Source: Ilyonectria destructans | Lineage: Eukaryota > Ascomycota > Sordariomycetes > Hypocreales > Nectriaceae | Assembly: GCA_020740775.1 (NCBI GenBank) | Contig: JAHEWK010000023.1 | Location: forward strand, 372,001 to 436,000 | Reading direction: 5' to 3' | DNA length: 64,000 nucleotides | Part shown: in pieces, positions 1 to 64,000 of the stretch | Layout: every line of letters starts with the position of its first letter | How positions within the stretch are numbered: position 1 is the first letter of the stretch | Program-made: the position numbers and the translations under genes | Notes under the pieces: model-generated | The model's database searches: none | Seen by the model: the letters and a program-made list of their open reading frames with translations, nothing else | Told to the model about the DNA's origin: nothing

Positions 1-2472
1 GGTATTGGTGGCCTGACTGCCGCAGTTGGGTTGCGCAAGGAAGGGCACGAAGTCATAGTAAGATTTCGAAACTGCGAGACCCCTGTCCCTACTGACAGCA
101 AGCAGTTGCTCGAAAGGTCACGGCTCGCTCAGGAGACAGGAGCTGCAATGCACCTTGCACCTAATTGTCATGGGATTCTCAAGAGATTCGGCATTTTCCC
201 GGAGACAGTTGGAGCCAACAGAACACAAGGGGTTCGTGTGATTTTTCTTTTGTGTCGAAATTGTGCCGCTGCTACATGCTAAATTTCTTCCTAGATCACC
301 GAATTTGAGCACACAGGTGACTTGCGTGCCACGATAGACCTACAACAAGCAAACTCGATATGGCAGCATGTGAGTTGACTGGAATGTTCGTGCCATGTCT
401 TTGCTAAATGTGCTAAACGAGTGATTATCAGCCCTGGGTTCTTTGCCACCGCGTCAAACTTCATGAGGCACTGAAAGCAAAGGCGACCACGGACGATGAT
501 GAAGGACCTGGTGCCATTCTCAGAATCTCAAGTCGAGTTGTTGACGTCGATCCCTCCAAGATGACTGTTACGTTAGAGAATGGAGATCAACTCTCCGGTG
601 ACCTGATTCTTGGGGCAGATGGCGTTGGGGTAAGTATCTCATTCCCAACTGTTATCAGATGATCAGAGGAGCCCTTGCTGACCAAAACAGTCCGTTGTGA
701 GGAAAGCTGTGGTTGGTAACCATATCAATCCTTTCAATGCTGGTAAAGGAGCATTTAGGTTCATGATTCCGAAGCAGCAACTTTTTGATCACCCCGCCAC
801 TCGCGAATTAGTCTCTAAGCCTGGCTATATGGCCTTTTGGTACGCAAACGACCGTCGGCTCGTCATGTATCCGTGTGACGATAACACGACTATGAACTTC
901 ATAGCCATGCACCCCTACGAGCTTTCTGCCTCGGAAGCATATGGTGAGCGCACTCAATCTTTCACTTTCTTAGCTAGCTAAAATGCGATACTTACATACA
1001 CACAGGATTCAGCCATAGAGGGAGTAAAGAAACGCTGCTGCGAGTGTATAAAGACTTCTGCCCAGTAGTCCAAACCATGCTTGATATGGTGGATGAGGAA
1101 TCGCTCAAACTTTGGACCCTGCTCGATATGGACCGAATCCCCTGTTGGGTTAAAGGGGGAGTAGCATTGCTTGGCGATGCAGCACACCCATTCCTGCCTT
1201 GTGAGTACCTGTACTGCACTGAACGTCTACTTAACTGACTGGATCTATAGTTCAAGGACAGGGAGGTGAGCGGATTTATCCTACTTGGTTTTCTTTCTGT
1301 ATTAACTGACCATACATAGGCGGTGTTGCTATAGAAGACTCTGCTTCCATCTGCGCTGTCTTTCCAAGAAACACTCCAAAAGAACAAGTTGCGGAAAGAG
1401 TAGCTCTCTACGAAAGAATTCGAGACGAGAGAGCACACAGAATCCAGGCCGCTACTCGATCACTAGGAGAGGACTTAGACAAGGATAAAGCAAATAACAC
1501 GGACAGCAGTGAGTAATTACGTCACTGAGCTTGATTTGCTGCTGACTCGCGCCAGTGGTTGAGACAACACGCTACAACTTTGGGCATGACGAATGGCACA
1601 ACTCCAAGGATGCTCTGAGGAGGTGGATTTCGTCGCATAACGAGTCTTCATTGTTGAGGTGGCCCACATCCTTCTGGCCAGTAAGTAACTTGGAAAGTCA
1701 CGGCTTACCTCAGCCAACACGCCCTTCGGAGTCGTACTTCCTCAAACAGTCGGTCCGTTTCAAGACTTCTGCTACGTATCTTCGGACGCTATTCCCGACT
1801 CCCAACTTCAAGTTCTCTTCGCCCGGCACAGTCGTTGAAGCAACATTCCAATGCCTTGAGCTTCGTGATCAAATAAAAGATGGCCGATCGGCATACAGGT
1901 CGTTTGTCCTTCAGGTTCATGGCGTCCAGTTCACGAGGTGGAATGGCACGAAACTTGACGGTACTTTCATCCCTGTCATGTTTGAATCACTTCCCAACAT
2001 CGTCATTTCTCATCGCGGGGAACTCGGACTCCCCAGCTTCCACTGCGATATTGATGTTGTGGAAAGCAACAAGACTTCTCGCATCACCTGCAGTCTGATG
2101 GGCAAGAGCTTTATCAGCCTACAGATAAACGACTTGCAAGGAGCCGCTCCAGAAACATCCACTGAGTCTTCTCCTTGCGATAACCAATTCGCTTACAGAT
2201 ACGTCCCTACTGTGGGGACGAAAGGTTTCGCGGATGCAGAGTATCCAATTCTTTTAGTCGGTCACCAAATCGACACCACTCAAAATCTGGGAAGAACGCT
2301 CAGAGGCACAAGCGCTGTTATCAACACTTCGAGGGGGGATTTCAAGGATATGCCTGTATTTAATTGCGTGGCGACCGGACTGTCGGAATTACCGATTTAC
2401 GGGATTGTCGAATCGAAGCTGGAACAGGGGTACGGGGTGGTCAGTTCCTTGCAGACAGAGCGGATTGAATAG
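1..2472 (+). CDS. FAD-dependent monooxygenase fused to acetoacetate decarboxylase-like domain (5' partial)
   Basis: The gene enters from the left edge, so the true start is missing. Eight exons can be read: 1-231, 295-369, 432-629, 691-943, 1006-1200, 1251-1265, 1320-1508 and 1556-2472. All junctions are GT-AG and in phase, giving about 690 residues. The first residues are the Rossmann motif GIGGL. GADGVG and GDAAHPF are the second and third FAD signatures of group A (salicylate hydroxylase-like) flavoprotein monooxygenases, which hydroxylate aromatic substrates with NAD(P)H and O2. After YNFGHDEWHNS, which closes the oxygenase domain, the chain continues in the same exon into about 250 residues resembling fungal acetoacetate decarboxylase-like domains (HGVQFTRWNGT, FESLPNI, GELGLPSF). 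The fusion is therefore not a splicing guess. Both halves are open. Substrate unknown; a role in secondary metabolism or aromatic breakdown is inference. Confidence 0.85.
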
Positions 2473-3134
2473 GGCACTACTGAGCGAGGGAGAATAGCGC
2501 CCGTACTCGCAATCATCACAGTCAATCAAGAGTCGGTGTGTGGGTCAATTATTGCAGGTCAGTGGATGGACAGAACGCTGATGATGTGGAGAGATGTGGC
2601 CGCATATACCATGTAATTATCCAAAACATGGGGCCAATATATATTCGTGTTCCCACTACTGTCCAATGTTGCTGCTGAAGCCGCGGAAACGAAGTTGGTT
2701 AAAGGGTAATTGACGTCAATGGGTTCTCACAAAATATAACTTGTCCTAGACGCAGCAATATATGGACAGTAGGTTCATTTTTTCTTATTTTCAGTGGCAA
2801 CCCAACAGCAACTTAGAAGTGCGTTGAAGTGTTCTCCACAACAGTCATAAAAAGTCTTCAGCACGAAAAGACTCATTCAGGCGCAAAGTCTAACCTGCAA
2901 GCGCATCGTAAAATTCTCTTAGGCGGCTGCCTCCCCCTGATTCCGTCGAGGTCAGTCAACGGGCGTTGCTTCCGTCCACAAGGTTCTGCGGACTGCACAT
3001 TTTACAGAGGCTAGCAGTGTATTACAAAAAGGATTACATCAGTCCACATAAATCCCGTTTAATAATCAAATAGATCTCCAAGTTCAAATTGAATGCCAGG
3101 GACTACTGGGACAGGAGATTTCTGGGACCAAGCT
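2473..3134. other. Intergenic, no gene seen
   Basis: No supported coding region. Only short, biased reading frames occur between the monooxygenase stop and the GST relic. Confidence 0.6.
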
Positions 3135-4133
3135 CTACAGAAGATGAGCCACCAAGTCTCTCCAGGCTGTCCTGCTAGACACTCACTCTCACCAAACTTT
3201 CAAAGAGGGCCTCGCAGATATCTCTTCCTGTAAACCCAACTTGGACAAGAAGTGAATCCATGGCATGTGGTGCAAATCAATGAGTGAGAACTTCTAGACA
3301 ATGTCACAAGCAAGGACTTTATTCGAGGTGTCTGTTATGGTTCAACTTACATCTTGAGCCAGGAAATTACTCTTAGACGTAATCTGTTCGTGATATTCTA
3401 GAGTTGTGTGAAGGAGGAGGTCCGTCAACTTTGAGACTTCAACCGGGTTGGGATCACCGAAACCCATGAACCTATAGAGAATAAGCCTCAGTCACTTGCT
3501 AGCATAGCATGTGGTTTAGTTGTAACTCACTTCTGAAAATTTTCTCGAATGCGAGACTTCATGATTGGGTCAAAGTAGGAGTACTGATGCGAATATATCG
3601 CGGAGGTCACATAAAGTGAGGTTGTCATGTAGATGTAGAAAGATGGATGACGAGCTGAGACTACAGTTGAGGACGGGAGTATAAGGTCTCCTTCCTCACG
3701 TGATGTTGCATATAATGCCAGTCTTAAGCACCAGGCCCAAGACTGGTTCTTCACGTATCAAGTACTCGACGCTAGATGCCAATTCGTAGCGAGCGACGTC
3801 CTCCGGAGATTGATGCTTTTCAAGGTACTAGTCGCTATTACGACCGTATTTCGCGACAAAAGTCCGACAAATGGCTCTCTTGATTCAAAGATTCGTAGCC
3901 CGTCGTCGCCGAGAACCGGGATGCGTCCAAAAGGGTGATAGGAGTTCACATAATCTTTGGGCTGGGGAAACTAACAGAGTTTCGGGTTAGAATCCTGCAC
4001 AGCGGGACTTAACATGCCTTGTGCTCCCCTTCTTGAAGCTTGATGTGTGTAAATTTATATTTGACCCCCAATTCGGCCAGTACGAGGGTCACTCGCTGGG
4101 TGCATGTGGACCGGAGAGAGCCATACAGTATCA
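3135..4133 (-). pseudogene. Glutathione S-transferase relic
   Basis: Reading the minus strand from 4133 down gives a GST thioredoxin-fold N-terminus (ILYGSLRSTCTQRVTLVLAEL), an apparent GC-AG intron (GCATGTTAAG donor), then NSYHPFGRIPVLGDDGLRIF, the cis-Pro and glutathione-binding stretch. After ESR the frame shifts by 2 bp within an AGAG run. The next frame reads HQSPEDVARYELASSVEY after a TAG where Gln is likely. The helical C-terminal domain follows (FMGFGDPNPVEV, LLLHTTLEYHEQI, HHMPWIHFLSKL). Near the end, the expected RP..K.WWERVSSR motif carries TGA in place of the second Trp and TGA in place of Arg (CGA). These are C-to-T/G-to-A type changes. The gene is clearly dead. The family conjugates glutathione to electrophiles in the cytosol. 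Confidence 0.75.
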
Positions 4134-4363
4134 CAGCTATTTTTGCGTGGCAAGTGCAGTTGAACAAAAAGATAGAGGCACTACGTGATGGAGCAAGCAA
4201 AGGGAAAGGAAAAAAAAAAGAAAAAATGTAGGTAAAGCAAGACTCCAGTGATCAACCAGAAATAGCACACTTATTACGCTTGCATTAGTAAACTGAATTT
4301 CATTTAACAAGAAATATGGAAGCATGACCATTAGTATGTATGAGGAAGGCGCGGAAAACGGGG

Positions 4364-4481
4364 GGGATGTGGAGGGTATGGAGGATGTGGAGGGTATGGA
4401 GGATGTGGAGGGTATGGAGGATGTGGAGGGTATGGAGGATGTGGAGGGTATGGAGGATGTGGAGGGTATGGAGGATGTGGA
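4364..4481. repeat. 18-bp minisatellite
   Basis: About 6.5 near-perfect head-to-tail copies of GGATGTGGAGGGTATGGA. Because 18 is a multiple of three, all frames stay open and produce spurious repeats such as IPSTSS and RVWRMW. Confidence 0.9.
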
Positions 4482-4487
4482 GGAGCC

Positions 4488-4557
4488 GAGAAGCTGAGGG
4501 ATGTGGGGGATATGGAAGGGCGGAGAAGCTGAGGGATGTGGGGGATATGGAAGGGCG
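4488..4557. repeat. 35-bp tandem duplication
   Basis: Two identical 35-bp units starting GAGAAGCTGAGGGATGTG lie directly after the 18-bp minisatellite. They share its GGATGTGG core, so the array probably grew by slippage or unequal exchange. Confidence 0.85.
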
Positions 4558-4802
4558 GAGGGGGCTGAGAGTGATATACCGGTCTTGATACCAACAGGTA
4601 ATATCGTTGAGCAAGCGATAGTGGCTACGCGGCAAATTCTGCGGCGGCTGGGGGCATTGCGCGACGCTTTGAAATAGATAAGGTCAACGACGCCTCGAAG
4701 AGATGAGCCTGGCTTAAGATACACAACAAGACAGTACCACATCCCCCCAGCTGTTTTCGAAGCCAACTCTATCCTCAACTAAGAATTACACACTATCGCC
4801 CC

Positions 4803-5006
4803 ATGTCCCCACAAAAATCCAAGGTGGCCCGTCAAGTGGATGACACGATTCCGCTCGCGCAGTCTAAGAGGACTTTGTTCGACTTTGGGGATTTCGACCA
4901 TTCCTCAGTTCCGTTTGAGAATGAGACATGGCCAGTCATCATTATCGGGTCGAGCATGGTTGGAATGACACTAGGTGTTCTTCTCGGCTTCCATGGGTAC
5001 GATTGA
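4803..5006 (+). pseudogene. 5' stub of a FAD-dependent monooxygenase
   Basis: An ATG-initiated frame of 67 codons has a typical leader, then the FAD-binding motif PVIIIGSSMVGMTLGVLLGFHG, as in fungal phenol-monooxygenase/TetX-like flavoproteins. Homology stops at FHG. The expected ribose-binding acidic segment and the rest of a roughly 550-residue enzyme are not found downstream. Instead the sequence enters unassigned, repeat-like DNA and then a Ty3 element at 5981. A splice donor at GGGTACGA is possible, but no following exon was found. Best read as a truncated gene. Confidence 0.55.
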
Positions 5007-5980
5007 CAACCAGAGGTCCCAACAAGCAGTCAGTTATCAATCAGTACTGATTACTGATTGATACTGATACGTTAAAATACTACGTCACCCCTTGCAAGTT
5101 AGGCCGGTGGTGCAAGGGGTACAATCGGCCGAAGGCTGAGAGTCCGCGGGCCAAGCAATTATCTACAACTATTACATTATTTTCGCACTGGAGCAATTTT
5201 TGTAACATTTCTTCTTATCTCGAGCAGAGTCACCTGGAATCATGCAGAACTGTGGTCTGTCTTGTAGGGATTCTGTGTAAGAACCTGTCATCTCTGAAGC
5301 TGCTAATCTGAAACCAACTCGGTTGTAGTTGATCTCGACTTCCATCTACACTCTATAGCTAGCCTAAATAATTTACCAGAACGACAGCATAAGGATACCT
5401 TCTCTAGGACTCTAAGACCCACTAAAGATGCTAAGTTAAGATACTGTAGGACTTAGTGATAGTCTTCTCTATATAGCGTTGTAAATGATGGTTGTGCTGG
5501 ATAGCAGTCAGCTTGACTCTCTTTTCAGCCCTATAGAATCTAGCAGCTAAATAAGAGTAATTTATATCAGTTATGCTGCTTCGGACAGTAGATAGATCAG
5601 AATATAAGGCAGTTAGATAGGTTATTAGCTGTGCAGAAGGTAAGGGAGCTAGTTCCCGAAAGAGCTGTAAGCTTTATTGGTGTCAAACGATATTCCGCTC
5701 CAGCCGTGGTGGCGTCCCGACCCACTTGGGCACCGTTGTTGTGTATATAACTGGGACCTTCGTCCTCTTGACTTGGGTAGTGGTCAAGGCCAATTAACTC
5801 TTAATAACCCTCACATGCATGGCATCTTCCTACTCACTTTTGACAATTGGGTTGGTAGAATTAGTATCTCTAGCACTATATAAGGCTGGCTGACTGACTC
5901 TCTGAATAACCTTCTAGCTGTATAAAGTTATTATAGCTTCTCTGGAATATAAGCTGAATTTTAAGTCTATCTTTAGCAGG
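5007..5980. other. Unassigned, repeat-like intergenic DNA
   Basis: No coding signal. It holds a 9-bp inverted repeat (CCCCTTGCA ... TGCAAGGGG) near 5089-5120 and AT-rich stretches. It may be part of an older insertion, but no termini could be defined. Confidence 0.4.
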
Positions 5981-6167
5981 TGTGAACGGCCTCTAGTAGC
6001 TGGATTCCAACTATCTAGTCCAGGATGCTATTTACATCAAAGATGAAGAAGAAAGAAAGAAGTTCCCAAATGCCCCTGAGCTGTGGAATGATTTCTCATC
6101 CCTGGCGCGCACGAGCCAAGTACGTCTTGCGGCGCAGCCGCAAGGATATGGGCCCTGGCCCGTGACA
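5981..6167 (-). repeat. 3' LTR of the Ty3 element
   Basis: 187 bp, similar to 11165-11351 with scattered, mostly transition differences. On the minus strand it is preceded by a G-rich polypurine tract (complement of the CTCCCCTCCCCCCC run at 6171-6184), as expected for plus-strand priming. Confidence 0.9.
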
Positions 6168-6203
6168 TTACCTCCCCTCCCCCCCGGGAGAAGAAGTTGA
6201 GGG

Positions 6204-9200
6204 CTATCTGCGGCTCCTCTTGTGGTTCTTGCGCCAGAGCTTCCACTGAGCGGTAACTTGCAGGTTGCCAATGGGTTCCCACGTAGGCTCAGAGTAACCA
6301 ACCCACTTCACTAAAGCTTCCTTGCGCCTTATGCCTCCCTCAGTCTTCCACTGCTCATCTAAAATGCGTTCCACGTGCCACTCCTCCTCGCCATCAACTA
6401 AAATGGGTGCCGGTTGTGTGTTATCTGGTCTCTGTGAGGGCAGGTGGTCTGTCGATGCTGGGCGTAATAGGTCGACGTGAAATACTGGGTGAATCCTACC
6501 AGGTACGTCCAACTGATAGGAGTGAGAGTTAACTTCCCGGACCACTTGGTATTTGGCATGTAGCCAGTCCAGCTTCTTCGATGGTCTTGTGGTCTTTACG
6601 TTCTTCAGATTCAGATAGACCCAATCGCCTGGCTTGTACCTTGGGGCTGCTATGCGGGACTTGTTGGCGAACCGTTCTTGCTTCTCCTGGGCTGTGGCGA
6701 TGGCCGCCTGTGCCCATTCTGTAGCGTCTTGCAATCGTCTGATGAAGTCCTCAGCGAGAGTTTCGCCCTCCTTCTGCTTTCCTTCAGTCATGCGGTCTGC
6801 TACCAGGCGGATCGGTTCATTATGGTAGCCATGCATAAAGAAGAATGGGCTCAGGCCTGTTGAGGATGCTTCTCGGTTGTTTATACTTGCCATTGCAATT
6901 GGCAAGAGGTCCAGCCAGTTATCCTGAGTGTAGGTAGCCCAAATCCGAATAATCTTCTCAATCTCCTGATTCATACGCTCTGTAGCGCCATCAGTCTGAG
7001 GGTGATATGCTGTTGAGAGTCGCTGTTCAATCTTGAGGAGTTTGCAAAAGTGCTTCCACAAATCGCTGACAAACTGCGGTCCCCTATCACTAGTTATTGC
7101 TGTCGGTATGCCGTGAATTGGATAGTGACATCTAAAGAGCCTCTTCGCAACTGCCTCAGATGAGATGTCATCCATTCCCTCTAGCTCTACCCCTTTTGTC
7201 AGGCGATCAGTGACAACCATGCAATTTGTCGCTTTATCCCTTCCAGATGGTGGTAAATCTGTAATGAAGTCGATTGAGATCTCTCCCCAGATGCGTTCAG
7301 GGACTGGCATGGGCTTGAGGAGCCCCTTTTTGGTGTCTCTCCAGATCGTATTCCTGCCGCAGACCTCACAGTTCCTCACAAACTGGCGCACATCTGCTGC
7401 AGCTCCAGGCCAGAAGAACTGTCTCGATAGAATGGTGTAGGTGAGGTCTCTGCCGGGATGTCCAGTAATATGGGAGTCATGGATATCCTGAATGATCTTT
7501 GTGCGAAGGGGTTCCAAATTTGGAATCCAGACTCGATCGCGGAAGCGAAGAAGGCCTCGCTCATCCACAGTGCACTCAGCAATGCTAACAGTTTTCTCCT
7601 TCTGAAGGTGAGTGGGCAAGTTTCTTTCGTCCCTAGCCACACACATAGTGAGTTGTCGGTAAAGTTTATCCTTTCAACCTTCATGCCATAGGGTCTGTAG
7701 TTTTCGGTCTTCAAAAAGCCGTACTTCCTCCTCAAAGTTGATCTCCTCAGGTTTCGCCGGAACCCCCATCGATGCAATATGCACACTTTTGAGGTGTTCG
7801 GACTGGAACATCTTCATGAATCTAGCCTTCAACCGCTCGTCGCTACCATCTGCTGGGAGGTCCTGTTCCCTACGAGACAGGGTATCAGGACGCCCCAAGC
7901 TCTTGCCTGGCCTCCACTCCAGAGTGAAGTTGAACCTAGCGAGGTACTCAGACCAACGCACTTGCCTCTCAGTAAGTTGCTACTCAGAATAGAAGTACTT
8001 TAAGTTCTTATGGTCTGTAAGAACTGTAAAGTGCTTGACTGCCTGCAACTCGGGCTGCCATGCTTCAAGACAGCGTATAATGGCAAGGAGTTCCTTATTA
8101 TGGATGGGGTAGTTGGCTTCAGCAGGAGAGTGCTTCTTCGACAAATAAGCAACAGGGCGCCAAATGCTATAGTCATCCTTCTGTAGCATCAGTCCTCCTG
8201 TAGCGTAGCCAGACGAATCAGCCTCGACCATAGTCTCTCTCTCTGGGTCGAAGTGCGCGAGGATGGGGGCCGTAATGAGCATTTCCTTCAGCTTGTTAAA
8301 TGCCTCTTCATATCGGTCGTCCCATTTGAACTGAATATCCTTCTTAGTTAGCTCGGTCAACAGTCGAGCTACATCTGAGAAGTCTTGGATAAAAACTCGA
8401 TAGAAGTTCACAAAGCCAATGAACCCACGAACTCCTTTGACTGAAGTTGGTGTAGCCTATTCTCTGATTGTCTTGACTTTCTCAGGGTCGACTCGGATGC
8501 CAACCTCTGCCTCGATCGTAAAGCCTAAATACTTTACTGTCTTGGCCTCGAATTCGCACTTATCAATATCAATCTGGAGGCCAGCATCCATCAATTGCTG
8601 TAGAACTTGGCCGACCTTCCTCCTGTGGTCCTTGAGGGACCCTGAGGAATACACCAAAACGTCATCCACGTATGCAGAAACAAAGTCATCTAAGTATTCT
8701 TGCAAGGTGCTGTTGATGTAGCGTTGGGAGGCGGCAGGGGCTCCAGTCAACCCAAATGGCATGACTCGGTACTCAAAGGAACCATATCTCGTGCGAAAAG
8801 CCGTTTTGTGTACATCTTCCTCCGCTATCTGCACCTTATTGAAGGCAGCGATGATGTCGAGCTTTGTGAACCACTTTGCCTTTGCGATATTCCTTAAGGT
8901 TTCGCTCAGAAGCGGGAGAGGGTATCGGTCCTTCTTGGTAATGTTGTTCAACCCTCGGTAGTCGACGCAAAAGCGAATCCCTCCACCTGGTTTCTTAACC
9001 AACAGGACTGGGGCGGCTGCTGGGGAGCTGCTCGCGCGGATGAACTCCTTGTCCAGCAGCTCAGTGAGGGTCTTCCTTAAGACCAGAAGCTCTTCTCTTC
9101 TCATACCGTACAACGGGCTCCAAGGGAGGTTCCTCTCATTTCCATCTTTGTCCTTCATGATCTCGATTCGAAGGTCGATGCCGGGTCGTAGGGGCGGGAG

Positions 9201-9803
9201 TTTGTCGGCCAGTTTCCTGCTGAATGCCTGGAGCCATTGGTGATAATGCTTCGGAAGCTTCTCTTTTGGGTCCGTCCTTGTCTTCGGCTTCAGGGCCTTA
9301 TCAATGTCCTTCAGAGTAACGGAGAACACTCCAGTGCCTTGTCGCCTCTTATCTCGTCGTACCTCTGCCATGAATACTGATGCCATCACTTGTTTGACCT
9401 TCACGTCTGGGGCTGGCTGCTTAGCTCGATTCCACACCCGTACACCTGAGGACCTAATTGTAAGGCAACCCTTCTTTGCTGAGATATGTACATCCTCGTC
9501 CTCCATCCAGGGCTTTCCAAGGATAATACTATAGTTCAACTTTGGGATCACGTAGAAGAAGACTCGTTGGCGTTGGTGACCGTCGATATCAACTGATGCG
9601 TAAGTCACAGTATCGATGACTGTGTTGGGGTTGTCGGTAGCGTTCTCGACTTTCCGAGGAGGAATGGGGATCTGTGGCAGCTTTAGGGAGCGAAAGAGTT
9701 GCTCATTTATAGCAGCATAGCAAAGACAACCATAATCGACTAGACCTGTGGTGAAGTCGGTTCCATTAAGTCTAATGTCGACGAGGAAAGGGTCTCCATC
9801 CAT
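6204..9803 (-). pseudogene. Ty3 pol polyprotein with three internal stops
   Basis: Domains in minus-strand order: aspartic protease with VDYGC where D-S/T-G is expected; reverse transcriptase with FCVDYRGLN, MPFGLTGAPA and the catalytic YVDD; RNase H (ADSSGYATGG); integrase HHCC zinc finger (HITGHPGRD ... CEVCGR) and DDE core (SIDFITDLP, TSDRGPQFVSD, HPQTDGATERMNQ); C-terminal chromodomain (EWHVERILDEQ ... EALVKWVGYSEPTWEP). The frame is interrupted near 8455 (TAG, Trp expected), 7979 (TAG, Gln expected in SE-QQL) and 7672 (TGA). The same frame continues each time, so these are point nonsense changes rather than deletions, consistent with C-to-T/G-to-A mutation. The chromodomain is thought to steer integration toward modified histones. 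Confidence 0.92.
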
Positions 9804-9851
9804 CTTTGCTCTGCCTTCTCTTCTCCATTCCCTCTGGGCTGCCGCGTGCCC

Positions 9852-11141
9852 CTATTGTTCATCCTCTCCCTCCTCCTGGCTGCTCTCTTCCTCCTCTACT
9901 GCTGCCTCAGTGACCTGAGGGCGCGCCGATGAGATCTTGATACGTGGTTGCGACCCAGGACGGATGGGCGCTGCCAACGGGCATGTGAGGATCCTGCAGT
10001 CGTCTCTTCCGCAACGAAGGCAGCGGTGCTCGAGGCGTCGTGCGTCAATTTCTTCCTGGCTAACCCACTTGGCTCTCTTGCCTAGTAGTGTCCTATCCTG
10101 CGGCCGCTTCGATGGGTACCCATTGAGGTTGCTGTTATTCCTTCGAGGTTTCAAGGTGTTCACTTGTGTCGCGCTCGTGGGGGTTGGTTCCCATTCCATC
10201 ATATCCTCTCTCTTTGCCGTCTGTGGTGTTGGTGGGGGGGGACTCGGTTGCCCCTTGCTGCCTGACTTCTTCCATTGACCCAGGAGCTCCATAGCATTGC
10301 TCAGCTTCTGACACCTCGTTGCCAGCTGCACATAGGTAACCAGCTCTTCTTGGTTTACCGGTACAAGCGCCATCTTCAGCTTGTCATTCAGGGCATTAAC
10401 CAGGTAGGAAATCTTGCTATTATCCGGCCATGACTCCGCATTAGCATTGGAGATCTCCTTCTCAAAGCGGGGGTAGAAGGAGTTAAAGGACTCATTTTCT
10501 CCTTGCTTAAGGGAGTGGAGTGCTTGGATGGCCTTCCTCTCAAGGTCGTGATCTCCGTATAAGAGCTCCAAACGGGTAAGGAGTACTGCTAGGTCCGGTT
10601 CCGTATCGGTTTGCCGTGTCTCATTCCGTACATATGTAGTGACGTTCTGCTTGGCCTTTCCTGCTAGCCGAGAGTATACATATGTGAACTGCAACCTGGG
10701 GTTGCCTAGGGCGTCGGCATCTTCCCGCAGCTTGTTTTCCATCTCTAGCTTCCACCCAGGCCATATGGTTTTGTTTCCTTCGTAGAAGGCAGGGTCGGGT
10801 AGACGTGGGCGCGGTCGGTGGGCTGGCTTCGGTTCGGGTTCGGGCTTGGTCTCGTGCTTGATTTCGGGCTCGGGGGTACTAATCTTCGGGATTGGGGTGC
10901 TGAGTCCGCTTGGTGTTAGGGGAGTGCCGTCCCCCTGGACTGCAGCTGCAACTGCCTGAATCTTCAATCTGATTTCTTCATCCTTCTCTGCAATGCTTCT
11001 TCTCAGCTCTTCATTCCTCTCTGCGGAGGCTTTCCTGAGTTCAGCGTTTTCCTCTCTCATAAGCCTGAGTTCCTGCATGATAGCCTCGAGGGCTACAGGT
11101 AGTGTCGGGCTGTCCATCCTAACGGTTCTATCTTCAAACAA
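9852..11141 (-). CDS. Ty3 gag protein
   Basis: 429 codons from ATG. An N-terminal coiled coil (AELRKASAERNEELRR) is followed by a Pro/Lys/Glu-rich linker, a retrotransposon gag capsid domain (FYEGNKTIWPGWKLEMENKL ... YSRLAGKAKQNV ... LLTRLELLYGD), and a Cys-rich tail (HRCLRCGRDDCRILTC) that resembles a degenerate zinc knuckle. The ORF ends at TAG followed by GGG. The next 16 codons and the pol ORF are in the same frame. The stop is either a natural gag-pol readthrough site or another nonsense mutation. Forms the virus-like particle in the cytoplasm. Confidence 0.88.
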   Translation of the reverse strand: MFEDRTVRMDSPTLPVALEAIMQELRLMREENAELRKASAERNEELRRSIAEKDEEIRLKIQAVAAAVQGDGTPLTPSGLSTPIPKISTPEPEIKHETKPEPEPKPAHRPRPRLPDPAFYEGNKTIWPGWKLEMENKLREDADALGNPRLQFTYVYSRLAGKAKQNVTTYVRNETRQTDTEPDLAVLLTRLELLYGDHDLERKAIQALHSLKQGENESFNSFYPRFEKEISNANAESWPDNSKISYLVNALNDKLKMALVPVNQEELVTYVQLATRCQKLSNAMELLGQWKKSGSKGQPSPPPPTPQTAKREDMMEWEPTPTSATQVNTLKPRRNNSNLNGYPSKRPQDRTLLGKRAKWVSQEEIDARRLEHRCLRCGRDDCRILTCPLAAPIRPGSQPRIKISSARPQVTEAAVEEEESSQEEGEDEQ

Positions 11142-11150
11142 AAGAATAAG

Positions 11151-11164
11151 TGATCTTTGATGTA
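11151..11164 (-). promoter_or_regulatory. Self-primer binding site of the Ty3 element
   Basis: Directly internal to the 5' LTR, the minus strand reads TACATCAAAGATCA. Twelve of these bases are the exact reverse complement of ATCTTTGATGTA inside the LTR (minus strand, 11228 to 11217). This is the Tf1-type arrangement, in which the 5' end of the transcript folds back to prime minus-strand DNA synthesis. No tRNA 3' end was recognised here. Transcript start at 11228 is inference. Confidence 0.65.
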
Positions 11165-11351
11165 TGTGAACGGCCTCTAGTAACTGTATTCCAGCTATCT
11201 AGTCCAGGATGCTATTTACATCAAAGATGAAGAAGAAAGAAAGAAATTCCTAAGTGCCCCTGAGCTGTGGAATGATTTCCCATCCCTGGCGCGCACGAGC
11301 CAAGTACGTCTTGCGGCACAGCCGCAAGGATATGGGCCCTGGCCCGTGACA
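11165..11351 (-). repeat. 5' LTR of the Ty3 element
   Basis: 187 bp, TG...CA ends, pairs with 5981-6167. It contains the ATCTTTGATGTA segment complementary to the adjacent primer binding site. Confidence 0.9.
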
Positions 11352-14300
11352 CTAATGACTACTCAAAAGATGTAGGAGACTGGATCTTCAGCCAGGTTAC
11401 ATACTGAGGCAGTTGAACGAGACGAGTTAGGAAGTCCAACAGCGGAGGGGCTATACTTAATGCAGTAATTAGGACGGGGCCCCGTCCAGTTTTATATGGA
11501 CGGGTACGTACCCGTCCCCCTATTGATTGCCGTCCTCCGGGCTGCCGGAGCACGGACCAGCCTGGACGTGACAAAAGTAGTGTGCGAAGCCTCCTTCATA
11601 CAGCCAGGCGCAGCGCGGGCTGCACGGACGCTGGACTATCGCTAGATTTATGGGACACAGCCAAGTCACACCCCTAGGAGGCTATTTCCGGCTTTTCCGT
11701 CGTTGCATAGCACCCTTGCATCCGGGTGATCTGTGAGGTCACCTTGAACGACGATCGCGGTCTCCGACTTGTTGAGGGACAGCGCTCCGCGTATCGGATT
11801 TCCCCGCTCTTGTTGCCCCGGACGCCATAAGTTAGATCCTACCCCTGGCCACCCCTGGCTGCAGATCTCCGAAGTCCAGACCACTAGTTAGGAAAGAACC
11901 AAAGCCGAATCCCTCCGTTGATACTTGACCAGCTTCAATATTCTCTCACCAGGGCCAGTATGGCGCCGACGCGAGGCTAGGTCTGACTACTGTTTGACCG
12001 CCTGCAAGCCCAGGATTTTTGGGCATGCATGCGTACCTATGAGTCATGGGAGAGTTACACCGACCAGAAAATCAACATCTGGTTCCCTTTCGGTGGATTG
12101 TCTTTCGAAGAAAACTTTTGTTATGGTGGAGAAAACCAGTACACATACACACACACACAATTTATTAATGCCCGGCGGCTACGCCAAAAGGGCACGCATT
12201 ACTAATGTACATATCCATTTTCTCCATTATGTCGTAATCTCCTTGAGCCCGTACAGCTTCCACTTCTGGCTTATGTCCTCCTTCATCTGTCAAGCCACGG
12301 ATGCCGATAAGCCCGGATGCCAGGGTAATGGGACGGGTCACACTTTGAGCTAACTCTCTGGAGTCCACGACATCCGTAAGGAAGGGAGGGTACCACGGAT
12401 GTGTGGCTAATCCTGGCATCGTTGAAGGCGTCCAATAGGAGTGCATTGACGCTTCACCTTGATATACTTGGTGGGAGTCGGTTGCCTCTCCTCTCTTTTC
12501 TCTTCTTTCTTTTCTTGCACCCCACATCAGGGAGCGGCCACCTCTGTCGCGCGTTGCTGACGAGGCAAGAACCTAACCTGTCATAGAGGGCTAGAAAACG
12601 TTGATTACTCCAATGATATGGCACGACTGAGCGCCGAGACAACCATCATGGCTGTTGCCTCACTTTCTCGACCCTGTCTGGATGGCCTGGATCAGCGAGC
12701 AAGGTTCTTCACGGGAGGCACATCGTGCTGGAGTATGACTGAAGCCACGAACCGCAACCCAAAATCTGAGAGCAGATCCCTCTCCTTGTGTCTCATTGTA
12801 CCCACTGTGAGAAGGATCAAGGTTGGGAGAAGACGGAGATGTGTTTTAAGCTCGGGCCTCAGGCTGTTATGAGAGCAGGGATTTTTGGACCCAAGGTTAC
12901 CCCAGGCCACTCTACCAGGCTTCCAATCAAAGCGCGTATATTCCCGCTCTCGAACTATCGAAAGCGGAGTAGCCTAAAGCTAATGGCGCTGTAGTGGGTC
13001 TAGATCCCCTGATGGCAAAAGTCGCAAATTCCTCTCGAGTCACATGGACTGTCAGGGCACAGGGGACCAAAGACTGCGGCTAACTTGCGCAGCAGGGCGT
13101 ACTGTTGAGGCCTTCCCGGCATCGTCTCTGCGATGGCCGGCAGCTTGGCCAGCTCTCGTCGTCGCTGCTGCTGGCGGAAAGAGGGCGTTATTTCTCCGAG
13201 GTAGGTCAGAGGGCTGCTATCCAGTATTGCCTAGTATGCGAGGTTGTTCCTGTGTGGGAGCCGGCCCCGGCGCGGCCATATCGCGCCGGGGGCAGTGCCG
13301 GAAGGATCCCTCAGGGGCTTGTTAAGGGAATTGCGGAAAAGTGGGCGAGGACACTAACACTAGGTGCCAAGCAAAAAGCAATCAAGGGGAAGGTGTTCTG
13401 GGAAGAGAGGGGGACAGAAGGGAGCAACCAACAACATCAGTTCTCAGGAGACCATATCAGGGGTCTGCATCGTAATGATGCAGATGTCGAGAAAATTAGC
13501 CTTCTTTCCTCACTTTTCTCAAGTGCGCCATTGCCAAAAACACCAATTGTTGTTGCCGCTAACACCTCAGCGGGACGGGACACCGGTTTAGCCGGAATCT
13601 TGAACAGGCACTAAAGTGAGGCCATCTCCAAACAGGGTTACCGGTCCCAGCCCCTCCTGTGTCGTCCGGGGATGGTGGAACTTGGCTGAAGACCCTTGCA
13701 AGGGAGGATTTAGATCCCCATCACATGAATCCGAGAGAATAGTTGTTGGGAGTTCACATGCATGAACATAATATGGGGATATCAAGGGGTGCAGAAGGAC
13801 GATATGTAAAACAGGTCACCGAATTTTTAACATTCCAAGGCCATTCTACTTTTAACAGTGAAAAGTTGGAATTCCAAATTGGTACATCATACGAGCCGAT
13901 CTGTTGGTCGCCGGTTTTATTATCTCAGTTCCCTAGAATGCTTACTTTTTATACTACCCTCCTGAGACTCCTGCATAACTAGCTCTGAATCCACACAACA
14001 TGGCGGTTTCGGTTCACATTCAGCCGTTCTCCCCGTTACGGGCATAAAAGCCACAGGAAAAGCCACAGGAAACCGAAGTCACTCGATTGCCCGATGCTCG
14101 GACCCATTGGGGACCGGGTCTTCATTCCTTAACAATGTGACGCTTTGTCCTCTTGTTCCAAGCCAGAATTGTCTGTGTCTTGCCAGTGCTGCGATAATGG
14201 TCGCCAGCGGTGTTGCAACAGGCGTGCCCGATCGAGGGCCAGCTCTAATCAATGTTCTGTGACCGTTGATGGCTTTGTCGCTGGTTATGGCAATTATTAG

Positions 14301-14468
14301 GGTCGTTATTCGCACGAGAAATCACATGTTTGGCTGAGACGACTTCTTCATGATGTTTTCCATGGTACGTCTCCGCTGGATGAGCGACTAGCACCGACTA
14401 AGTCAGAGACCAGTTCTGCCTCATCGGGTGGAGCGGTTACCCTAACGATTTACGCTCTGCACGGCGGT
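11352..14468. other. Long stretch without a recognised gene
   Basis: Several frames of 60-170 codons exist (for example 12165-12527 minus and 13105-13614 plus). None shows a recognisable motif, consistent splice signals or convincing coding bias. A short CA repeat lies near 12145. It may hold highly decayed repeats. Confidence 0.45.
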
Positions 14469-15398
14469 GTGCAGCACATCGAGGGCCTTCAGAAATCCGG
14501 TCTAGATAACCTGTCTTTGGTGTTGTTCCTGAACTGGTTGAGCCAGGTCTTTGGAATCAAGGACGTTGCTGCTGGAAAGATTTCTGTTTCAGCATTGCTC
14601 CTTGCCATTATCGAGTTGACGAACATGCGATGGCAGCGGATATACTTGTGGTCTGTCACAATTGTCCTGGCAACCCTTGTCGCCGTTTCTTGTTCCATCT
14701 TGACCTTCGCGCAATGCATGCCCGCCAATGCTCTTTGGGATATGAGCGTTCAGGGGAAGTGCATCAATATCTATGTTATGTCTGGCTATGGAACGTTTAC
14801 TGGATGTAAGTTGTCCTCTTCCCAGGACCTTAGGACCCTTTCTAACAGCCTTGAAGCATTCAATACTTTCGCCGATGCTAGCTTGGTCATCATTCCAGCA
14901 ACAATCTTCTGGAAACTCAATAGCAGCCCCATGGAGAAGATGCAACTCACCATCGTCTTTGGACTGAACATCCTGACGTCCATCTACTCTGGCCTCAAGA
15001 CACAATACCTAGTGGAGTTGTCCAATCGTATTGACTAGACTGAGGCAATCTATGACATATTTGTCTAAGTTACTGCTGAACTCTTCCTGATGATTGTCTG
15101 CGGTACTATCCCAGCCCTCCATCCCGTCCTTCGCTTTATACGACACGCCCTCGGAATCTTGCAGAGCAAAGTTTCGATTTCTCAGTCGCGCAAGACAGCG
15201 ACGAAACTCTCATCCGGAGAAGATACGGAGTTATCGTCTCTTACTCACATGCGCATCAGAACAAAGACCACCGTTGAACGAGGTCCAATGAGAGAGAATG
15301 AGGGTTCCGATCCGCTCGTTGACGGCACGTCCCCACGTGGCTCGGATGTAAAGGTGGAGATGGCATATGATGTAAAGCATGACCCCTATTACAAGTAG
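14469..15398 (+). pseudogene. Fungal rhodopsin-domain (PTH11/SAT4-like) integral membrane protein, broken
   Basis: The frame reads through several hydrophobic helices characteristic of the fungal rhodopsin domain: RWQRIYLWSVTIVLATLVAV, a CMPANALWD loop, FNTFADASLVIIPATIFWKL, then QLTIVFGLNILTSIYSGLKT. An in-phase 51-bp intron fits 14806-14856. After NRID the same frame hits TAG at 15036, then DIFV-TAA, then continues into the last helix and a hydrophilic tail (ELFLMIVCGTIPALHPVLRF to KHDPYYK). Family members have Trp at both stop sites (W-TEAIYDIFV-W), so TGG became TAG and TAA. The 5' end is unclear; open sequence extends upstream of the first ATG and resembles the preceding helix. Function of the family is poorly known. 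Confidence 0.72.
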
Positions 15399-15631
15399 GG
15401 ACTAGGTTAAAAGTTTGGGAATCTTCTTGTATCTTTGCTTTGGGAATATGATTGGTATTTGGGATTATAGAGATATAGAGTAGCAACTACAGCAACAAAA
15501 AGTGACAATCTTAGCTTGTGTGTAAATATGTAACGTGGTTCACATGCGAGCGGAACACACGGGTGAGCGGAACACTTTCATGGGTCCCCTCCCCTTCTAC
15601 CTTCAACAACACATTTCTTCCACAACATAAA

Positions 15632-16816
15632 ATGGAAACAGTTTCTAGAGAGTCCAGGCTTATTCTTGCCCTTAAAGCTCTTGAAGAAGATAAAAAGCTT
15701 ACTCTCAGACGCGCAGCTAAGATCTATAGTGTACCGCTAACGACGCTACACCACCGACGCGCTGGACGAGTATCACGACGCGATAGCTTTGCCAATTCGA
15801 AGAAATTGACCGACCTAGAGGAATTGGCCATTATTCAATATATTCTCGACCTGGATTCGAAAGGGTTCCCTCCGCGACGCTCTGGTGTGGAAGATATGGC
15901 CAACAGACTGCTCGCCGAGCGCGACGCGCCACGCGTCGGCGTGAGCTGGGCCGCAATCTTCATCAAACGTCGCCCAGAGCTCACCACGCGTTTTAATCGT
16001 AAATACGACTACCAGAGGGCTTTGTGCGAAGATCCCAATGCGATTCGCGCATGGTTTGCTCTTGTGCGCAACACAATGGTGAAGTACGGCATCCCGGAGG
16101 CGGATACCTACAACTTTGACGAGACTGGGTTTATGATGGGCATTATCGCAACCATAATGGTCGTTACAAGCGCCGAACGCCAGGGAAAAGCAAAATCGAA
16201 GCAGCTTGGTAATCGGGATTGGGCTACTGTGATCCAGGCTATCAATGCGCTTGGTTGGTCGATCCTGCCATTCATCATTGTAAAGGGGAAGAATCACCTT
16301 ACTCCCTGGTACGAAAACAGCTCATTGCCGAAAGATTGGGTTATTGCAACAACTGAAAATGGCTGGACAACAAACGAGAAAGGTATGGATTGGATTCGGC
16401 ATTTCAACAAGCATACAAAGTCGCGTACTGTTGGTAAATACCGGCTCCTAGTCCTTGACGGCCACGAGAGCCACCACTCGACCGACTTTGAGCTCTACTG
16501 CAAGGAGAACGACATTATTACGGTTTGTATGCCTCCCCATTCCTCTCACCTCCTCCAGCCTCTCGATGTTGGTTGTTTCGGCCCGCTCAAGGCAGCGTAT
16601 GGGAAGCAAATTGAGGCATTGATGCGGGCCAATATCACACACATCACTAAGGAGGATTTCCTTCCTGCGTTTTGCACTCCCCACCATATAGCTATGACGG
16701 AAGAAAATATCCGGGGGGGTTTTCGAGGTGCTGGACTTGTTCCTTTTGATGCTGAAAGGGTGATTTCTCGCCTTGATCTACATATCCGGACCCCAACACC
16801 ATCGACTCACGGCTAG
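15632..16816 (+). CDS. Fot1/pogo-family transposase (catalytic part)
   Basis: 394 codons from the first ATG after the TIR. The N-terminal Psq/CENP-B-like helix-turn-helix (RRAAKIYSVPLTTLHHR) is followed by the DDE_1 core: YNFDETGFMMG (first D), LLVLDGHESH (second D) and PPHSSHLLQPLDVGCFGPLK (third D). All three catalytic acids are present. The frame ends at TAG after TPSTHG, earlier than related transposases, which continue with a PWVSKTPNNP segment and a coiled tail. That tail is still readable downstream in another frame, so this product is probably C-terminally truncated. Confidence 0.88.
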   Translation: METVSRESRLILALKALEEDKKLTLRRAAKIYSVPLTTLHHRRAGRVSRRDSFANSKKLTDLEELAIIQYILDLDSKGFPPRRSGVEDMANRLLAERDAPRVGVSWAAIFIKRRPELTTRFNRKYDYQRALCEDPNAIRAWFALVRNTMVKYGIPEADTYNFDETGFMMGIIATIMVVTSAERQGKAKSKQLGNRDWATVIQAINALGWSILPFIIVKGKNHLTPWYENSSLPKDWVIATTENGWTTNEKGMDWIRHFNKHTKSRTVGKYRLLVLDGHESHHSTDFELYCKENDIITVCMPPHSSHLLQPLDVGCFGPLKAAYGKQIEALMRANITHITKEDFLPAFCTPHHIAMTEENIRGGFRGAGLVPFDAERVISRLDLHIRTPTPSTHG

Positions 16817-17286
16817 GAAGCTCCCACACCTGGATTTCTAAGACACCAAACAACCCAATCGAGGCCTCTTCACAGTCTACTTTCATAAAGAAGTGAATCT
16901 CCCAGCATCAAAATAGCTCGCCAACACACATTATCTCTGCAGTTGATCAGTTTGCTAAGGGTTCGCTAGCAATAATGCACAAGATGGCCTTGATGCAGTC
17001 TGAGATCCGGGACCTCCGAGCCGCCAACGAGGCGCTTAGTAAACGCCGGAGGGCAAAGAAAACTCGTCTGCTGGAAGGAGGAACGCTTTCTATACAGGAG
17101 GGCTAGGATTTGCAGGACCGGCTTGATCTTGTACAGCAGATAAAACAGGAAACGCAGGCTTGGGGGGGTCGGAAGCCGAGGGTAAAAACACGTGCGCGGC
17201 GCTGTGGCAACTGCGGTGAGACTGGTCACAATACGCGTACGTGTCAAATTGTAAAAGAAGCCTCTGAAGAAGAGGATTCTAAGTAG
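16817..17286 (+). pseudogene. Detached C-terminal tail of the pogo transposase with CCHC knuckle
   Basis: Shifted relative to the main frame, this reads WISKTPNNPIEASSQS, a TGA (Arg expected), AVDQFAKG, a coiled segment (SEIRDLRAANEALSKRRRAKK), a TAG (Gln expected), and a zinc knuckle CGNCGETGHNTRTC before its own stop. The same tail is found in the relics at 53340-53908 and 53930-54375, which supports the assignment. Confidence 0.75.
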
Positions 17287-17395
17287 TTTCAATTGATTTC
17301 GGGTGTTGTGGTGGAATTGTTGCGTTGTTTATGATGTTAACCCATGAAAAGTGTTCCGCTCGCCCGTGTGTTCCGCTCGCATGTGAACCACGTTA

Positions 17396-18549
17396 TTTAT
17401 TTCATCAATCTCCCGCTCCAGGTCCTAATAAGATAAATACCAGGGACCACTCGACCGTTTCCACACCGTTCGGCGATATCTCTTCCCTTTCTATGAAGTC
17501 GTCTCCCATTTCAATGCGTGTTACAGTACTGATCCAGCCCTTGAGTAACAAGTAGTAATTAAACTGACCACCTAAGGTCTCTAGTATGGACACCATCAGT
17601 CCGGCACCCATCGAGCGAATATTCTCGTTGAAAGCAGTTTGGTTCGGGTAGAAGGAGCAAATGCAGAGATGTCGTGCTCGATTACTGGCTGAAGCATGTC
17701 ATGGAGAATAAGGTCCCGGTAGGCACGCTCAACGGCACTGAAGCCAAGACGTATCGGAAATTCACGAATGCGGGCGACGGCACTCAGAACATGGGATTTG
17801 CTGGTTGTACTCGAGAAGGAATAAAGAAGCCCGCCCAGAGTGCTTAAAATAAGACATCTGGTTTCCCTCTCTTCTGCAGGAGGGAACCTAAAACCTCCTG
17901 CAGTATCTTAGTTATTCTCGATCGCATTTTCTGGGTCTGCATGCCTGGCGGGTTTTGGGCTCAAAATGTTATTTGCTGCATTGCTACGCTAGAGGGCTCG
18001 ATCAGACCACTTGCGCAAGGAGCCTGTCAGCTCTGGGCCTCCTCATCACCCGCCATAAATCCTCCAGTTGGCGAACTCGACAATTCATCAGTTGCGATGC
18101 CGACTGCAGTTGTGGCGCGACCGCATGGCCAGCACCGACTTGTGTCATCCCCGGATTGGACGTAGGATAAGCCACGCTGAAGTGTCTTCTTTTTTTGCGA
18201 TGGGGGGAGGGGTTATGTATGACCGCCAAGCCGCTGGTGGCGTTCGTTGGGCGACACACGACCTGCCTATAACGACGCGGCGGAGATGAAAGGCTACCAC
18301 CAATTCGCCAAACTCGGCCTTTGTTCGGCGCTTCACGCATTCAGCTCCGCGACTTACTGACATTGAATGGGAGGTGGGACGCGGATACCGTACGCTAAGG
18401 CTTAAACTATTGGCTTTGACCTAAACTCGCCGATCTTGCAAGGGGATGGGATCCGCTGCGGCCGGCCGCATTACTGCAGTAGTTGTCATGAGGTTCCGCG
18501 GCGCCACAACTGATTTGTTCAGCAGAATGCATCGCCGCCTGTACGAAAG
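17396..18549. other. Intergenic, no gene seen
   Basis: Only short overlapping frames on both strands around 17940-18370 with no recognisable domain. Confidence 0.5.
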
Positions 18550-18551
18550 TA

Positions 18552-19142
18552 CCCGTTGGCTCATGTGAGGCGATGATCCAACCTAGCAAGCTAGGTTGGC
18601 CACAAAATTGCGGGACTGCCACAAAAGTGCGGGACAAACATGTCCCCGCACAATTTGTATATAAATCTGTTAAGGTGGCATTTCTTTTTACTTTAATCTA
18701 GTTTTTCTAGCTTTATATAAGAGATAAAATATAAGATACTAGTATTTTTATATACCTTAAGCACTTAGGTATTTTATTTATTAAGTTTTATTGTTTCTTC
18801 TTTAGAAATTGATTTTTAATATAATTTAATTCTTTTTTCTTCTAAGAAATAAATTCTTTAAAAAATCTAAAATCACACCTAACTTTTACCTTTAATTTTA
18901 TAATATCTAGTAGAGATACTAAGTTAAAATTAGTATTTTTAAAAAGCTCTTTTTTTTAGTCTCTTTCAATATTTTTTAATACTATTTTACTTTAAAGTTG
19001 AGTTTTATATAAATTTATAAAAACTGCCTAATTTTGGTGCAGTTGCTAACGTTCAAGTGTCCCGCAATTTTGTGGCAGTCCCGCAATTTTGTGGCCAACC
19101 TAGCTTGCTAGGTTGGATCATCGCCTCACATGAGCCAACGGG
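18552..19142. mobile_element. TA-flanked MITE with structured TIRs and AT-rich core
   Basis: 591 bp flanked by TA. The inverted ends, about 88 bp long, begin CCCGTTGGCTCATGTGAGG. Each end contains a 10-bp-stem palindrome (CCAACCTAGC, AA loop, GCTAGGTTGG) followed by two direct 19-bp units of the form GCCACAAAAnTGCGGGACn. The roughly 380-bp core (about 18650-19035) is almost only A and T and has no coding frame. The same terminal architecture is seen at 55369-55699. Confidence 0.88.
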
Positions 19143-21596
19143 TAGTAACAGAAACCAATCCCAAAAACAAATTGCCGCATGTCTCCAAACATGCAGCCCC
19201 AGAGATACGCATCTGGGCATAGGCAGGAGCCAATCCAATCCGCACATCTCGCGTCAGCTTGAACGGACCCTACCCATCCACAGATTGTGTCTGGCTTTGC
19301 AAGGGTCACTCTAATTTGATGCCTGGGATACTTTCGCGTTCGGAGGAGTATCACGCTACCACTGAGCTCGCCAACGAACCTCAACCTATACATGTTTTGT
19401 TCGTCTCATAACGACGGGAGTTTCTTATGTACCCTCTTTATGTTCCTGTCTGACAGCGCCATCACAGTTTCGCGAAGGACTCGGGCTAGCGGCTAGAACA
19501 GTTCAGACCCCTCGTGATCCACCGTCAGCATCCACGGCGCTTCTATCCTTAAAAAGTTCCCCTCAAATCCGATGACTCGTCAATAGCGAAGTATCAAAGA
19601 CATTGACCAAATGGGAAAGGAGCAGAACGGCATCGTTGGGGGGATCTAGCGGGCCGTCACGGGCCAGAGCCGGGGCCAGAGACGAGACCATGACGTTGCA
19701 GCATCGGTGGCTTGAGATAGTCTGAGTCGAGCTCGAATCGTGAGAGAGAAGAGGTCGCGGAGAGGTCCAAGCCCATTCGGAAGCTGAGTGCGATGGATCT
19801 AGCGGAGGGATCCGATCCCGATCTGATAGGTACTGGGGACACGAGAGGTGTATCGGAGATGCATATGGGCTACGGATAAAATCGGGCTACAATCTCAAGC
19901 CCTCGCGAACAGGGGCACAAGCTGATGGCGTCTGTGGCGAAGGGTTTTGTTTGATGTCAGGGGAGCTATCGGTTAGTCTTGCGATCAAGCTGCGCACTAG
20001 ATACGTGGTCTAGCGGCTTTCGCCGCCGCCGTCTCATCGATCCAGGCGCACCACGGGATAATGGGGTAGGTAGGGAGACTCGATAGTGTCCTGTGGGAGG
20101 TGATGTTTTTGCCTGGGGGCTGATGGGTGATGTGGGAGGTGGACGCAAAGGGGGGGGGGCAGAAGTTGGATCCGAGGAGATGTGTGTGTGTGTGTGTTTG
20201 AGATGTCCGAGGGTCCTTAGGGGTCTTAGGGTCTGACTAGGATCTTTTTGGATAGCACGCGCGCAAAAAAGCAAGAGAAGCAAGAGATATTGTGATGTGA
20301 GACAAGGCTGGGCCTGGGGCGAGGTCATCGGTGAGGAGGCGGAAGAGGGGGAAATGTGAGATGACCGATTTGTCGATGTCACGGCATGGCTTGGGGAAGA
20401 GGGAGGAGAGGTCAAAGGAAGATAGAGAGTGGTCCGGAGAATTGGGAAGGTTCTGGCGATGGCGTTGGGTGTACCCGACACTTTGCTTGAGTGAGGGTGA
20501 GATTTGTCGATCTAGATATTCATCTCCGGGGCTCAAGTAGTGGTGATAGTGTAAATAGATATGGAGTTTAGTTGGTGTCGGAAACCGGAGTCCGGAGCAC
20601 TGACCGGGGTGACATGCACAATGGCCGATAGGAGGATGGGCGCTGGAGGGAATGCAACGAACTAGAGTGCAGCGATGCATTTTTGATCGACGCAGGAAAA
20701 GACGAAAGGCGGGGGCTTTGGGGCTCGACCATCTTTGGCAGTTGGAAGCACCCCGGTACTGTATCGGGCCGGATCTGGCACTTTGTTGCCATTAGCTAGT
20801 ACTATACACTGGGTACTCTTAGGGTCCCCGCCATCGACAAATCACGGGCAGCGCCGAGCGCAAAGGCCCCCCGAGTCCTTTGGCGATGGGTCCCGGCGGG
20901 GGCGGGCTCTTTGCTGGACCCCAACTGGTCCGGCAAAAGCTCCAGCGCGATTTAGACACAAGGTGCAAACGAACCAAGACACAAGCGACAAGTCATTCAC
21001 GGGTCAGAGACGCAGTCAGTGACTCTTCTCACTCTTAACTCTGTCACCTTTGGTCACAGGGAGTCGGCGAGGGAACTAACAGAAACAGAAAAAGAAAAAC
21101 AAGATGAGTTTAAAAAGAAAAGAAGAGACAAACTCTCCCGCCTGTTCCGGGCACACAAGATAGTTGCCGAGTCGTTGGCCGGCGGTTTAGTGGCTTGCGC
21201 TTCATTCATCTTAAAGGACAATTCCCTCAGAATATCTCGCCTCTGTCCAGATCTATGGCCTTGAATTGCACCGAATCGTCAGTGATACTTACCAGACCCC
21301 ACTGGGAAGCGGCTGCCTCTAGAGAACATTTATCTGAACTCCTAAACCAAAGCCGCTGAGGCTGAGGCGTACATATTTGTCTTGCCCCAGTTATACTTAA
21401 ACGCCCTCCGCCCTCACAGTATATCGGCACAAAACTCCCCTTCCAACCTCAACAAACAATAGCTATATCAGAATCCGTTCTTCTCGCCAAATCCCCTCGA
21501 AACTCCCACCATACCCACAGCAACCCCCGTCGTCCGACCTCAGCCGTCTTCCTCACCGGTTGCCCGCATCCTGCCTCGGATGTCAGTATCTCCAAA
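19143..21596. other. Long upstream region of the GATA factor, low-complexity
   Basis: No supported gene. Purine-rich stretches and a GT microsatellite near 20180-20196 generate long minus-strand Ser/Pro/Thr-rich frames (19966-20481, 20237-20680) that look like composition artefacts. The last few hundred bases before 21597 are probably promoter and 5' leader. Confidence 0.45.
19305..19379 (-). other. Degenerate tRNA-like sequence
   Basis: The minus strand reads a D-arm-like GAGCTCAGTGGTAGCG (A-box like). Then GATACT and AGTATC can pair around a 14-nt loop. A weak B-box-like GGCATCAAATTAGAG follows. The 5' and 3' acceptor strands do not pair, so this is not a functional tRNA. A tRNA pseudogene or SINE head is possible. 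Confidence 0.25.
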
Positions 21597-22867
21597 ATGA
21601 TCTCCTGGGTGGAGCCCCAAAAGCCGATCGACAACGACGAATGTTCGAATCGCCAATCGCTGCCATCTATCCCCGAATTCATCTCAGGCGCCAAGCCCTC
21701 TTCCTATCCTCCCACACCATCCTCTAGCATGCAGCCTGACACCATCCTACCTTCGCCTTTCGCACCTGCTCCTCGTCCATACCCCGAAGCTGAGAAGCAC
21801 TCGTCTCCCCAAACTCCGCATTCGGCTTTGTCATTTTCTCACCGACAGGATGCTTTGCCGACCTCAGACGCGCCGAGGCCCCCTTTCAGCAATCTTCCAT
21901 CTCTACCACCAGCCTCAGACCGACGCCCGAACCCGTTTTCAAAGCCAGACTTACCTCTTCCACATCACGTTCCCGAGCAGCAAAAGCCTCCTCAGCCTTC
22001 TCACCCATTCAACGGAGTGTATGCGCACCCCCCACCGCCACCAGCTCTGGTATCCTATCGGCAGGATCAACTACCTCCTGATCAGATGCCACTACCTGCG
22101 TATTCAATTTCCACTCAACACGCTATTCCACCCCCTGCTCCGAGGCGGTACGACCTCAGACCAGTGCCTCATGCTGAGGAGGAAGATTACCCTGCTCGAG
22201 CCAGATACGATGCCACGATTAATGGACACTTCGAGAGCTGGACCTATCAGGACTCGCTGAGCCGGGTAAGTTTTGCCTATTTCGAACTTCGAATATGAGT
22301 TTTCGCTGATGCAGCCTAGCTCGGAACTTTGTCGGGAACGATTCTCAATTTTGCAGAGGCCTACAGCAGAATCGCCCTAGAACAGTACGGACCATACCAC
22401 GTTCCCGAAATACTACCGACAGAACGTGAAGTTAGTGGCATGCTTGGAAACGTCAACCTCACCAAGCGTTGGTTGGAGCAAGTGAGAGATCTGGTGCAGA
22501 CGTCGATACAGAACCAGAGGGCTCGTGGGAGAGCGAAAATGAAGGGCCCTTGCGAGGAAGAACATGACGTGTTAATGTCTGGAGACGGGGTGATGCCTCG
22601 ATATGACACCATTAAGTTTAAGAAGCGGCGAAAGGTAAGTTTGATGTAGTACGGTGAAGGATGCAAAGCTCACATTTTACGCAGCTCGCAGCGACCCCAG
22701 GCAGATGCCACAGCTGTAATAGGATCGACACACCCGAGTGGAGGCGCGGTCCGGACGGCCCCAAGACGCTCTGCAATGCCTGTGGCTTGCATTACGCCAA
22801 GCTGGAGAGGAAGCGACAGCTTGATGCGAGGTTAATTCGCCTGAAACCCGAAGGACTCGGGCTATGA
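21597..22867 (+). CDS. NsdD-like GATA-type zinc-finger transcription factor
   Basis: Three exons (21597-22265, 22320-22634, 22685-22867) with in-phase GT-AG introns of 54 and 50 bp give 388 residues. Residues 1-223 are Pro/Ser-rich and probably disordered. Exon 2 encodes a helical block ([14 protein letters not shown] ... [13 protein letters not shown] ... [12 protein letters not shown]) of the kind found in NsdD/SUB-1 regulators. Exon 3 carries one GATA finger near residues 336-361 with C-X2-C-X18-C-X2-C spacing ([18 protein letters not shown] ... CNACG) and a basic tail. Family members bind GATA sites in the nucleus and control sexual development and sporulation. The assignment to NsdD rather than another fungal GATA factor rests on the C-terminal finger and the preceding helical block. 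The gene looks intact. Confidence 0.9.
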
Positions 22868-23211
22868 AGTCCGTAGCCTCGGTTTATACAGCGGCGTCAT
22901 GAAGTCAGGAATAGTCTCACACGATCATTTTCAGCAGTCGCGATTGCCAGGTTCTAGATGATTCGGATTCTCGATATTGGCCATTTCGCCGCTGCAATCC
23001 AACATCCCACCCTAATGGCGGGGTGTCCTGGGATGACGCCGAGTGGTCGGAGCCCGCGGAAAAGGCACTCGTCCATTGTGTTGTTTTGGTGTTGGCTTGC
23101 AGTGGCTTCTTGATATCAACACCACTGCAAGCTGACTTGGGGCGCCGAGGTGACCCAGTGGCTGGCGGGATGAATGGATGAACAGGCCGACAGAATGCAG
23201 ACCGCTACTCT
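22868..23211. other. Intergenic, small stem-loop
   Basis: No gene. A 10-bp inverted repeat CTTGCAGTGG ... CCACTGCAAG lies at about 23096-23131 between the two convergent genes and could form a terminator-like hairpin. Confidence 0.35.
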
Positions 23212-23787
23212 CTAGATGTATTGTTGGTTGCTATATAATCGACGGTTTTCTTCTACAAGCTGTCTCTGTTCCGAGTCTGCGTCGGCTTGGCTTATCAACT
23301 CGCGAACTTGTCGGGAGAGTCTCATGTTCTCGTCCCTGAGCTGGTCGGTGATGGCGCTAAAGCCAAGTTCTGTTCTAGATAACTGCTAGGAGCGTTAGGC
23401 AATGTTTCAAGTCAATGCGCCCGTAATTTGACGCATGGATACAATGGAGTCTAGTGCCGAGCAGTGCGTACTTGGAGTGCAGCCTCGAATGTCTTCCCGA
23501 CTTCTCTGCATAGCAGTCGGTAGATACCGATGGAATGGTCGCTCAAAATTTTGGCGAAGATTTTAGATAAAAAAACTCCTCTTTCTCCAAGTATACGGTT
23601 GTTCGAGTGAGGATTAAGGCGAACCTCTCAAGACTTTATTTCAATACGTAGCTTTTAGTCCAAGGGGGAGTCAGTCGAGCCGTTGCGCTAGAGTTAGAAT
23701 TTGCTTACGAATGCGATTTGAGAGTTGCTGACGGCACTCATCCCTTCCCTGTCGGCGCTCTGCGTTGCTCGGTCGTATTAGGGCCAT
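23212..23787 (-). CDS. Possible small spliced protein with C-terminal coiled coil
   Basis: Not seen as one frame, but three minus-strand exons join in phase: 23787-23709, 23626-23472 and 23382-23212. The introns have GTAAGC...GAG and GTACGC...CAG borders. The product would be about 134 residues: a basic start (PSNAERRQGRDECRQQLSNR), a hydrophobic middle (VFLSKIFAKILSDHSIGIYRLL) and a clear heptad-type end (ITDQLRDENMRLSRQVRELI). No family recognised. Convergent with the GATA gene. It could also be the 3' part of a longer gene or a relic. Confidence 0.35.
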
Positions 23788-24387
23788 TGAGCGGCGTTTC
23801 CAGGTCCGAAAAGCGATAGACTGGGAGCTCGGTTACCCTCTCGAGGCGTAGCAGTGACTGCTAGTCCGCGTCATGCGTGTTCATGGCATACGAAGACACC
23901 ATGGGCTATTTCAATTTGAGAAAAGGATCTTCACAATGCCCATCTGCATATAAGGTGTCAATATTTTTTATCACGTCAGAAAATCCCATGTCTATTGGAC
24001 AGAATGACTGAAGTAACAGCGCCGCTACAGTCGCTGAAGGTATTGCCAGACTTGGAAGCCTCGCATCGCTGCCACAAGAAAAGGGCGGAAGCAGCTTGGT
24101 CTTTCACGGTCTAAAGAAACTCGAAAGTGGCAGGGCTGGCATCGGCTCGTCAGCATGTAATTGGTAATTAAAAAGCGGGCAGGGGCGTTGAAGATCGCGA
24201 TGCTACGTTGGTCGCCCTCATTGGTAAGCCACAGATCACCTTGCAGTAAATCCATCCACCACCCACTTAGCGCCAATTGTGTCCCCAAATTTTACCATAT
24301 GAGCTTTATCTTGCACTTGGGTGTCGATCCATAGCTCTCGTCATCGGAATATTCCGACCCATCCTAGAACTGACGCTCAGACCAACA
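23788..24387. other. Intergenic, no gene seen
   Basis: No supported coding region between the possible small minus-strand gene and the oxidase relic. Confidence 0.45.
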
Positions 24388-24930
24388 AGACCCCACATGA
24401 CACCTTCTTCATTGGTGGTGGCCACGTTGGTGTTGCAGCGGCCCTATCGCGGATCCACAAGGGCGGAGTCAACTTCAACCCTTGAGCCGCTTCTCGTTCG
24501 GGATGACTATCGTCCTAACTGTACATGCAGATGATGGTCAAGGTCATGTCCTTTTGGCGACAAGGTGAACTGTACAAGGCAGGGTACAAAGAGGTTGGGT
24601 TGCTGCCAGCCAAGTGAGGGGAGCCCTGTCGCCTCCCGCGAAATGGGATTTGCCCATGGTTCAAAATTCCCGCATGTCGAGGAGGTACGGCAATGCTGGA
24701 ACGGAGCGCTGTCCGCAGCCGACTTCAACGAAGGGGGTAACATCGTCTATATCCCCCGCACCGGTTTCATCGGAGCGGGCAAGACACTTGGCCCGGTAGT
24801 GCAGGCAGCCGTCGACCGGGATGTCAAATACGAGGTAGTTCGGAGTCGGGGGCTGATGCACAGGTGCCACGCCACGGTTGCAAGAACAGCGCCCCTGCTT
24901 AGCAAGGAGATTGAGCAGGTCAAATTCTAG
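24388..24930 (+). pseudogene. FAD-dependent amine oxidase (DAO family) relic, 5' part
   Basis: In shifting frames the plus strand gives HDTFFIGGGHVGVAAALSRI (Rossmann GxGxxG FAD site), then LEPLLVRDDY, then LYMQMMVKVMSFWRQGELYK with YKEVGLL, as in sarcosine/fructosyl-amino-acid oxidases. The last frame holds IPRTGFIGAGKTLGPVVQAA, the conserved glycine segment of the DAO fold. At least three frameshifts or stops separate these blocks and the C-terminal half is absent. The family oxidatively deaminates secondary amines in peroxisomes. The precise subfamily is inference. Confidence 0.55.
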
Positions 24931-25341
24931 GCGTATCCGATGTGCTGGTATGCGTGAGACCGGGTAGCAACTCTAGCAGGAGCAAGAATAGAAACTAGCC
25001 GATTCATTCGCACCATATTACAGAGTTCCCGCAATAAGAGCAATTTATAGGTCAACGAATCACCTGACGTTCATCCTAGCTTGGTGAAGCATACAACATG
25101 TGATGCGAGAACAATGGATAGTTTGACAAAGGACCATAGTGTAAAATTAGTGTGGGCGGCGGAAAGAAGAAGGACCAAGCGAGCTCTCGGTCTCTTCCCT
25201 CCCCTAGAATGAAACAACCCTTATGACGGTTGGCCGCCTTTCCACAACAAGCATACGAGTTTCCTTCATCTATGCCCATCGTAAAGCTTGGACGTAAGCA
25301 ATGAGCGCCGGCATTGCCCTTGCCGCGAACAGTTGAATGTT

Positions 25342-25968
25342 TTACCTTCTCTTTCTGTGGATTGATGCCTTCGTCACCCAGCGAACTTCGTCTAGCTGCT
25401 TTTGAGGCGTAAGGTCACCGGAGTCGTGCTTCCGCTTTCGACTCGATTTCTTTGGTGTCGAGGGTGGATGCCAGTAGCCCTGGATGGGAGGTATGTGCTC
25501 GAAAACCATGTGTTCAGAATCTGAAGATGGAGCCGTGTGCCTCGTGACAGGACTGGGGCCACTCCACGGGTCGGTGTAGTCGGTCATAGGGCTAGTGTCA
25601 TTCCAGTGGTCTGTCGAGCTGGTATCACAGCGATATACGAAGCCATCAAGTAGAGGACCAGTCTGCGCGTAGACGCCGTTTGCCGTGCTGCTCCTGTCTT
25701 CGGACGAACCAAGCGGGACTAGCTGGTCTATCGACCACAATTGCTCCCATAGAAGAGGTTGGGAGAGGTAGGATGTCCCAAAGATCCAGTCATCTCCCAT
25801 AGGATTCGGTTCGCCCAGGGCTCTGTCACCGATGGGATGGAGAGGGATCAAAGGGTATGTTTCTGTGCAAGAGGTCAAACTGATGGCCAAAGCAGCGGGA
25901 GAAAGAGCTAAAGAGAAGCTTTACCCATCTGGAAGTGCCCTGAACAGACCGCTGGGCTGTCGTTCCAT
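25342..25968 (-). CDS. Hypothetical spliced protein, disordered, basic C-terminus
   Basis: Exon 1 (25968-25925) starts MERQPSGLFRALPDG. A 44-bp GT-AG intron (25924-25881, acceptor CAG ending at 25880) leads to exon 2 (25879-25342). The join is in phase and gives about 193 residues. The protein is rich in Ser, Pro, Asp and Thr, with no recognised domain. It ends with two basic clusters (KKSSRKRKHD and HRKRR) that could be nuclear localisation signals. The frame is open upstream of 25968, so an earlier start is possible, and a GGTAAAAC donor at the stop could hide a further exon. Role unknown. Confidence 0.45.
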
Positions 25969-27169
25969 GCTAGTGATGCTGGTTTGGATTTGGTGGAGAA
26001 CCGTGTAGTGGAAGCTCGGGATGGAAGAAGATACTGTGCCGACTCTCATAAGTCGTTGCAAACGAAATGACCGCACTCCACAACAGAAATAGAAAACAAG
26101 ACGCGGAGCAACCGATAAGCGAGTTCTTTCAATTGCCCAGACGGACCAGTACACGACGAGGGGCGAGGAGCGTGAAGTCGAAGCTAGGGTTGTGAAACCG
26201 CGTACACAAGAGAAGCCATGTCTCAGTCTCACAGACACCGTTGAACCACCAGACTAACAGCAAATTCCCGGGAAAAAGGTAGCTTAGCTCTGGATCCCAG
26301 GTCTCTCAGTCTGGCATCCTGTACGGGAGCCATCACCCGTCACAGCCTAACTTGACATTTGCCGGGATGGACGGCGCCAGAGGGATGACGGTGCCAGAAC
26401 GGCATCTGGATCATCGAGACTTGCAAGAGAACGGTTAGACATGCTATCCGTGCGCTCGCGCAGGCGGGCTGAAACGTAACACACCGTTTCCCCACCAGTC
26501 CAGGGAGGGGATAGTGAGGGCTGCGGGGGACGACGATTAAGGGTCCGAGCCATGAGTTTTGGAGACCTTGCGAGATATTTGGAGGGCAACCCGCCCATTG
26601 GACGACCAAGGTCGAAGCATTGTCCGTGGCCTCCGATTGAAGAATATAACAGCAGCACTTGAGGTTTAACAGTAGAATTGGGATGTCATAATCTTTGGAG
26701 AAATCGTGTATAGGCACAGATGGAATATGTACAGGCTAAGCTCGAAGAATACATATTAGCTCTTTAGCTCGTTACCCTAGTCTTTGGATGAAGTGTTACA
26801 GACACTATTGCAAAGATCTATGAACAGCTCACGAGCCATCTGTATATGTTACATAACTAGGATATCTCGGGTTATAAACAACGGATGCCTCAAGGTCTGA
26901 GGTCTACCGTACGGATCCGAGGATTGGAACAAAGCTCCCAAAGGGCTCACGGCGGCGTACTGTAGCGATATCAACTAGTTATCGTCAATTTTATCTATAA
27001 AAGAAGGTCTCCAGTTTCTACAGAAGCGACTTGAGTCCAACTACAAGGTCTTTCAGGTAAATAACCATTGGTGACGTTAGAATTAGCACCTACCAAGAGA
27101 CGTGGTCATCCAGATTGGAGGCTTGGATCACGGTAGCTCCGTCTCTGTTAACTGAGCCAGCCACCCGAC
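25969..27169. other. Intergenic, no gene seen
   Basis: Overlapping minus-strand frames at 26340-26717 show no domain or splice logic. Nothing else supported. Confidence 0.45.
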
Positions 27170-28495
27170 TTAACACGTCGGCACATCCCCAAGCCCTAGC
27201 TCGACAGCAGACAACAAAAACTCCATGAAACCAGCACTAGTTGCTTTGAGGTTTGAGTTGTACTGAGAGACTGAGGGATAGAATGGATAAGATGCGACGC
27301 TATTTCCAAACCCAAACTCCACCGTGTACGCATGAACAAGATTCTTGCTGGGGTCCGCAAAGTGTCGCGAGTAGGCATAATCGTCACTAGCTCCCGATGT
27401 GGGATACAGGGCAGCTGCCTGCATAGCCGTGTAAGCGCGACCGCCGCCCGCGGTCATGGCGGAGGTTATACGCTGGGCCGCGGCGAGGTTGGCATTGAGC
27501 TCCACTTTCGGTGTGTACTCGCCGTAGCCTCTGCCGGAGCCCGGTGTGTCGGAAAGGAGACCGCGAACGCTGCTATAAGAGTCGTTGAGAAATCTCATGT
27601 ACGGCCACTCAGACTGGTTCTCGTCACTGCCCTAGCTGTAGAGTACGTCGCCCGCGTACTAGTGCAGGTCAACGAACCAGCGGATCTTGGAGTATGTATC
27701 AAACAGCCACTTGATGTTTTTGGTCTCTAACTCGGAGAAGACGCTGGTTCCGTGGTACGCCTCGGAGCTAGGCGAGGTTGAGGCGACGCTTGACTGCACA
27801 CTGGACACGAATAGATTGCAGAAATCCCAGAGGAAATCGAAGTTGCGGTTCAGATCCACTCCGACGGATTGGCTTGAGCCATGGTTATGGTTCTTTCGCC
27901 AGCAGCTGTGGGTCAACTGATCATAGGCCACCCCGTCGGGGTTACTCAGGGGAATGAAGACGATTCCGGCAGATAAAGCAGTCTTGACTTGCGTGTTGGT
28001 GTACGTCTTAGATCCGTACGTCAGGCCGATGCTATTCTTGTTCGCGTATAGCAAACCGGAGATGAAGTAAAGCACGCTATCCATAGACCCGCGCTCTCGA
28101 GCGTGGGTGGTGCCATTGAAGAAGACAGGAAAGGCGTTGTTGCAGCTACCTCCGGTGCCTCCAACCTTGGCTCCAAGGACAGTGGCGCCTTCGTAGGTCT
28201 TGTATGGGGCCTTAAACGTTTGGATTCCGTACGCACCCACAAGGGCTTGAAGGCCACTCTTAATCTCCTTAGCGTTCAGCAGCGTGTTGAAGATAGTGGA
28301 TTGCGTTCCCAGCCCTCTTGGCGCTATTGCACTGCCGTTGAATCTATCACCCGTGCTGATTGGCGTTTCAGTGCCCGACTGGTGGCGGATAACTGTTTTC
28401 AATATATTACCCTCGCGCTCTTCAGGCAGAAGGCAACCTGAAGTCACGGAAGTGAGCGCAATAAGCGTCCAGAGAAGAAAGGTCTTCGTTGTCAT
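27170..28495 (-). pseudogene. M14 zinc carboxypeptidase (secreted) with two nonsense codons
   Basis: One minus-strand frame of 442 codons runs from ATG with a signal peptide (TFLLWTLIALTSVTSG). The M14 motifs are in order: THARERG (zinc H-x-x-E), SNPDGVAYD, DLNRNFDFLWD and FVDLH (third zinc ligand). The general-base region YTVEFGFGN is near the C-terminus. Two TAG codons interrupt it at 27661-27659 (right after FVDLH, Ser expected) and 24 bp on, where VLYS-stop-G should be SWG. The second is TGG to TAG; the first is not a simple transition from Ser. No frameshift is present, so loss looks recent. Intact relatives digest proteins outside the cell. Confidence 0.85.
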
Positions 28496-31304
28496 AGTCA
28501 GGCCCGAGGAGTATAAACGAAGAGAATAAGTGGACTACCTCCGCAGAGAAAACTGTGCCACCTACTTATCTTACATATTGCTTAGCACTCACAGCAATTA
28601 CCTTACGTAGCGCGCAACTGAAACGCATGATGCAACTCTTAAATTAACGTTATGTCTTGCACACATAAAGCCGTCTGTGGCCACATTTTCACCTCAGACC
28701 AATCATGCGTGGAGCGCCAGCCGCCGCGGCGATCCCACTATATGAAGGCGACGAAACCGAGCACGATCAACACAAGTTTATGTCCACGATGTCCACGGTT
28801 GCTGCGAAAGTTGCCGCGAAGAGTTCTCCCCAACTCCTCCCCCTTAATCACGCATCACTATGCATCGAGCAAATCTCCTACCTGTAGAGCAGCAGTAATT
28901 GATATTGGCATCCAGTCTATTAACCAGAACTGCCGAAGAAAGTATTCGGAATTTACCGATACATCAGAGCGTTTGAACAGGGATTCCCAAGTGCCGGACT
29001 TTTTTCACATGTTATACCGGTAGCAGCTATGCCAATGAGGGTATGAGAGCTTAATGCTACTTGTGGCTTGGCGGGCTGAAAGACGTCTTGTGAGAGCATA
29101 AGATTGGGAAGTGTCTACGTTCGGAATGCATCCTTTGATCTGATTTGAAGGACGAAAAGGTTAATTTGAAAATTCGTCATTGTGGCTTGCGATACGAAAT
29201 AATGCAACTATTCGTATCCCTGGACTGCTCGGCAAACTCCGCCGACTTTTCTATACATACATTGGTTAGGCATCGGCCGCTATGACATTGTGCTCATGTA
29301 TATGCCGGGTATAGGAAAAGCCAACGCGGCAACAGGCCCCGCTAATTGTAAGGCAAGTTTCCCAAAGGTCAAGCTTGCCCTCATGGTAGGCATCAGCGGC
29401 GCTATTCCTTCGGCCCCAACGGCAGGTTGCAGGCTGGATCGGTCTTAGGACTACTTCGTCATTCACGATGCTGCTGCCTTTATCTGATGCCTTTTGCAGC
29501 CTAGGCGGAGGGTGTTAGCTGCGCTTTTGGCTTTCCCCATTGGATGGCGTTGATCAAATGGAATGGGTAAATAAAGGAATAAATATGAAGTTAAAGTTTT
29601 GGGAAAGGGATTCCAGTTTGAATACCACGGTGAGGTCTGAGAGTGAATATTTAAAAGAAGGAAGGTTATCATGGAGGGATCCGAGAAATACCAGAGAGAG
29701 GCCTGTGATCGAATGGAAGGGGTGAAGGACCACATGGACATGGGAACGCTTCAGATTACTATGAAATAGACCGAGCACCACTTTTTCCCCAACCCCAAAC
29801 TGGCTCCTGTTCCAAGCCCAAGGAATCATAATCTGTTTTACCAAGAGCGAGGGATAAGGGGATTGAGTTGGGTACAATTAGAGATGCGTCAATCCAAGGA
29901 GCGTGGACAGCCTCACTGCCCCCGGTTTTCTAATTTTAGAATGACCTCAGACAAGAAACCTCGTTGCTACCACCTTAGTTCGAGTTCTCTAATTTTTGAG
30001 GCAATCTCGTACGAGAAATCTCAGCAAATGTCCCGAGTAAGATCCCCGACATCTTGAGATCCCCCATATAACACGAGATACCTAGTCCTTGCCTGGAGAT
30101 AGTGCGAGAAAGTTTGTAATATCCTACACCTTATAGGAACCTACAGGTGTAAAGAGATCTCTAATGCGATCATCAAGATCGCAGGAAAAGTCTCATGAGA
30201 CTAGGCACATCACAAGAGATTCCTGGTATAACACCAACCTCAAGATGTAGCATCTGTATTTCTTTGACCAATAGAGTAGGTCAATTGTGGTTCTTGCAGG
30301 ACATGGGTTTGGCACATTTTCGCACACTTGCTGGCTGGAGTTAACCGGCTAGTGGGTGAGCCAATTTGCAATAAGCAGAGCGAGACACCTGCCTTAATCC
30401 ACTTATTGCCTACGCCCACTTCTTAACTTCAACCCTCAAGCGGGGGACAAAATACATGGTAATCCCTACGCCCAAAATGTATCGGACGGCCCGCGATGTG
30501 TTTTATCCGCCGCATACCCTCCATGCCCTCGGCCTGGTGTCCTGGGATGCGTGAGCAAACTGGTCCAAAATCGTACGTTTCGCTGAGCCGTTCCTGCTCT
30601 ATTGGGGTGGGGCAAGGAGGCTCAAGGAATGGGTCTTAAAACAGCATTTCTTAAATTAGCATTCAGATCCTTATTTCAGGACCACGTCATCAGGCTTGCA
30701 CTTTCCACATTGAAAAGGGTCTGAGAATGGTCCCCTCCCCCATGGGTCCTGTGCAAACAATCTGCTGCGTCCATTCAGCTTCTACAAGCTTTGATGCCCT
30801 ACTGAGTCGTTCCTGCTCTATTAGGTGGGGTGTTTGGCAGGGAGGCTCAAAATAGCATTTGGGTCCTTCTCTGAGGACCATGTCGTCATCAGGGACCCGA
30901 AAACAGCGACAGTCTAGGTTCCTTGGCGTAAACATATTGAAACCCAGACTGCCTAAGCTAACTGGTCTAAGACCTACTCCGTACATTCAGTGGAATCTTC
31001 GACAGCTCTGGGCTGTTCTGTAGGCCTTCCATGAGGACCAAGAAAAGCAACTTGAACTGTATTTGTTCCATTTAGTTCGTATACTCCCGTCACTCGTTGG
31101 ACATGAACATGGCAGCACTACGGCCGACATCAGTGAAACCCCCATTGTGGTTCCCAAACCATTCCAACCACCGGCTGGGGCTGTGGCCCTGAGCTACCAA
31201 AAACTCCCTGATCACATCTGGACAGGGAGGGCACATTTGAAATAGATTGGCTTGGCGCCGGGAGTGGTTCTTTTCGGAACGGCTCTAATACCATATCAAA
31301 CAAA
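28496..31304. other. Long intergenic stretch
   Basis: No gene supported. Two diverged direct repeats of about 90-105 bp (30589-30694 and 30810-30895) share the blocks TTCCTGCTCTATT, GGAGGCTCAA and GGACCAYGTC. The 29880-30250 part looks like decayed repeat DNA. Confidence 0.45.
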
Positions 31305-32291
31305 TTATCTCCGACTTCCGACGACCTTGAGCCTTGTTGAAAATGGGTCGGTCCATGTTGGCGGGGCACTTTCCATCTCAGGCGTTTGGATGCTCAAGGA
31401 ATCTGTTCCACTTATTCTTCTGCCGCTTGAGCCCCTGTGGTGTGGAGGTATGAGTCCGTCGGGGAGTTGAAAGGCCGAAGAGCAAGATAAGAGGCCATCG
31501 ACGGACTTTCTCGCTTCGTTTGCAATGTATTTCTGGATGAGAACACAGTTGCAATCAGTATGCCGCAAGAGCTGGGTCTTCAAGTGGTAGATCTCGGCAG
31601 TCAGCTGGTCGAAACAGGTTGAGAGGTATCGGTTCTTCTCCTCCATGGCCTGCTCACGGGAGGCGAGTGCTGACGCTTCATCCCGTTTGCGCAGACGACA
31701 CTTAGTAGCAGCGATTCTATTGCGTTCGAGGATGCGCCGTCGCTGGGGGTCCCTAGGAAGATCCTCGTCGTCATTGCTCTCCCCCTTTTGCTTTCGACGT
31801 GCCTTTGCAGGCTCTTTAGGTTCGACTTTGGGTTTCCGGCTTCGTTTTCTTGGTTTCGGTACATCCGAAACGAGTGCGGAGGCACCGGTTTCTGACAGGC
31901 TTGAACTTTCTTGCGATTTCCGTCGGTTTCGGGGTCGGCGGGGCGGTTTCTTTTCGCGTTCTGCGGTCGGCAATACTATCTGGGAGGGTTCATACTCGGG
32001 GATCTTGGCTGCCATGACATATTGGGGTGGAGGTTGGGGAAATCCGAGATCGACCTCTGTTGAGATCGGGGAGGTGCCGATTGCTTCGTCAAAGAACAAG
32101 CCCTCGGTGACTTGGTTCATCGCTTGTTGATAGGCCATGTGGCTTCGAGATGCGGGGGAAGATGTGCTGATGCGAAAAAGTGGAGGGGTCATCAGGCATC
32201 CCGCCGCTGGTGTCGAGGCGACCCCGTCGAAGTATTGGCCAAACGCAAAATCTCCCGCCATCTGAGGGTAAGAATGGACGAAGGCTGCCAT
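31305..32291 (-). CDS. ATF/CREB-type bZIP transcription factor
   Basis: Single exon, 328 residues from ATG. The N-terminal 180 residues are Pro/Ser-rich with several basic clusters (KKPPRRPRNRRK, KPRKRSRKPK). The basic region ILERNRIAATKCRLRKRD carries the ATF/CREB signature, and a leucine-zipper helix follows (MEEKNRYLSTCFDQLTAEIYHLKTQLLRH). The tail after DGLLSC is low in structure. In fungi this class binds CRE sites and often acts downstream of stress MAP kinases in spores and oxidative stress. The pathway is inferred from the family. The frame is intact. Confidence 0.9.
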   Translation of the reverse strand: MAAFVHSYPQMAGDFAFGQYFDGVASTPAAGCLMTPPLFRISTSSPASRSHMAYQQAMNQVTEGLFFDEAIGTSPISTEVDLGFPQPPPQYVMAAKIPEYEPSQIVLPTAEREKKPPRRPRNRRKSQESSSLSETGASALVSDVPKPRKRSRKPKVEPKEPAKARRKQKGESNDDEDLPRDPQRRRILERNRIAATKCRLRKRDEASALASREQAMEEKNRYLSTCFDQLTAEIYHLKTQLLRHTDCNCVLIQKYIANEARKSVDGLLSCSSAFQLPDGLIPPHHRGSSGRRISGTDSLSIQTPEMESAPPTWTDPFSTRLKVVGSRR

Positions 32292-35218
32292 CGAGGATCT
32301 TTCTGCACAGATGGTGATCGTTCTTCGGGCTTCGATTTATGCTATCCCCGGGTTGGGTGGGCAGGTAATTACGAGGCCGACTGGTTGGGGGCCGGTTTGC
32401 TAACGAAGACAACACGCAGGGCTGTAACGCTTCCAGGTATTGCTTATTCGTTTGCTGGACGGCAGCTGAGTGAGCCAGTTGTGTCTGGACCAAGCAGGGC
32501 TGAGAGGCGGTTCGGGAGAGGAGTAGGTCTGAAAGTGGATTTGACGGGTTAAGGAGTGGGCCGGCTTGGTAATTGACAAGCAGAAATCCACGGGCAGGGT
32601 TTTGCAGGAGGGGAATCCAAGAGAATGAGGGGATCGCGAGAGGATTGAGGGCGACGGGACAATCAAATATGCATGGCATCTCGCAAGCCACCAACTGCCA
32701 AGGTCCTTGGCTCTCAAGCTATTAGAGCTTTGCCACCCCCCCAGCAAGCCCAGGACGGGCACACCCACATGCTACGTGCTGTAGGACGCCGGGAGGGGAA
32801 ATAGACTTTTCCTATGAAAAGCTCGAGATTCAGACATCTTTCTGCAAGGCGATGGGGTCAGCAAGCCCTCAAGTCTGAGTTCACGGAATTCCGATTGGGC
32901 TACTCTAGCGGAATTGCTCCGGTTGCATTGCACTTTCGAAACCCTGACGTCCCGGTGTAACTCGCGCAGCCATGCCCATACTTGGCAGCAAAGGGCAACA
33001 AGAAGATAAACGAGGGTCTAAGCGCCGCAGTATCTCCCTGCGCTGCAGGAAGCCTTATCGGGCACAAGAGCTCCAGATACATCATACAATGGGGCCGTGG
33101 GGAGAGGGGAGCCGGGTGCGGAGGCCGACAGGGTGGACCCTGGATCCTCCCCATGATCCAACGTGGCGATCGCCGTTATGGCTACAAGACGAGGCTGTGG
33201 CACGAACTCAAGCTCCAGGCACACGGTACGGAGCACGGTGAACTCCGTTGAGCTCGGTTCCTGCTGTGGGTGCAAGATGGATTTCAACGTTCAAGGATCG
33301 ATCGCGATCCTGACCAGCTACGGTTAGAGAGTTGAACATGAGCTGCTAATGCCAGCACCACTCGGCCGAAGCATTGCGCTCCTCTGGGTCGTCGGGAAGA
33401 AAGCTTAGTGGTTGCGACGGTTTGGACCTGGAGTGGAGAGAGGAGGCAACGTAGGTTGCCTTGCAATGAGCTCCATGCATTGTGACTGGCCGGAACTGCG
33501 TAAGCTTAGCTCCGATCTAGCTAGCAAGTACCTCTTGTCGTTGATCAAAATCAGAGCTATGTATCAAGTCGGATGCTGGCTGGCGCAAGAGGCACAGCCC
33601 TCGACACCGTGGTATCATCAGACGACAACGTTGGACAGTTCAGATTTACCTGGCCAAAATCCTCTAACGCGCATCTAAGAAAGCGGGGGTCCGTCTTTCA
33701 CCCTCCAGATCCCGGCCGGTAGTGTGATTCAAAGATTTGGGGCTTGGGCTAGGCCCTGCTATGATGATATCAGCGTTGTGGGGCTCTCGAGATTTGCCGA
33801 CCCGGTCCAGGCCAAGAACTCACCGGTTGCACATCTAGAGGGGAATAAATGGCGTCCTTCGTGCTAGCTCTGTCCCAGGCGCAAGGGCCTTTGTTTTTCA
33901 ACAGCTTGACCCCCTCCCACAGGCAGACGAACAGGTGCCCACACTCGGCGTTCCGTTGGGAATGGCGACGTTGGAGGATACTGGGCCCCCTCCGCAACGA
34001 CGCGAGCGGAGGACGCCAGCCCATCGGAGGCTTCCCGAGGACGGAATCGATCGTACCAACTCGAATAGTCGATTCCGGTACTTGCCTCCTTCATAGCCCA
34101 TGTGATCAGTTTGAGCCTCTGCAGAAACTGAGCGCGCTCATTGGTTGTTTCCGAGGGGCAAACCGGTGCCGGCCCGGTCCCAGACGCTGCTGGGATGCTG
34201 TGCAGAGATACTCCCGATCTGTGTCCTCTTCCTTGGCCGTCTTGACTCTGGGCTTGTTCTTCTTGATGCCCACCCAGGCCGGAGCCCACCCAGGGCCCGA
34301 GACCATCTGCCTCAATCTGGTACGGTGACATCATGGTGTGGGCCTTCGCATGTGAAGAGATGTGACAGAGAAAAATGGGCCACGCCCAAGCTCCCAGGAG
34401 CAGCCTCACAACGTCGAGTGTGGCTGTGCGCGATATTATTTCGATCGGCGGATTTCAGCGGCTTGTTCAATTTTACTTCCCTTCATCGAACTTCAATTTA
34501 TCTCTGTCGGAATCAGAGCCCACAGCAAGAACGCCCCTCTGCTGGAGGCATGTGCGCTGTAGAAGTTGCTTCGGTGGCTTGACCCACCTGTCTGAACTAC
34601 GCAGTAAACGCTCCCGCAGTAGCTCTTCTCAGTTGGGTCTCTGTGGTGGCCCATCAGGTCCCGAAATTGGATAAAACCTTCTTGGGCAGAACGTCATCAC
34701 CAGTCATTGGATTCGACTCAACCCCCAACAGGCTCTTCACTTCGAACCAGTCCATACTACTCTACTACTTTTGGCACCATCCGACGTTGACACTATCGCT
34801 ATAACCGTCTGGTAAGCGCCATCGCCCTCGGATTTGGAAATCTTTACCTCGATCTCTGTCAGGTGGAGCGACTGGGCTGCAACATCGTCGAACACCGCGC
34901 TGTATCCCTTGATATTCAGCTTCCATTTTGGATTTCTGGCCCAAAGTTCGCGACGCTGGCAAGCTCCGCCATCCTGCTGCTCAAGGTTGAGTCATGCTAC
35001 CCCTATCCGTGGCTAATGAATATACATCCTGTTGGATAGCGTACGGCACATTCGATGCAGGGATTAATGCTCAATAGGGTGTGGATCCTGAATCTGTTTG
35101 TCTTATCTAGGATGCCTCCGGCTCCCTCTTTTCTCAAGAGGGGTTTTATGTCATCTCACGCCCCCTCTGACTAAGGTCAGGATATCGATCTATCAGAGGT
35201 TTCGTAATACAGGGTCAC
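32292..35218. other. Long intergenic stretch, no convincing gene
   Basis: The frame at 32089-32694 (minus) overlaps the bZIP start in another frame and is most likely leader sequence. Several overlapping frames at 32900-34960 on both strands show no domain. No N-terminal part of the interrupted laccase could be identified here. Confidence 0.4.
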
Positions 35219-37975
35219 AATCAGACTTGCCTATCCTGATATCATATCAGCTTAGCAGGATAGCAGAGATGATATCAGGCTAGCAGCTTTAGCAGCTTTA
35301 GCAGAGATGATATAACAGATGATACATAGCTTAAAGGGCAATATTTCATTCGATTCTAATCTAGATCATCATCTGAATCAACCCGAATACTACCGTTTAT
35401 TTCACCGTCCAAGACGAGCCCTCTACCACCACGTGATGATGGTATAATGAGTCCTTCACGCAGCCAGTTGCCGATACATTCAACCTTCTCCAAATTAGCA
35501 CATGAAATCCTTTCGCGATCCCATGATAAAGTACGTCTCCCTCCATTAAACGCCGACTCGGGATCAGCAGAACCAGGGGGGACAGATAGTATATCGATGG
35601 CCATGCGACTGAGACGCGGATATGTCCGAATCTGATCCCTCTGACACCACCAGATAAGAGGAGAGCCTTCAATCTTTATCGGCTGGGTGCGGATAAAGTT
35701 TTCGAAGTCATCTACGTCCCTGGTTATGTCCTCAGCGACCATCATCTCGTCCAGAAACCGATCAAGCTCGTTTGGCTGTCCCTGCTGCGAGCTAGATGCT
35801 TCGCTCGGCGGCTGGGCAGGTCCGAGGGCGGGCGCCATTTTGTATTCTTCCTCGCAGATTGTACGTGCGTGCCTAATGGCAGTCGCCGCCCATTCCTCCT
35901 TCCAGTGTATCTCAAGGTATCGCGCTCGCTTCGACGGATCGAGGAGGAGGGCAGTTGCATAGATAGGTGACTCCTCAGACATAGTATAGTACTTATCAAG
36001 TACGAACCAGCCCATATCAATCGAGTGCAGCATGAGAGGATCATATGTCTCCTCTGCTTCATAGAGTTCCTAAAGAGATGATTAGTAATTAGTTTAGTTA
36101 GATGAAAAGATGAGATAATACCTTCTTCTGCTCGTAGTGGCGAAGTAGTATATCCATGATCATAAGGTTTTGCGAGAGCGTCGTCGTCGCGCCTTGAGCC
36201 CACAAAGTCGTAGATGTGAAAGGTTGGAGAAATGCGTGTGTTTTCTCTAGGTAATCCCAATCTGAAGAGGTGAGAATATTGTCACCCAGAGTCTTGTCAT
36301 AGTCGAGCAGGAACTGCTTTCCTTGCTGCTTTTCCTCATTCAGATTATCGATCATCCTATACCATGAATTCCAGCGCGTATCATTATCAATACCGAGTCG
36401 TAGTTTGATGCGCTCATCCCATGCATCACTGTGGATAGCCGAGTTACGTAGCCACAGCCCGATCCGGTGTAGTTTGCGCAGGGCAGGGATCATAAACCAG
36501 CCCTTCCTACTGGTGGTGTTGTCTAATCTATTATCTGATCTTGATGGAGGATTTCCCTTTTGAACGGAAGCCTTTTTGGATGCGACGCCGCCAGGGCGTC
36601 TCGTCTGAGCTCCCGTCTGATCTGGCTGGTTTGATGTATCACCACCAGACGCATCGTGCAGGACGAGATAGAACCGTTCGTAGAGCTTATCACCAGTGAC
36701 GTCGCTAGCTGCACCAAGGGCGGCTTGAAGTGCTTCACGTGAAGACGCGAAGAGAAAGGCTTGAAGGGATAGGTTGATAATATGAATGATACAGCGGATA
36801 CGGTGCCGTTTCGGATCCCAGTTGATCTACTATATATTAGACTAGATAAGAGAATAACGCAGGAGAATGACGTACATGATGATCCCGCTTAAGCCTGGTT
36901 GACAAATGCTGCAAACAGCGTGTCGTTTGACGTCGCATTATCACCAGTATGACAGCCGAGTTGATTCGTGATACCGTAAAGGACGAGTGTTGAGAAGATA
37001 AGTCGAGACTGATGTTCACCAGAATGGCTGTGTCGAATCTCTAGTAGACTCAGAATTGCTCTCCTAGGCCGGTAATCCTTGTCAACCCATCGCGTACATA
37101 CTGCAAGTACACCATGGCGATGTGGCGATGTCCAGAGATCAGATGAGATGTAGACCTTCGAAACGGCGCTCTGTAGCGTAGCCTTCAACTGCGACTGATA
37201 TAGGCTAAAGTTTGCAGTAATATGGCGCATTGCTTCATGTCGTGATGTCATGATAAGGTCCTCAATAGCGGGATTACAGGCTAGCATGATGTCCTGCATC
37301 TCATCCCATGTAACTGACGAAAAGGGTAGTCGACGACGTGTGAGAAGGGCAACCATGCTTTCAGTATAGCGCTGGGGATTGAACACTCTAAGGAGGGCTG
37401 ATTCTGATGGGTTTTCTGTATAATAATCGCCGAGCCTAGCTTGCTTTAATGGAGGACCGATGTCTGATGACCGTTCGAGTATCGTATTATCCGAAGAGTT
37501 AATGATATCGCTGTGTTTGCGCTTCGCATGGTATATGGCGTTGTCTCGTTTCGGATTTGACCAGGTCTGATCAGAGGAACAGAGGAGACATTCATAGACT
37601 ACTGCTCCCTTCGTTCTGCGCTTCCCTGATGGTCCTAACTGCCCTTATGCGGATATGTCGCGCGGAATATGCAATCGAAGTTCAGGACCTCACATGGTGC
37701 TGATTCTGCATCAACAGCAGGATCAATACTCATCTGGGACTGTGAGGTGCAATCCGCAGGTTGCTGTGATGAAGAGGCCATAATTAAGGATAGTAGAGGC
37801 TCGAAATAAGAGAACATGTTCTATCTACGCACTTGAGTCAGGCGGTAAAGTTTGAGAGATTTGAAGACTGCAAACACGGAAAGATCGGATCTTATCAGCC
37901 GGTAATATGAAATCTGGCCAATCAGAGCTGGCAGTTTATCCTGATATCTATCCTGATATCAGGATAAGGGAGCCT
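35219..37975 (-). mobile_element. hAT-family DNA transposon, ends not resolved
   Basis: Encloses an almost complete minus-strand hAT transposase. Both flanks are rich in TCCTGATATC-type motifs (35230-35280 and 37935-37965), which are probably subterminal transposase sites. A clear terminal inverted repeat and target duplication were not found, so the limits are approximate. Confidence 0.6.
35356..37781 (-). pseudogene. hAT transposase with a single frameshift
   Basis: Minus-strand blocks in order: start MASSSQQPADC; a BED-type zinc finger (ECLLCSSDQTW ... YHAKRKH); SDLWTSPHRHGVLAVC; HTGDNATSNDTLF; an intron; WDPKRHRIRC with HIINLSLQAFLF; GIDNDTRWNSWYRMID; an intron near 36070-36121; and the hAT dimerisation end (SVPPGSADPESAF ... 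RERISCANLEKVE). Introns of about 50 bp explain most frame changes. One does not: an extra T in the AAA/TTT run at 36904-36906 shifts NDTLFAA out of the frame that reads LSTRLKRDHH. The element therefore seems only just inactivated. In a usual S-A-E-R motif this copy has SADPES. Confidence 0.7.
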
Positions 37976-38027
37976 AGCTTTATCCGACCAAGGAGCCCAA
38001 GTCCACCGCCCGGGATGTTCCCGACCC

Positions 38028-40725
38028 CAGTGTTGCTAATAATATGGCAATAAAACAATATATTGCAATACATACGATATAATATGCACCCCGCCCGTAT
38101 TGTACCAATACAATATGGAGGTTGTCATATTGTGACAATACAATACAGTGATGCCCATATTGGCAATATATTGTTTGTATTGGCTGGTCGCTTGGCAGCA
38201 AAACTTGTTTGTTTGTTGACAATTTGACCGACTGACACGCGATGACGCGTGCAAAAACGTGTCCTGAGGTGTCAACCAGGCCTATAGGGTGGCAGTCGCC
38301 CAACACTGACCTTCCGCAACCACCTTGCTGACACTCCAAATGCAAGTAGAGCGAACCCCAATGCCTCAACAACGCCTTCATTTTGTTCAAACGTCGCAAC
38401 GAAAAGCTTCGTCGATATCGGACGACATTTCGGAGCTCTCCAGCCAGCAATTGCGTGACCCAGACGAGAGCCAAACCTCTCAATGCCAATCGTCGCGAGC
38501 TCCCACGGCCTCCACGTCCTCATCTGCTAAGCCAAGAACATCATGGGTCTTCTCTCATATGCCAGACGAGGGGAGAGAGACGAGATACTACAATCAACGG
38601 ACAGGAAAGGAGGAATGGCGCTGCAAGCATTGCGACAAGACGTATTCCTGTTCTGGTGGAACAGCGGCTCCGGCCAAGCACCTAACGGACCCTCCTCCTG
38701 AAGGTCACGGTCTCCCCAAAGGCGCGCCACGAACAGCCAAGGTGACCAATATCCGGACTATTCTTGAACAAGCTCGTCTTTCGGCCGAGGAGAATCCCCG
38801 AAAACGCCGCCGTCTCAACGATCAATCTGGAGACTCGATCGACCCAGACCGACTCGAAGCGTTATACGTACGGTTCATTGCGGCGTGTTCTCTCCCATTT
38901 AGGCTCGTAGAATGCCCCGAGTTTCGAGCGCTCCTGGCGTATCTCAATACCGATATCGATACTTGGCTTCCAGACACGCATGAGACCATCAAGAAATGGA
39001 TTATGCGGCAGTATCACACTCAGAAAGAGAAGGTCAAGCAGCGCATACAGTCGGCAAAGTCAATAATTCATATCAGCTGCGATCTTTGGACTTCCCCCAA
39101 CTCTTTGGCCATCTTAGGCATAGTCGCTCACTATGTCACGGAAGACGGCCAGCTGGAACACCATACTTTGGCCTTGAAAGACATCGACAGTGAGCACGAC
39201 GGGTCTCACCTCGCTGCGGCAGTTTTGGAAGTGGTGGATGAGTGGGGCTTTGCTTCCAAGATTGGATACTTCGTGATGGATAATGCAGGCAACAATGACA
39301 CAATGATGAGATCCCTTTCTCTCGGTTAGCACGACCTCTTTGTTTCTTCTCACTGGTCCTAACATTCATAGGTCTGTTGCGTCGATTTGACGTTCAATAT
39401 GACCCAAAAACCCACAGACTCCGATGCCAAGGTCATATTATCAACCTCGCCGTGACGGCCTTTCTCTTTGTCACCGACAATGAAAAACTCCAACACGGCG
39501 AGCCTGGGGATAACGTGACATTGAAAGAGATTAAGGCGTGGCGGCAAAAAGGTCCCCTTGGAAAGCTTCATAACTTCGTCGTTTTCATCCAACGGAGTGT
39601 TCAGCGCAGCCAAAGGTTTCTTGTTCTTAGCCACAACCGTAAGCTTGCGAGAGACAATGACACAAGATGGAGTTCGTGGTATACCATGCTGCGGGCGGCC
39701 TTGAACCTTAGAGAGGCAATTGACGACTACTTCAACAAATGGATGGAAGCGGATTGCGCTGGAGACGAGCTCTATGCGGGGGACTGGATCATCCTCGAGA
39801 AGATCAAGTCCTTTCTGGAGAAGCTGAAAATGGCTACCAAGGCCCTCGAGTCATCGTTTGCAACTCTCGACAATGTCCTCCTGGCTATGGACTTCATACT
39901 CGCACAATTTGAAGCAGGCAAGGAGGCACATATTGACGACCCAATGATGGGACCAATGTACAACTCGGGCTGGGCGAAGTTGGACAAGTATTATCGTCTT
40001 ACTGATGAATCGCCTGCCTACGTTGCCGCTATCGTGCTCCACCCTTCGCATAAATGGCACTACATACAGGAAAACTGGAAAGAAGACTGGGTTGAGTCGT
40101 CAAAGAAGTTGATTCAGACGTTGTGGGACGAATATAAACCGGTGGAATCACCTCTCCCTTCCTGCGAGGCCCCGTCGACGACTACGAACGAGTTCTTGAG
40201 TTGGAGGAACAAGCATCTACAGCCATCACTCATCACGGACGAGTACGAGCGTTATTGTAAGTCTGAACGGGTTTATGGCTTTACAAGCGCCCTTGCATGG
40301 TGGCTAGAGGAGACGCAGCAGAAAAACTACCCCAGCCTGAGCAAAATGGCCGTGGACATTCTATCAATTCCTGCAATGTCTGCTGAGCCTGAGCGGCTCT
40401 TTTCTGGGGCAAAGATAACCATTACGGATCGTCGAAATCGACTTGGGAGTGATGTGATTGAAGCGCTGGAGTGCTTGAAGTCATGGTCTGGGATACGAGA
40501 TTTTAAAGGTGACGATGTTTCCGCGTCGGTTGTTGGATTATGAACGTCACGTGCAATATATTGGATATATTGCCACACTGGCAATATATTGGGTTCTTGG
40601 CAATACAATATGATATGGAACAATGTCATATGGCGTAATACAATATGCACCTCTTGACAATACAATAATATTGCGAGGTGTCCATATTGCCAATATACGT
40701 ATTGTTTATATTATTAGCAACACTG
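38028..40725 (+). mobile_element. Intact autonomous-type hAT transposon
   Basis: 2698 bp. The ends are a perfect 18-bp inverted repeat, CAGTGTTGCTAATAATAT. It is flanked by a perfect 8-bp target duplication CCCGACCC (38020-38027 and 40726-40733), the hAT hallmark. About 150 bp inside each end is packed with short CAATAT / TATTGCCAATATA motifs, likely transposase-binding subterminal repeats. It encodes one spliced, uninterrupted transposase, so this insertion is young. Confidence 0.96.
38340..40543 (+). CDS. hAT transposase
   Basis: Two exons, 38340-39324 and 39372-40543, with a 47-bp intron joining G|GT to give ...SLSLGLLRRFDV. The product is 718 residues. After a Ser/Gln-rich N-terminus comes a BED zinc finger (WRCKHCDKTYSCSGGT ... 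KHL). The split RNase-H-like core follows (SCDLWTSPNSLAILGIVAHY, FVMDNAGNNDTMM, CQGHIINLAVTAFLF, DNDTRWSSWYTML), with its insertion domain and the C-terminal hATC dimerisation region (LSKMAVDILSIPAMSAEPERLFSG ... NRLGSDVIEALECLKSW). All frames are open. It acts in the nucleus, cutting and rejoining the element's own ends. Confidence 0.94.
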
Positions 40726-41580
40726 CCCGACCCCGGCACCTGTGTCAACGACGACCTGGCCAAGACCGTCCCATTGATGAAGCTGCCCCTGCCTGCCCCT
40801 GAACTAACCTATGACCTCGGGGTCAATTTCTTCGTCAACGAGAGTGGCAACCGCCTGTTCTTGTTTGACGGTATTGACTTTCGCGCTAACTACAACAGCC
40901 CTACCCTGCTGCTTGCCAAGCTGGGAGAAGATGACTTCGAAGAGCAGTGGAACGTGAGGAATACTGGCAAGGCCAAGAGTGTCAGAGTCAATGTCACCAA
41001 CAACACTACCATCCCGTAAGTTGACTCATTTCTCGGCAAGATAAAGAACCATGCTAACTCAACTGACACGCAGCCATCCTATGCATCTTCACGGCTTCAA
41101 CATGTACATCCTCCACGAGGGCGATGGACCGTGGGACGGCACCATCATCAACCGAAATAATCCCCAGCGACGAGACGTCATCCAAGTCCGTGGCAAAGGC
41201 CATGTGGTGATCCAGTTCGACGCCGCCAATAACCCAGGTGCTCTACTTACCCCTGATCTTGACTCTCTCGGGTTCTCTCTCGTTAACAACCTTGCTTCTT
41301 AGGCGTCTGGCCCTTCCACTGCCACATTGCTTGGCACGTCTCCGCCGGCCTCTTGATCCAGTTCCTCACGAACCCGGACAAGGTCGAGAAGTTCAGGATC
41401 CCCAACGTCGTCGCTGAGACCTGCCGCCAGTGGGGCACGTGGACGTCGACGAACATCCCAGCCCAGATTGACAGTGGTCTTTAACTGATGGGCTCTTGTG
41501 TCTACAATGGGCGAGAGCGGCAATGACGGTGGAAGTGGTGGGCGGACACCTCGGGGCTGGGTTCCGGTAGGTGGTAATAA

Positions 41581-42230
41581 TTACGTTTCCGGTTCCTCCC
41601 AGTCGACCCTGAGAAACACAATCGCTTCGCCAGTGGTCAGAAGACCATACTCAAGGCCTTCCTCAATCATGTAATGATAGGTCTGCGTGACGGCAGACGC
41701 TGTCAGCCTGTCCGCGAGATACTGGAAAAGCGCGTCCGGGTCCATAGAAGTGGGAATGGTTTTTCGATTGACAACGTCCTTGGGAATGCTCATAGCCCGC
41801 AGACAGAGACGAAGATGCGGAGCGGTCAGCTTGTGTGGGGGCTTATACTCAGAAACGTAGACCATAGTACGCGTCATCGCAAGTGCACCGTTGGATCGAT
41901 AGACGCAGATCTGATCGGGTCGCAGCTGGTTGAGGTCTCGTGTGCGGTCCGGCGTCTGTGGTGGTGTCGAAGGAGTCTCCCGAGCAACAACTGAGCTGCT
42001 CTATTATTGCTCTGACTGGATCCTCCAGACTGTTGTGCAGGAAATGCTCGAATGTCTTCTCGTTTGCTATAGATCGCTGGGAGATTCGGTTTCCCAGGCC
42101 GGCCAGGAAACTCCGGCTCTCGAAAGCGTGGCTCTGGGCAGGGAACGTGTCGTAGAGTGCACCAAAGATAGCTCTTTGTTGTTCTAGGAAGTCCGACCAT
42201 GGCCTGAGATGTGTTGGACACCATTTGTTA
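41581..42230 (-). pseudogene. Partial copy of a conserved fungal protein of unknown function
   Basis: The minus strand reads FLEQQRAIFGALYDTF, then NEKTFEHFLHNSLEDPVRAIIEQL. A one-base frame change follows near the CAGCTCAG stretch, then LNQLRPDQICVYRSNG, SEYKPPHKLTAPHLRLCLR and MIEEGLEYGLLTTGEAIVFL. These blocks match a protein type common in many copies in filamentous fungi, usually longer and continuing past the point where this copy stops at 41581. Truncation and frameshift mark it as a relic. Confidence 0.5.
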
Positions 42231-42949
42231 CGCGGATTGGTGATAGGGCCCTTCGAGGTCAGTTTTTTGTCTGTTTCGACGGCAATTTTGGAGAAGACGA
42301 GTTCATGGCATGCGGCTATGTATGCATCAAATGTCGTGGGCAGAGTGCGTAATCAACCAACTGCTTCCAATCGTTGGAGCGGTTGGATCCTCCAACTGTG
42401 GGTCCAACTCAACTGAGACCGAGCTCGCCGTACTTGGCAACCAGCCAATTCCGAGGTCCAGTTGATTGGGTTTGGTTCCAACCGGTTCCAACCGGTTCCA
42501 GTGTCCGAGGGTCATGTGAGACCCCGGCGCCGTAACTTTGACCCCACCTTCAACTTCCCAGTTTGGCTCTTCGTACGGCCAGCTGGCCAATGATCGGCCG
42601 CTGAGGGGCATCATCATGAGCCAAACGCGATAAACCTCTTCTCGCCTCTCCCACCCGCGCCAGCTTCGCGCTCTTCTCGCGCCAGCCTGGCGTCTGATTA
42701 GAATTGATTCTAGAGCTCGTCATTCAGCTTCTGAGGGGTGTTACCGGTGGAGGGGTAATGCATGGGCATTCGTCAATATCGGCCGCTGTAGAGATGACAT
42801 CAAGTTCCTGCGCAAGCAGGCCATACTTAACTAGTACCAGTGTCGGAACAATGGAAGGGGTAGTGACGGGTAGTATGAACAGTTGGCAGATTCTTGTATT
42901 CTGGACCCGGAGTTGGTCAACTGTCATGCCCCAGCCGATTTCCTTACTC
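42231..42949. other. Intergenic with short repeated GGTTCCAACC motifs
   Basis: About 2.7 copies of a 10-bp GGTTCCAACC unit near 42474-42501, within a patch of TTGGA/TCCAA inverted motifs (42340-42510). No coding signal. Confidence 0.5.
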
Positions 42950-42951
42950 TA

Positions 42952-44007
42952 CCCGGTGGGTTGACTAAGCCGGCTTAAGGCCCCCACCTCTCCTGCCGGA
43001 GAGGTGGTATCACAACCCGTATCTGCGTCACTTGCGTATCCGTATCTTCCAACTTTAAAAATCGATATATAACTATATAAAATAGCTATAATAAAAAGGG
43101 GTTAAGAATTAAATACTATGAGTATTTAAATTTAGTATTTTCAAAATCTTTACTTTTTTAAAGGGCTATTTAATAAGGTAGAAACTTTTAAAGGGAATAG
43201 GTTCTACTATCTCTTATTAAAATTTCTAGGGAAAATATTGGGATTTTTAGAATTATAATATCTTTACTTTATAACTATTAAAGACTACTACTTATAATTT
43301 TAATAAAAATGTAATAAAATACACTATAAAAAGTTATTTTATAATAAAAATATTCTAATTTTATAAAAGACTATTTATAATTATTTTATAATTATTTTTA
43401 AAATAGTTTTCTTAATTTTAATATTTAAAATTTTAATCTTGGAAATAAAATACTTTCTGATTTTTTTATGTAATAAGATATATAATTTCTATATTTCCAT
43501 ATTTATCTTATATTTTATATCTAAAGTTAATATAAATATTCTTATATATTTAAAATCTACTTTTAAAAACTCTAATGAATTCTATATAATAGCTACATTT
43601 TTACTTATATTTTTATATATTACTATACACTATAGAGTAATTTATTCAAAACTATTAGCTTTTTCCCTTTTAAGGCTAACAAGAATATTTAAAATAGAGT
43701 ATTTACTACTGTTTTTTATAGATTTTCCTACAGAATTATAGTAAGAGTATATAGAATCTAATATCTTTAAAGTCCAATAACTTTTTAATAAAAAGCTTAA
43801 AATAAATGATTTTTAAACTTTTCTATTATTAAATAGTAGTTCTATACTATATTAATTTTGAAATAAATTATATATAGGTCTATTGTATTTATATCGATTT
43901 TTAAAGTTGGAAGATACGGATACGCAAGTGACGCAGATACGGGTTGTGATACCACCTCTCCGGCAGGAGAGGTGGGGGCCTTAAGCCGGCTTAGTCAACC
44001 CACCGGG
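42952..44007. mobile_element. Perfect-TIR element with extremely AT-rich core
   Basis: 1056 bp flanked by TA. The 117-bp inverted repeats (42952-43068 and 43891-44007) begin CCCGGTGGGTTGACTAAGCC and appear identical by eye. Each holds the palindrome TAAGCCGGCTTA and a 10-bp stem CCACCTCTCC-TGCC-GGAGAGGTGG. The 822-bp core is almost pure A/T. Its only long frame (43439-43741) is Ile/Leu/Phe/Lys/Tyr composition, not a gene. TA target, CCCG start and subterminal palindrome recall the MITEs at 18552 and 55369. Confidence 0.92.
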
Positions 44008-44129
44008 TATTTGACTTCGGAGTAACTTTATCCCGCGTATGATGATATATGATAATACGCCTTAGGCCGTATGGTATAGGCATATGGGCAATACATGGGC
44101 AATATATGGTTTAACTAAACCATACTCGT

Positions 44130-44280
44130 ATGGTTAGAAAGCCTGGTACTACCGTACCAAGGGTGCTCCAGACACCGAGTGTTGCGGCTCATGGAGCTAT
44201 AAGAATGGCTGGGGTGCCCGCAACCTCATCACCGCCAAGTGGCAACTCGGTGTTTCTGAATATGGAGACCAGCTAATATA
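44130..44280 (+). pseudogene. Possible short coding remnant
   Basis: A plus-strand frame reads AWYYRTKGAPDTECCGSW and SYKNGWGARNLITAKWQLG to a TAA, with protein-like composition and several Cys and Trp. It follows directly after the AT-rich element and has no start. Possibly the end of a secreted protein; family not recognised. Confidence 0.25.
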
Positions 44281-44594
44281 AGAACAGAACCTATTCTTCC
44301 TGCAAGATTACGTTTAAGATCCCATTATTAAATCCAAGGAAGCAGTTCAATATTTAATACAAGCCAATTGATTTAGTGTGCTGAGTGACAGTCCTACATA
44401 TGTTTGTCCCTCCAAACCAGTGTAACATAACGCTTTGAACAATGAGGGCAAGAACACCCCCACCGGGTATCTGGTTCCGAGGGATGTCGTGGGTGGAGTT
44501 GGCTTGATTGCCCAATCGTTAGTGATGATGCCGAGTTCGCTGAAGGCGGGTTTGGGGTTGGACATGGCAATAAACGCGGCGATGCGTTAGGAGC

Positions 44595-47369
44595 CTAGTT
44601 ACCAACGGAATGTGGTTGTAGACTAGGTCTTGTCGACATGCTTGGTATTGAGAGGGGGGGAAGCGTGACTAGTCGATAGTCGGGACTCAAGATAGGTTCT
44701 TGGCAGCCAACTGAGTGTGTATTGTCGGTTAACTGAGACTGGGGAAATGGCTGTGGGGTAGTCTGATTGGGCGGCATGGGATTGAGGGGCCGTAGTTGAT
44801 ACATTGCTGGTACTGTGAGACCTAAGTTGAGATTCCGCGGAACGGGGAGGACGAAGCTTGATTGGTGAAGGGGGGAGGACCCGGGTCCTTGTGGTGGTCC
44901 TGCTTGAATATCGCGTTCATCGTTCGATACGACATTTGATGTATGGGGGTGTTCTTTGTGAAAAGATGTCGGACCCTCGGCACTATGCAGCTGTCTCAAT
45001 AGATTGAGGCGCTGATCATCAATCTTAGGTCGCTCTGTAGCCTGCATTGCAATTGGGGGTGACTCCGTGTCTTTCCCTTGGTCCTTCGCTTGAAATGGAA
45101 GTGGGCCTGGTGCAATATGGGCTTGACTTGGATGGATTGGACCGTCTGCTATTGGTGAAATGCGACTTTGTCGGCTTGCGGCTGTTCGGGTTCCATCCAC
45201 TTCCTCCACTGCTGAAGGGCCGTCTTGGTCCAACCACCCATTCAGTCTGCAGCCATCAGCTGCCATTTGGAGCAATTTTCTATTCCTGAGTGGGCTGTCA
45301 CGTTCACCTTGGTTGTCTGGGGTTGGAGCCGTGACTGGTTGTACAGATAAAGACATCGAAGGTGAGATGACGGGTTCGGGCCGGTCGCCAGCTGGAGGAG
45401 TTCCTGTGGCCGCTGCCGAAGCTGCATTGCTGGAGAAATCGCTGATTATGGCCACAACGTTGGGGTTATGATTTTCATGGTGAGTCTTCGGATCGGCACT
45501 AGAGTTGTGACGAAAGTCAGCTCTGCTCGATGGTAAGCCCGCCACGCTGTTAGTGCGGCCTTCTTCGGACGACAGTGGCGCCTCTTGGTCATCTGATTGA
45601 CAATTATGTTGGCTGAGGCCAGATTGGGGATTTGACTGTTCCTCTTGGCTTTGTTCTGCCGGCAAAGCCGCTGGTGCGGTGACGACCGTAGAATCCAGAG
45701 TGTCGATGTCTGCCGGGTCCAGTCTCAATTCCGTTTGTTCCATGTTCTCGAGATTTGAATTCTCGACCTGTTTGCTTCTTTGGGTCTCCAAAAAATTCAG
45801 GACTGATTTGAAGTGAGGAGTTAGCTCGAAGTTGGAATCTTGAGTATCAACAGACTGGAGATCGTTGGCTGCCACCCAGCCAACAGAGCTTTCGCTCGGA
45901 AAATCTAAGCCGTCAAAGTACATGACGGGAAATTGTCGCTCTGTAACCAAAGGACCTCCATCTTTGTAGCCCTCTTGCCAATCAAGAATACCCGTCTGGG
46001 GATCATAAGTGTAACACTGCGGTAGTTGTTCTGTGAGACCTAGGTCCTGGATTGTGCCTGAGAAGCCAATATCAATGGGTTGCTCGGTTGCAACTCCAGG
46101 GAGAACGAGTACAGCTTGCCACTCCCTGGACTTTGACCAGTATCCGAGATAAATGCCGCCTGGAGTTGGATCAACAATTCCATCAAATTGTTTTCGCGGT
46201 CTCCGGCCACTCTTGCCCCTACCATTCACACATGCGCTTCCCCTGTTGCCCAACGGCGTGTCTACATGTTGATCTGTTTGTTCAAGAAGCGGCGAGACGT
46301 GAATGGATTCAGATTTTTTGTTCTTGGTTCGCGTGCGCAACTTTGACGGGTCGTATCCCGTTCGATATGCCACCAGACATACCCTATTATTCTCCTCTGC
46401 GAGTTTTGCGCTGCAGTTTAGAACACGAACACCAAGGTGCTTGATGGCCATTTCGTGATCTTTAGGCAGCTTACCGTGAGCCCTCCCGTTGAGATGCTTG
46501 GCAGCCGACATGATGGGATGATGTTTGAAACTGAGTCCGTGCTCATCGCACAGAAGAATGTACCACTCGTCACGGAACTGGACTATTGTATGCTTTATAG
46601 CGGCATTCCCATCTTGGAAGACCTCATCGAACTCGATGGTTCTTTTGGTCTCTGCAGGCTCAGTTTGCCCTACTCGGGCACGTTTTTGTTTACCTGAGAC
46701 GACAGATCCCATTCTTTTTTTCTAAACATATTAGCAGGGAAGCAGGACTTGAGGTGAGGATCGGAGCCTTGGACTAACGGGATTGGTGGAAATGGACGAG
46801 TTGGTGGGCGTGGTCTGGTCTTCGGTGCTGTCGGGTTCTTGCATGTTGGCATCTTGAGACTCAACATTGGGCGGTGTATCTGTAGCGTTGTGTTGAGATG
46901 CTGACTGTGTGTGCTCTTGCGATGTGGCGTCTGTTGGAGCAAGGGGCCCGTTAGCAGGACTGCGCAATCCTGGCACAGGCTCCGTTGGGCATTCCTGTAG
47001 GGTCTCCGTCACCAAGGATCTTCCAAATACGTCGACCATATCCCTGCAGAGCTTTCTAACTTGTGCTTCCAGTGAGGCTCTGTACGCCTTGTCGTCTTCC
47101 TTGATGGTAGCGGCGTGCTTGAGCTCCAGCTCCCTCAACTGACCACCGAGCTTCAGTGTGCTCTGTTGTAGGGTTGTCAAGTCTTGTCGGGTGAGGTTGG
47201 ACGAAACGCGCGCCCACTCCTGCTCAACACTATCCTTCAGCACTGCCACCTGCTCCTGATACAAAAGATGAGGAGACTTAGTGTCCTCGAGATGTTGGCA
47301 GACTTGTGACACGCACTCTTCCATGGCTCTGATCTGGAGCAAGGAGGGTGGGGGATCGGGTTCCGCCAT
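44595..47369 (-). CDS. Large spliced protein of unknown function: coiled coil, Cys/His motif, disordered tail
   Basis: Two adjacent minus-strand frames are one gene. Exon 1 (47369-46779) ends STNP. A 57-bp intron (46778-46722) has a GTTAGT donor, a CTAAT branch-like motif and a TTTAG acceptor, and exon 2 (46721-44595) enters KKRMGSVVSGKQ in phase. The product is about 905 residues. Residues 1-120 form a coiled coil (QEQVAVLKDSVEQEW, QLRELELKHAATIKED). Near residue 250 is CDEHGLSFKHHP..SAAKHLNGRAHG, a Cys/His-rich stretch like a BED or C2H2 finger. About residue 380 onward is Gln/Pro/Ser-rich and probably disordered. A basic linker (GKSGRRPRKQ) lies between. No catalytic motif. Intact. A DNA-binding or chromatin role is only a guess from the motif. 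Confidence 0.7.
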
Positions 47370-47725
47370 GGTCTTTGTGGCCGCAGTAAAAACAAAGATT
47401 GAGAGGATGGTACCCCGATGAAGTACCAAGACCGTTCCGGGTTGGCTCCTTAAAACTCACGCTCGCTGGTCGTTGAGACCAGGCGAGATGCGGTTTCAGC
47501 TGGGAAGATGAGAGAAGTGCCGGAATCGCGAAAGTTTTGGAGGGCTCTGGGACTGATTGGAGAATGCTCTGAGATTGATTGGAGAATAGCGGATGTGCCG
47601 GCATTGTTTTTATGTTGGTTGGTCATATCCACATAGGTAGGTAGGTAGGTTTTTATTCGCCCGGGGGACACACCCTAGAGGGCCTTTGCACTAAGCTATA
47701 TCCACATCTCTGGTTGCCCGGTTCA

Positions 47726-47995
47726 CTAATTCTGACCCTTATCAGGTGGTAGTTGTGTAATCGCATACGATTTCCCGAAATTACTCCGCAAAACGACCCC
47801 ACGATAAGTTCTGCTTATCATGGGGGGTCGGCTTGGACCTAGGTCCATCGGCTCGAAGTTGAAGCCGCGGTCCGGAGCCGGCTTTTCTATTGGCCGGCAG
47901 GTGTTATCGGCAGGTTGCTCGCGGCGGCTCCTATCAATGAAGCTATCGTCATCATATATGTTGACTGCCTGGCTAGAGGGCAGTTGAGAATCCAT
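47726..47995 (-). CDS. Small hypothetical ORF
   Basis: 89 codons from ATG, acidic and Pro-rich, no known motif (NIYDDDSFIDRSRREQ, RTYRGVVLRSNFGKSY). It lies upstream of the 905-residue gene on the same strand and could be an upstream exon or a chance frame. Confidence 0.25.
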   Translation of the reverse strand: MDSQLPSSQAVNIYDDDSFIDRSRREQPADNTCRPIEKPAPDRGFNFEPMDLGPSRPPMISRTYRGVVLRSNFGKSYAITQLPPDKGQN

Positions 47996-48534
47996 GAGAA
48001 TGCAGAAAATAAGTTACATGTAAAATTGGCTGTTGTTGATTTTGAACGCGCTTGAGGTCACTCTTACGTACCCTGGCTGTTGCAGGGGTCATGTGGGGTT
48101 GGTTAAAGGGGTGGAGCTCACCGAAGTCTAGGGGATAGGGTCCGTGTGCGCGGTGGATAAAAACAGCGCACACGAAGCCTCACATTGTGAGGAAACAAGG
48201 CTCTTTGTTACTATTCATCATGTGCGCTCATTGGTCCGTTTCTATCAGCTCGTGATAGAGGTGGTTTTTCGGGTTTGCAACAGTGACCCCTATGCTGCCG
48301 TACTGGAGAGTAACTTCACCTACTTCGCCATGGGGAGCGAGAGCAGGATAGTGAGCATGAGCGGCGGCACGACCATACTCAACAGCTCCACTGTAGCGCG
48401 CAGCTCCTGTGCTGCACGCTGAGCAGCAGAGCGCCAGCCATCGCCGAGATCTTGATTTGTATCGTCAATCTGCCGATTTAGTTCCTCTGCGTCGAGCAGA
48501 GAGCATCCCTTGACCAGCCCATCCTGTCGCCATC

Positions 48535-50007
48535 ATGTCCGCGCCTGGACCCGACGCCCGCCCAGCGCCGCCCCCGAAGCCGCGACTGAATATCAACGTC
48601 AGTCGATCCTCATCCTTCGTCGCTGATGCCAAAGAAACGCCCTCCGCCACTGCTGCCGCCTCCGCTACGCCGACCGAGGGCCCTCGCAAAGTCAAGCTCA
48701 AGATCACCCAGTCCCAACCTTCCACGCCCGCCGAGCAGCCGCCCGCCAAGACCAGGGCAGGCAGGCAAACGAAGCCGACTCAGAAACTCGTCGAGAGCAA
48801 GAAGCGCCCGCACGATGATGATGACGACGAGACGCTCGCCGCGTCGGCGCACCCCACCACCAAGGTCAAGCTCAAGGCCTCCAAGGCCGGCATGACCCCG
48901 ACGCTGGTGGTGAAGCCCAAGGGACGCGTGCCAACACACCCGCCAGGCGATGGCTACGACTCTGAGGCCAGCGACCGAGAGAAGGACCCCTCGATCGAAG
49001 AGCAGTTCGTCCTGCGCATGATGCCGGGGGAGCACTGCGACTACGTGCGCTGGTGTATGGAGAATGGCAAGATTGGCGTTGCGCGCAGCATGGGAGGAGC
49101 CGACATCCAGCTCAAATTCTTTGAGGAGGACACGCGACGGGGTCTACTCACTGTCAAGGGCCAGTCGTTCGCAGCCATCATGGTCGACCTTCCTACTATT
49201 ACAGAGGCGATGAAGACGTGGGATCGCAAGTCCTTCCTCAAGTCGGCCGACATCTGCCAGATGCTACTTGTCTTCCAGAAGGTGGCCAACGAAGCCGAGG
49301 CCAGACAGGCTCCCCTCCCGAGCATGATCGACTCGCACTTCAAGTGGCCGCACGGTCTGACGCCGCCTATGCACGACTGCGTCAACCGCCGTTTCGCAAA
49401 GACCATTAGCCGGAAGGAGATTGAGGATAAGGAGGCCGAAGTCGAGCGTCTGCTCGCCGAGGACGCCAAGGCTGGCTCGACGCGATGGGAATGGGTCGAC
49501 AACCGGCAGCCGGACGCTAACGACGAGTACGGCGCCGATGAGCACGCTGAGGGCGAGGTAGATGATAGCATGGATTACTTCCAGAGCCGAAACGTCTTCG
49601 GAGACGACGATGGCGACGACCACGACCTCGAGGCCGATCTCGAGGCGGCTTTCGCCGATGACCTCATGGCCGAGACACCAGCCACGGGCGTCGACATGGC
49701 CATGACGCCCATGACCACTACCCAGGTCAACACCCCCGCCGCCGTCCACGGCGGTAGCGTGGCCGACGAGTCGGAGATGTCGGACGACGACGATGATGAC
49801 GACGACGATGACGACGACCTCGACGACGAGGAGCAGGGTGTCAAGGACATCATCGCCGACCTGCAGAAGCAGCTAGTCAACCGCCAGGCCGAGCTGGCCC
49901 GCAACCAGAACAAGATCCTACGGTCGCGCCTCGAGGCCCAGATCAAGCAGCTCAAGTCGTCGATTGAGCTCAAGAAGTCGTCGATTGGCATCGAGACGGA
50001 TGACTAG
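48535..50007 (+). CDS. TAF7: Transcription initiation factor TFIID subunit 7
   Basis: Single exon, 490 residues. A basic, Ala/Pro/Lys-rich N-terminus precedes the TAFII55 N-terminal domain at about residues 150-305. That domain includes EEQFVLRMMPGEHCDYVRWCM, LLTVKGQSFAAIMVDLPTI, ADICQMLLVF and WPHGLTPPMHDCVNRRF, the last a hallmark of the family. An acidic region with an Asp run (about 415-430) and a C-terminal coiled coil (LQKQLVNRQAELARNQNK ... SRLEAQIKQLKSSIELKK) follow. It sits in the general factor TFIID in the nucleus, contacting TAF1. Single-copy, GC-rich and intact, it is the clearest housekeeping gene in the window. Confidence 0.95.
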   Translation: MSAPGPDARPAPPPKPRLNINVSRSSSFVADAKETPSATAAASATPTEGPRKVKLKITQSQPSTPAEQPPAKTRAGRQTKPTQKLVESKKRPHDDDDDETLAASAHPTTKVKLKASKAGMTPTLVVKPKGRVPTHPPGDGYDSEASDREKDPSIEEQFVLRMMPGEHCDYVRWCMENGKIGVARSMGGADIQLKFFEEDTRRGLLTVKGQSFAAIMVDLPTITEAMKTWDRKSFLKSADICQMLLVFQKVANEAEARQAPLPSMIDSHFKWPHGLTPPMHDCVNRRFAKTISRKEIEDKEAEVERLLAEDAKAGSTRWEWVDNRQPDANDEYGADEHAEGEVDDSMDYFQSRNVFGDDDGDDHDLEADLEAAFADDLMAETPATGVDMAMTPMTTTQVNTPAAVHGGSVADESEMSDDDDDDDDDDDDLDDEEQGVKDIIADLQKQLVNRQAELARNQNKILRSRLEAQIKQLKSSIELKKSSIGIETDD

Positions 50008-50440
50008 AACGTCGCATCGAAGGGACGTTCTATCGAAGGAGAGGCGGATGGAAGCTGAGACAGCACAGTCTTGCTTGTTCTCGTGCTCAGGTTTCGCGGA
50101 TCGGTGTTTCGAGAACAATGGACGCTTACGGATACTCAAGGGGGAGGCAAATGGCGTTTGAGGTGTTGACCAGGACAGGAAATGGAAGGTTGATTTGCAG
50201 GTTTAGACTCAAAATACCACCTCTTATGTGTTAATGCCCTGATGGGCTCTTCGTGAAAATAGGTCGGGGTACGCGTAGACAATTGTGAAGCCGCTCTCGT
50301 GAATATCTGATCGTTTACATCCATCTCCACTTGTCTCCCTATCCTTTCTATCTTCGCTATAACATTACACCGCGGCCTTAGCTAAAACCCCACCAATGCC
50401 CACGACTCCTTACTCTTAATCGCAAGAGCCTCAAGGTTCG
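50008..50440. other. 3' flank of TAF7
   Basis: Probable 3' UTR and spacer, no gene. Confidence 0.5.
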
Positions 50441-50757
50441 CTACTCATTCACTACCAAGACCTCCTTGACCGTGTCGATGACATCCTGCCAGGCGACATC
50501 CCGGCTGAGCTCCTCGAGGCTCTCGGGGCAGGACCACGTCCTGCCGGAAGCGAGGGCTCCCTGGAGGCGGATCCTGATCGCCGATCTCATCAATGTCTTC
50601 ATCTGCCAGGTGACGAAACAGAAGATATCTTTTCCGGATCGCTGCGATGAAGCCTCTCATTCCAGAGCGGATCATTAGATCATCGAAGATCACATCTGCA
50701 GCAGACCGGCCTTCACCAATTCCAGTTTTTCTCAGTCCCGCATCTCGATTCTAACGT
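50441..50757 (-). pseudogene. Possible protein-coding remnant
   Basis: The minus strand shows GEGRSAADVIFDDLMIRSGM and FIAAIRKRYLLFRHLADEDI, then one frame over RLQGALASGRTWSCPESLEE and DVAWQDVIDTVKEVLVVNE to a TAG. The composition is protein-like in both parts and a single frameshift separates them. No start and no family recognised. Confidence 0.3.
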
Positions 50758-51756
50758 TAAGATATCAAGATCCCAAGAGGAATGTAATGTCACCGATCAT
50801 TGCCGCCGAATGCGGCTGTGCAGGTATCATTCTGCCGTATGTGACCGCCTAGCTACGGCACTGATGACTGCGCTTCTGTGGGGGCAAACGATCGTTGTCG
50901 TCGAACAGCCAGGAATTTGGACTGCCTTCCGGAAAGGGTTGCCTTGAAGGTTCGCGAATACTTCGTGAGACGCCGTGGAGATACGGTGTTCCTTTCGTGT
51001 TTTATCCAGTGGTGGCAGTGCGGTGGCCGCCTCACTTCCCGCCAGGGTTCAAATCCACGATTGATTGTTTGATTGATGTTCCATTGCACCCGTGATTAGA
51101 GAGGGGCAGCTACGTAAGATTCGCTAAGCCTATTCTAGAAGCGTCCCATGCTCGGTTCCGAGCCCTAGTACTCCGTAATCTGTCTCGATCCAAATGCCTG
51201 AGTTTCTCTAAAACACTTCAATCCGTCTCTTACTATTTGACCTGTCCTTTTCCAATTCTGGAGCCTGTCTGATGACATACAGGCCACTCTCCTCCGCCGC
51301 CATTGGCGAAGAGTCCACCTGCCTTAAGACGTTCGGTGTAGCTAACCTACCAACTGCGGGCAACCACAGGTGTAGGCAGAGGGTTGGTGCTGAAAAGAAA
51401 AGGCGAAGACGGAGGATAATTTGCTCTCCGTTGTTTGGAGGGCCTTTGTTCGTCTTCCAATGCCTCCGTTTGCCTTGGTTCTGAAGGCAGTCGCGAGGTC
51501 TGGCTGAGCGTCGTGACCAACTTTTGCAGAGGAAGATGAACTCTCCTAAGGTCTTCTCTGTGCCTGTTAAGGCCCCGATGGGGCGTTGAAGGCAAAAGCG
51601 TGGTCGGGTGGCCTGAAAAATGCCCCTCCACTAGCAAACCACTAACAGCTGCAGGAAGGGGAAAAATATTTCAGCGGAGAGTTCTGATGGTCCTTTCGCC
51701 GACGGTATTTTTCGCGTTCGACATGTGATGACTAATAATATCTTTCCCTTTTGGGA
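50758..51756. other. Intergenic, no gene seen
   Basis: Short frames only. GGTTCAAATCC at about 51053 resembles a tRNA B box but no cloverleaf can be drawn. Confidence 0.45.
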
Positions 51757-51867
51757 CGAACGACAACGCCACCAAAAATGTGACAATTAGGCTCAGGCCC
51801 TCTGCGTACGTGCTACCGTTTAGGGTTAGCGTGCTTTGGTGCAGAGGGCCTGAGCTTGCTGAGGTAA
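51757..51867. repeat. Diverged solo end of the DUF6589/helicase transposon family
   Basis: Matches the right TIR of the element at 56965-62169 (CGAACGACAACGCCACCAAAAATGTG..., GCTCAGGCCCTCTG..., ending CTGAGGTAA) with clear divergence and a shorter loop. The partner end was not found nearby. The outer stem GCTCAGGCCCTCTGC / GCAGAGGGCCTGAGC (51791-51805 and 51841-51855) is a perfect 15-bp pair. It lies about 180 bp upstream of the chromodomain gene start and so may be in its promoter. Confidence 0.82.
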
Positions 51868-52047
51868 GTGGGGCTGTTTGCCAGCAACGGCTGCCGTTTG
51901 GATTGTCGCAAAACAAATCAACAGCGGGTGAGACAGGCAAGGCCAAAACCGTCTGCAATTCTCCTCCGAATATCGTCTTTCCTCCGTTCTTTGTGCCCCT
52001 ATCCGTGATCACTCAGAAATTCCTTTTTCCTTCCCCTGCGTTTCAAC

Positions 52048-53050
52048 ATGGAGACTATCATGTCGCTCGTCTCTCCGCGCAAGCAGCCGTCCATGGGGCC
52101 GCCGCCCAAGCCGCTCCGGTCAGAGATGGATTCGCCAAAGGACCAGCTCAAGGCCAACCGCGCGCTGGGCCGCATATCCAACACGGCATCGCGCAGTCCG
52201 GTATGTTTCACTAGGGCATACCCCTGAGTCTGCGCTGGCTGTGTACCCTAAATAACTGATTGAGCTGCCGTAACAGCGCACCAGGACAAGCAACGCTTCT
52301 TCCACCACTGCAGCACACGACACGACGACCGATATCACAGCTCTCACCCAAGGCGAAACTTCGGTACTCAATATCCACCAGACCAACCCTTCAATTCCCA
52401 CCATGTCCTCTCCTGCTACTCAGACATTGCCCGCTACGCGACCTGCACGAGCCTCTCCTGCTACCCGGCCTGCACGAGCTTCTCCGGCTGGTCGAGTTCG
52501 CAGAATTTCTCCAGGTTCTCGAGTCGCCAAGCGCACAAGCGGAAAGACGGGCACCCCTCGCAGCAACCATGGTCAGAAGCGCCATACTCGTGCCCCTGCG
52601 AAGGCGGAAGAAGCCAAAGACGTCGAGATTGCCGATCCTCGAGCCTCCCCGGAGCTTGGGGACGATAGGAGCGCCATCGAACCTGACAACGGAGAATATG
52701 CCTTCAACAGCATCGTCGCCCATAGATGGAACGGCACTGCCTTCGAACTCCGCATCGACTGGGAGGTCGGCCCTAAGACCTGGGAGCCTGAAGTCACCCT
52801 GCACCAAGACGCCCCGGACGCGCTGTTCGCCTACTGGCGCGCTCAAGGCGGACGCCCTGAGAATCCACTAGACGCCGACATATACAATGTCTACGCCATC
52901 CACAAACTCTCCAAGAACAAACGCAAGGTCCTCGTTGAGTGGGTTGGCTACGAGCAGAAGGATATGACATGGGAAGACCGCAAGGAGATCGAGAAAACGG
53001 CCAAGGCGAAGGTCGATGAGTTCCTCGCGAGCCAGAAGAAGAAGAAGTGA
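52048..53050 (+). CDS. Protein with two chromodomain-like modules
   Basis: Exon 1 (52048-52200) and exon 2 (52277-53050) join in phase across a 76-bp intron to give 308 residues. The N-terminal half is Pro/Ser/Arg-rich with a short direct repeat (ATRPARASP, twice). At about residues 190-245 a chromodomain-like fold can be read (YAFNSIVAHRWNG, LRIDWEVGPKTWEP). A second follows at about 250-300 (YNVYAIHKLSKNKRKVLVEWVGYEQKDMTWED) with the usual V-W-x-G-Y and T-W-E signature. The end is poly-Lys. Likely nuclear and histone-mark reading by analogy with HP1/CDY proteins. Whether both modules bind, and whether it came from a retroelement chromodomain, is open. Intact. Confidence 0.82.
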
Positions 53051-53339
53051 AGGATGATGTTTGGCGATGTCTGTGCGAACGATTGAACTGATTGGGATTG
53101 CAAGAATGTTAATCAACGATGCTGGACGTCGGCAGGGAAAAACCTGGAACCAAGGGTATCGGTATGGGTGATGACGATGATCGGATGGGTGTTGGACTGT
53201 ATTTACGGGATCTCCAAAAGGTTGGCGCTGAAGCCGTTTGCGATGCAGTGAACATAATATTATTATCTGGTATTTGAATGCTTGAAGCTCGATTGATCGT
53301 GTTGAAGCTCGTCCGTGGAGACATCAGCTTGCTGCGGAG

Positions 53340-53908
53340 CTGAAGAATTGCTGACCCGATGCGCCCGGAGAATGCTTGGCAGGCTCTGATTGCACTGGAT
53401 GTGAAGCTGCGTACGCCAACGCCAGTTTCGGGGGCTAACGAGTTACCTGCACCTTGGGTGTCTAAGACGCCAAATAACCCGACAGAGGCGAGTTCGCAGT
53501 CGGAATTCAGCAAGAACCGGATCTCTTAGCACCAAGGAAGCTCCCCAACATGATTCTGCATGCTGTAGATCAGTTTGCCAAAGGGGCACGGGGAATCATG
53601 TACCAGATCGCTTTGTTGAGGTCGGATAACTAGGTCCTTTGAGAGGAAAACGAGACACTCAGCCGGCGTCGACGGACTAAAAAGAAAAGATTACGGGACG
53701 GGGGAAGGCTAACACTAGGCCAAGGACAAGATTTGCAAGGTCAGAGCGAGGTCAATGTTCAATTAGAGGAAGAAAGTCGAGGAAGGGGGCGTCGCCAGAG
53801 GAGGGCGAAAACAAAGCAACAGCGATGTGGCGTCTGCGGCAGGAGAGGACATAACGCGCGAAGATGTCAGGTAGAAGTGAGAGTGTCTCGAGAACATATT
53901 TACAATTG
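53340..53908 (+). pseudogene. Fot1/pogo transposase C-terminal relic
   Basis: Reads LDVKLRTPTP, LPAPWVSKTPNNPTEASSQS, AVDQFAKGARGIMYQIALLRS, RRRRTKKKRLRDGG and a zinc knuckle CGVCGRRGHNARRC, with several stops and frame changes. It matches the detached tail of the element at 15533-17393. The DDE core is missing upstream. Confidence 0.75.
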
Positions 53909-53929
53909 ACTCGAGCCAATTTAGAGTGT

Positions 53930-54375
53930 TGGGGTCGATTTTACAGGGTAGAGAGTAGGCAGGGGGGGTGGTCGAGTGTCCAGCTCCCTTGTCTGCCCAG
54001 CTCACTTATCAAAGGCTGTCAAATGGCCATGCATAGCGCCGCCCTTCTTGCCGACGAAAACCGACAACTACGGTCAGGAAACCTACGGCAAAAGCAGAAA
54101 AAAGAACAACGCCGTGAATACATTAGCGACGGCGGGACTCTGTCGGTTGCAGAAGGTACGGCTAGGATAAAGCGACGGCGAGAAGAGCAAGAGGAGCGAG
54201 TCAAGCGACGGCAAGAAGAAGAGGAGCGGGTCAAACGACGGATCGAAGAGGAGCAGGAGCTACGTGCCCCAAAGACAGCGTGCGCCACCAAGGTGTAGTA
54301 AATGCAGGTCCTCTGAACACACTGCCCGTACGTGTAATGGTTAGTCCTGAATTGATTTAACGGCCTGACGAGGGT
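53930..54375 (+). pseudogene. Second pogo-type transposase tail relic
   Basis: Reads SLIKGCQMAMHSAALLADEN, a coiled Arg/Glu-rich run (RREEQEERVKRRQEEEERVK) and, in another frame, CSKCRSSEHTARTC. It is a different subfamily from the relic just upstream, so two separate insertions decayed side by side. Confidence 0.6.
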
Positions 54376-55062
54376 TTTTGGGACCAACCTCGGGACGAGG
54401 TTTGGTGTCGGAAAGCTAGCGTGGCACTTAGATGACTTGATCGTGTGTATATATTGCGTGTATGTGTGGCCGGGAGGTCTCCCGACCGTGACCGTGTAAG
54501 TGTTGGAGATTAGGCATGTTGGTGCTTATTGTTAATGCCCTTGACGAATGCGACTGGGATGAGGATGTTAAACTTCTTATCAATCTTTTCTCTTGTACGA
54601 AAGATCTACAGTTTCCAAAACTAAGGATCCTTGTCACGAGCAGGCTAGAGCTGCCAATTTGACTTGGCTTTCACGCTGTGAAGGGTATATACTAAGATCT
54701 TGTACTTCATGAAATACCATCTGGTATTATTGAGCATGGTATCTCTGCGTTTTTCGACCATGAGCTTGCAAAAATCACTATAGATATTTTCCTAGAATTT
54801 ATTTAGCCTAGTTATAGTTCATTAGCTCTAACAGCTTTAAAGGGACAATTGCAGTCTCCTTGCTTCTCCCCTTAAAGCTAATAATAGCTTCATTAACGCT
54901 GATATTTATGCCCGGCTTAAAGAGCCGAAGAGACGCTTATTATATTGCTATAGACTACTCAGCAAGACGGTCAAAAGAGCCCTAATAGGGCTGCGCAGGC
55001 TATGGGTTAAAGAGTTGAAGGCGCCGATAGCAGGTCTTAAAGTTATCCCGGCTAATGTAGGC
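54376..55062. other. Intergenic, repeat-like
   Basis: No gene. Contains AT-rich, repeat-like sequence with a CTTTAAAGGGACAATTG / CCCCTTAAAGC patch near 54830-54885. Confidence 0.4.
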
Positions 55063-55334
55063 TGTAACGGGGTGTATGGGTAGAAGGTGTTCTAGTGAGA
55101 AGGCGGCCAATAGTCTCTTACTATGAAGGGCTGGTCCCGTGTTCGATAACAAAAGGAGGCTCTAGTATTGTCTATCTAAGACTAAGGAGAAGAGAGAAAC
55201 CAGTCTCCTTAGTCGCTACCTAGTTGTCCCTTTAGGGGGAAATGATGATTGCAGGGCCGCTGCCGGGCCCCAGTCCGGGGTCTGTCCCGGACTCGGCACA
55301 GCCGAGTCCTCCGTGCCAAGCATAGCCCGTAACA
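55063..55334. repeat. Possible solo LTR
   Basis: 272 bp starting TGTAACGGGG and ending AGCCCGTAACA, so the ends are an imperfect inverted TG...CA pair. An inner GC-rich palindrome-like patch is present. No matching 5-bp duplication flanks it, and no second copy is in the window. Confidence 0.4.
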
Positions 55335-55368
55335 CTAGCTAGCGGTGCACTAGCCGCTAGTTAGAGTA

Positions 55369-55699
55369 CCCGTTGGATCATGTGTGGGGCAAGCCCCAAG
55401 GCGATCCAACTAAGCAAGCTTAGTTGGCCACAAAATTGCGAGACAGCCACAAAAACGCGAGACAGCATCAGAGTTGGCGGGGAAATTGGCGTAAATCTGC
55501 TAGTACAAAAGGTATATCTGCGGCTCAAAAATTTGGCTCTCGAAAATCGCATCGGGCTCTCTTCGGTTAACAATCTGATGGCAAAATTCATGTGATCTTG
55601 ATCCTGTCTCGCAGTTTTGTGGCTGTCTCGCAATTTTGTGGCCAACTAAGCTTGCTTAGTTGGTTCGCCTTGGAGCTTCGCTCCACATGAACCAACGGG
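55369..55699. mobile_element. Second MITE of the CCCGTTGG family
   Basis: 331 bp, TA-flanked, ends CCCGTTGGATCATGTGTGG / CATGAACCAACGGG. Inside each end is the palindrome CCAACTAAGC-AA-GCTTAGTTGG followed by two 19-bp units GCCACAAAAnnGCGAGACA. This is the same plan as 18552-19142 with a much shorter core (about 130 bp, not strongly AT-rich). Confidence 0.88.
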
Positions 55700-55701
55700 T
55701 A

Positions 55702-56594
55702 GTCACCACTGCCCAACCAGACCAACAATAAGTGGACCCGGCGCAGCCGAGTCCGACTAGCGCGACGCCTTCCCTAAAGGGGCAATGCCTCCCCGAGGGC
55801 CTGAGCCCACAACTTTTAAGAGTACGCTTCGGCGTCCCGTGCGAAAACTTAGGCACCCCGTGTGTCTAACCACAATAGGAATGGTCTTATCTTATCAATT
55901 GACCGCCTACTCAATAGAGATATTGCGGAAAATAACAAGTACCAGCACTCTTATAGAGACCTACCTTATTCAGGCTACTGCAGCCAGAGGCTTCTGCTAC
56001 TTAGAAGGTTGCTATACTAGAAGGTCGCTGTGCTAAATAGTCTCAATTGCTGCGCTGGAAGGTCCTGATTGCTGCGCTGGAAGGTTCCAGTTGCTGTACT
56101 AGAAGGTCCCGGTCGCTGTGCTAGAAGGTCGCTGCCTGTAGCTGAATTACAGTGCGCGCGTAGGTAGGTAAGATACTTACGACATGGCAGAATGCCAGAA
56201 TAGGAAAGGACAAAGATACATCTAGACTGGTGATATTTACGGCTTAAATGCTGTACCTGTCGTCGTATGGCGTTTTTAGCGCTGCGTTAGTCCTTATCTA
56301 GTTAGTTACACGGGGAGCCTAAGTTTCTACACGGGACGCCGAAGCGTACTCAACTTTTAAATCTGTATGGGAATAATGTTTCGTCACCGTGACTCGTATT
56401 ATTGAGAACGTGCCACGCCGCGATCCTCTGAACGACGCCGCGATCCAACATCCTGCCAATCTTCATGCAGGCTGCCCTGCTTCTCGAGACAGAATATTGA
56501 TAGTAAGCATTTTTTTTCATTAACGTGAATCTATGAAAAATAAATCTATATAAAAACGTTTTCAATAAGCCTTAACGCTTCTTAGTATAGATTC
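55702..56594. other. Intergenic with decayed repeat DNA
   Basis: No gene seen. Contains the minisatellite at 56000-56135. Confidence 0.45.
56000..56135. repeat. Degenerate 25-28-bp minisatellite
   Basis: About five imperfect copies of a unit containing GCTG(T/C)(G/A)CTGGAAGGTCC / CTAGAAGGTC. Confidence 0.65.
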
Positions 56595-56761
56595 TCAAAG
56601 GTATGGCTTTTTCTCTGTGTGTGAGATAAAGACGCCTGCATAACCACCGTCAACAGTAGCCTTATTCACGAGAGCCAAGACCGACTCGACGCTGACGTCT
56701 AGCTTGGCAGGTCCTTGGAAGGTGGGTGAATAGTCCTTGAACTTTTGAAACATAGCCATAG
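56595..56761 (-). pseudogene. Short-chain dehydrogenase, 3' end of the split last exon
   Basis: The minus strand reads MFQKFKDYSPTFQGPAKLD and SVESVLALVNKATVDGGYAG to VFISHTEKKPYL and TGA, the typical SDR C-terminal cap. It continues in frame from 62996 once the 6.2-kb insertion and one CATAG (CTATG on this strand) copy are removed. On its own it has no promoter. Confidence 0.85.
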
Positions 56762-56955
56762 TGATACGAAAAGAGGCGATGGCCAAGGGCCAGAGGCCCT
56801 AGGGGGCACGAAGGGCCAGAGAGCTGCAATAGCAGGTGATGGATTGTATTGTTGTATGAAGAAGAATGATGAAGAAGCAAAGTCAAAAGGGCCCTGCAGG
56901 CCCTTTTGAGGCATTGCTCACGTGACTGATGATCCTCACGTGATTTCACGTATCA
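56762..56955 (-). repeat. LTR (left) of the nested non-autonomous element
   Basis: 194 bp, identical by eye to 62802-62995. Contains two CACGTGA motifs near the outer end on the minus strand. Confidence 0.92.
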
Positions 56956-56964
56956 TATGCCGCA

Positions 56965-57109
56965 TTACCTCAGTTCCTCAGGCCCTCTGTACCGGTGGCG
57001 GCTATGCGCGCTTACCAAAGCGCGCTAACCCGAACGGGTAACACCTACACAGAGGGCCTGAGCCCAATTTCCACATTTTTGGTGGCGTTGTCGTTCGCGG
57101 CTTTGTAAT
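56965..57109. repeat. Left TIR with branched-hairpin potential
   Basis: Within the TIR, CTCAGGCCCTCTGT (56977-56990) pairs perfectly with ACAGAGGGCCTGAG (57049-57062). Inside this outer stem two small stems can form: GCGCGCT / AGCGCGC (57006-57012, 57019-57025) and ACCCG / CGGGT (57028-57032, 57035-57039). The right TIR (62025-62169) is the exact inverse copy, with its hairpin at 62072-62157. Confidence 0.9.
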
Positions 57110-57205
57110 CATGCCATTCGTTCTTGCTCAACAGAAAATTTGCATGCGTTTGCAGTCAATTGTCAATTTGCGCCACCATTAATACATCTACATACCACTC
57201 TGGAT

Positions 57206-59714
57206 ATGACATCCGAAGCTTCGTCCACTACGGCCACACCTGAAGGCAGCACGTCTGGCTCTTCGCTGCTGCCACCCGTCAACAACAACCGCAGACGATC
57301 ACCCCGCTCAGATGCTGAGAAGCTCGATATTGTATGCAATTTTATGCGAAACGAGCTCCGTTGGGGTGTTGCCGACCTTGTCACGGCATTAGCTTCCTCT
57401 GAAGGTTCTAATAATACTCGTCGAAAGGCTGCATTCGTAGCAGCGGCCTACAAGGACTCTGAGGTCCTGAGGTCCTACTTTCGCGATGCGGATCAACTGT
57501 GGGGTGACGGCAGGCAGTCTATCATCGAGACATTGGATCTGGGCGACAATGAGCTACGGAGAGAGGTGGAAAAACTAGGAACTATAGCACCATTTAACAA
57601 GTTCGATCCAACTTCCAAGAATGGAGACTTCGACGCGCTCGACATGGACCAAACCCTAAATACGATACACAATGAGGCACCTCTGTTACTACAGCTTATC
57701 AGAGGCATCATGGCTCCTGAATCCCGGCGGAAGTATCAGCGCCAAAAAGAACCAGCTGCTCGAATTGTCGCCATCATATCAATCCTCTGCTTCTCGCAGC
57801 GCCAAAACACCTGTACCGGCTTTCAGACGACCCTAGGCCTCTACCTCCATTCTCAAGGTGTGAAGCGCCAACAGCTGGAGCTCCTTGGTCAACTCGGACT
57901 TGTCGTCAGTTACAACACCGTCATCCGAGCCATCAAAGAACAATCAACTCGGGCTGCGGCACGAGTAGAAAGAATGGGGCAGAGTGACGAGTCCGTGACG
58001 TCGTACGATAATTTCGAGGTAATGGAAGGCGTCAAGGAGCAGCGGGTTGATCATCAAGGTACCTTCCATTCGGTGACGACGGGCCAGGTCATTCAAGGCA
58101 TTGAAATACCGTCTGGTGGACTGCGACAAGATATGCTTGATTCTCGGGCGGAAATATGCGCCAGTGACGTCTTCCTGGCCCCCGGGAATCGGGATGACGA
58201 TATTAATCGTCAGGTATGTATTGATCCTTCATGCCCATGGCTTGGTGTTGAACCGTCTTCAGTAGATATCACGATACTTTTCCTACGAAGCTATCAACAC
58301 GATCTTCTCGAACGCCATCCCGGACGCTGCAAGGAAGCAACGTCCAGCAATGCCCGTTGTCGATGTTCTCGAACCTGTCAAGACTGTCCATTGCTCCCTT
58401 GGTCCTATTCCTCATGACGAGAGCAGTAATGCTGGTAATATCCTGATTCTTGAGAATATCTTTCAACATCAATATCACCTACCCGATTCCGCCTTTGAGC
58501 AGCGTTTATTCCTCATCTACGGTGACCAGAAGACCACGCAGCGGATTCGTTCGATTAAGCAACGCAGGGAAGAAGCTCAGCGGCCTTGCGACAGGCTACA
58601 ATGGGCGCTACCAGTACCGGCGCTCTTCCACCTCCGTATGAACTACCTCTACATGATATCCAGACTCCACTTTGGCGGTCCTGGCAGCGATCAATCCACG
58701 TTATATGACGCCATGAACTTCTGGACAAGGAAAAGGATCAGCAAATCCAGCGCTGATTTCTACGCCCTAGAGCAGCTGATCATCCATAGCTTCCAGGCTA
58801 GAGTGTGCGCTTTGCTCTGGAATATGCTTGCTCAGTCTGGGCAGGGGATAGGCCTCGAGTTCGAAGACATCGCTCGAATGCTGGCTATTCACGATGCTGG
58901 AACCTTCTCACAACTCTTGGATAGGATCGTCGATTCTTACGGCAAATATGCCCGCTCGACTGATGACGAGGAGCTTCGGAACCACATTCTGTTCTTGCAG
59001 CACACTCAGACCTACCTGCTCCTGAAGTACTCAATCAAGCATGCGGATCTCGGCCTCTTGCGCCGAGCCATTGACCGCTGCTGCGTGTATTTCCATGGCT
59101 CAGGGCAATCGAGATATGCGTTTGAGATGCTGTACCTTCAGCGTCTCACGTCAACGCGTGCTGCCACCCCGGAATTACAACGCGCGATACTTGCAAACGG
59201 ACTTGTAAATCGTCAGGGCAAGGCGGATAGCTGGTATGAGACAGACAGGCTCGTGGAATTCCACAATGGCACTCTCAGGAAGCTACTCAACGCCAAACGT
59301 GGATCTTCTCTTACGCTGGATTATCTCTTCGAGCACTGTGCTCTAAATACCGACTTCTTTGCCACTCTTGCCAAGCAGACAGAATCCTTTTACGGCATTC
59401 ATCGGAGTAGCAAACATCCAGAGAAATCAGCGGAACGTGATATTAGGGTGATGGCTCAACGCTTATCGCACAGCAGGTCAATCGCTCTGCACAGTGGACG
59501 GACGGTTAAGCATAAAGCTACCGATGTGTTGGCAGCAGGGGCAATGTGCATTGCCGGCAAAGCGATAGCCAAGTTCAACAGAATGGCATGCAGCGTCGAC
59601 TATGATTACTTGGAAGGAGATGAAGATGAACTAGACGATGGACAGGAAGACGAAGATGAAATCGACGAGGAACTTGGCCATTTTTTTGCAGTTGATCATG
59701 CCGACGAGGAGTAG
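57206..59714 (+). CDS. DUF6589-type protein, putative transposase
   Basis: Exons 57206-58213 and 58266-59714 join in phase across a 52-bp intron (GTATGT...CAGTAG), giving 818 residues. The Ser/Thr/Pro-rich N-terminus is followed by helical DNA-binding-like sequence (RSDAEKLDIVCNFMRNELRW). Then comes a block usual in such proteins (RKYQRQKEPAARIVAIISIL, HSQGVKRQQLELLGQLGL, VVSYNTVIRAIKE). Exon 2 has the DUF6589-like core: LFLIYGDQKTTQRIRSIKQR, then PALFHLRMNYLYMISRLHFG and FWTRKRISKSS. The C-terminus is acidic. The GDQ Asp and later acidic and His residues could be an RNase-H-like active site, which is inference. The first in-frame ATG after the TIR was taken as start. It is the most likely transposase because nothing else in the element could cut DNA. 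Confidence 0.8.
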
Positions 59715-59735
59715 AAGGGACTGATGTCTCCTGAT

Positions 59736-61696
59736 TTATCTATCGAGTTTGAGCTTTCGGAGCGTTGCTTGAAGGCATGCGTCCTGTATCACCTCGAGGA
59801 CCTCCTTGCCGTACGAAGCCAGATCACCCCATTCCCCGTTGACTGCGTGTGCTAATGAACTAATAGAAGTAACCGTTGCACCCGTTCTTGATATCATGTT
59901 TACAGCTTTATCTGGAAGGATAAGCTCAGCTGGTGCAGCTGTGATAAAAGTCGGAAACAAGGTGCATGCTGCCTTTGCATCTCGCCACTCGACCAAAGCC
60001 AACTTCACCGCTTCGGTGATGTGCTTTTGAGATTGAACAATCCTGACAGGCCGCCCAGCCTTGCTGGAAGGTATCTTGACGTCGTCCCCTGCGCATTTGC
60101 TACAGCAGGAAACTGCCTCTGTCGGACGAGTGCATAATGCGCGGTTTTCGCCGAAGAACCTGAGTATGCCTCGCCGGATGCAAGTTGAACGATTGATTAA
60201 TTCCCATATGCCTCGTGGTAAAGCGGATCGCTTCTCGCGCTCCGTCATCCCCTTTTTGAAGGATCGAAGCGGCAAGTGTTCCATACTCTCCCCAAAACAC
60301 CAGGCAGGAACTAACCAGACGAACTTACCGCAGATTGCCTTACCCCGTGCAGCTCGGCCGGCCCGCTGCAATAAAGCCCCCATGCTGGGTGGGACCCCCC
60401 ACTGAACGACGAGTCGGATATCTGGATTATCAATACCCATTCCCATGGCATCTGTGGCGACGATGATGCGATGCATTGAGCTATCCAAGACGCTCTCTGT
60501 GTCAGGCTTTTCGAGCTCTGTGGATATACGCCTCTTATCAGGTTCTGCAAGCTGTGAATGATATGCCTGGACGGTATTGATGGCTGCCGTCTTTGAACAA
60601 CCTGCCCGAATGAGTAGCGTTCTCAGTGCCCCGACCGCCTTCATGATCCGCGTTATCGAGTCAAGATAGACTATGGTCTTCGGAATTGTCTTGCAACAGG
60701 CACGACTGTCAGATCCTGCTCCCATCCGTTGATGTCGAGTTCTTGTGAAGAGTGCTTGAGCAGCAGCTGTACCGCCGCTTTTGAATGCCTCTCTTGCCAT
60801 ACTCTCCCTTCTCTCCTTAACAGCCTTCTCGATTGCCGCCTGCACCGGTTTAACAAGGAACTCTAGATCGCGGAAACCGTCCATCCGATACTGAATTGCC
60901 TGAATTTCGAATGTTATGTTGGGTCTGTCAATGGAGGTTCGTTGAATGCGAACGGAAGGGTCGAATCCGCTGAGATCTCGAACCTCAGCCAGCGTAACTG
61001 GATCAAGCGTTGCAGAACATCCCAGCCAAGGCACAGACCTGCTAATCAGATCTCGCAGCAAAGCCAATCCGCTGTATGAACTCCTCCAACGCAGACCCCA
61101 CTCGCTGACCACGTGTAATTCGTCGATGGCCACCAATACGAGATGATCTTGAAAGGCCTGGTCGTATAGGACCTCCGTCTTGAACCTCTCTGACAATGCA
61201 ATTTCTGGACTCAAAAGCACTGGGCCCCTCTGTTCAGCCGTGATGTTCGGTTGGCAACTGTCAACATGGAATTCCTACCGTGCGTGTATTTGCCGATTCG
61301 GATCTCATTAAGCAACGCGGCTTTATTTGACTGGCCGTTTAATACGCAAGGCCTGCAGTTGGGTATTCGAGCAATGGACTTGGCCTGCGGTGAAGATCAG
61401 TTATTTCATTGTTTTCCCATAATTGTCTGTGTGTCTCGCCACCGACTGACCTGGCCCTCTTCAAGCAGATTCAAGGGCATAATCATGAGACAAATGCCGC
61501 CTCGTAATGCCGGAATCGCTTGGAATACGGCACTCTTGCCCCATCCGGTAGGTGCAATCAGGATTAGGTCCTGCTGGTCGACAGCGAGTCTTCGTATTGC
61601 TTCTACCTGGCCGTCCCGGGGAGGGAAGTTGAGGAGGGTTGCCAATGTCGAGGGCAATGACTCAGGATCAGGGCAACACAATGGGGTATGTAGCAT
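59736..61696 (-). CDS. RecQ-like superfamily 2 DNA helicase
   Basis: Three exons on the minus strand (61696-61451, 61384-61279, 61219-59736) with 66- and 59-bp GT-AG introns give about 611 residues. Motifs in order: RDGQVEAIRRL (Q-motif-like), LIAPTGWGKSAVF (Walker A), GKYTHVLLSPEIALS (Ib), LVAIDELHVVSEWG (DExH box, here DELH), WLGCSATLDP (III), then lobe 2 with IIVATDAMGMGIDNPDIR (V) and QWGVPPSMGALLQRAGRAARG (VI). A Cys cluster (CTRPTEAVSCCSKC) follows, like the RecQ zinc site. It is shorter than cellular RecQ and has no HRDC-like end. Encoded inside the transposon and convergent with the putative transposase, so it probably helps excision, strand unwinding or replication of the element. 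Confidence 0.88.
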
Positions 61697-62024
61697 CACG
61701 ATCAGTAGCGGAGGCTTCTATGTATCCCCAACTGTAATTTTCAAGAATAATTGAGGGCATCTTTTGCTGTTGTCATGTAACGGGCTGGGCCGTTGATATG
61801 TATTCGGCTAATGTCGATACCCTCGACGCCACTAAATGAAGGCAAAGCTCTTCGCAACCCCTGAGCTCGAGTATGTAGCTAGGTGCCAGCTCCACGCGAG
61901 CAACTTGTTGGTTTCCAAGCACGCTTCCGGCTGAATAAGCCCCGTGCCCCTTACATGTCAGGCGTACGAGTAATCAGTCGATGAAACAGATATTGAAGAT
62001 GGTGAATGGTAGTGCGTTTCGCAA

Positions 62025-62169
62025 ATTACAAAGCCGCGAACGACAACGCCACCAAAAATGTGGAAATTGGGCTCAGGCCCTCTGTGTAGGTGTTACCCGT
62101 TCGGGTTAGCGCGCTTTGGTAAGCGCGCATAGCCGCCACCGGTACAGAGGGCCTGAGGAACTGAGGTAA
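62025..62169. repeat. Right TIR of the DUF6589/helicase transposon
   Basis: Exact inverted copy of 56965-57109, ending CTGAGGTAA against the ATGCCGCA duplication. Confidence 0.93.
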
Positions 62170-62442
62170 ATGCCGCACACAAAAAGAGACTCTACTGTCC
62201 TCAGTAGGCAAGACAAGGATAGAGCCTAGATCCATTTCCTTCCAAAGTTCCTTGCCAAATCCATCCGCGAGAAATATGCCTCTCATACCGTAAGACGATC
62301 TTGTCTGCATTGGTCGGTCGGCCGGTCGGTCGGCTGCTTGGTGTTGCTATTCAGGCCCAGCGAAGGGGACAGCTTTGAGGGGGATCGCCGGTATCCAAAG
62401 GAGTTGAACCAACGGGATCCAAAGAGTGCCGCGAGGGCTGTG

Positions 62443-62775
62443 GTGCCGCGAGGGCTGGGTGCTCAAGAGAGAGCCGGTGTTCGAGAGAGAGCCGGTGCTT
62501 AAGAGAGCTGGTGCTCGGGAGAGCTGGTGCTGAGACGGGCTGGTGCTCAGAAGAGAGCTGGTGCTGAGACGGGCTGGTGCTCGGGAGAGCTGGTGCTGAC
62601 GGGCCGGTGTCAGGAGCGCAACTAAGGCGAGTCGGCTAAGATAGGCGATGCTTGAAGAAGCTGGTGCACAGAGGCTGGTGCCATCAAAGCTGGTATCGCA
62701 AAGCCATGGGCGACTGAAGCGGGTGCTGTCGAAGCTGGTGCTGTCAAAGCTGGTGCTGTCAAAGCTGGTGACCAA
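62443..62775. repeat. Tandem repeat inside the non-autonomous LTR element
   Basis: Degenerate units built on GAGCTGGTGCTGAGACGGGCTGGTGCTC (62443-62600), then 15-bp units GCTGGTGCTGTCAAA (about 62720-62772). All sit between the end of the nested transposon and the right LTR. Confidence 0.8.
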
Positions 62776-62801
62776 GATGCAGCAGTATAATTGCTACCAT
62801 T

Positions 62802-62995
62802 TGATACGAAAAGAGGCGATGGCCAAGGGCCAGAGGCCCTAGGGGGCACGAAGGGCCAGAGAGCTGCAATAGCAGGTGATGGATTGTATTGTTGTATGAA
62901 GAAGAATGATGAAGAAGCAAAGTCAAAAGGGCCCTGCAGGCCCTTTTGAGGCATTGCTCACGTGACTGATGATCCTCACGTGATTTCACGTATCA
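62802..62995 (-). repeat. LTR (right) of the nested non-autonomous element
   Basis: 194 bp, identical by eye to 56762-56955. Followed by the CATAG target copy. Confidence 0.92.
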
Positions 62996-63880
62996 CATAG
63001 CCAACTTTCCTTCCTCCTCGGTTTCTATCTAAACGTCAGCAAAAAGCACACCATTTTAGTTGTTCAGACGACTACATACCGATCTGCAGACTGCCGGTGT
63101 CTACCGCACCAGGGCAAATTGCCATGACAAGGACGCCCTTCTCACGGTAGACGGCACTGAACTTGGCAACGGCCATATTCAGAGCTGCCTTACTCATTGA
63201 ATAAGCCACGGCTTGATATATATCGGCCTTGAGTGTCATCTCAGTGTCCGAGATACCGGTGGAGATGGCAATCACTTTCTTTGCGCGACCCTTCAAAATC
63301 AGGGGCATGAAAATACTGAATAGGTGGACGGGGCCGATGGTGTTGACTCGGAAGTGTTCAATCAAATCTTCTTCCAGTGCCTTTGGATCCTGGATCCTGT
63401 GGAAGAATTAGTCTCAAATAACTATACCAGGGACGTTTATCCTCCCACCGAGAACCTACAGAGTATCAAGGCCGACCAAGGCAGTCTTAGCTTGAAGCGC
63501 GGCACAGGCGATGATATAATCAAGGGTGCCGTTTGTTTTCTCCGAAACAACTTGGGCTGCTTTCTAGAAAACCTTTGAGTCAGTTTCCACCTCAGTATGA
63601 CGGACCACTCGCTCGCTTACCTTCAATGCATCCGGGTCCGTAGTGTCGGCCTGAATAATGTAGATATTGCTCCGTTCGATTTCAGCGGCAACCTTGGCCT
63701 CGACGGCGGCTTTGTTGCGGACGAGCCCGAAGACGGAGTTGGCTGGGTTTTCAGAGAGCTGGCGGAGAAGCTCGAACTACATGACGGATTCTTTGTATTA
63801 GTGATGAGTCTTGTCCATGAAGCAGGATGAGAGCGTACGCCAATGCCACGAGAGACTCCCGAAATCACGTAGGAGGACAT
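62996..63880 (-). pseudogene. Short-chain dehydrogenase/reductase gene, 5' exons (split by insertion)
   Basis: Minus-strand exons are 63880-63839, 63776-63621, 63563-63460, 63396-63080 and 63024-62996; the last continues at 56756-56595. All introns are GT-AG and phases agree, for about 269 residues in the uninterrupted state. The start has MSSYVISGVSRGIG, where SRGIG is the glycine-rich NAD(P) site. N-A-G is replaced by CAA in DYIIACAAL. ISTGIS and Y-S-M-S-K (YxxxK active-site pair) follow, then ICPGAVDTG. Coding sequence is undamaged apart from the 6.2-kb insertion in the last exon, so function was probably lost recently. SDRs oxidise or reduce small molecules; substrate unknown. Confidence 0.88.
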
Positions 63881-64000
63881 TGTAACTGAAATTTTATCGT
63901 GTATAAAAGTGAGATTGATTGACTGTAGGATGATTCTAAGACGTCGTTCTAAGTGTTGACGAACCTGAAAGAGGAGCAATCGTGCGTGTACTTATATAGA
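63881..64000. other. Upstream flank of the dehydrogenase gene
   Basis: Likely 5' leader and promoter of the split SDR gene; no other gene. Confidence 0.4.

Follow-up and report, generated by a model that had tools for sequence, protein, structure and literature searches.

A recently active DNA transposon of Ilyonectria destructans with a probable DDE-type DUF6589 transposase and likely insertion at a fixed distance from CACGTG

The window analyzed here, a stretch of 64,000 nt from Ilyonectria destructans contig JAHEWK010000023.1, harbors a 5205-bp element at positions 56965–62169. Its terminal inverted repeats (TIRs; left, 56965–57109, + strand; right, 62025–62169, − strand) start with a TTACCTCAG terminus, span 145 nt each and are 100% complementary, in line with the perfect TIRs reported by an earlier sequence-only reading of this DNA. 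The 8-bp direct repeat ATGCCGCA borders the element on both sides (56957–56964 and 62170–62177) as a target site duplication, and the corresponding unoccupied site reads ..ATCATATGCCGCACACAAAAAG... The target motif TCACGTGA is located at 56936–56943, 21 nt from the element, a distance composed of 13 nt plus the 8-bp duplication. Between the TIRs, a DUF6589 gene on the + strand (exon 1, 57206–58213; exon 2, 58266–59714, stop included; 52-bp GT..AG intron) is arranged tail to tail with a three-exon gene for a RecQ-like helicase on the − strand (61696–61451, 61384–61279, and 61219–59736, stop included). Both spliced genes were found intact, as previously described, and no stop interrupts the DUF6589 frame; the 22 bp formerly given between the stop codons had to be corrected to 21 nt.

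A survey of the host genome (71.7 Mb, 74 contigs) with the TIR returned 18 places, including ten at 100% identity, two of which are those of the window. These ten perfect matches, which exceed chance, correspond to four full copies and one split copy of what we call family A. The full copies lie on C16 (the window), C32, C24, and C9; the C32 copy is identical to that of the window, and the C24 and C9 copies carry four common differences. The fifth copy (C31) is split and rearranged, and CTATCATCC is common to its right flank and the left flank of C9, which fits the expectation after recombination between copies. Family B comprises three copies of 3363 bp with 192-bp TIRs, all on C14, in which the DUF6589 gene exhibits 83% nucleotide identity to that of family A and no helicase gene is present. 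Family C contributes a further intact DUF6589 locus at C14:539769, and a decayed locus lies at C10:303848; with the five places of family A and the three of family B, the genome total is ten. The window element is a recently active DNA transposon, and its youth, already proposed from the sequence, is borne out.

Within family A, the duplications are ATGCCGCA in the window (8 bp), ATGCCGCAC at C32 (9 bp), and CCCAGTCCT at C24 (9 bp); the C9 copy has no duplication of its own, having probably recombined. In family B, they are GAACACCA at C14:284996 (8 bp), AGTCAGTTG at C14:915730 (9 bp), and, at C14:590096, AGGACTGG followed by T or G, to be read as 8 bp or as 9 bp with one mismatch. Small relatives are similarly flanked by GTTGAAGC (C73), CACACGCA (C24:254819), and TCCAGATG (C26), each of 8 bp, and by the 9-bp ACTCACGAA (C36) and GGAACTCGG/GGAGCTCGG (C19:78879, one mismatch). 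The 8-bp duplication reported earlier is therefore correct for the window copy and too narrow for the family, in which it measures 8 or 9 bp. Unoccupied paralogous places crossing the insertion junction were detected for the window site (seven), for C24 (two), and for C14:915730 (13, at 79–100% identity), and the genome search for such places found none for C14:284996. One of them, on C7, aligned over the whole length of the 291-nt joined window site at 98% identity. Parts of two such places were read: the sequence L079 from this C7 stretch fits the window duplication and has its first letters inside the motif (ACGTGA), and L084 fits a 9-bp duplication with the whole motif present.

The TIR of the window contains a subterminal inverted repeat with a 14-bp stem, CTCAGGCCCTCTGT/ACAGAGGGCCTGAG, and the family A hairpin, taken as single-stranded DNA, has a folding z of −4.9. 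This repeat is also found in the B ends and in the C-type ends L047, L051, and L054, with compensating changes in the stem (CTCAGGCCCTCTG/CAGAGGGCCTGAG in A and B versus CTCAGGCCATTTG/CAAATGGCCTGAG in L047). Nine of the 24 distinct TTACCTCAG sequences listed, L031 and L050 included, show no exact stem of at least 8 bp, and some of these nine are chance matches rather than ends. In its simplest reading, the repeat would constitute a pair of inverted transposase-binding sites.

The DUF6589 gene encodes 818 amino acids, and its exon 2 matches the Pfam family DUF6589 (PF20231) at E 2.6e-72. For a full-length relative from Metarhizium, a structure model of good quality was obtained from a 75-row alignment, and the neighbors of this model at ranks 1–29 were all DDE transposases or RAG recombinase, including Hermes, P element, Tn5, ISCth4, and RAG1; the likeness is distant, with Foldseek alone giving E > 0.001 throughout. 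The model predicts an RNase H-like fold that includes a helical insertion, a layout also known from Hermes and the P element. Both alignment and model place the acidic motifs YDNF, GDQK, and YAFE at the positions expected of a DDE triad, with exceptions in single rows (N replaces the second D in P0022; the first motif is altered in P0038) and in the partial rows P0020, P0030, and P0031. By prediction, the protein has an RNase H-like core and three correctly ordered acidic residues, and D268 (exon 1), D423, and E623 (both exon 2) comprise the candidate catalytic triad. This predicted DDE fold, the occurrence in three copies of a relative that has these ends but no helicase, and a dN/dS of 0.16 between the A and B genes indicate that the DUF6589 protein is very probably the transposase of the element, probably of the DDE type, which upholds the role first assigned to it. 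A likely function is thereby gained for DUF6589, a Pfam family of unknown function present in several fungal groups.

The helicase gene encodes 611 amino acids under a splicing that is one of several open options, chosen for its agreement with the homologs P0073, P0075, and P0093 over exon 2; another homolog, P0083, lacks the part matching this exon. The assignment to a helicase type is based on Pfam Helicase_C and DEAD matches, and 37 solved structures match the protein at E up to 1e-5, RecQ, RecQ5, WRN, and BLM among them. Exon 1 contains APTGWGKS, which we take to be Walker A-like. In the genome, the helicase has 16 matches, of which five are at 100% (one per family A copy) and those beyond the two loci described next score low. 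On C10, the decayed DUF6589 gene is paired with a likewise decayed helicase (40%) in a tail-to-tail arrangement. At C14:531459, a helicase open frame of 674 aa (40%, in two pieces) is convergent with the family C DUF6589 gene at a distance of 7.5 kb, and these two likely form a pair. A frame located between them looks retroelement gag-like by eye. Additionally, 12 contig sizes are common to the DUF6589 lists and the 120 listed of 382 helicase homologs (4877, 5085, 1974, 4867, 5003, 4878, 4525, 5178, 6184, 5515, 5132, and, in F. solani, 3212146), which suggests that equal-sized contigs are the same contig; the F. solani locus tags, MRS44_013102 and MRS44_013124, are not those of neighbors. The association of DUF6589 with a helicase, proposed in the sequence-only reading, is retained in part: it looks old and recurrent, as C10, family C, and the common contig sizes illustrate, yet family B dispenses with it. 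The pair is not obligatory and, given family B, the helicase is unneeded in cis and an optional component of such a transposon; it is probably an accessory that helps transposition.

The insertion sites feature CACGTG, usually as TCACGTGA, which was found on one side in all seven complete A and B copies; the sequence-only reading had not noticed this regularity. The motif is separated from the element by 22 bp in the window, by 23 bp at C32, C24, and C9, and by 22, 23, and 22 bp in the three B copies. In the window and C32 copies it is found next to the end where the transposase gene starts, and in the C24 and C9 copies next to the opposite end. Genome-wide, 38 CACGTG occurrences fall within 8–38 bp of the ends versus two in a reversed control. 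At 39–69 bp, eight were counted versus four in the control, and four of these eight are second motifs at already counted sites; the permuted palindrome GTGCAC gave six versus one, and four of its six occurrences are at ends for which CACGTG was recorded too. The nearest motif is at 19–23 bp in 28 of 34 distinct ends, and in two of the remaining six (C18:487946 and C33:73584) another CACGTG occurs at 22. Among a set of 58 ends, all 18 motif-bearing ends fall in the 19–23 range. On their own side, 62 of 89 ends have no exact motif at this spacing. When complete pairs are considered, ten of 13 bear the motif on one side, two have CACATG instead (at 22 and 19), and one has neither CACGTG nor CACATG at that spacing.

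The spacing also differs among subfamilies, being 19 in the CCATTT-type ends C3:99178, C14:542351, and C18:305721 as well as in C24:254819 (CCAGTG), 20 in one CAGACCATTT end (C18:268699), and 21–23 in the A, B, and read D-type ends. Since it varies by subfamily while the motif is constant, the spacing would be set by the element's own machinery. Together, these observations make it likely that the DUF6589 transposase positions its insertions a fixed distance away from CACGTG. In a broader form, which we hold to be slightly favored, the rule would describe a lineage of eukaryotic DDE transposons that recognizes TCACGTGA and lands to its left or right, each subfamily keeping its own spacing of about two helical turns. 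Such a rule, if true, would account both for elements that adjoin one another, as on C9, where two different elements flank a single motif, one per side, and for entries at the same position of paralogous targets, as by family A at C24 and family B at C14:590096. A landing fixed by a short palindrome would be unusual for a eukaryotic transposon and could offer a motif-guided insertion tool. In the open-licence literature, the CACGTG rule was not found in print, and the one paper there that mentions this motif together with a transposase and a target site duplication concerns rice mPing.

Our preferred interpretation, in which we have fair confidence, is that of a recently active DNA transposon whose likely DDE-type DUF6589 transposase inserts it with an 8- to 9-bp stagger at a fixed distance from CACGTG, the motif being read by the transposase complex or, perhaps, by a host bHLH protein. 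The DUF6589 transposase would pair the TIRs, and the complex would dock near CACGTG, either directly or via a bound host bHLH protein; the ends would then be joined with the 8- to 9-bp stagger about two helical turns from the motif. More tentatively, the RecQ helicase might help to process the ends or support repair synthesis at the gap that remains once the element has left, much as host BLM does after P-element excision.

It is somewhat more probable than not that the element is an ordinary member of AcademH, the helicase-bearing lineage of the Academ superfamily, DUF6589 then being the Pfam name of the Academ transposase, a reading that is compatible with the CACGTG target rule. AcademH elements are described as helicase-carrying DNA transposons that occur in fungi and animals and make duplications of 9 or 10 bp (PMC10045372), and by helicase and duplication length this description makes AcademH the nearest described lineage. 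A RecQ-type gene likewise lies inside the TIRs here, and the 9-bp duplications at C32, C24, C14:915730, and C36 agree with the AcademH range, whereas those of 8 bp in the window and at C14:284996, C73, C24:254819, and C26, that is, in A, B, and small relatives, fall outside it. In the open-licence literature, no paper naming DUF6589 was found, nor any CACGTG rule for AcademH.

That the spacing reflects tethering of the transposase by a host bHLH factor of the Cbf1/Pho4 type, instead of recognition by the element's own protein, is a serious possibility, to which we nevertheless give less than even weight. CACGTG is the classic palindrome bound by bHLH proteins, and elements occur on either side of one motif, as tethering would allow; against this, the spacings of the subfamilies differ on the same motif, which implies that at least some of the control over distance belongs to the element. 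An improbable account makes the helicase the key enzyme and has the element move by a replicative peel-and-paste route, taking up the replicative or peel-and-paste mode raised by the sequence-only reading. The hairpin-forming subterminal repeat in the A, B, L047, L051, and L054 ends and the presence of a helicase would suit it, but none of the tests lent support to that mode, and the two-ended TIRs, the 8- to 9-bp duplication, the predicted DDE fold, and the helicase-less family B fit integration of the cut-and-paste type. Finally, it is very improbable that the motif is merely a feature of repeated, often-hit target DNA, even though three of five target sequences (the window, C24, and C14:915730 types) have further unoccupied copies, because the 800-bp flanks of the window, C24, C9, C14:284996, and C14:915730 are mutually unrelated at E 1e-3, bar one 32-bp match (C14:284996 flank versus C32:6075), yet all have the motif at 22–23 bp, and C9 has different elements on each side of one motif.

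The element shares features with several further systems. Kolobok inserts at TTAA, and no TTAA duplication was seen among those recorded here (ATGCCGCA, CCCAGTCCT, AGTCAGTTG, and others). The RecQ helicase recalls KolobokH, a fungal lineage described as encoding one (PMC9587614), and the differences lie in the varied targets and in the helicase being a separate, oppositely oriented gene. Pfam-A contains profiles for the hAT and KDZ transposases, and an hmmscan of P0007 and P0018 at E up to 10 matched DUF6589 alone, with neither a hAT profile nor a KDZ transposase domain among the matches. In its predicted fold, the transposase resembles those of hAT (Hermes) and P element, which also have an RNase H-like core and a helical insertion; the long TIRs with internal hairpins, the RecQ gene, and the absence of a profile match to either group among the matches obtained set this element apart. 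According to PMC12730594, hAT duplications are usually 8 bp and KDZ (Zisupton) elements are fungal with 8-bp duplications; the host is likewise a fungus here, and 8-bp duplications occur alongside 9-bp ones. Fixed-distance integrators would share with this element the placement of insertions at a constant spacing from a recognized site. Tn7 inserts in this manner at attTn7 and Ty3 at TFIIIB; unlike them, the present element would use a common palindromic hexamer and is a eukaryotic TIR element with a predicted DDE transposase. If the rule is true, no eukaryotic transposon of the cut-and-paste type would be known from earlier work to insert at a fixed distance from a short motif of the transcription-factor type, and this lineage would be the first.

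The element carrying the DUF6589 and RecQ-like helicase genes is enclosed, together with approximately 630 bp of its right flank, by the two copies of a 168-bp perfect direct repeat (window 56762-56929 and 62802-62969). The motif TCACGTG was found once inside each of these repeat copies, and another was located 18 bp after each copy. A short degenerate tandem array with a unit near GAGCTGGTGCT (window 62457-62690) was also observed adjoining the right flank. At 5 kb upstream of the element, we detected the lone end of an element resembling the helicase-less family B (window 51757-51867), which matched the TIR at 88% across 84 bp; the searches made returned no partner for this end, and the proposed target motif CACGTG was absent from the 8-38 bp outside it.

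Elsewhere in the host genome, a copy of the element on contig C31 occurs in two parts (113382-114117 and 144332-148807; stretches L022 and L023), which lie in opposite orientation with approximately 30 kb between them and are broken at a 7-bp stretch common to both. This split copy is an inversion or a nested insertion. On C24 (254819-255522), two small relatives adjoin each other, separated only by the 8-bp duplication CACACGCA, as if both had been inserted at one site. Additionally, the stretch 531459-541004 of C14 harbors another gene of RecQ-like type, with a frame of 674 aa and 40% identity, in convergent arrangement with the DUF6589 gene of family C, the third intact DUF6589 locus; the frame lying between these two genes was judged by eye to be gag-like.
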